Source: a gamma proteobacterium HTCC5015
Lineage (GTDB): Bacteria; Pseudomonadota; Gammaproteobacteria; HTCC5015
Reading direction: 5' to 3'
NCBI GenBank assembly: GCA_000155715.1
Contig: DS990616.1
Coordinates: forward strand, 1-32,114
Length of the DNA: 32,114 nucleotides
How positions within the stretch are numbered: the stretch's first letter is position 1; each line of letters opens with the position of its first letter. The notes below the pieces were generated by a model. That model saw only the letters and a program-made list of their open reading frames with translations. It searched no databases and was not told the DNA's origin. Position numbers and translations under genes: made by a program. Shown here piece by piece: positions 1-32,114 of the stretch.

Positions 1-1
1 A

Positions 2-26
2 AAAAAGGGGCTTAAAGCCCCTTTTT
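2..26. terminator. Rho-independent terminator, probably bidirectional
   Basis: A GGGGCT/AGCCCC stem (7-12 with 16-21) is flanked by an A run on the left and a T run on the right, so it can terminate in both directions. On the minus strand it lies about 40 bases past the stop of the OmpA-family gene and supplies its U tract. Confidence 0.9.
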
Positions 27-66
27 CGCACACTACTGATCTAGATCAGTTTCTGTTTCGCTTGTG

Positions 67-756
67 TTAGCGCTTGATTGCTTCAACTATGTCGCCGTCA
101 ACACTGATTTCAACACGGCGGTTTTGTGCGCGCCCGGCGGCGGTCGCATTGTCAGCCACAGGCTGGGACTCGCCATAGCCCTTGGTATTGATCAGGCTGC
201 CATCGACACCCTGCTCTACCAAATAGCTTTTAACCGCTTGGGCGCGCTGTTCAGAGACGCGCTGGTTCAGGCTCTCACTGCCTTGGCTATCGGTGTGCCC
301 ATCGATTTGAACCGATTTCACGCCGTTACCAAGGGCTTTTAACTTCATCGCGAGATCGTCGAGAGATTCCTTGCCTTTACTACTGAGCTTGGCACTGCCC
401 GTACTAAATGCGGCTCCAGAGGACAAATTGATGCTGCGTACACTGTCGAGAGCCTTTTTCTGCTCTTCGGCCTTTTGTTCCGCGGCGGCTTTTTCTTGAG
501 CTTTCTTGCGCTTGGCGACCTCGTCCATATCAATGGGCTTTTTCGAGACGGGGGTCGGAATCCGACGCTTGGAATCATTGGCCCGCATTCCACAGTCTTG
601 GCCTTTATGAGCCTCTTCCCACTGTCCGGTCTTGACGCAATCGCCTGTGCCGGTGCGCACCGATTCACCGCTACTGTTGCTCCAATAGCCCGTTTCGTGC
701 GCTTGCGCACCTAAAGTGACGGCGAGCATCGCCACCGCAAAAATCTGCTTTTTCAT
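67..756 (-). CDS. OmpA-family outer membrane / peptidoglycan-binding protein
   Basis: Predicted 229-aa secreted protein. Residues 1-19 form a Sec signal peptide (MKKQIFAVAML..., cleavage near AQA-HE). A short N-terminal domain follows with two cysteines (GDCVKTGQWEE...QDC), probably a disulfide pair. Residues about 80-105 are a Lys/Glu/Ala-rich, probably helical linker. The C-terminal half is an OmpA-like domain with the GHTDSQGS peptidoglycan-binding motif and the family signature GYGESQPVADN...NRRVEI. OmpA-like domains bind the diaminopimelate of peptidoglycan and tether the outer membrane. No beta-barrel is visible, so this is a periplasmic or membrane-associated OmpA-like protein rather than a porin. 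The Shine-Dalgarno GGGAGA precedes ATG. The gene is the last of the leftward run after der and has its own terminator. The exact role is unknown. Confidence 0.85.
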   Translation of the reverse strand: MKKQIFAVAMLAVTLGAQAHETGYWSNSSGESVRTGTGDCVKTGQWEEAHKGQDCGMRANDSKRRIPTPVSKKPIDMDEVAKRKKAQEKAAAEQKAEEQKKALDSVRSINLSSGAAFSTGSAKLSSKGKESLDDLAMKLKALGNGVKSVQIDGHTDSQGSESLNQRVSEQRAQAVKSYLVEQGVDGSLINTKGYGESQPVADNATAAGRAQNRRVEISVDGDIVEAIKR

Positions 757-838
757 TATGTTCTCCCAAAATGTTAATGAAACATGCCTACTCTACGGCG
801 CTTATATGACAAGACCCTCACACGAGCGTCAATAGATA

Positions 839-2257
839 TTACTTACCTTTACGCTTCTTCTCTTTGATTTTTCGATCTCGAATCAGTCGATTGCGGCGCT
901 GTAGCTGGCGTTCGCTCAATTGGTTCTTCTGACCCTCATAGGGGTTTTTGCCCGAGCGGAACTCGATATGCAATGGTGTCCCAGTGAGTTTTAAACGCTT
1001 CATAAAGTGGTTGTTCAGATAGCGCTTATAGCTATTGGACAAATGCTCAACGCGATTGCCGTGAACCACGATGCGCGGCGGGTTTTTACCCCCTTGGTGG
1101 GCGTAGCGCAGCTTGGTGCGATAGCGCCCTACAAGAGGCGGCTGATGCGCAACCGTGGCCTCTTCCAACACGTCGGTTAGCTGCTTTGTGCCGAGCTTTA
1201 TCATGGCCGAGTCGTAGGCGCGATTAACGGCCTCGAGAATATGTCCCACGCCCGTACCGTGCAGCGCAGAAATAAAGTGAAACTCGGGAAAGCTAATAAA
1301 ATTGAGACGACGCGATAAGTCCTCTTTAATAAAGTCGCGCTCTTCGGGGCTGAGCCCATCCCATTTATTAATCACAAAAACCAGTGCCGAGCCCTGGTGC
1401 AGCACCTCTCTGAGCAGGGTTAAGTCCTGCTCGGCCACACCGCGTCGAGCGTCGATCACTTGCAGCACAACGTGGGCTTCGGCAATCGCCTGCAGCGCTT
1501 TAACCACCGAGAATTTTTCCACGGTTTCATGAATTTTTCCGCGCTTGCGCACGCCAGCCGTGTCGATCAGCGTATAGCGCCCCAGCTCGCTCTCAAAGGG
1601 CACAAAAATACTGTCGCGCGTGGTTCCCGGGGCATCGTAAGCCAATACCCGCGTCTCGCCAAGAATGCGGTTGATCAATGTCGACTTCCCCACGTTGGGG
1701 CGTCCCACCACCGCGATGCGGACGCTGTCATCGTGCTCTTTGTCGGGGATTTCTTCGTCGAAGTGATCGGGCAGCGTTTCGAACAGTGTCTCAATGAGTG
1801 AGTGAACACCGCGGTTGTGGGAGGCGGCGATAGTCAGCGGCTCGCCGAGGCCGAGCTGGTAGAAGTCCGCCCGAATCACGTCGGGATCGCAACCGTCCAT
1901 TTTGTTGGCCACCAAAAAGACGGGCTTGCCCTTTTTGCGAATTTCGCGGGCAATGTTTTCGTCGATGGGATTAATGCCCTCGCGAGAATCCACCATAAAC
2001 AAAAGAATATCGGCTTCATCCATGGCCTGCTGAGCTTGGCTGGCCATGAGGTTGTCCATTTCGTCTTGATCCGTGCTCAAGCCGCCCGTATCCACCACCA
2101 CATAGGCGCGGTCGCCCAACTTGCCATTGCCGTACTTGCGATCGCGCGTCAGCCCCGGCATATCCGCTACAAGCGCGTCTCTTGTGCGAGTGAGACAATT
2201 AAACAGGGTGGACTTGCCGACATTGGGGCGGCCGACGATAGCGATAACAGGTTTCAT
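839..2257 (-). CDS. der: Ribosome biogenesis GTPase Der (EngA)
   Basis: 472-aa essential GTPase acting in 50S subunit maturation. Two tandem GTPase domains are visible. Each has a P-loop GRPNVGKST (near the N-terminus and again about 185 residues later), a DTAG/DTGG switch II, and an NKxD specificity motif (NKMDG, NKWDG). A C-terminal KH-like domain ends in a basic tail (DRKIKEKKRKGK). The start is set at the ATG giving MKPVIAIVGRPNVGKST, which matches where the family begins. An in-frame ATG 36 bases upstream (2293) would add 12 residues that are not family-like. No good Shine-Dalgarno precedes the chosen ATG, but a TATAAT box ends 6 bases before it. It sits downstream of bamB and the DUF945-like gene, the conserved bamB-der neighbourhood. 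Confidence 0.95.
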   Translation of the reverse strand: MKPVIAIVGRPNVGKSTLFNCLTRTRDALVADMPGLTRDRKYGNGKLGDRAYVVVDTGGLSTDQDEMDNLMASQAQQAMDEADILLFMVDSREGINPIDENIAREIRKKGKPVFLVANKMDGCDPDVIRADFYQLGLGEPLTIAASHNRGVHSLIETLFETLPDHFDEEIPDKEHDDSVRIAVVGRPNVGKSTLINRILGETRVLAYDAPGTTRDSIFVPFESELGRYTLIDTAGVRKRGKIHETVEKFSVVKALQAIAEAHVVLQVIDARRGVAEQDLTLLREVLHQGSALVFVINKWDGLSPEERDFIKEDLSRRLNFISFPEFHFISALHGTGVGHILEAVNRAYDSAMIKLGTKQLTDVLEEATVAHQPPLVGRYRTKLRYAHQGGKNPPRIVVHGNRVEHLSNSYKRYLNNHFMKRLKLTGTPLHIEFRSGKNPYEGQKNQLSERQLQRRNRLIRDRKIKEKKRKGK

Positions 2258-2263
2258 GGCGCG

Positions 2264-2292
2264 ATTATACCGACGCAGCGCCTCCCTGTGCA
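2264..2292 (-). promoter_or_regulatory. Candidate der promoter producing a leaderless or near-leaderless transcript
   Basis: On the minus strand a perfect TATAAT (2264-2269) is preceded, after a 17-base spacer, by TGCACA (2287-2292), a 4/6 match to the -35 consensus. Transcription would start at about the A of the der ATG at 2257. No Shine-Dalgarno is seen before that ATG. This is a sequence-based prediction only. Confidence 0.45.
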
Positions 2293-2313
2293 TGTTTATT
2301 GTGGACTCAGACG

Positions 2314-3699
2314 CTAATTCTGGGGGGCGCTTCGAGTAAAGTCGTACACCGATTGCCGATTGAGAGAGAGTTGACCCTCTTTGAGGCGAATCTGTGTCCA
2401 GTACTGGCCGTTGCCCGCCGCTATTAGCCCCTGAGAAACCACCATCTTTAACTGCTGCTTGGCCGCTTTTTCCGCCATTTCGCGGAGTCGCTCAGGGCTC
2501 GTTTTCTTTTTCAAAAATCGATAGTGCTCATCGACAAAAAACCGCTCTTGTATGCCCGAGTCCTCTAACAAAGCATGCATCATCGTCTGGGGTACGCTAA
2601 CTTCAGCGCTTAAATCCATGGCCGATAGCAAGGCACTGGCTTGAGAAGTTTCGAGCTCCGCGGTAGGAGGCACATTGGTTCTGAGAAAACCGCGCACTGG
2701 CCCCTCGGGGGTCTGCACCGCAAGGTGGGCGACTTCAAATTCGCTATTGGCCACGATATCGCCCGCGCGCTGCTGCCACTGCTGGCTCAAAATCGACCAG
2801 GTCTCCTTCCAGGTTCCCCACCCTTGGTCGGGCATCAAGGCTTGCACACTGGATTTGCTAATGCCGCGCAGAGCGCTGTCCACTTCCAGCTGATTCAACG
2901 CGTACTGATTCAGTTCTAGAGAGTCGCTGCGCGCGCTCCACTGAAAGTTGCTCAAGGATTCATAATCACTGAATAGGCCCTGCCAGCGAAAATTGCGTAG
3001 ACGCCAGTCCCGCCCTGGTTCACGCCAACGCGCTGTGCCCAGCGTGATCCGCGCATCGCCCACAGGTAGCGCCGTTCCCGTGCCACTCACCGAGAGCGCT
3101 AATAAAAACTCACTGAGCTGTAGGGCGTGTTCGCCCAAGCGCAAGCGCAGATCGGGCAGTGATAATTCAGCCTCAAGCGAGCGACTGTCGGGTTGGTAGT
3201 GCCAGCGCCCACTCGAGTTGGCGATGTCAAAGCGTCGCTCACCGTGCTGGCCGCGATAGCCCAAAAAGCGCCAATCACCTCGCAGCTGCCCCTTAAAGTC
3301 GAGCTGTTGCTGGGTGTTCAAATCGGGCAGCAGTTGGCTTTCAAACTGCCACTGTGTAGCGCTGCTGGCCAACTGCCAATGCCACTGCCCCCGCGTGAGC
3401 CCCTCCCAGTTGAGCGGCCCGTGCTGTAAGCGCGAATTCAGCCGTAAATCCGGCGTATCGTTGCCCGCCTGCAGGGTAACGGCAATACGGTAATCGCTGT
3501 AGAGCCAAGCGAAGTGCTGACGCTGAATCGATAATTGCGCTTGGGGAAAGCCGTGTTCCGCAAGCCAGTCCGTCAGAGCATCTGAACGTTGGTACAGCTG
3601 TCGGTCGAGATACCAGCCCAAGCCGGCGGGGAGACAAACAATAAAAAGCACCGCCAGTACGAGCAGTGCTTTTAAGCTCTGTATCAGAAAGCGCCCCAA
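2314..3699 (-). CDS. DUF945 (YdgA-like) membrane-anchored protein of unknown function
   Basis: 461-aa protein. An N-terminal hydrophobic segment (about residues 8-28, ALLVLAVLFIVCLPAGLGWY) anchors a large, probably periplasmic, beta-rich domain. The C-terminal pattern (QGLIAAGNGQYWTQIRLKEGQLSLN) resembles the conserved end of the YdgA/DUF945 family, whose biochemical role is not established. The start codon is TTG (3697-3699), supported by GGAG at the right distance and by the lack of a better codon. The gene begins only 6 bases after the bamB stop, so it is probably co-transcribed with bamB. Assignment rests on overall architecture and the C-terminal motif, so a related family is possible. 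Confidence 0.65.
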   Translation of the reverse strand: MGRFLIQSLKALLVLAVLFIVCLPAGLGWYLDRQLYQRSDALTDWLAEHGFPQAQLSIQRQHFAWLYSDYRIAVTLQAGNDTPDLRLNSRLQHGPLNWEGLTRGQWHWQLASSATQWQFESQLLPDLNTQQQLDFKGQLRGDWRFLGYRGQHGERRFDIANSSGRWHYQPDSRSLEAELSLPDLRLRLGEHALQLSEFLLALSVSGTGTALPVGDARITLGTARWREPGRDWRLRNFRWQGLFSDYESLSNFQWSARSDSLELNQYALNQLEVDSALRGISKSSVQALMPDQGWGTWKETWSILSQQWQQRAGDIVANSEFEVAHLAVQTPEGPVRGFLRTNVPPTAELETSQASALLSAMDLSAEVSVPQTMMHALLEDSGIQERFFVDEHYRFLKKKTSPERLREMAEKAAKQQLKMVVSQGLIAAGNGQYWTQIRLKEGQLSLNRQSVYDFTRSAPQN

Positions 3700-3705
3700 G
3701 GGCAG

Positions 3706-4857
3706 TTACTCCGAATCGCTGGGCTCTAAACGCAGCGCCCGCATCGTGCCCTCACGATCGATTAAATAGGCAATATCGCCATCCACCAGCGGCGTCGCCT
3801 GATAGCCCACATCGTCGTATTGATGGCGCCCCACCAAACGGCCATCTGCGGGGTTGAGTAGATGCACATAGCCCTCAAAGTCGGCACTGATCAGAACATC
3901 ACCCAGCAATACAGAGGCGGTCAAACGACGGGCGCGCAACTTTTCCTGCTTCCACAGTGTAGCGCCCGAGCGCCTGTCGAGACTCCACACTTGGCTGTGC
4001 TCGTCTACCAAAGCGAGCCGACCTAGCAGCGAGGGCTGAAAACCGTGGTAAGCCGAAATATCTCGCGCCCATAGAATGCGGCCATTGGCCTGACCCAGAG
4101 CCACCGCACGACCCTGAAAGGCGGGCACAAAAATCAGACCTTCATCGAGCATGGGCTTGGCATCGACGTCGACCATGCGGTCAATCTCGTTGCGGCCCCG
4201 TGGCGACGCCAACGGCGTTTCCCACATCGCCCGCCCCTCAAGCAATGAGAGCGCCATAAATCGACCGTTATCCATGCCGGTATAAACGGCGCCACCGTTG
4301 ATAACGGGTTCCGAGGCGCCGCGCAACGTTAGCGAGGGAACACTGCGGCGATTCGTCCACAGCTCGTCGCCAGTGGTGCTGTTCAAACCGTGGATGGCTC
4401 CATCGATGGTTTTAACCACGACGGTGCCCAAGTTTGACACGGGCGTTGCCATGATTTCGCTGGCCAAATCGCGACGCCACAATTCACTGCCATCGCTTTT
4501 ATTGAGCGCAACAATCTCACCTTCGCGCGTGCCGAGGTAAAGCGCCGTGTCGTCAATACCTACACCCGCACTAATCGCTTCATCGACATCGATTTTCCAC
4601 TGCCGCTTGCCCTTTTCTTTATCGAGAGCGACCACTCGACCCTCGTGATCCACCACGTAGAGACGCAGCGCATCCATCGCGGGCGCAAGCGCCACGAGAA
4701 ATTCTTCGACACCAGCGCCCGTGTCGCGCTTCCAGACAGTTTCGAGGGCGCGCTCACGGTCAATCGATTGCAACGGCGTCGGCGGCTCGGCGGTGTCTTT
4801 GATGCTACTACAGGCGGCGAGGCCAACCGCGAAAATAACGGGCAATAAATAGCGCAT
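3706..4857 (-). CDS. bamB: Outer membrane protein assembly factor BamB
   Basis: 383-aa lipoprotein component of the BAM complex that inserts beta-barrel proteins into the outer membrane. The signal peptide ends in a lipobox (VGLAAC-SS). The rest is a chain of PQQ-like beta-propeller blades with recurring Gly/Trp elements such as DKEKGKRQW, NKSDGSELW, NSTTGDELW and DRRSGATLW, as expected for the eight-bladed BamB propeller. The start ATG overlaps the stop of the upstream yfgM-like gene by one base (TAATG), indicating translational coupling. The yfgM-bamB-der arrangement is the standard gammaproteobacterial one. Confidence 0.95.
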   Translation of the reverse strand: MRYLLPVIFAVGLAACSSIKDTAEPPTPLQSIDRERALETVWKRDTGAGVEEFLVALAPAMDALRLYVVDHEGRVVALDKEKGKRQWKIDVDEAISAGVGIDDTALYLGTREGEIVALNKSDGSELWRRDLASEIMATPVSNLGTVVVKTIDGAIHGLNSTTGDELWTNRRSVPSLTLRGASEPVINGGAVYTGMDNGRFMALSLLEGRAMWETPLASPRGRNEIDRMVDVDAKPMLDEGLIFVPAFQGRAVALGQANGRILWARDISAYHGFQPSLLGRLALVDEHSQVWSLDRRSGATLWKQEKLRARRLTASVLLGDVLISADFEGYVHLLNPADGRLVGRHQYDDVGYQATPLVDGDIAYLIDREGTMRALRLEPSDSE

Positions 4858-5519
4858 TAGGAATCGCTTGACTCGGTGTTCGTGAGATCGACATTACCCA
4901 AGTTGTCGCGCTTCATCTCGACTCGCATGGGGTTTTGAAGCGGTAGCTCCGCATTGAGTGCTCGGTCGTATGCCACGCGAGCCGCATTGCTATCGCCTTG
5001 AGCCACGGCGAGATCACCACGCAGTTCTTCGGCTATCGCCATATAACTGCTAGGGAATGTGCCGGAAAGCAATTGCTCGGCCTTTGCCAGCTGATCTTGT
5101 CCAAGCGCCAATTGCGCGAGGCGCAGCGTGGCAACCTGTTCAAAATGGCTGGCTGAGGCATTGTCTACCACCCACTGCAAACGACTTGCAGCTGTCTCAA
5201 GGTCGCCCGCTTCCACAGCGACGCGGGCCGCCGCCAACTGACCGAGATTGGCGTAGTGAGTACCCGCATAGTCACTGACCAATTGATCCGCCAGCGCTGG
5301 CGCATTGTCGGTGTTGTCCTCTTGCACACCGCGCAACAATTCAGTGAATACAGCGGAAGCCCCCGCTTGCTGGCCACCTTGATAGTCCTGCCATTGATAC
5401 CAACCGAATAGCCCGCTCAAGCCAAGTACCACGCCGAGTACGGCAGAGACGGCGTTTTCGCTCCACCAGCGTTTCAGCGCTTCAATTTGTTCCTGTTCCG
5501 ATTCGTAGACATCAACCAT
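4857..5519 (-). CDS. yfgM: YfgM-like tetratricopeptide membrane protein (SecYEG-associated chaperone)
   Basis: 220 aa. A short cytoplasmic N-terminus (MVDVYESEQEQIEALKRWW) leads to one membrane segment (about residues 22-42). A periplasmic helical, TPR-like domain follows with repeated Ala/Leu helices (QLAAARVAVEAGDLETAASRL). The N-terminal EQEQIEALKRWW...N pattern is typical of YfgM. In E. coli YfgM is a SecYEG-associated periplasmic protein linked to PpiD. The start at 5519 is preferred over an in-frame start at 5570 because that one would lie inside hisS and lacks family similarity. It begins 7 bases after the hisS stop and is coupled to bamB by a one-base overlap. Confidence 0.85.
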   Translation of the reverse strand: MVDVYESEQEQIEALKRWWSENAVSAVLGVVLGLSGLFGWYQWQDYQGGQQAGASAVFTELLRGVQEDNTDNAPALADQLVSDYAGTHYANLGQLAAARVAVEAGDLETAASRLQWVVDNASASHFEQVATLRLAQLALGQDQLAKAEQLLSGTFPSSYMAIAEELRGDLAVAQGDSNAARVAYDRALNAELPLQNPMRVEMKRDNLGNVDLTNTESSDS

Positions 5520-5526
5520 TTTTCTG

Positions 5527-6798
5527 TCACTCTTGTATGTATGAAGTAAGACGCTGTGCCAGTTCATCACTGGCTACGGTAATTTGTTCGCCACCGCGTA
5601 GCGGCTTGATCACCACTTCGCCGCGCTGGCCCTCATCGCCGCCGATCAAAACGGCGTAGCGCGCGCCCGATTTATCCGCTTTTTTGAAACGGCTCTTTAA
5701 GCTGCCGCCGCCACAGTGCCACTGCACTTTATAATCGACCATCTGGTCCCGAAGCTGTTCGGCACACTGCATAGCAGCGGCTTCATCGTCAGCGCCCAAT
5801 GCTAGCACATAGATGTCCGCTGCCGAGGGCATGGTCAACTCGCCGAGCTCTTCTAAAAGCGCCAGCAAACGATCCATCCCCATCGCCATTCCCACCGCAG
5901 GCGTGGCGCGACCACCGAGCTGTTCGACCAAGCCATCGTAGCGCCCACCTGCACAAATGGTGCCCTGAGCGCCGAGTTCGTCCGTAATCCACTCGAATAC
6001 GGTGTGGCAGTAGTAATCGAGGCCGCGCACGAGCTTGGGATTGATGCAGTAATCGACACCGGCCGCGCGCAACAGTTCACACAAGGTGTCAAAGTGAGCG
6101 CGGGACTCCTCACCTAAGGCGTCCATCAACGAGGGAGCCGATGTGTTAAGTGCGGCGACCTGAGGATTTTTGCTGTCGAGAATGCGAAGTGGATTGCTGT
6201 GCAGACGGCTTTTCGCTTCTTCGTCGAGTTGCTCTTCATGGGCTTGGTAAAACTCGATCAATTGCTGGCGATACTGTTGGCGCTCCTCGGCGGTGCCCAG
6301 CGTATTGAGCTCGAGTCGCACTTGTTTTAGCCCCAGCCGCTTCCACAATCGCGCACTCATCAATATAAGCTCGGCCTCCACATCGGGGCCTGGCATACCG
6401 TAGGTTTCTACCCCGATCTGTCGAAACTCCCGATAGCGGCCTTTTTGTGGACGCTCGTGGCGATACATGGTGCCCATATACCAAAGTCGCTGCGTTTGAT
6501 TGAATAGCAAGCCGTGTTGAATGCCGGCACGTACGCAACTCGCCGTACCCTCTGGCCGCAATGTCAGACTATCCCCGTTGCGATCTTCGAATGTGTACAT
6601 TTCCTTTTCAACGATATCGGTGACATCGCCAATAGATCGGCTAAAGAGCTCTGTCTGTTCGAGTACAGGCATACGGATTTCTCGATAACCGTACTGCTGC
6701 ATCAAGTGTTGGAGCGTTGATTCGAGTTGCTGCCAAGCGGGTGTTTGATCGGGCAAGATGTCGTGCATCCCGCGAATAGACTGTATGCCTTTAGCCAT
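5527..6798 (-). CDS. hisS: Histidyl-tRNA synthetase
   Basis: 423 aa, normal for bacterial HisRS, which charges tRNA-His. Class II motifs are present: motif 2 around [13 protein letters not shown], then the histidine-binding loop [12 protein letters not shown] and the glycine-rich GGRYDGL. Motif 3 is [10 protein letters not shown]. The C-terminal anticodon-binding domain carries the [22 protein letters not shown] signature. The gene follows rodZ after a 39-base gap. In many relatives ispG lies between rodZ and hisS, but there is no room for it here. Confidence 0.97.
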
Positions 6799-6837
6799 GA
6801 AACCTTGGGAAGAGTTAAATAAGAAGAGATAGAGAAA

Positions 6838-7815
6838 TCACTTCACTCGAAATTGAGCCACATTATTACTGCGGATGTACGAGCTGTGATCAAACGAGCG
6901 ATCATTATAGGTAATAGCCACTTGTCGCGCATCACCTAAAAACAAATCAAAGGGGGCCTTGCCCGTGAGTCTCAATGGGCTGTTTCGGGGGCCAATTGTA
7001 CCGAATACGTGGGCGTATTCATTGGCGTCCTTGACCTCAGCCCAACTGCTTCCGGTCATTGTGAGCACCAAGGTATCGTCACCCACAGGGGCCTCTGGGT
7101 GAATCGTAGCCACCTGATTCGTCGACAAAGTGGGAGCGGAGCTCGCTTCCTGTGTTGCCTCTTCCGACTCTGTGTCGTCGGCGTCAGCTGTCACAGATGG
7201 CTCCGATTCGCTCTCCGAATCTACAGGCTCCGAAGGCGCCACAGCGGCAGAATTCCCAGTGGCCGCTGTATCGGACTCTTCGAGCTGAATTTGGATATCG
7301 GGTAGCCCCTGATCCGCATCGCTCTCTGACTCGGGCTGCTGTTGCTCCACCTCCTGATTCGCCTGTGGCTCGGGCTTATCCTGTCCAGGGAAAAAACCCA
7401 AGCTCCACACCACCACAAGCACAGTCAGAACGACGACAATCGCCACCGTCGACCACACCATAAGCGGATCTTTGCTACTGCGTTGGCGCGCCGCAGTCGA
7501 TGTGCTACTGAGGGCAAGCTCGTCCTCGGGAACCCGATTGGAATAGGCTTCGACCAAGGCGTCTGTATCGAGGCCGAGTTCACTGCCGATCGCACGCAAA
7601 TAGCCACGCACAAACGTCGGCGCTGGCAGGGCGTCGAAATCCTCTGACTCTAAGGCTTGAATCAGTTGGGTGGACAGCTTGAGCTTATCGGATAAATCGA
7701 CAGCGCTAATTTGCTGCTGTTCGCGAGCGTTTCGCAATGTGTCGCCAACGCTGTCATAGCGAACCTGCTGTTCTGGCTCCATCTCTACCGATTCAGTTTC
7801 TGATTCTTGATTCAT
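6838..7815 (-). CDS. rodZ: Cytoskeleton protein RodZ
   Basis: About 325-aa bitopic membrane protein linking MreB to the cell-wall elongation machinery. The N-terminal Cro/C1-type helix-turn-helix domain is clear (GDTLRNAREQQQISAVDLSDKLKLS...FVRGYLRAI). One membrane helix follows (about residues 120-143), then a long acidic Glu/Ser/Asp-rich periplasmic linker and a C-terminal DUF4115 beta domain (SWAEVKDANEYAHVFGTI...LTGKAPFDLFLGDA). Two starts lie six bases apart. AGGTGA abuts the first ATG (7821) and is correctly spaced for the second (7815), so the second is chosen; 7821 is the alternative. It is in operon with pilF (stop at 7826). Confidence 0.93.
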   Translation of the reverse strand: MNQESETESVEMEPEQQVRYDSVGDTLRNAREQQQISAVDLSDKLKLSTQLIQALESEDFDALPAPTFVRGYLRAIGSELGLDTDALVEAYSNRVPEDELALSSTSTAARQRSSKDPLMVWSTVAIVVVLTVLVVVWSLGFFPGQDKPEPQANQEVEQQQPESESDADQGLPDIQIQLEESDTAATGNSAAVAPSEPVDSESESEPSVTADADDTESEEATQEASSAPTLSTNQVATIHPEAPVGDDTLVLTMTGSSWAEVKDANEYAHVFGTIGPRNSPLRLTGKAPFDLFLGDARQVAITYNDRSFDHSSYIRSNNVAQFRVK

Positions 7816-7825
7816 GTTCATTCAC

Positions 7826-8587
7826 CTACTTTCGGGTCGATTCAGCTTGTAGCAATTTTTGCGTTTCTACCGAATCGGGGTATTGATTCTTTAATAACAA
7901 CCCGTAGCTAGATGCTGTTTCGTTATCGCCCACCTGCCAAGCTACTTTAATGCCCATCCACAAGCTGGCGGGGGTTTTACCCGCCGCTCGGTGGTAGCGC
8001 TCTAAGTAAGCTTTAGCGGCCGCGTAGTTACTTTTCAGATAGTTCAGCTTTGCCATCTGAAACAGTGCGGAGCCCAACCGCTTATTATGCTGTAATGCCT
8101 TGCGCAAAAATTCTTCTGCGCGAACTAAATCGGGAACTTGCATCAAACACGCGCCCGCGTTGGCAAACGCGTAGGCGGGCGTTTCATACAGTGGATCGAG
8201 CAAGGCCTGTTGGAATTGCTCAACCGCTTCATCAATTTTACCTTGGCCGCATAAAAAGGTGCCGTAGTTATTGCGGATATCAGAACTTTCCGGGTCGAGA
8301 TCTAGAGATTTCTCAAAATGTTTCTGAGCCTCTTTTGGCTTTCCTAGCTCTCCCATTAAAACAGCGTAAATATTGTGCGCCTCAGCAGAATCTGGGTTTT
8401 GTTCCAATGCTTTCTCTAGCTTTTCATTAGCTGAGCCATACAATCCTTGTTGCAAGTAGGCGGCACCTAAACTGACATTGGCCTCAGAGGCTTTGACCAA
8501 ATCGGGCTTGGTTGCATTAGGACTTTCTACGACACTGGCACAGGCCGCTAAACCAAGCGCCAAGCAGGCCATGAATAAATATCGCAT
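7826..8587 (-). CDS. pilF: Type IV pilus biogenesis lipoprotein PilF/PilW
   Basis: 253-aa TPR lipoprotein, the pilotin that localises the PilQ secretin to the outer membrane. The signal peptide ends in a lipobox (LGLAAC-AS). The rest is made of tetratricopeptide units (SLGAAYLQQGLYGSANEKLEKALEQNP, AHNIYAVLMGELGKPKEAQKHFEKSL, and further). The ATG at 8587 is preceded by a strong purine tract (GGGAGGGGGGA), so the in-frame TTG at 8599, which lies in that tract, is rejected. The pilF position between rlmN and rodZ is conserved in Pseudomonas and relatives. Confidence 0.9.
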   Translation of the reverse strand: MRYLFMACLALGLAACASVVESPNATKPDLVKASEANVSLGAAYLQQGLYGSANEKLEKALEQNPDSAEAHNIYAVLMGELGKPKEAQKHFEKSLDLDPESSDIRNNYGTFLCGQGKIDEAVEQFQQALLDPLYETPAYAFANAGACLMQVPDLVRAEEFLRKALQHNKRLGSALFQMAKLNYLKSNYAAAKAYLERYHRAAGKTPASLWMGIKVAWQVGDNETASSYGLLLKNQYPDSVETQKLLQAESTRK

Positions 8588-8604
8588 TCCCCCTCCCAAA
8601 ACAA

Positions 8605-9747
8605 CTACTTAGAATTTCGCTCGCCAAAACGCGGTTGTGCAAACTTTAAGTGGCGGCGACTACGATCTTGTACCTTACCTACCAGCTGGCCGCAAGCCGC
8701 ATCGATGTCGTCACCGCGAGTTTTTCGTGGAAACGTGAATACGCCGTAGCTATTGAGAATCCGCTTAAACTCTTTAATCCGCGCTTCTGAAGAGCGCTTA
8801 TACCCCGAGTTAGGGAAGGGATTGAAGGGAATTAAGTTGACTTTCGCTTCTCGCGCCTTGAGCAATTTACCCAGCTCGTGAGCCTGTTCACGATTATCGT
8901 TGACGCCTTCGAGCATGACATATTCGTAGGTCACATTGCGCTTGGGGCCCGCTTCGACCCAGCGATCGCACACTCCCATCAACTCATTCAACGGGTGTTT
9001 TTTATTAATGGGGACGAGCTCGTCGCGCAGTGAATCATTGGGCGCGTGCAAAGAAACCGCCAGTGCACACTGCGTGTCTTCGATCATGCGCTCCATAGCG
9101 GGCACCATGCCCGAAGTGCTGATCGTGACTTTGCGCTTGGAGAGGCCATAACCCATATCGTCCATCATGGTGTTGACGGCTTGAATCACAGGACGATAGT
9201 TCATCAGAGGCTCACCCATGCCCATCATGACCACGTTCGTCAGGCGTTCGTCCTCACCGAGCTCTAGCAGGGTCCGCTTGGCCTGCCACACTTGGCCGAT
9301 GATTTCAGCCACGCTCAAGTTGCGGCTAAAGCCCTGACGAGCCGTAGAGCAGAACGAGCAATCCAAGGAGCACCCCACTTGGGATGACACACACAGCGTG
9401 CCGCGACCGTCCTCGGGGATGAACACCATCTCGACTTTATTGCCAATGGCGGGCGTAGTGCGCGACGCCGTCGCTTGATTGTCGAGGTCGAGCACCCACT
9501 TGCGAGTGCCATCGGCAGACTTTTGCTCGAGCACCACCTCGGGTGCCCGCACTTCGGCATCGCGCTTGAGCATCTCGCGCAGCGATTTGCTCAAATCGGT
9601 CATTTCATCGAAATCGTCTACACAGCGATGGTGAATCCACTTGGTCACCTGTGTAGCGCGAAAAGCCTTCTCCCCCCGATCGGAGAAGAAGGCTTTAAGC
9701 TGCTCGAAGTTCAAATCGAGCAAATTGATTTTTGCGGTGTCGCTCAA
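8605..9747 (-). CDS. rlmN: Dual-specificity 23S rRNA / tRNA adenine-C2 methyltransferase RlmN
   Basis: 380-aa radical-SAM enzyme methylating C2 of A2503 in 23S rRNA and A37 in some tRNAs. The radical-SAM motif CSLDCSFCSTARQG supplies the three 4Fe-4S cysteines. The C-terminal DDIDAACGQL carries the methyl-carrying cysteine. NVVMMGMGEPLMNY, TISTSGMVPA and SLHAPND are family signatures. Compared with E. coli RlmN there is a short insertion before the FIPEDGRGTLCVSS segment. The start is TTG (9745-9747), with a G-rich stretch upstream and no in-frame ATG nearby. It lies 24 bases after ndk. Confidence 0.95.
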   Translation of the reverse strand: MSDTAKINLLDLNFEQLKAFFSDRGEKAFRATQVTKWIHHRCVDDFDEMTDLSKSLREMLKRDAEVRAPEVVLEQKSADGTRKWVLDLDNQATASRTTPAIGNKVEMVFIPEDGRGTLCVSSQVGCSLDCSFCSTARQGFSRNLSVAEIIGQVWQAKRTLLELGEDERLTNVVMMGMGEPLMNYRPVIQAVNTMMDDMGYGLSKRKVTISTSGMVPAMERMIEDTQCALAVSLHAPNDSLRDELVPINKKHPLNELMGVCDRWVEAGPKRNVTYEYVMLEGVNDNREQAHELGKLLKAREAKVNLIPFNPFPNSGYKRSSEARIKEFKRILNSYGVFTFPRKTRGDDIDAACGQLVGKVQDRSRRHLKFAQPRFGERNSK

Positions 9748-9771
9748 GAGCGCCCCCGTTGAGTCAAATGA

Positions 9772-10203
9772 TTAACCGCGTGGGCAAACGGTTACTTCGC
9801 CACTGAAGAAAAACTGAATTTCCTGCGCCGCTGTTTCCGCGGCGTCTGAGCCGTGCACTGCATTGGCGTCGATGCTGTCAGCAAAGTCGGCACGGATTGT
9901 GCCAGCTTCCGCTTCTTTGGGGTTGGTCGCGCCCATCAAGTCGCGGTTTTTGGCAATCGCATTGTCGCCCTCAAGTACCTGTACCATCACAGGACCCGAT
10001 GTCATAAAGCCAACGAGGTCTTTAAAGAAAGGGCGCTCTTTGTGTACTGCGTAGAAAGCTCCCGCTTCTTCGTCACTCAAGTGAACCATTTTAGCAGCCA
10101 CAATCTGCAAACCTGCTTTTTCAAAGCGAGAATAGATTTCACCAATCACATTTTTCGCGACGGCATCGGGCTTAATAATGGATAAAGTGCGTTCAACGGC
10201 CAT
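9772..10203 (-). CDS. ndk: Nucleoside diphosphate kinase
   Basis: 143-aa enzyme that balances NTP and dNTP pools by phosphotransfer through a histidine. [12 protein letters not shown] at the start and NAVHGSD with the catalytic His are diagnostic. The ATG at 10203 is preceded by GGGAG and matches the family N-terminus, so the longer reading from 10323 is rejected. In most relatives hscB-hscA-fdx-iscX lie between iscA and ndk. Here 163 non-coding bases with a candidate promoter take their place. Confidence 0.97.
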
Positions 10204-10249
10204 GCTAGGGCTCCCTTGATTAAGTTGTGTGGGGTTGAAAGTCGGCGCG

Positions 10250-10279
10250 ATTTTACGCCGCTTTTCGGGGATTTTCCAA
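10250..10279 (-). promoter_or_regulatory. Candidate ndk promoter
   Basis: On the minus strand TTGGAA (10274-10279) and TAAAAT (10250-10255) are separated by 18 bases. They would give a leader of about 40 bases before the ndk ATG. This suggests that ndk is transcribed independently of the isc genes. Confidence 0.45.
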
Positions 10280-10366
10280 TGGCTCTTGGATATTCCTGCG
10301 CTCGGGCGCGCTCCAGTCAGCACACGAGTCGGTACGCGGCTGTGAAGGCTGCGATTTTAAAGCGGG

Positions 10367-10690
10367 CTAAACGGAAAAGCTCTCGCCGCAGCCACACTCG
10401 TCTTTGACGTTGGGGTTGTTAAATTTAAAGCCCTCGTTGAGCCCTTCTTTGGTGAAATCTAGCTCGGTTCCGTCGACATAGGGCAAACTGTCTTTACTGA
10501 CAACCACCTTGACGCCTAGGTGTTCATAGACTTGGTCGTCATCTTTTAAATCGTCGACGTACTCCAAGGTGTAGGCATAACCCGAACAGCCCGTGGTTTT
10601 GATTCCCAGACGAATACCCAACCCAGTGCCACGCATTTCTAAATAGCGTTCGATATGCTGGGCGGCAGATTGTGTCACGGTTACAGCCAT
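10367..10690 (-). CDS. iscA: Iron-sulfur cluster assembly protein IscA (A-type carrier)
   Basis: 107 aa, the same length as E. coli IscA and similar throughout. The three conserved cysteines are at the canonical positions: Cys35 in TTGCSGYAY, and Cys99 and Cys101 in [29 protein letters not shown] closely matches the IscA C-terminus, distinguishing it from ErpA. A-type carriers bind iron or clusters and pass them to apoproteins. The gene follows the iscU-like gene by 18 bases and is the last gene of the isc cluster here. Unlike its scaffold neighbour it looks fully functional. Confidence 0.94.
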
Positions 10691-10708
10691 AATGTCTCTC
10701 TAAGTCTC

Positions 10709-11104
10709 TCAATCAGCATTCTGCTTTTGTTCAATATCATCGCCCGCCCTATTGAGGGCTTGGCACACTTGCACGGCCAAACCGCGCTCGCTGTCTTCTA
10801 ATTGTAACGCCTCGCACAGCGCAACGGCATCCAAATCTGACAATTGCGCCAAAGTTTTGCCTTTCGCCCACTCCGTGGCGAAGGAACAAGACGCGATCAC
10901 TGCGCCGCTGCCGTAGGCTTTAAAAGCGGTTTTTTCAATGCAGTCGCTGTCGCCTACATAGAGCTGAATTCGCAGTTGGTGCTCGCCACGGTGCGCGTCA
11001 CCCGCACAGGCACTGCCAACGCCCTCCTGTGTGTCGTCTAGCTCACCCACATTGCGCGGCTGATCAAAGTGCGCCAAAAACTGCGGCGAGCGCGACCTAG
11101 CCAT
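10709..11104 (-). CDS. IscU-like (NifU N-terminal family) protein lacking all three canonical cluster cysteines
   Basis: 131 aa, aligning over its length with Isc[20 protein letters not shown] at the start and [21 protein letters not shown] in the middle correspond to the IscU segments HYENPRNVGSFD and TYGCGSAIASSSLVTEWVKGK. By eye, the Cys37 equivalent is Arg39 (CGD replaced by RGE), Cys63 is Ser66, and Cys106 is about Glu106. The HscA-binding LPPVK motif is missing. Five cysteines occur at other places (33, 55, 73, 97, 114). The reading frame is open and in operon, with the start overlapping the iscS stop by eight bases (ATGGCTAG), so it is not an obvious pseudogene. A classical scaffold role is doubtful. 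It may be a sulfur acceptor or a regulator of the desulfurase, but neither is shown by sequence. Confidence 0.85.
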
Positions 11105-12275
11105 CGCGGGCGTCCCACAAAGGCGACATCTCTCTTAAATGTGTAACGCCTTTTTTGACAATTTCAATGGCTCGATCCACTTCATTCTCTGTGCTGTAGC
11201 GCCCCAGACTGAAGCGAACGGCGCTGTGAGCCAGCAGATGATCGCGCCCCATGGCGGTCAAAACATAGCTAGGCTCCAGTGTGGCGCTAGTGCACGCCGA
11301 TCCCGAAGAGACCGCCACATCCCGCAGAGCCAGCAGTAAACTGTCGCCCTCCACGCCCGAAAAACTCACATTTAAGTGATTGGCAACACGCTGCTCCAGA
11401 TGCCCATTAAGCGTCACGGCAGGTAAATCCTGTAGCCCCTGCCAAAGGCGCTCTCTCAGACGCAGCAAGCGCTGTTGTTCGCTCTCGCGATCCGCCTCAG
11501 CACGGGAAAAAGCCTCCCCCATCCCGACAATCTGATGGGTCGGCAAGGTGCCGGAGCGCAGACCGCGCTCGTGGCCGCCACCGTGAATCAGAGCCTCGAG
11601 TCGCACTCGTGGGCGACGCTGCACGTAAAGTGCACCAATGCCCTTGGGGCCGTAGAGTTTGTGGGCGGAAAACGACATCAAGTCCACCGCCATCTCATCG
11701 AGCTTGAGTGGCAACTTGCCTGCGCTCTGAGCGGCATCGACATGAAACAGCACGCCGCGCTCGCGGCACAGTTGCCCGATGCTGGCAATATCCTGAATCA
11801 CACCCGTCTCGTTGTTCACATGCATCAGAGACAGCAGCAGCGTGTCCTCGCGCAGTGCGTCAGCAACTTGCTCAACGGTAATCAAGCCGTTGGCGTCGGG
11901 GCTTAAATACGTGACTTCAAACCCCTCGCGCTCCAACTGGCGCAAGGTGTCGAGTACCGCTTTGTGCTCGGTCTTGCAGCTCACCAGATGGCGCCCGCGC
12001 TTGGCGTAAAAGTGGGCGGCGCCTTTAATGGCGAGGTTGTTGGATTCCGTGGCGCCCGAGGTCCAAATAATCTCTCGGTCACTGGCGCCAACGGCCTCAG
12101 CTACCTGCTCTCGAGCTTGCTCCACCGCATCCGCCGCCGTCCAGCCGATGCTGTGAGCCGTCGATGCGGGATTTCCATAGTCGCCCTCTCGGGTCAAAAA
12201 CGCCATCATGCGCTCGGCCACCCGTTCATCAACGGGGGTCGTCGCAGCGTAGTCCATATAGATTGGCGTCGTCAT
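11097..12275 (-). CDS. iscS: Cysteine desulfurase IscS (lacking the C-terminal IscU-docking tail)
   Basis: 392-aa PLP enzyme that removes sulfur from cysteine as a persulfide. PLP-binding Lys206 lies in [10 protein letters not shown] and the persulfide-forming Cys328 in [17 protein letters not shown], both at the E. coli IscS positions. [13 protein letters not shown] is also conserved. The protein ends SPLWDARDG, about 12 residues shorter than E. coli IscS, whose final segment (ending in IEWAHH) is known to contact IscU. It overlaps the iscU-like gene by eight bases and starts 9 bases after the first desulfurase gene. Of the two paralogues this one is the closer to canonical IscS. Confidence 0.93.
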
Positions 12276-12284
12276 TCAACTCTC

Positions 12285-13463
12285 TCAGGCTTGGCTCACG
12301 CGCGCCGCAGCGGCACTGTTTAAGGGATCGTTGAGCAGCTGCTCTAAAACGCGGAGCAAGTGGTCGATCTCCGCCTCCGTAGTCTCTTTTCCAATACTGG
12401 CGCGGATGGCCGTCAACGCCAAATCCGCGCTGACGCCCATGGCAGTCAGGACGTGGCTAGGATCGGCGTGATCGGCGTGGCAAGCCGAGCCGCTGGACAC
12501 GGCAATGCCCTTCATATCGAGCTTCATCAAGGTCGTTTCACCGTGCATACCGTCGATGCCAAACTGCACCGTATTGGGTAGACGCTCAGCCGCTTGCGCG
12601 AATACAGTCACCTGAGGCCACTGAGCCAGCCCACGCTCTAGGCGGTCGCGCAGAGCGCGCATATGCGCATGGCGTTGATCTAACTCTTGCAGGGCCAGTT
12701 CCGCCGCCGCACCAAAGCCGACAATAGCGGCAATATTTTCTGTGCCCGAGCGCAATCCGCGCTCGTGGCCACCGCCGTGCAACTGAGGCGACAGCGTCAG
12801 TGTCTTGTCACTAATGAGCGCCCCCGCCCCGAGCGGCCCATACAGCTTGTGCGACGACAGCGTCATCAAGTGAACGCCCAGCGCTTCGAAATCCACCGGT
12901 ATTTTGCCCGCCGCTTGCGTCGCGTCGGTGTGAACGGGAACGTGATGTTGTCGGGCTATGGCAGACAACTCCGCCAACGGCTGGATCGCGCCCGTTTCAT
13001 TATTGGCCAACATCAATGACACCAAATCGGGCGGATTCGATGCATTTAAGACGGATTCAAATGCTTTGATATCAAATCGTCCCTGTTGATCGACCCCCAA
13101 ATAATCGACCTGCCAGCCCAGTCGCGACTGCAAATCCGCGGGGTCTAGCACACAGGGGTGCTCTATCGCCCCCACCAACAGGCGTCCCTCTGTGCCACGG
13201 GTGGCGCGCAATGCATCGCTGACACCTTTGATCGCTAAGTTGTTGGCCTCGGTGCCGCCAGAGGTGAAGGTGACTTGTGAAGGGTGTGCCCCCACCAGCG
13301 CCGCCACCTGCTCGCGGGCCCGATCTAAAGCCCCGCGTACGAGGCGTCCGTGGCGGTGCACGCTGGATGCATTGCCATAGAGCTCGCCCATGTAGGGCAG
13401 CATAGCTTCGCGCACTCTTGGGTCGAGCGGCGTTGTCGCGTTGTGGTCTAAATATGTTGTCAT
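12285..13463 (-). CDS. Second cysteine desulfurase, NifS/IscS family (tandem paralogue)
   Basis: 392-aa class-V aminotransferase-fold enzyme. Lys206 (TLSSHKLYGP) and Cys328 (SSGSACHADHADPSHVL) are in place, so desulfurase activity is expected. The loop after the cysteine differs from IscS (HADHADPSHVL rather than [11 protein letters not shown]), which may change partner choice. The C-terminus (LNSAAAARVSQA) does not resemble the IscS tail. The ATG at 13463 matches the family N-terminus (TTYLDHNATTP), so the upstream in-frame TTG is rejected. It is the first structural gene after iscR (stop at 13510) and therefore probably under IscR control. It is clearly divergent from its tandem partner, not a recent duplicate. 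Confidence 0.92.
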   Translation of the reverse strand: MTTYLDHNATTPLDPRVREAMLPYMGELYGNASSVHRHGRLVRGALDRAREQVAALVGAHPSQVTFTSGGTEANNLAIKGVSDALRATRGTEGRLLVGAIEHPCVLDPADLQSRLGWQVDYLGVDQQGRFDIKAFESVLNASNPPDLVSLMLANNETGAIQPLAELSAIARQHHVPVHTDATQAAGKIPVDFEALGVHLMTLSSHKLYGPLGAGALISDKTLTLSPQLHGGGHERGLRSGTENIAAIVGFGAAAELALQELDQRHAHMRALRDRLERGLAQWPQVTVFAQAAERLPNTVQFGIDGMHGETTLMKLDMKGIAVSSGSACHADHADPSHVLTAMGVSADLALTAIRASIGKETTEAEIDHLLRVLEQLLNDPLNSAAAARVSQA

Positions 13464-13509
13464 TGGAAAGCTCAACTAAGCGTGAGAAGCAGTGCCTAGG
13501 GCCGTCGCA

Positions 13510-13986
13510 CTATTGCGCGGAGTTCGCCAAACTGTCGAGGCGCTTGAGCACCTGCTCATCACGCTGCGCCGAAATCGCTTGAATGCCGCGGCGATCGACG
13601 AGGTCTTGTAGGCTAATCGAATCTAGAAAGCCCTGAATTTGCTGGCTTAAATCGGTCCACAAGTCGTGAGTGAGGCAGCGGATACTGCCTTGGCAACTGC
13701 TGGCACCACCACAGCTGGTGGCATCGACGCTCTCGTCTACCGCATCGATGACGGCCGACACGGAAATCGCTCCCGCCTCGGCATTTAAGGCGTAGCCACC
13801 ACCCGGGCCGCGCGTGCTCGATACCAAGCCACGCTTACGCAAACGCCCAAACAGCTGCTCCAGATACGACAGTGAAATGGCTTGGCGCTCGGCAATGTCC
13901 GCCAGCGCCACGGGCCCCTGCTCGCAGTGCAAGGCGAGATCGAGCATCGCAGTCACAGCGTAGCGGCCTTTCGTGGTGAGTTTCAT
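13510..13986 (-). CDS. iscR: Fe-S cluster-responsive transcriptional regulator IscR
   Basis: 158-aa Rrf2-family regulator that represses the isc operon when it carries a [2Fe-2S] cluster. The winged-helix N-terminus [19 protein letters not shown] and [28 protein letters not shown] are near-identical to E. coli IscR. Cluster ligands Cys92, Cys98, Cys104 and His107 ([16 protein letters not shown]) are at the E. coli positions. ATG at 13986 is chosen; a TTG at 13998 falls inside the predicted IscR operator. No clear Shine-Dalgarno precedes the ATG. It heads the isc cluster. Confidence 0.96.
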
Positions 13987-13997
13987 GGTGGCGTTCA

Positions 13998-14022
13998 ATA
14001 TCCGACTAATTTACTCGGAATT
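13998..14022 (-). promoter_or_regulatory. Type-1 IscR binding site (autoregulatory operator)
   Basis: On the minus strand this 25-base site has the core CCGAGTAAATTAGTCGG followed by ATAT. By eye it matches about 20 of 25 positions of the E. coli type-1 consensus (from memory: ATASYYGACTRWWWYAGTCRRSTAT). It lies 11 bases before the iscR ATG. A -35-like TTTACA (14022-14027) abuts it, with a weak -10 (GATATT) inside the site, so bound IscR would block the promoter. The leader would be only a few bases long. Confidence 0.75.
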
Positions 14023-14035
14023 GTAAAGACGCGAT

Positions 14036-14063
14036 CGAGATGGGTCAATTTGAACCCATCTCG
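14036..14063. other. Perfect 10-bp inverted repeat between the thiolase gene and iscR
   Basis: CGAGATGGGT (14036-14045) and ACCCATCTCG (14054-14063) pair perfectly around an 8-base loop. On the minus strand it follows the thiolase stop by about 57 bases and precedes the iscR promoter. Only a weak GTCTTT follows, so it is either a poor terminator that insulates iscR or a regulatory element. Confidence 0.6.
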
Positions 14064-14120
14064 CCTTAAGCCGTTTAACCGCTGCCAAAACCACGGCGAG
14101 CACAATGGCTCGCAGAAAAA

Positions 14121-15299
14121 TTACAACAATTCGATGGCAACGGCTGTGGCTTCGCCGCCACCGATACACAAGCTGGCTACACCGCGCTTACCCCCCGTGC
14201 GGCGCAAAGCGTGGATCAGCGTCAAGATAATGCGCGATCCCGTCGAGCCGACGGGGTGGCCCAGTGCACAAGCGCCGCCGTGAATATTGACCTTTTCATG
14301 GGGAATGCCCAAATCGAGCATGGGCATCATCGCCACCATGGCAAAGGCCTCGTTGATCTCGAACAGATCGACATCGTCGACCGTCCAACCCACCTTTTGC
14401 ATAACGGCCTCGGTGGCACCGATCGGCGCGATGGTAAATTCGCTGGGGTGGCGAGAGTTCGTGGCGTGAGCGAGTAAGCGCGCCTGTGCTTTCAAACCGC
14501 GCTGCTCGACCACCGACTCCCGAGCCAAAACCAGCGCCGAGGCGCCGTCTGAAATAGAACTGGCGTTAGCGGCGGTCACAGTGCCGTCCTTCTTAAAGGC
14601 GGGGCGCAGCTCGGGAATTTTATCGATATTGGCGTTGCCGGGTTGTTCGTCCGTATCCACCACGGTGTCGCCGCGGCGAGAGCTTACCGTGACAGGAACG
14701 ATTTCATCGGCAAACCAACCTTCGTCTATGGCGGTTTGAGCGCGTTTTAGGGATTCGATGGCATACGCGTCCATGTCCTCGCGACTGATGCTGCGCTGAT
14801 CGGCCACATCTTGGGCAAAAGCGCCCATTAGACGCCCGGTTTCAGCGTCTTCCAAGCCGTCGAGAAACATGTGATCGTAGACTTGGCCGTGCCCCATGCG
14901 CATTCCCGAACGCGCTTTATCTAACACATAGGGCGCATTGCTCATCGACTCCATGCCGCCCGCCAACACGACATCGTTGGTGCCGGCCACAATCGTGTCG
15001 TGAGCCAACATCGTGGCTTTCATCCCCGAGCCACACAATTTGTTGATAGTCGTCGCCCCCGTCGCATCTTTCAGCCCGGCTAAACGCATAGCTTGGCGCG
15101 CAGGCCCCTGTTTTAACCCCGCAGGGAGGACGCAACCGAGAATTCCCTCTTGCACATCCTCAGGCGCCAAACCCGCGCGGCGCACCGCTTCGGCAATCGC
15201 CGTCGCCCCTAGCTGAGGCGCGCTCACCGCTGCCAAACTTCCTTGAAACCCACCCATGGGGGTGCGGGCCCCGTCAACAATTAAGACTGAATCACTCAT
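14121..15299 (-). CDS. Acetyl-CoA C-acyltransferase (thiolase)
   Basis: 392-aa thiolase, the usual length, catalysing thiolytic cleavage or condensation of acyl-CoA and acetyl-CoA. The nucleophilic cysteine is in INKLCGSGMKA. The second and third signatures are INEAFA...HGGACALGHPVGSTG, with the catalytic His, and SLCIGGGEATA, with the general-base Cys. It is more like acetyl-CoA acetyltransferases than FadA, but substrate length cannot be read from sequence. The Shine-Dalgarno GAAGAGAA precedes ATG. It begins 29 bases after the aldehyde dehydrogenase gene and is probably co-transcribed with it. It belongs to a block placed between cysE and iscR. Confidence 0.92.
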   Translation of the reverse strand: MSDSVLIVDGARTPMGGFQGSLAAVSAPQLGATAIAEAVRRAGLAPEDVQEGILGCVLPAGLKQGPARQAMRLAGLKDATGATTINKLCGSGMKATMLAHDTIVAGTNDVVLAGGMESMSNAPYVLDKARSGMRMGHGQVYDHMFLDGLEDAETGRLMGAFAQDVADQRSISREDMDAYAIESLKRAQTAIDEGWFADEIVPVTVSSRRGDTVVDTDEQPGNANIDKIPELRPAFKKDGTVTAANASSISDGASALVLARESVVEQRGLKAQARLLAHATNSRHPSEFTIAPIGATEAVMQKVGWTVDDVDLFEINEAFAMVAMMPMLDLGIPHEKVNIHGGACALGHPVGSTGSRIILTLIHALRRTGGKRGVASLCIGGGEATAVAIELL

Positions 15300-15328
15300 A
15301 ATTTTCTCTTCACTGTACTGCCAATTTT

Positions 15329-16759
15329 TTATTTAGAGGGCTTTCCAATAAACAAACGAAAAGCCATTTTGTGGATGCCGCCGTAGGGCGGATTAAATAA
15401 GTGGATGGGGAACCATAGGCGGCGCTGAAATACGCTTCGCGCATTGGACAACTCCAAAAAGCCCTCTTTGCCGTGGTAGTGCCCCATACCCGAAGCGCCC
15501 GTTCCACCAAAGGGCATATCGTGGTTAAAGGCGTGCCAGCCCCAATCGTTGATAGACACACCGCCAGAGTGCGTGTGCTCTAGAATAAACTCGGCCTCAG
15601 CTTGGTTGTCGCCAAAGAAGTACAGCGCCAAGGGGCGCTCGCCACGATTGATGTATTCGACGACGTCGTCGAGTACGCGATAACCCTTGATCGGCAAAAT
15701 GCCGCCAAAAATTTCTTCCTGCATCAAGCGCATGTCATCACTGACATGAGTCACCGCTACCAGCGGCAAGTGTTTTTCGCTGCGCGGTTTGTCATTGAGA
15801 TAATGCAATTTGGCGCCTTTACTTTCGGCGTCGCTTAACAACTCCTGTAAGCGCTGAAAGTGGCGCTGCGTCACGACATCGGTATCGTGGCTGCCATCCG
15901 CATCCGCTGGGTACATTTTTGCATAGGCTTTGCCGAGCTCATCGACAAACTCATCGACACTGTCTTGAGGCACCAAAGCGTAATCGGGCGAAATGCAAAT
16001 TTGTCCGCCGTTGACCGATTTTCCGTGAGCAATACGAGACGCCGCCATAGCAAGGCTGCCGCTCTCAGAGACAATCGCCGGCGACTTCCCTCCCAGTTCC
16101 AAGGTTACAGGCGTGAGGTTTTTTGCCGCCGCCTGCATTACGAGGCGGCCGACATGAGTCGAACCCGTATAAACTAAGTGATCGAAGGGCAAACTGGAGA
16201 AGTGCTGGGCCAGCTCCACCTCGCCACCGACGACGACGACCTCTTCGGGCGGGTATAAGCTGCGCAAAAAATCAGCCAGCACTGAAGCCGTGCGCGGCGT
16301 GGTTTCGGACATTTTAATCATGACCCGATTGCCCGCGCTGAGAGCGGCAATCATCGGTGACAAGCCCAAATAAAGTGGGAAATTCCAAGGCACAATCACA
16401 CCGACGACCCCTTTGGGCTGGTAGCGCACCTGTGTACTGTTACCTTTAAACAGCATCTCTGGCGAGCGGCGGCTGGGCTTCATCCATTTCTTAAGATGCT
16501 TGCGCGCGTGGCGGGCATCCATTATCGGTCCCATCACATCAATCAACCGCGATTCGCTGTGAGCACGGCGGCCAAAATCCGCATTCATCGCGTCCACCAG
16601 ACTGTCTTGATGTTCGCGCAGGCCCGCAATCAGTCGATCGAGTTGCGATTTGCGATGTTCGTAATCGGCGGGGGCATTGTGAAGCATTGCCTGGCGCTGG
16701 TTTGTAAAAGCGGTTTCAAGCGCTGCGCCATCTTCAATCAACACGGGAAGCTCGTTCAT
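15329..16759 (-). CDS. Aldehyde dehydrogenase, coniferyl-aldehyde dehydrogenase type
   Basis: 476-aa NAD(P)-dependent aldehyde dehydrogenase. The catalytic Cys is in NGGQICISPDY and the general-base Glu in TLELGGKSPAIV. The NPAD-binding region VGVIVPWNFPLYLGLSPMIAAL and YTGSTHVGRLVMQAA are typical. The pattern GGVSINDWGWHAFNHDMPFGGTGASGMGHYHGKEGF and the hydrophobic C-terminus (HKMAFRLFIGKPSK) point to the coniferyl-aldehyde dehydrogenase / fatty-aldehyde branch. Substrate could be an aromatic or a long-chain aldehyde. AGAGGT precedes ATG. It is the first gene of a probable two-gene unit with the thiolase, with a 159-base upstream region containing inverted repeats. Confidence 0.88.
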   Translation of the reverse strand: MNELPVLIEDGAALETAFTNQRQAMLHNAPADYEHRKSQLDRLIAGLREHQDSLVDAMNADFGRRAHSESRLIDVMGPIMDARHARKHLKKWMKPSRRSPEMLFKGNSTQVRYQPKGVVGVIVPWNFPLYLGLSPMIAALSAGNRVMIKMSETTPRTASVLADFLRSLYPPEEVVVVGGEVELAQHFSSLPFDHLVYTGSTHVGRLVMQAAAKNLTPVTLELGGKSPAIVSESGSLAMAASRIAHGKSVNGGQICISPDYALVPQDSVDEFVDELGKAYAKMYPADADGSHDTDVVTQRHFQRLQELLSDAESKGAKLHYLNDKPRSEKHLPLVAVTHVSDDMRLMQEEIFGGILPIKGYRVLDDVVEYINRGERPLALYFFGDNQAEAEFILEHTHSGGVSINDWGWHAFNHDMPFGGTGASGMGHYHGKEGFLELSNARSVFQRRLWFPIHLFNPPYGGIHKMAFRLFIGKPSK

Positions 16760-16918
16760 GTTCTACCTCTTATCGGCGCACCTACACCGAGGGCACCTGT
16801 TTGGCTGTCATAAATTAGGGTGAAAGAAACTTTGATTCAATCTTAGAGCGCTTGAAATAACAAGTGCAGGTGCGCCAATTTTGCGTTACAAAACGCCGCC
16901 TATCGCGCTAGCAGCCTG

Positions 16919-18172
16919 CTACCCCCCAGCCACGCGATTTACACGCGTGCGGAAACCGCGGTACGACATGGTCGCCATCACTTTCATTAAAGAGGAAAAG
17001 CCGCCCTCGTTGGGCATGGGCTGTTTGCCATTGCCGAGGCGAGCGAGTTGGCGCGTGTACCAAGCCGTCTCCATGAGCGCCATTTTATCCACCATCTTAA
17101 TACCGGTTTTAATCGGTGCGACGTCGCTCACCACAGATTCCCCGTTGAGCACTTTCATGGCGAAATCGGCATCGAGTGCCAGCGGGCGCGCCAAACCAGC
17201 CAGATCCATTGCCCCACTCGCCAGCGCCGATTCCAAGCCCTCCGTGGAGCGAAAGCCCCCCGTAATCATTAACGGTGCTTTAACGCGCTCGCGCACTTTT
17301 TCCGCGTAATCCATGAAATAGGCTTCGCGAGCGCGGGTACTGGCTTTCTGAGGCGCTTTTTTATTAACGCCCGTCATCTCTGGGCTGGCGTAAGTGCCAC
17401 CGGAAATTTCGACGAGATCCATGCCCAAATCCGACATCACCTCAGCGACAATCATCGATTCTTCTTGCGTAAAACCGCCGCGCTGGAAATCGGCGGAATT
17501 CATTTTAATGCCCACGTTGAAAGAAGATCCCACTTCGCGGCGAATCGCTTGGTAGACCTCCGTTACAAAACGCATGCGATTGTCTAGGCTGCCTCCCCAT
17601 TGATCCGTGCGCTGATTGTGGTGGGGCGATAAAAACTGGCTGACCAAATAACCGTGCGCGCCGTGAATTTGCACCCCTGTAAAGCCCGCTGCTCGCATGA
17701 TGGCCGCGCTTTTCGCAAAGCGCTCGATCAAGGCTTCAATCTCAGCTGACTCTAGCGCTCGCGGCGTGTTAAAAAAGCGATTGTGTGGTGCGTCGAAGGG
17801 AATGGCTGAAGGCGCTACAGGTTGAGATGACAAGACATTGGGCGACTGCTTGCCAGGGTGATTCAGCTGAACCCACGCCTCCGTGCCGTTTTGCCGCGCC
17901 GCTTTCGCCCAGGCTTTTAAGCTGGCCATGTCGCGATAGTCTTCAACTGCGACATTGTTAGGTTCGCCCAGCGCCTGACGATCCACCATCACATTCCCGG
18001 TAATCAATAAGCCACATCCCCCTCGGGCCCAACGCCCGTACAAGGTGTTCAACGCCTCAGTGGGGCGGTTATCCACTGTACCCAGTGCCTCGCTCATAGC
18101 GGATTTAGCGAGGCGGTTTTTCAACACCGTTCCCGAGGGCAGTGTCAGTGTGTCTTGGGGGCGTGTACTCAT
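16919..18172 (-). CDS. NADH:flavin oxidoreductase, old yellow enzyme family
   Basis: 417-aa FMN-dependent TIM-barrel enzyme. Key signatures are FAKSAAIMRAAGFTGVQIHGAHGYLVSQFLSP and the following H/NQRTDQWGGSLDNRMRF, typical of the OYE / 2,4-dienoyl-CoA reductase N-terminal domain. WVQLNHPGKQSP and LMITGGFRS (phosphate binding) also fit. The C-terminal FAD/iron-sulfur domain of full-length dienoyl-CoA reductases is absent, so it is a stand-alone barrel. ATG at 18172 has a good AGGAG and yields the family N-terminus. A reading from 18442 would add 90 unrelated residues running through the divergent promoter region and is rejected. It is divergent from the beta-propeller gene at 18306. Confidence 0.9.
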   Translation of the reverse strand: MSTRPQDTLTLPSGTVLKNRLAKSAMSEALGTVDNRPTEALNTLYGRWARGGCGLLITGNVMVDRQALGEPNNVAVEDYRDMASLKAWAKAARQNGTEAWVQLNHPGKQSPNVLSSQPVAPSAIPFDAPHNRFFNTPRALESAEIEALIERFAKSAAIMRAAGFTGVQIHGAHGYLVSQFLSPHHNQRTDQWGGSLDNRMRFVTEVYQAIRREVGSSFNVGIKMNSADFQRGGFTQEESMIVAEVMSDLGMDLVEISGGTYASPEMTGVNKKAPQKASTRAREAYFMDYAEKVRERVKAPLMITGGFRSTEGLESALASGAMDLAGLARPLALDADFAMKVLNGESVVSDVAPIKTGIKMVDKMALMETAWYTRQLARLGNGKQPMPNEGGFSSLMKVMATMSYRGFRTRVNRVAGG

Positions 18173-18305
18173 TGCAACAACTCCTAGTCTGTGAATGCCT
18201 AGCGTGGTGAAGCCAGCATAGACAAATCGTAAAAAGACACCTAGGCAATCGTCGCCCGTGTCACTGAGCTGTCGTCTTAATCGCTCATCGGTATAGACTG
18301 TCAAA

Positions 18306-19412
18306 ATGAAAAACATTCGACGAATTTCCATTGCGCTCGGTTTGCTAGGCCTTTTGTACCTACTGTTCGCTCCCACACCACTCGATCCCGTGGCGTGGCA
18401 GCCACCCGCTGCTCCTGAGTGGGTCGGCCCCTGGCAAAGCAATCAGGCACTCAAGCAATGCCGATTGATTGACCTACCGGGCGATGCCTACGCACCAGAG
18501 AGCATTGCCATCGACGGCGAAACCTTGGTGATGAGCAGCCACGACGGCACACTGTGGCAGTGGAAAAACGGGCAATTCACCCAGAGAACTCAGATGGAGG
18601 GCCATCCACTCGGGGTCGAAGCAGCACCCAACGGCTTGTGGATCGCCGATGCGACCTTAGGGCTCGTTCAATTGGTGGATAACACCCCTAATATTCGGTC
18701 TCAAGCCTCTGAGAGTGGCCCGCATCGCTTCGTCGACGATCTAGCGATTGCCGACAGCGGCACGGTATATTTCAGCGATGCCTCGCGCAAACACTGGCCC
18801 TCCTCCGTGCGCAGCAACCCCCTCAAACTGAGCGCCTTTGACATTTTGGAAGGTCGAGGTCATGGCCGTCTCTACGCCTACCAGCCACTCAGTGGTGAGC
18901 TCACACTTTTGGTGGATGACCTTTTGTTTGCCAACGGTGTGGCGCTGAGTCGAGAAGAGGATTTCGTACTGATTAACGAGACGGGCCGCTACCGAGTATT
19001 GCGACACTGGATTCGCGGAGACAAGGCGGGCAGTACGGAGGTCTTTATCGACAACTTGCCCGGTTACCCAGACAATATCACCGAAGCCCCCGACGGCGGC
19101 TTTTGGCTGGCGCTCATCAAACCTCGCAACACCATGAGCGATGTACTCGCTCCCTACCCTTTTGTGCGAAAAATGGTGTCGCGCCTGCCCTTCTCCTGGC
19201 TGCCCACAGGCGATCAATACGGCCATGTGGTGAAATTATCCTCGGACGGTGATGTGCTAGCCAGCCTACAGGACCCCGAGGCTGCCACGACGGACATTAC
19301 CAGTGCCATCGAACACGAGGGCAAGCTGTATCTCGGCAGTCTCAGCGCCCCGCACTTTAGCGTGTGCGATCTGAGCCAGATATTGCCATCACATCAATCA
19401 GCCGTCCCCTAA
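18306..19412 (+). CDS. Strictosidine-synthase-like / SMP-30-type beta-propeller protein with N-terminal anchor
   Basis: 368 aa. A single N-terminal hydrophobic stretch (residues about 7-21, ISIALGLLGLLYLLF) probably anchors it in the inner membrane with the propeller outside. The propeller shows Str_synth / APMAP motifs: HRFVDDLAIADSGTVYFSDASRKH, FANGVALSREEDFVLINETGRYRVLRHWIRG, and GYPDNITEAPDGGFWLAL. Family members include lactonase- or esterase-like hydrolases of the SMP-30 superfamily; true strictosidine synthase activity is not expected. It is divergent from the OYE-family gene across a 133-base region and convergent with cysE (20-base gap). It may act with the neighbouring oxidative enzymes, which is an inference from position only. 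Confidence 0.82.
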   Translation: MKNIRRISIALGLLGLLYLLFAPTPLDPVAWQPPAAPEWVGPWQSNQALKQCRLIDLPGDAYAPESIAIDGETLVMSSHDGTLWQWKNGQFTQRTQMEGHPLGVEAAPNGLWIADATLGLVQLVDNTPNIRSQASESGPHRFVDDLAIADSGTVYFSDASRKHWPSSVRSNPLKLSAFDILEGRGHGRLYAYQPLSGELTLLVDDLLFANGVALSREEDFVLINETGRYRVLRHWIRGDKAGSTEVFIDNLPGYPDNITEAPDGGFWLALIKPRNTMSDVLAPYPFVRKMVSRLPFSWLPTGDQYGHVVKLSSDGDVLASLQDPEAATTDITSAIEHEGKLYLGSLSAPHFSVCDLSQILPSHQSAVP

Positions 19413-19432
19413 AACGACTTCCGCCGAGTGCA

Positions 19433-20212
19433 TTAAATCATCGACTCTTCGTCTTTGCGGCGGGCGGCATCGATGTCATAGGTGTCGAGGCAGGGAATGT
19501 CGAGATCCTCGGCCTCGCCCAAGGTTTGAATCGCCTTGCACATGGTTTCCGAGCGCTCTTCCATTTTGTGCACATGATCGAGAATGCGATTGATGGCTTG
19601 AGCGACGGGGTCGGGCATGTCCTTGGTCGTGCCGTAGGCATCGAAGCCCATCGTCTTAGCGATCGCCTCGCGGCGCTGTTCCTGTACATCCGCGGGCTGG
19701 CGCACGACGCGAGCGGGAATCCCCACCACCGTGCAGCCGGGCTCAACCGCTTTGACCACCACCGAATTGGAGCCCACTCGGCCCTCGGCACCAATCACAA
19801 TCGGCCCGAGCACTTTGGCACCGGCGCCGACAACGACACCGCTCTCCAAGGTGGGGTGGCGCTTGCCCGCGTTCCAAGATGTCCCGCCTAGGGTCACGCC
19901 GTGGTAGAGCGTCACATCGTCGCCGATCTCGGCGGTTTCACCGATTACCACCCCCATACCGTGGTCGATAAAGAAACGTCGGCCAATCGTGGCGCCGGGG
20001 TGAATCTCGATGCCCGTCATCCAGCGAGACATGTGCGAAACAAACCGTGCTAACCACTTGAATTGCTTTTGCCACAACCAGTGCGCAAAGCGGTGATTTA
20101 ACAAAGCGTGTATGCCGGGATAACAAGTGAGCACCTCAAAAGCATTGCGCGCGGCGGGGTCGCGCTCAAATACACTGGCAATGTCTTCTTTGATGAGATC
20201 AATCACTCGCAT
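19433..20212 (-). CDS. cysE: Serine O-acetyltransferase
   Basis: 259-aa enzyme making O-acetylserine, the first step of cysteine synthesis. The left-handed beta-helix region has hexapeptide repeats ([43 protein letters not shown]) including the catalytic His residues. The protein ends in an isoleucine (EESMI), as in CysE proteins whose C-terminal Ile enters the CysK active site to form the cysteine synthase complex. It overlaps trmJ by 14 bases. Cysteine is the substrate of the desulfurases encoded nearby. Confidence 0.96.
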
Positions 20213-20975
20213 CGTTGGTCTCCGTCTCGATCTTGGGATGTCGATGTTTTTGTGTGGCGCTCAGCAGGCCACGCAAGATGTTTAATTCGCGCACGGTGGG
20301 TTCTGAACGATCATATAAACACCGCAGGCGACGCATAATCAAGGTGGGATTGGTTTGCTCTAAAAAGCCCACCTCTGTCATCACCGTTTCGAGATGTTGA
20401 TAGAAACTTTCTAGCGCATTGGCTTCAGCCCTACAATCCAGTGCCGATGTATTCGCTTTATCGGACTTCTGTTCGCTTGAATCCATCTCTAGCGAGGCTA
20501 TTCGCAACGCGTAAGACAGCACTTGCACCGCCGCCCCCAAGTTGAGCGAACTGTATTCGGGGTTGGCAGGAATGTGTACCGTCAGCTGGCATCGATCGAG
20601 TTCTTCATTACTGAGCCCTGAGCGCTCGCGGCCAAATAAAATGGCGATGCGCTGCCCCTGTTCGATACCCTGCAACGCGCGTTGAGCCGCCTGAGGTGGC
20701 ATCAAGGGCTCAGCGGAAATCGTGCGATCGCGGGCAGTGGTGCCAATCGCCAAGTGGCAGTCCTCTAACGCCTGATCTAAGTTTTCACACACGCGGGCCT
20801 TGGCGAGCACGTCATCGGCGCCCGAGGCGCGAACCGTGGCTTCGTCGTCGGGAAAGGACTTGGGCTGCACTAGCGCCAAATCGCTCAAGCCCATGGTTTT
20901 CATAGCGCGCGCCGCCGCCCCGATATTACCGGGGTGGGAAGTGTGAACCAGTACAATTCGAATCTTATCTAACAT
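20199..20975 (-). CDS. trmJ: tRNA (cytidine/uridine-2'-O-)-methyltransferase TrmJ
   Basis: 258-aa SPOUT methyltransferase modifying ribose 32 of tRNAs. [38 protein letters not shown] is the TrmJ N-terminus. The knot motifs [17 protein letters not shown] and [24 protein letters not shown] are clear. A C-terminal helical extension ([18 protein letters not shown]...[24 protein letters not shown]) is specific to TrmJ. The start at 20975 is preferred to the upstream in-frame ATG at 20999, which adds non-family residues. It is divergent from suhB and coupled to cysE. Confidence 0.95.
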
Positions 20976-21055
20976 GGCAATCTCAATGTGGGCGGGCATT
21001 TTACCAAGCCCGAGGCGCGAATAGCGAGTATTGGCAAAGCACCCGTTAAAAACTC

Positions 21056-21064
21056 TGTTAAAAT
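21056..21064 (+). promoter_or_regulatory. Candidate extended -10 promoter of suhB
   Basis: TGTTAAAAT fits the extended -10 pattern TGnTAnAAT. No good -35 is found at the right distance (TTGGCA at 21031 is 22 bases from the -10). It would give a leader of about 58 bases before the suhB ATG. Confidence 0.35.
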
Positions 21065-21128
21065 GCGCATCGCTCTTTTACACATCGACGCATATCGAGA
21101 CTGCACAAAGTCTGAGACTGAGGTGACC

Positions 21129-21917
21129 ATGCATCCCCTATTAAACATTGCCATACGCGCCGCTCGCCAAGCGGGCAACACACTAACGCGCCATGCCGAT
21201 CAACTCGATCGTTTTAATGTTGAGGAAAAGTCGCGCAACGACTTCGTCTCTGACATCGACCGTCTCGCCGAAGCGGAAATTATCGAGATTATTCGAAAAG
21301 CCTATCCGGATCACGCCATTCTGGCAGAGGAATCGGGCGAGGACGGCAGCCACGATATGCAGTGGATTATCGATCCACTCGATGGCACCACCAACTACTT
21401 GCACGGCTTTCCCCAATACGCGATCTCCATCGCCGTGCGTCTGCGAGACCGATTGGAAATCGGCGTGGTCTACAATCCCGTCACCGAAGAATTGTTCACT
21501 GCTGCCCGCGGCAGTGGCGCCATGCTTAACAACAAACGCATTCGCGTCTCCAATCGCCTCGGACTGCAAGGCGCCCTCATTGGCACCGGCATCCCCTTTT
21601 CTCCCGATCGCGACTTTGAAGCCTACCTCAATACGATGAAGAAATTTATGGGTACCACGGCAGGCATTCGCCGCCCCGGCGCCGCCGCGCTTGATCTGGC
21701 CTATGTCGCCGCTGGCCGTCTCGACGGTTTTTGGGAAGATCACTTGAAACCTTGGGACATCGCCGCCGGCGCGCTATTGATTCAAGAGGCGGGCGGTTTA
21801 ATCAGTGATTTCAATGGCCAAAAAACGCATTTAAAAAGCGGCGAAGTCGTGTGTGGCACACCTAAGGTCTACAACGAAATGCTGGCTCTGGTTAAGCCGG
21901 ATAGTGGTGCAGAATAA
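21129..21917 (+). CDS. suhB: Inositol monophosphatase family protein SuhB
   Basis: 262-aa Mg-dependent phosphatase, which in E. coli also works in rRNA transcription antitermination. Metal-binding motifs are AEESGE, IDPLDGTTNYLHGFP and WDIAAGALLIQEAGG. ATG at 21129 follows a perfect GAGGTGA and matches the family start; the upstream 47 codons overlap the trmJ 5' region and are not family-like. It is the only plus-strand gene of the backbone here. No terminator is seen directly after it; repeat-rich DNA follows. Confidence 0.95.
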   Translation: MHPLLNIAIRAARQAGNTLTRHADQLDRFNVEEKSRNDFVSDIDRLAEAEIIEIIRKAYPDHAILAEESGEDGSHDMQWIIDPLDGTTNYLHGFPQYAISIAVRLRDRLEIGVVYNPVTEELFTAARGSGAMLNNKRIRVSNRLGLQGALIGTGIPFSPDRDFEAYLNTMKKFMGTTAGIRRPGAAALDLAYVAAGRLDGFWEDHLKPWDIAAGALLIQEAGGLISDFNGQKTHLKSGEVVCGTPKVYNEMLALVKPDSGAE

Positions 21918-21953
21918 TCACTAAATAGCGCCATCGCCCTGAAGTCAGATTTG

Positions 21954-21969
21954 CCTACAGGGATGTAGG
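21954..21969. repeat. Short palindrome CCTACA-GGGA-TGTAGG after suhB
   Basis: A 6-bp stem with a 4-base loop begins 37 bases after the suhB stop. A second GGGAG...CTCCC pairing follows a few bases later. No T run follows, so it is not a standard terminator. It marks the beginning of the repeat-rich, gene-free 21,918-22,823 interval. Confidence 0.5.
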
Positions 21970-22017
21970 TAAGGAGCGGGAGCTTCAGGATCTCCCTATC
22001 AGGGCTCCGGTTTGGAG

Positions 22018-22084
22018 ATTCCAGATCAAGTCTGGAATGACGGGGAATGGTTAAGCAGATTCCCGATCAAGCCGAGAATGACGG
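22018..22084. repeat. Two tandem copies of a palindromic repeat (ATTCC...GATCAAG...GAATGACGGG)
   Basis: Copy 1 (22018-22045) has a perfect ATTCCAGA/TCTGGAAT stem around TCAAG, followed by GACGGGG. Copy 2 (22059-22084) reads ATTCCCGATCAAGCCGAGAAT then GACGGG and pairs less well. They share the GATCAAG centre and the GAATGACGGG end and are spaced about 41 bases. This is the look of dispersed palindromic repeats common in proteobacterial intergenic DNA. Confidence 0.65.
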
Positions 22085-22172
22085 GTGGCGGTTATGGAGG
22101 CTCGCCCCGAGCACCCAATGCCATCCCCTCCCTTACGAAAAACTCGTTATTGCAATGACAATACCCCCACCG

Positions 22173-22254
22173 TCGCTCCCGCGCAGGCGGGAACCCAGTG
22201 ACTTTACGACACCACTCACTCAAAGACGCTGGATTCCCGCCTGCGCGGGAATGA
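22173..22254. repeat. Inverted pair of REP-like palindromic repeats
   Basis: The arms 22173-22198 and 22229-22254 are inverted copies of one another with about 23 of 26 positions matching, around a 30-base spacer. Each arm is itself palindromic (CCCGCGCAGGCGGG and CCCGCCTGCGCGGG). The right arm fits ATTCCC-N8-GGGAAT, the pattern of dRS3-type repeats, although that similarity is only in form. Arranged head to head like this, the pair can fold into a long hairpin. Confidence 0.75.
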
Positions 22255-22436
22255 CGGGCATGCCGGAGATTTAAGGTTTGAGGAATAACGAGCACTTCAG
22301 GGAGACAACGTGGCCACGAGATGTACAGTGGGCTACGCCTAACGGCTAAACCACCCTAGACCCTGCGTTTGTCGGCCCGAAAACGGACCTCCCACAAAAA
22401 CTCTCGTCAATGACGCATACAGAAACAACAGCTTCA

Positions 22437-22486
22437 CCTGCGGCTCGCAACAATGACAGTTCTATAACTTTGGCTTACGCCGCAGG
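22437..22486. repeat. Inverted repeat CCTGCGGC / GCCGCAGG
   Basis: Perfect 8-bp arms (22437-22444, 22479-22486) flank 34 bases just to the left of the MITE-like element. No coding potential is seen in 22,260-22,490. Function is unknown. Confidence 0.45.
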
Positions 22487-22497
22487 CCGTCCACTAG

Positions 22498-22760
22498 GGC
22501 CTGTTAACACAAATTTGATGGTCACTGTTGTGACTAAAAAAGCGCCAATCAAAGCGCAAGGAGCGTGGTTTGGTGAATCCAAATGAGCGACGAGCAACGA
22601 TGAGTGGCGCTTTTTTAGTCACAACCCGAAGGGCTGGAGCTATTTTCCGCCCAGATGCGTTATCAGTTGTTTGTGTAGACGTACTACACGGCACTCCTTC
22701 TGCCTTGCTGGGCAGGAAAATAGCTTCCAGCAGAGATCATAAAATTTGTGTTAACAGGCC
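22498..22760. mobile_element. MITE-like non-autonomous element with nested hairpins, flanked by CTAG
   Basis: A 263-bp element bounded by perfect 19-bp terminal inverted repeats (GGCCTGTTAACACAAATTT at 22498-22516; inverted copy at 22742-22760). CTAG on each side (22494-22497, 22761-22764) could be a 4-bp target duplication. Imperfect pairing runs several bases further inward. Inside are a perfect 20-bp inverted repeat (22527-22546 with 22606-22625), an imperfect 21/23-base inverted repeat (22634-22654 with 22708-22730), and a small GTGTAG/CTACAC hairpin (22673-22689). There is no transposase or credible ORF. The size, terminal repeats and CTAG flanks suggest a MITE mobilised in trans, perhaps by an IS5-group transposase (inference). 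Confidence 0.8.
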
Positions 22761-22776
22761 CTAGAAGCATATCAAC

Positions 22777-22800
22777 AAAAAAGGCGCCGAAGCGCCTTTT
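22777..22800. terminator. Rho-independent terminator of secDF, probably bidirectional
   Basis: GGCGC-CGAA-GCGCC (22783-22796) has six As on the left and four Ts on the right. Read on the minus strand it is a UUCG tetraloop hairpin followed by a U run, 24 bases after the secDF stop. It lies 12 bases from the CTAG flank of the MITE-like element. Confidence 0.92.
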
Positions 22801-22823
22801 CTATCGATATCCTAGCCTTGCTG

Positions 22824-25610
22824 TTAGGGCATTTCGTCCGCCGCCTCTTGCTCGGGCGGCATGAGATCTTCTTTGGTGAGCTTCATAAACACCAAGCCCG
22901 TACTGGCAATAAAGACCGAACTGTAAGTACCAATAACAACACCTACCAACAGGGCCAGTGCAAAGGAGTGGATGATTTCACCACCGAAGTAAAACAAGGC
23001 TGTCAGTACCAGCATCGTTGTTACCGAGGTCATCAACGTACGCGAGATCGTTTGGTTAATCGAAGTATTCATAATATCGATGGGCTGACCTCGGCGCATA
23101 ATGCTGAAGTTCTCGCGGATTCGATCGAAGACGACGATAGTATCGTTGAGCGAATAACCAATCACCGCCAACAGCGCCGCCAACACGGTGAGATCAAACT
23201 CAATCCCCGTCCAGGCAAAGACCCCCAACGTAATCAGCACATCGTGCACCAAGGCGGCCACGGCACCCAGCGAAAATTTAAGCTGAAAACGGAACGCCAA
23301 ATAAATAACAATGGCAATCAGAGCAAACAGTAGCGCCATACCGCCGCTTTCGCGCAGCTCTTCGCCCACTTGCGGTCCGACGAACTCGATCCGACGCTGC
23401 TCTACTTGAGCATTTTCCGCTCTCAGCAAGCCCATGATTTGCTCGCTGACCTCTACCGATTCAACCCCTTCGCGCGGTTGGATGCGAATTAACACATCGC
23501 GGGCCGTGCCAAAATTTTGCACCACGGCATCGGGGAAACCGCCCTGCTCTAGGGTATCGCGGATATCACTTAACTCAGCGGGCTCTTGATAGCCCACTTC
23601 CACCAAGTAGCCACCGGTAAAGTCGATACCATAAACTAAGCCCTTACTGGCCAAGCCCGTAATAGCACCGCCCACCAAAACCGCCGACAGGGCCAGCGAC
23701 ATGAAGCGGCCGCGCATGAAGGGGATTTTCGTTTCTTTGAGCTTCAGGAACGACCAACCCATCGGCAACGTTTTCAGTCGGCGGTTGCCATAGATTAGAT
23801 TGACGATGGAGCGCGTACCCATGATAGCGGTGAACATCGAAGTCGCGATACCGATCGACAGTGTGATGGCAAAACCTTTAATCGGTCCCGTGCCAAACGT
23901 GAACAGCAACACCGCTGCGATAAACGTCGTCACATTGGCATCGGCAATGGTGCTAAAGGCCTTGTCGTAACCTTGATAAATCGCCTCTTGTACTTTGGCG
24001 CCGCGATTCAGTTCTTCTTTGATCCGTTCAAAAATCAGTACATTGGCATCGACGGCCATACCGACCGTCAACACGATACCGGCAATCCCCGGCAAGGTCA
24101 GCGTGGCTTGAAGCAAGCTCATTACCGCAACAATCGTGATGATATTCGCCACCAGCGCCACATTGGCAATCAGACCAAACACTTTGTAGTAAAAGGCCAT
24201 AAAGCCCAACACTAAGCACAGGCCAATCACCACCGAGGCCAAGCCTTTGTCGATATTTTCCGCACCGAGGCTGGGGCCAATGGTGCGCTCTTCGACAATT
24301 TCCATCGGCGCTTTCAAGGCCCCAGAGCGCAGAAGAATCGCAAGGCGCGCCGCCTCGTCTTGCTGCAGCCCCGTGGTAATAAATTGCTTGGACAAGGGCT
24401 CGCGCACCGTAGCCACACTAATGACCGTTTCCTCTTGGCGGGCAACGCGCTGCTCTTCGCCATCGACCACGCGAGTCTCAAATTTGGTTTCCTTATACAC
24501 CACCGCCATGGGGCGTCGCACATTATCCTTAGTGATGCGATACATGCGGTCGGCGCCGTCGCCGTTGAGGGTGACGCGCACGGCGGGCTGGTTGTTTTCG
24601 TCGTAGGTCACCGCCGCGTTTTGAATATTGTCGCCCGTGACGATAATCGAACGCTCTAGCAATACGGGAGAACCGTCGCGCTCGAAATACATCTTGGCTC
24701 CGGATGGCACGCGCCCCCCGTTCTCGACGCTGACGGCATCTTGGTAAGTACCGTACTGCATACGGTACTCCAGCGTGGCGGTCGAACCGAGAATCTCACG
24801 CGCCTTGGCGCTGTCTTGCACACCGGGCAATTGAACAACAATGCGATCCAAGCCCTGCTGTTGTATCACGGGTTCAGAGACACCGAGCGCATTCACGCGG
24901 TTGCGCAAAGCGGAAATATTCTGCGTAATGGCAGAGCGCTTTTCTTCGATAAGCGCCTTTTCTGTAAAGCGGGCAATCAATGCGGGATTGCCATCGACCG
25001 AGCGCTCGATGAACTCCATATCGGGATAGCGGTCCCTCAAGACATAGCGCGCCTGTTCTCTCGTATCGGCTTCGGTAAAGCGTACGATCACTTGTGTGCC
25101 GTAGACGCGAGCGCCGCGATTGCGCAATTTTTCTTCGCGCAGCAGCGTGCGAATCTCGCCTTCAAAACTCTCTAGCGTGCTCTTCAAAGAGCCCGCCATA
25201 TCCACCTGCATCAAAAAGTGAATACCACCGCGCAAATCGAGCCCTAGATACATGGGTGCCGCGCCCCAATCGCGCAACCATGTGGGAGTGGCTGGAGCCA
25301 AGTTGAGCGCCACTGCGTAGTCGTCACCCAGTGCCTGCTCGAGAATATCCTTAGCCTTGAGCTGATCGCCACCGCTGGCAAAGCGCGCCAGCAATTTGCC
25401 GTCGTGTTTTTCCACCTGTTGCGCCTCAACGCCAGCATTGGACAACAATCGCTCGACTTGCCCCGCCAAACTGTCGCTCGGCTCGCTGCCGTCCGTCGCT
25501 GTCACCTGCACAGCGGGATCTTCACCGTACAAATTGGGCGCGGCGTACAGGGAGGCAAAAGCGAGAATGGCAACGAGTAGTAAATACTTCCAAGCGGGGT
25601 ACTGATTCAC
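22824..25610 (-). CDS. secDF: Fused protein translocase subunit SecDF
   Basis: 928-aa inner-membrane protein combining SecD and SecF, the proton-driven pair that pulls proteins through SecYEG. The SecD half starts like Pseudomonas SecD (NQYPAWKYLLL) and has LGLDLRGG at about residues 123-129, the periplasmic P1 head, and TVGMAVDANVLIFERIKEE. The junction lies near residue 617 (IYGNRRLKTLP-MGWSFLKLKETKIPFM). The SecF half shows GIDFTGG (about 661-667) and VIGYSLNDTIVVFDRIREN. About twelve membrane segments are expected. Separate secD and secF are usual in Gammaproteobacteria; here no stop codon separates the halves. An ATG at 23762 could mark the ancestral SecF start but lacks a Shine-Dalgarno. 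The gene starts with GTG. It follows yajC but is separated from it by a terminator. Confidence 0.95.
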   Translation of the reverse strand: MNQYPAWKYLLLVAILAFASLYAAPNLYGEDPAVQVTATDGSEPSDSLAGQVERLLSNAGVEAQQVEKHDGKLLARFASGGDQLKAKDILEQALGDDYAVALNLAPATPTWLRDWGAAPMYLGLDLRGGIHFLMQVDMAGSLKSTLESFEGEIRTLLREEKLRNRGARVYGTQVIVRFTEADTREQARYVLRDRYPDMEFIERSVDGNPALIARFTEKALIEEKRSAITQNISALRNRVNALGVSEPVIQQQGLDRIVVQLPGVQDSAKAREILGSTATLEYRMQYGTYQDAVSVENGGRVPSGAKMYFERDGSPVLLERSIIVTGDNIQNAAVTYDENNQPAVRVTLNGDGADRMYRITKDNVRRPMAVVYKETKFETRVVDGEEQRVARQEETVISVATVREPLSKQFITTGLQQDEAARLAILLRSGALKAPMEIVEERTIGPSLGAENIDKGLASVVIGLCLVLGFMAFYYKVFGLIANVALVANIITIVAVMSLLQATLTLPGIAGIVLTVGMAVDANVLIFERIKEELNRGAKVQEAIYQGYDKAFSTIADANVTTFIAAVLLFTFGTGPIKGFAITLSIGIATSMFTAIMGTRSIVNLIYGNRRLKTLPMGWSFLKLKETKIPFMRGRFMSLALSAVLVGGAITGLASKGLVYGIDFTGGYLVEVGYQEPAELSDIRDTLEQGGFPDAVVQNFGTARDVLIRIQPREGVESVEVSEQIMGLLRAENAQVEQRRIEFVGPQVGEELRESGGMALLFALIAIVIYLAFRFQLKFSLGAVAALVHDVLITLGVFAWTGIEFDLTVLAALLAVIGYSLNDTIVVFDRIRENFSIMRRGQPIDIMNTSINQTISRTLMTSVTTMLVLTALFYFGGEIIHSFALALLVGVVIGTYSSVFIASTGLVFMKLTKEDLMPPEQEAADEMP

Positions 25611-25656
25611 AATAGGGCCTTATTCATTGATGTCTAGCAAAATTAACCGTCTTACC

Positions 25657-25688
25657 AAAAAAGCCAATGCGGAACGCATTGGCTTTTG
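25657..25688. terminator. Rho-independent terminator between yajC and secDF
   Basis: A perfect 9-bp stem GCCAATGCG/CGCATTGGC (25663-25671 with 25675-25683) with a 3-base loop has six As on the left, which become a U run on the minus strand, and four Ts on the right. It lies 12 bases past the yajC stop, within what is normally a yajC-secD-secF operon. Confidence 0.85.
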
Positions 25689-25699
25689 TCCTTCGCCGC

Positions 25700-26074
25700 T
25701 TACTCTTGGGCGGCTTTATCGTTTTTAGCGTCTTTAATCGTGCCCTTAGGCATAACAGACTGAATGGCTTGGCGCTGTAAGCGCAGGCTGCTGTTGTCGT
25801 TGACCTTGAGCTCGATAAACGCATCGCCCACTTCAGTCACTTTGCCGAGAATACCGCCAGAAGTCACCACTTCGTCACCTTTTTTCAACGCCTCTACCAT
25901 TTGGCGATGTTCCTTCGCACGCTTTTGCTGGGGGCGAATCATCAGAAAATACATCACCACAAACAGGACGACGATGGGTAACAGTTGCAGGAGCCCTCCG
26001 TCGGCACCAGCGGGAGCGGCCGCTTCGGCGTGAGCGGGGCTGATAACAAAGTTCAGAATATCTTCAACTAACAT
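25700..26074 (-). CDS. yajC: Preprotein translocase subunit YajC
   Basis: 124-aa small membrane protein associated with SecDF. A single membrane segment (about residues 28-46, LLQLLPIVVLFVVMYFLMI) is followed by the conserved RPQQKRAKEHRQMVEALKKGDEVVTSGGILGKV. GAGGTGA precedes the ATG. Upstream, the usual tgt-queA pair is absent; an MBL-fold hydrolase gene lies there instead, 85 bases away. Confidence 0.95.
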   Translation of the reverse strand: MLVEDILNFVISPAHAEAAAPAGADGGLLQLLPIVVLFVVMYFLMIRPQQKRAKEHRQMVEALKKGDEVVTSGGILGKVTEVGDAFIELKVNDNSSLRLQRQAIQSVMPKGTIKDAKNDKAAQE

Positions 26075-26159
26075 GATTCACCTCGGTAAAAATGGCGCAC
26101 AGTATGCCACAGACTCCGATATCTTGGGGCGATCTAACGAGATTCAAGACGACAATGGA

Positions 26160-26804
26160 CTATCCGTAGCGATCGGCGACAAAAGGATTGCTGCGACGCT
26201 CGGCGCCAATCGTCGACATAGGGCCGTGACCCGGTATGAAACGCGTTTCATCGGGTAGAGAAAACAACTCGCGGTGAATGCTCTCAATCAATGTGGCGTG
26301 GTCGCCCTTGGGGAAGTCTGTACGACCAATCGACCCCTGAAACAACACATCACCCGCCCACAAAAGACCATCCTGCGCGGAGTAAAAGACCACATGGCCT
26401 GGCGTATGCCCCGGACAATGTCGCACTTCCAACTCAATCTCGCCCACGGTGACCTTGTCGCCCTGCTCTAACCAGCGCTGGGGCTCAAAAATTTCTACTG
26501 CGGGAAAATTAAACATTTGCGCTTGCATGGGTAAGCCCTGAATCCAAAACGCGTCCTCGCGTTGAGGCCCCTCGATGGGCACATCAAAGCGTCGAGCCAT
26601 TTCAGCCGTTGCACCCACGTGATCCAGGTGACCGTGGGTGAGCAAAATTTTTTCCACGATCACACCAGTTTCGTCAATGGCCGCTTGGATTTTGTCCACA
26701 TCGCCGCCAGGATCGACAACGGCGGCGCGCTGACTGCTATCGCACCACAGCAGACTGCAATTTTGCTGAAAAGGCGTCACGGGGATTAAGCGAAATTGGA
26801 GCAT
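26160..26804 (-). CDS. MBL-fold metallo-hydrolase, YcbL/glyoxalase II-like
   Basis: 214-aa metallo-beta-lactamase-fold enzyme. Metal-binding motif THGHLDHVG is followed by HCPGHTPGHVVFY, GDVLFQGSIGRTDFP and FIPGHGP, supplying the remaining His and Asp ligands. Length and ending (GHGPMSTIGAERRSNPFV) match the YcbL group of single-domain hydrolases similar to glyoxalase II but lacking its C-terminal glutathione-binding domain. It probably hydrolyses a thioester such as S-lactoylglutathione; the substrate is unproven. GGAGAA precedes ATG. It lies 33 bases after rlmB on the same strand. Confidence 0.88.
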   Translation of the reverse strand: MLQFRLIPVTPFQQNCSLLWCDSSQRAAVVDPGGDVDKIQAAIDETGVIVEKILLTHGHLDHVGATAEMARRFDVPIEGPQREDAFWIQGLPMQAQMFNFPAVEIFEPQRWLEQGDKVTVGEIELEVRHCPGHTPGHVVFYSAQDGLLWAGDVLFQGSIGRTDFPKGDHATLIESIHRELFSLPDETRFIPGHGPMSTIGAERRSNPFVADRYG

Positions 26805-26837
26805 CTAGATTCTCCGGCACAAAAATCGGTTTTTTGG

Positions 26838-27632
26838 TTAACTTGAAGGGGCTCGACGCTGGCGCACGACTTCATACAGACACACGCCCGCAGCGACTGA
26901 GACGTTTAAACTACTCACGCTACCCCCCATGGGAATGGCGACAATTTCGTCACAACTTTCTCGCGTCAAACGTCGCAAACCATCGCCCTCAGCCCCCATG
27001 ACCAGCGCCATTGGGCCATCGAGACGCCCCTCGTAGAGACTGCGATCCTCGCCATCCGCTAGCCCCACAATCCACAAGCCGCGCTCTGCCAACCCCTTTA
27101 GTGTTCGCGCAAGATTGGTGACTTGGATGAACGGCGTCTCTTCTGCGGCACCGCAGGCCACCTTGCGCGACACGGCCGTCAATCCAGCCGATTTGTCCTT
27201 GGGTGCGATCACGACATCGACGCCCGCACCGTTTGCACTGCGCAAGCAGGCACCTAAATTGTGCGGATCAGTCACACCATCGAGCACCAATACCAACGGC
27301 ACATTTTCAACGCCATCGAGAATACCCTCGAGGTCAGCCTCGCGCCACAGTTCCGAAGAGCGCACCTGGGCGATCACACCTTGGTGGCGAGCGCCGTCGA
27401 CCCAGTCATCCAGTTGCTGTCGCTCGACGTATTGAGTGGGCAGCCCTAGCTGGGTGGCGAGCGCCTGCAGCTTGCCTAGGCGTTGATCCGCCCCCTTCTG
27501 CCAGTAAAGCTGAAAAACTTCCTCGGGCCGCCGCTGTATGAAAGCTTCGACGGCGTGCAGGCCAAATAGAAACTGGGGCGATTTAGTCCCCCGCTTTGAC
27601 CCTGAGCTGCGCTGTTTTCCACGACGTGCCAC
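26838..27632 (-). CDS. rlmB: 23S rRNA (guanosine-2251-2'-O)-methyltransferase RlmB
   Basis: 264-aa SpoU-family SPOUT enzyme. After a basic N-terminal extension (ARRGKQRSSGSKRGTKS), the substrate-binding domain starts at FLFGLHAVEAFI. The catalytic domain has LDGVTDPHNLGACLRSA, VMGAEGDGLRRLT and IPMGGSVSSLNVSVAAGVCLYEV, the three SPOUT motifs. The start codon is GTG, 3 bases after the rnr stop, so the two genes are translationally close. rnr-rlmB is a conserved pair. Confidence 0.96.
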   Translation of the reverse strand: MARRGKQRSSGSKRGTKSPQFLFGLHAVEAFIQRRPEEVFQLYWQKGADQRLGKLQALATQLGLPTQYVERQQLDDWVDGARHQGVIAQVRSSELWREADLEGILDGVENVPLVLVLDGVTDPHNLGACLRSANGAGVDVVIAPKDKSAGLTAVSRKVACGAAEETPFIQVTNLARTLKGLAERGLWIVGLADGEDRSLYEGRLDGPMALVMGAEGDGLRRLTRESCDEIVAIPMGGSVSSLNVSVAAGVCLYEVVRQRRAPSS

Positions 27633-27635
27633 GAA

Positions 27636-29924
27636 TTAAGAATCTCGCTCTTGATCGTCTACTGGCCGCTTGCCCGCCGCACGCTTTTTGGGCTCGGCAA
27701 TGGAGAGATCGATTTTTCGGTCGTCCAAATTAACGCTGTCCACCGTCACCTTAATGGTGTCCGAGAGTCGGTAGAGCTGACCCGTACGCTGGCCAATTAA
27801 ACGATGACCGACGGGATCGTAGTCAAAGTAATCTTTTTCGAGATTGGTGACGTGCACCATGCCTTCGACATAAACGCCTTTAAGCTGCGCAAAAATACCA
27901 AAAGGCGCCACGCCTGTAATCGTCGCCTCATAGGTTTCGCCCACCTTGTCCATCATGTACTCGCACTTGAGCCAATCGGTGGCATCGCGCGTCGCTTCAT
28001 CGGCGCGGCGCTCGTTGCTGGAGCACACCTCACCCAACACGGCCATATCGCCCTCATCGTAGCGATAGTCCGCCTTGCTGCCGCCGCGCAGAATATGTCG
28101 GATGGCTCGGTGGACCAAAAGATCGGGATAGCGACGGATCGGCGATGTAAAGTGTGCGTAGTGGCTCAGCGCCAAGCCAAAGTGCCCTTTGCACTCGGCG
28201 CGGTACTGAGCTTGCTTCATTGAACGCAGTAAGACGGTGGTAATCAATTCCGACTCGGGGCGACCCGCCGCTTTACTGGCGATATCCGCATACAGCTTCA
28301 CATCGGGCTTTGTCGCCGCCGGCAAACTGATCGCAAAACTCATCAAGAATTCGCGCAACTCTTCGTACTTTTCCTCAGCCGGCTCATCGTGAACGCGAAA
28401 CAGGGCAGGCATTTCATGCTTGTCGAGATACTTGGCGGCCGCAATATTGGCCGTGACCATGCACTCTTCAATCAGTTTGTGCGCATCGTGGCGCTGCACT
28501 GGCACAATCGCTTCAATCTTTTTGTCGTCGCCAAAGACGATGCGGGTTTCAACCGTGTCAAAATCGATCGCGCCGCGCTCTTCGCGAGAGCGCCTCAGAG
28601 CTTTGTATAGACGGTGAAGCTCTTCGATATGGGGCACAACCTGCTCAAATTGCTGACGTGTCGCTTCATCCTGTTCTAAAAGGATTTTGCCGACTTGTGT
28701 GTAGGTCGTGCGCGCCTGTGATTGAAACACGCCCTCTTTGAAATCGAAGTGCACCAACTGTCCATTTTTATCGATTTGCATTTCGCACATCATGCAAAGG
28801 CGATCGACGTGGGGGTTGAGCGAGCACAAACCATTCGAAAGGCTCTCGGGCAGCATAGGGATCACTCGGCCCGGGAAGTAAACCGAAGTAGCTCGTTTGG
28901 CAGCCTCTTGGTCGAGGGGCGACTGGGGCTTCACATAGTGAGACACGTCGGCAATGGCCACATAAAGCCTCCATCCCTGTTCATTGGCTTCGGCATAGAC
29001 GGCGTCGTCGAAATCTTTGGCGTCCTCACCGTCGATGGTAATGAGCGGCAAGTGACGGTAATCCGTGCGCCCCTGCTTGTCGGCCTCGTCGACCACATCG
29101 CCCAAGGCGTTGGACTCTTCCAAGACCTCTTCGGGAAACTCGTTAGGCAAATTGTGCGAGTGAATGGCGATATCAATCTCCATGCCGGGCGCCATATGCT
29201 CACCCAGAGTTTCAATCACATGCCCCTGCGCTTGATGCCGACGAGTCGGATAGTGCGTAATTTCAGCGCGCACCACCTGCCCTGCTGTTGCGCCGAGCGT
29301 TTTGTCCAGTGGCACTAGCACGTCTTGCGTAATGCGCTTGTTTTCCGACTCGACGAAGGCCACGCCTCCCTCTAAGATCAAACGCCCCACAACGTGGGTG
29401 ACACCGCGCTCTAGCACTTCGACAAGACGCCCTTCGGTTTTGCCACCGCGACCTTTTCCAGCGCGGCGCATCACCACATGGTCGCCGTGGAATAAAGCAT
29501 CCATTTGTTTGGCGTGGATGTAGAGATCGTCGCCCCCTTCATCGGGCACGAGAAAACCAAATCCATCGGGGTGAGCGCTCACGCGACCGCGCACCAAATC
29601 TTTCTCATCGACGGGAATCAAACCGCCGCGGCGGTTCAGCACCAACTGTCCGTCGCGCACCATGGCACGCAGACGAAACTCCAAAACATCTAAACTTTCG
29701 TCGTCATCTTGAGACAGACCGAGAGCATCGGCGATTTCCGCGCCGTTCATGGGCGGCCCAAGCTCTCGAATCAGTGTTGTAATGTACTCGCGCGATGCGG
29801 TGGGATGATCGTATTTTGCCGCCTCCCGCGCCGCATTCGGATCCTTCGACAAAGGAAAAGGTGCCTTGGGATCAATCGGAGTCTTGGGGTGGTGTGGACT
29901 ATGGTGTTTTGACATGGGCAGCAT
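27636..29924 (-). CDS. rnr: Ribonuclease R
   Basis: 762-aa 3'-5' exoribonuclease that degrades structured RNA. An N-terminal winged-helix region (REYITTLIRELGPPMNGAEIADALG) is followed by cold-shock domains (GRVSAHPDGFGFLVPDEGGDDLYIH). The RNB catalytic core has ITIDGEDAKDFDDAVYA with the metal-binding Asp residues. HYAHFTSPIRRYPDLLVHRAI and a C-terminal S1 domain (GVAPFGIFAQLKGVYVEGMVHV) follow. It lacks the long Lys-rich tail of the E. coli enzyme (813 aa). Two starts nine bases apart (29924, 29915) are possible; neither has a clear Shine-Dalgarno. Confidence 0.96.
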   Translation of the reverse strand: MLPMSKHHSPHHPKTPIDPKAPFPLSKDPNAAREAAKYDHPTASREYITTLIRELGPPMNGAEIADALGLSQDDDESLDVLEFRLRAMVRDGQLVLNRRGGLIPVDEKDLVRGRVSAHPDGFGFLVPDEGGDDLYIHAKQMDALFHGDHVVMRRAGKGRGGKTEGRLVEVLERGVTHVVGRLILEGGVAFVESENKRITQDVLVPLDKTLGATAGQVVRAEITHYPTRRHQAQGHVIETLGEHMAPGMEIDIAIHSHNLPNEFPEEVLEESNALGDVVDEADKQGRTDYRHLPLITIDGEDAKDFDDAVYAEANEQGWRLYVAIADVSHYVKPQSPLDQEAAKRATSVYFPGRVIPMLPESLSNGLCSLNPHVDRLCMMCEMQIDKNGQLVHFDFKEGVFQSQARTTYTQVGKILLEQDEATRQQFEQVVPHIEELHRLYKALRRSREERGAIDFDTVETRIVFGDDKKIEAIVPVQRHDAHKLIEECMVTANIAAAKYLDKHEMPALFRVHDEPAEEKYEELREFLMSFAISLPAATKPDVKLYADIASKAAGRPESELITTVLLRSMKQAQYRAECKGHFGLALSHYAHFTSPIRRYPDLLVHRAIRHILRGGSKADYRYDEGDMAVLGEVCSSNERRADEATRDATDWLKCEYMMDKVGETYEATITGVAPFGIFAQLKGVYVEGMVHVTNLEKDYFDYDPVGHRLIGQRTGQLYRLSDTIKVTVDSVNLDDRKIDLSIAEPKKRAAGKRPVDDQERDS

Positions 29925-29974
29925 TGTAACGCAGCTAGGCGCAGTAAGGGGCTTTACAACCCCGATTAGGCAAT

Positions 29975-30009
29975 AAAAAAGCAGCCAGTGTTGCCACTGG
30001 CTGCTTTTT
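29975..30009. terminator. Rho-independent terminator after tRNA-Asn, probably bidirectional
   Basis: A perfect 10-bp stem GCAGCCAGTG/CACTGGCTGC with a TTGC loop has six As on the left and five Ts on the right. On the minus strand it ends the tRNA transcript and separates it from rnr. Confidence 0.93.
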
Positions 30010-30015
30010 CAGAGA

Positions 30016-30091
30016 TGGCTCCTCGAGCTGGACTCGAACCAGCGACCAATTGATTAACAGTCAACTGCTCTACCAACTGAGCTATCGAGGA
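30016..30091 (-). tRNA. tRNA-Asn (anticodon GTT)
   Basis: 76 bases on the minus strand fold into a full cloverleaf. The acceptor stem is TCCTCGA/TCGAGGA, the D-arm GCTCAGTTGGTAGAGC, and the anticodon loop CTGTTAA with GTT. The T-arm is GCTGGTTCGAGTCCAGC. Discriminator G and an encoded CCA are present. It closely resembles E. coli tRNA-Asn. Confidence 0.98.
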
Positions 30092-30108
30092 TCGTTGGTG
30101 AGGGGCGT

Positions 30109-30136
30109 ATTCTACGGATTCAGCCCCCTCTGTCAA
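30109..30136 (-). promoter_or_regulatory. Promoter of tRNA-Asn
   Basis: On the minus strand a perfect TTGACA (30131-30136) and TAGAAT (30109-30114) are separated by 16 bases, 17 bases before the tRNA. The GC-rich CGCCCC downstream of the -10 is typical of discriminators in stringently controlled stable-RNA promoters. It lies between galU and the tRNA, so the tRNA is transcribed on its own. The GAGGGG/CCCCTC inverted repeat around it overlaps the spacer. Confidence 0.8.
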
Positions 30137-30141
30137 CGGAA

Positions 30142-31017
30142 TTATACATTCAAATTCGCAAGATATTCGGCGAAGACGTTTTTCAGTTCGGGGTGTTGCA
30201 GGCCGTACTCGACGGTCGCTTTCAAATAGCCAAGCTTGTCGCCGCAATCAAAGCGCTTGCCGTCAAATTCGTAGCCGAGAACCGTCTCGTAATCGAGCAA
30301 TTTGGCGATGGCGTCTGTAAGCTGAATCTCCCCGCCGGAACCGCGTTCCGTGGTTTCCAGCAAATCAAAAATGCGCGGCGTCAAAATATAGCGGCCAACA
30401 ACAGCTAGGTTAGACGGCGCTTCGCTGGGCTTGGGTTTCTCGACAATTTCTTGCACGGCCGTCGTTCCCCCTTCGCCGCGCTTGCCGCCAACAATACCGT
30501 AGCGACTGGTCAGCTCTGGAGGTACGGCCTCGAGGCCCAATACACTGCTCTGGCGCTCGTTGTAAAGCTCAACCATTTGCTCAAGGCAGGAGGAACCGTC
30601 GAGGTTTTGAATCATATCGTCGGCCAAAATCACGGCAAACGGCTCATCGCCCACCAATTTCTTGGCACACAAAACGGCGTGACCGAGGCCAAGCGTCTCG
30701 TTTTGTCGGGTATACACCGTGGTGACATGGGCGGGAATAATACCCTGCACCATCTCCAACATACGCGTTTTGTTTTTTAACGCGAGTTCAGACTCCAGCT
30801 CATAAGCTTTATCGAAGTGGTCGGCAATTGCACGCTTGGTTCGACCCGTAATAAAGATCAACTCGTCGCAACCCGCTGCCACCGCTTCCTCCGCGGCGTA
30901 CTGAATCAGTGGTTTGTCGACAACGGGTAACATTTCCTTGGGGCTTGCCTTGGTAGCCGGCAAAAATCGAGTTCCCATACCCGCGACGGGAAAAACCGCC
31001 TTGCGCACATACTGCAT
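30142..31017 (-). CDS. galU: UTP-glucose-1-phosphate uridylyltransferase
   Basis: 291-aa nucleotidyltransferase making UDP-glucose for polysaccharide, lipopolysaccharide and osmoprotectant synthesis. KAVFPVAGMGTRFLPATKASPKEMLPVVDKPLIQYAAEEA is the UTP-binding N-terminus. FAVILADDMI is the metal and sugar-phosphate motif, and IVEKPKPSEAPSNLAVVGRYIL the family signature. GAGGAA precedes the ATG. It is divergent from fdxA across 84 bases. Confidence 0.97.
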   Translation of the reverse strand: MQYVRKAVFPVAGMGTRFLPATKASPKEMLPVVDKPLIQYAAEEAVAAGCDELIFITGRTKRAIADHFDKAYELESELALKNKTRMLEMVQGIIPAHVTTVYTRQNETLGLGHAVLCAKKLVGDEPFAVILADDMIQNLDGSSCLEQMVELYNERQSSVLGLEAVPPELTSRYGIVGGKRGEGGTTAVQEIVEKPKPSEAPSNLAVVGRYILTPRIFDLLETTERGSGGEIQLTDAIAKLLDYETVLGYEFDGKRFDCGDKLGYLKATVEYGLQHPELKNVFAEYLANLNV

Positions 31018-31040
31018 AAATTATTCCTCATATTCAGTTC

Positions 31041-31063
31041 GGCTGCATGATACTATTGCAGCC
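31041..31063. promoter_or_regulatory. Inverted repeat in the galU-fdxA divergent promoter region
   Basis: GGCTGCA (31041-31047) and TGCAGCC (31057-31063) are perfect inverted arms around 9 bases. The enclosed TGATACTAT resembles an extended -10 element for fdxA, so the repeat could be an operator or simply a palindromic promoter context. No regulator is identified. Confidence 0.4.
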
Positions 31064-31101
31064 CTAGGGAATGAAGCCTATCCCCGCTCTCTAACTATTT
31101 C

Positions 31102-31425
31102 ATGACATACGTCGTCACCGAAAACTGCATTCAATGTAAATACACAGACTGTGTAGAAGTATGCCCTGTGGATTGCTTTCACGAGGGGCCTAACTTTTTA
31201 GTCATTGACCCCGATGCCTGTATCGACTGCAGTCTCTGCGTCCCCGCCTGCCCAGCAGAGGCCATCTATCCCGATGACGAACTGCCCGAGGGTCAAGCCC
31301 ACTTCACCGCTTTAAACGCCGAGCTATCAAAACTGTGGCCCGTGCTGGATGAGCCGAAAGCGCCACTGCCCGATGCCGACGACTGGGATGGCGAGCCCGA
31401 CAAGCTCAGCCACCTAAAACGCTAG
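31102..31425 (+). CDS. fdxA: 7Fe ferredoxin FdxA
   Basis: 107-aa electron carrier with one [3Fe-4S] and one [4Fe-4S] cluster. Ligand cysteines lie at 9, 17 and 50 for the 3Fe cluster and at 21, 40, 43 and 46 for the 4Fe cluster ([14 protein letters not shown] and [12 protein letters not shown]); Cys12 and Cys25 are also present. The roughly 50-residue C-terminal extension ([13 protein letters not shown]...) is typical of the Azotobacter FdI/FdxA type. It is not the [2Fe-2S] Fdx of isc operons. It is divergent from galU and convergent with the beta-propeller gene, with a terminator between. Confidence 0.96.
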
Positions 31426-31436
31426 GCAGCAGGCGA

Positions 31437-31460
31437 TAAAAAAAGGGGCCGAAGCCCCTT
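31437..31460. terminator. Rho-independent terminator between fdxA and the beta-propeller gene
   Basis: GGGGC-CGAA-GCCCC (31445-31458) has a seven-A run on its left. On the minus strand it is a UUCG-loop hairpin followed by a U run, 12 bases after the minus-strand stop. On the plus strand the T run is only TTCT, so it ends fdxA less efficiently. Confidence 0.9.
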
Positions 31461-31472
31461 CTCATTCACACT

Positions 31473-32114
31473 TTAATCGTCGAGTGCCTTAAGCTCCCCT
31501 TTCATCGTGGTGTAGTAGAGCCGATCACCGTGCATCAGCATGGGTGCAACAATTTGATCCTCGACCTCCTTCTTCCAGTAGCGCTCGCCGTCATCGGCAT
31601 CAATGGCATGAATAAAGCCGTCGAGGCTGGCCACATAAACAATATCTCCAGACCCCATTACAGGCGGACTGGGAATTTGCCCCTCGGTCGCGTACTCCCA
31701 TAGCTTAACGCCGCTATCACTTTCAATGCAGTACACATAACCGTCGTCGCTGGTAAAGATAATACGACTGCCATCGTGTACCGCCGAAGATTTGATTTTC
31801 GCAGACGTTCTAAACTTCCAAATCTCCTCTCCAGTCTCCGCATCAACGGCATATTGGAAGTGGCTATCGCCGCCAAAAGTCACAATATCGTCGTCCACCG
31901 CCGGGGACGACACAATCGGTGCATTGGTGCTAAAAGACCACTGGACTTCGCCTGATGCCGCACTTAAGGCATGGGCTTGACCACCTTTTGTCGTCACAAA
32001 AATACGCTCATCCGCGGCCGCCGCTGAGGCATAGATAGGCCCATCCGCCTTCATACGCCACTGCTCTTTGCCGGTTTTCGCGTTGAGTGAAAAAAAGTAA
32101 CCGCTGTCGCTACC
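31473..32114 (-). CDS. PQQ-type beta-propeller repeat protein (5'-truncated by window edge)
   Basis: 213 codons are visible; the frame stays open to the right edge (reading GSDSGYFFSLNAKTGKEQWR before the first internal Met), so the N-terminus lies outside the window. About five propeller blades recur every roughly 40 residues, each with an A/D-x-x-G-x-x-x-W element (NAKTGKEQW, SAASGEVQW, DAETGEEIW, ESDSGVKLW, DADDGERYW). The architecture matches BamB-like or PQQ-like repeat proteins, but bamB is already present at 3706, so this is a paralogue of unknown role. No catalytic PQQ-dehydrogenase residues can be judged from the fragment. It has its own terminator. Confidence 0.85.
   Translation of the reverse strand, partial: GSDSGYFFSLNAKTGKEQWRMKADGPIYASAAAADERIFVTTKGGQAHALSAASGEVQWSFSTNAPIVSSPAVDDDIVTFGGDSHFQYAVDAETGEEIWKFRTSAKIKSSAVHDGSRIIFTSDDGYVYCIESDSGVKLWEYATEGQIPSPPVMGSGDIVYVASLDGFIHAIDADDGERYWKKEVEDQIVAPMLMHGDRLYYTTMKGELKALDD

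Follow-up and report, generated by a model that had tools for sequence, protein, structure and literature searches.

Bacterial MITEs, that is, non-autonomous DNA transposons, are commonly regarded as deletion products that do not last long and belong to one local insertion sequence (IS). REPINs depend on RAYT (Y1) enzymes for their movement and are not known to have terminal repeats or a TA duplication. The closest published case that we found for the element described here is MITEAba12 of Acinetobacter, which, in the accessible part of its report (PMC6382973), is a non-autonomous element of conserved length (113 bp in 90% of the copies) whose identity to an IS is confined to ends of the GG..TTGTTGC type, and for which trans-mobilisation by a co-resident IS was proposed. 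The same part of the report gives a 9-bp target duplication and a single host family (Moraxellaceae), and describes no conserved multi-hairpin fold. The ERIC/RU-1, Correia/NEMIS and RUP repeats are small (100–200 bp) and non-coding, with terminal TA, stable long stem-loops and many intergenic copies, and RUP has been linked to an IS with a TA target; an inverted dimer of terminal repeat plus hairpin is not described in the portion of the source available to us (PMC2229807). The REPINs of Pseudomonas, as far as the accessible text of PMC3116915 goes, consist of two hairpin-forming units in inverted orientation.

Here, we describe a 265-bp element in the window (the whole stretch of DNA analysed, 32,114 nucleotides from the gamma proteobacterium HTCC5015) that is mobile, multicopy, TA-inserting and non-coding, with a conserved fold. 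It resembles MITEAba12 in its conserved length, in IS identity that is limited to the ends and in its proposed mobilisation in trans by an IS, but it is longer and duplicates TA. With ERIC, Correia and RUP it shares small size, terminal TA, long stem-loops and intergenic copies; homology to ERIC was considered and rejected (best local score 28, shuffled maximum 34). Like REPINs it is built of two inverted hairpin-forming units, although its terminal repeats and TA duplication point elsewhere. It shares GGGNCTGTTNNC-type ends and a TA duplication inside YTAR with IS5-family insertion sequences of NCBIfam model NF033580, but it carries no transposase gene and has nothing visible in common with them beyond the ends. 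A search of the open literature by end sequence and topic found no description of the family. The kind, a MITE, is already known, and the family itself may have been named before. Our main reading, with a probability of about 0.72, is a MITE that is moved in trans by NF033580-type IS5-family transposases.

A mobile, multicopy element that inserts at TA

The element lies between two convergent genes, a suhB-like inositol monophosphatase gene on the plus strand and, to its right, secDF on the minus strand, and contains no long open reading frame. Read end to end it is GGGCCTGTTAACACAAATTT...AAATTTGTGTTAACAGGCCC with TA on each side (CTA before, TAG after). Its outer inverted repeat is perfect over 20 bp from GGG, or 23 bp if the flanking CTA is included, and arms of 37 nt are 89% identical. 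A separate palindromic repeat, GGATTCCCGCCTGCGCGGGAATGAC, adjoins the element at window positions 22167–22258, and gave rise to spurious miRNA-family matches in the Rfam search; similar sequence also abuts a truncated copy of the element elsewhere in this genome (G000:C9:15396).

Table 1 Features of the element in the window
Feature	Positions	Strand	Basis or remark
Whole element, 265 bp (GGG...CCC), non-coding	22497..22761	.	Ends set by aligning 41 full-length copies from this genome and by empty homologous sites in relatives
Left TA duplicate (target CTAG)	22495..22496	.	YTA beside nearly all copies; single TA at empty homologous sites
Right TA duplicate	22762..22763	.	TAR beside nearly all copies
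Left terminal inverted repeat GGGCCTGTTAACACAAATTT (perfect part)	22497..22516	+	Matches IS5-family ends
Right terminal inverted repeat	22742..22761	-	Perfect inverted match to the left repeat over 20 bp
Hairpin 1	22527..22625	+	Stem 22527-22546 / 22606-22625; order A-tract, GC stem, T-tract
Hairpin 1 apical motif AAGCGCAAGGAGCGTGGTTTGGTGAATCCAAATGAGCGACGAG, conserved	22552..22594	+	Invariance inflated: pattern partly used to find relatives
Mini-hairpin CCCGAAGGG	22625..22633	.	Centre of two-fold pseudo-symmetry
Hairpin 2, diverged inverted copy of hairpin 1	22632..22731 (about)	-	58/89 identical, gapless, consensus vs reverse-complemented consensus

The genome (2.63 Mb in 30 contigs) holds about 40 full-length copies. 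Among the 41 that were aligned, 40 are 94.8–100% identical to the window copy and one is 90% identical; most lie 2–6 bases from the consensus, and their flanks vary. The left flank is YTA in 37 of the 41 copies and the right flank TAR in 39, and the target is therefore YTAR, with TA duplicated and GGG/CCC as the ends of the element. Since other copies sit at CTAA, TTAG and TTAA, the outer G/C bases are part of the element. By simple ORF calls, 38 of 39 tested insertion sites are intergenic, and many copies abut gene ends. In 15 of the 39 insertions, the target TA is precisely that of a stop codon (ORFs of at least 80 codons), compared with 13% of background YTAR sites. Because the element starts with G, TA plus G recreates a TAG stop, which makes such sites harmless.

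Insertion sites in a relative show that the element moves. We joined nine sites of a Ca. Thiodiazotropha genome (G351) across the element and searched for them in 22 genomes of the genus. Five (L292, L293, L295, L297 and L298) read through without interruption, at one TA, in sister species at 94–97% identity, and two others are occupied in sister species; at least five sites are thus precisely empty with a single TA, hence the element is mobile. At the site of L291, two relatives (L342 in G374 and L347 in G373) read CTGTTA-GCAGGCCC-TAGTCAG where the expected empty site is CTGTTAACTAGTCAG, and GCAGGCCC looks like a short remnant of the right end of the element between two TA copies, that is, an imperfect excision footprint. 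One Thiodiazotropha copy (L295/L345) is nested: it interrupts the TTAA within an earlier terminal repeat (GGGCCTGTTAACACC), so the terminal repeats themselves offer YTAR targets.

A sequence-only reading of the window had proposed a 263-bp MITE-like element with 19-bp perfect terminal repeats, CTAG flanks and a place beside the secDF terminator. Its main point holds, given the copy number, the varied flanks, the empty target sites (seen in relatives of another carrier) and the transposases with shared ends described below. The element is real but measures 265 bp, the perfect repeat extends over 20 bp from GGG, and CTAG is correct for the window copy but is not the rule, which is TA duplicated within YTAR. 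A terminator-like hairpin of secDF does lie just outside the element, at about 22779–22803. The single-copy sequence at a fixed locus that would have spoken against mobility is excluded by the many copies and by the absence of the element from the same-family genomes searched.

Probable transposase partner

The ends of the element (GGGCCTGTTAACAC) and its TA target match intact insertion sequences of the IS5 family (NF033580), which we take to be IS427-like. Scanning viral contigs for the end sequence revealed an 858-bp IS at CTAG with ends GGGTCTGTTGACGTTTT, which encodes a 249-aa transposase that scores 277 bits against the IS5 family model NF033580. Two carriers of the element have a related transposase in an IS whose ends are almost the same as those of their MITEs: an 808-bp IS with ends GGGCGTGTTAACACTAAT beside MITE ends GGGCCTGTTAACACTATCCC in G124, and an 822-bp IS with ends GGTTCTGTTGACGTTTC beside MITE ends GGCTCTGTTGACGTTTACTG in G278. 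Other NF033580 insertion sequences end in GGGCCTGTTGATCTTT and GGGGCTGTTGCCGTTTT, and four further ones have GGG(C/G/A)CTGTT ends and TA flanks. Wherever the ends of such an IS were resolved it is TA-flanked, mostly in YTAR, and the end match to several independent ones spans 13–17 nt. Ends and target are of the IS5 NF033580 type, hence trans-mobilisation by such enzymes, as predicted from these matches, is well supported. In this scheme, the GGGNCTGTTNNC ends would be what the transposase recognises; the element would then be cut out or copied and would enter a TA inside YTAR, the TA being duplicated in the process.

No NF033580 transposase was found in the element's own genome. The DDE_Tnp_1 matches there were considered as helpers and rejected, as they belong to elements of about 1.68 kb with unrelated ends (CCTAAATTCTGCA); there are no other DDE_Tnp_1 matches in this genome. 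In the loci screened for this, a search between pairs of terminal repeats gave neighbouring genes only and no autonomous copy. Across 369 genomes, carriage of the element is not associated with NF033580 (10/24 versus 127/345, p = 0.67), nor is it when matches over the cut-off are counted (4/24 versus 32/345, p = 0.27). As carriage does not track NF033580, the assignment of the partner type rests on ends and target and not on co-residence. Both the missing partner in the own genome and the lack of co-occurrence are what would be seen if the main mover were another TA-targeting transposase (e.g., IS630/Tc1-like) or an unrecognised enzyme, with the IS5 end match being convergent. The same applies to elements with a second type of terminal repeat, GAGCCTGTCTGTGAATAAATC, for which no IS with those ends was seen in the three genomes concerned (G024, G171 and G278). 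However, end matches of this length together with the YTAR/TA target recur in several independent NF033580 insertion sequences, and we regard such another mover as unlikely. Under trans-mobilisation by IS5-family enzymes, helper transposases may be gained and lost by transfer, and most present hosts, this genome included, would then carry passengers only.

A conserved fold and its possible role

The internal hairpins of the sequence-only reading are all present: hairpin 1, the arms of which match perfectly over 20 bp, an imperfect hairpin 2 and, as the small third one, the mini-hairpin CCCGAAGGG. The folding energy is −143 kcal/mol compared with −76 ± 5 for shuffled sequences (z = −13), and the two strands both fold far beyond shuffles (z of about −13 and −14). 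Across 45 diverse elements, 95.3% of the cells are paired, against 37–43% with slid partners; 70 of 84 pairs show two-sided changes, and the covariation is 0.62 compared with about 0.10 (slid) and 0.16 (shuffled). For the hairpin 1 stem, two-sided changes occur in 16 of 18 pairs across relatives. The stem covariation that the earlier reading had named as worth checking is therefore very strong. In four Pseudomonas-type elements (L081, L138, L185 and L361), the A..T order of hairpin 1 and the T..A order of hairpin 2 are swapped relative to most relatives; swapped or not, there is one terminator-like hairpin per element.

The length is 264–266 bp in 125 of 144 distinct elements, and it stays so across many families and beyond a single class, with differing terminal repeats as well. 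The GAGCCTGTCTGTGAATAAATC-type repeats, which occur in the genus of G278, enclose the same core at exactly 265 bp (G024, G171 and G278), with flanks that lack a clear TA duplication; on a Citrobacter plasmid, the core has ends GGCTGTGTCCCTTAATTG. Both the apical motif and CCCGAAGGG keep their sequence from family to family and under differing terminal repeats. Over a gapless 89 nt, consensus hairpin 1 is 65% identical to reverse-complemented hairpin 2; within single elements the average is 60%, compared with 55% for the forward comparison or a random hairpin. This likeness, together with the central CCCGAAGGG, indicates that the whole element is built as an inverted dimer, each unit being about 132 nt long and consisting of a terminal repeat plus hairpin. 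A protein-coding core was considered and dropped, since the ATG of the apical motif is often ATA and, by inspection, the reading stops early in the window copy.

Such a stable and strongly covarying fold, in copies that are mostly intergenic and often abut gene ends, would also be expected of a structured RNA, be it a small RNA or an element of mRNA processing, that transposition has dispersed, as has been proposed for ERIC and Correia and as the sequence-only reading had offered as its alternative. Stem mismatches are informative here: G.T occurs in 78 cells and A.C in 53, cells that are not independent, whereas 12 tRNAs under the same treatment, a small control biased by the tRNA finder, give 11 G.T and 0 A.C. 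G.T is thus slightly more frequent, as an RNA would have it, but only barely so, and the similar frequencies suggest that complementarity is kept on DNA and not on one RNA strand. Because complementarity is nearly strand-symmetric, because the element has no match to any curated RNA model in Rfam, and because no promoter-like site was found in the region, we consider a structured RNA very unlikely.

The near strand symmetry is also what a mutational process at the DNA level predicts. The element could be a plain IS5-type MITE with functionless hairpins that arose by inverted duplication and are kept alike by mutational palindrome correction (template switching within hairpins). Hairpin-deleted copies fit this: in the own genome there are two 174-bp copies without hairpin 1, which share an identical junction between CAC repeats (C16:54916-55087 and C28:68862-69033 of G000), and one 52-bp copy that consists of the terminal repeats only, while shortened copies elsewhere measure 175–207 bp. 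The 174-bp pair reflects either recurrent deletion of the palindrome or a spreading variant, and in the latter case, spread by transposition, it would argue that hairpin 1 is dispensable. Without constraint, however, neither the conservation of the apical motif and CCCGAAGGG across families and terminal repeats nor the length held at 264–266 bp is expected, which makes functionless hairpins somewhat doubtful in our view. Alternatively, the fixed length could have been inherited from one founder, without selection.

For an IS5-mobilised MITE, we infer a role of the inner hairpins in transposition or persistence. The fold would act as DNA, either as a cruciform or as a folded single strand of each half, and may serve transposition, perhaps by bringing the two ends together as a pair or by providing subterminal sites, which would explain both why the length is fixed at 265 bp and why changes in the stems are compensatory. 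More tentatively, the inner hairpins may be a DNA-level module under selection, in which the motif, the inverted-dimer layout and the exact 265-bp frame are kept while the terminal repeats change to suit different transposases; the module would then be a selfish element that survives for long periods, beyond the loss of its helpers, and passes from one bacterial class to another.

Distribution and significance

Among the 369 genomes sampled from the class, 24, belonging to 19 families, have the hairpin 1 motif. Named genomes, among them Thiodiazotropha, Pseudomonas, Stutzerimonas, Alcanivorax, Gilvimarinus, Woeseiaceae, Chromatiales and others, contain it in at least 113 stretches, and it is also present on plasmids of Pseudomonas aeruginosa, Azotobacter, Halomonas and Citrobacter. 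The apex looks more invariant than it really is, because the motif itself drove the first scans. With a covariance model of hairpin 1, the E-values of which are rough, 398 genomes sampled from the phylum gave 74 with a match, many of them outside the class. When 20 such loci from outside the class were checked, most were complete elements of 264–268 bp with the same end type. Phage records gave no match to the element. The same exact length and fold in many other proteobacteria is unusual for such a small parasite.

For annotators, the covariance model offers a handle on a frequent unannotated repeat, and the element is a testable case for why a transposon keeps folded DNA. An element of this kind, with length and fold kept across many families and more than one class and the presumed helper often absent, would show that passengers can be ancient and widely transferred lineages.
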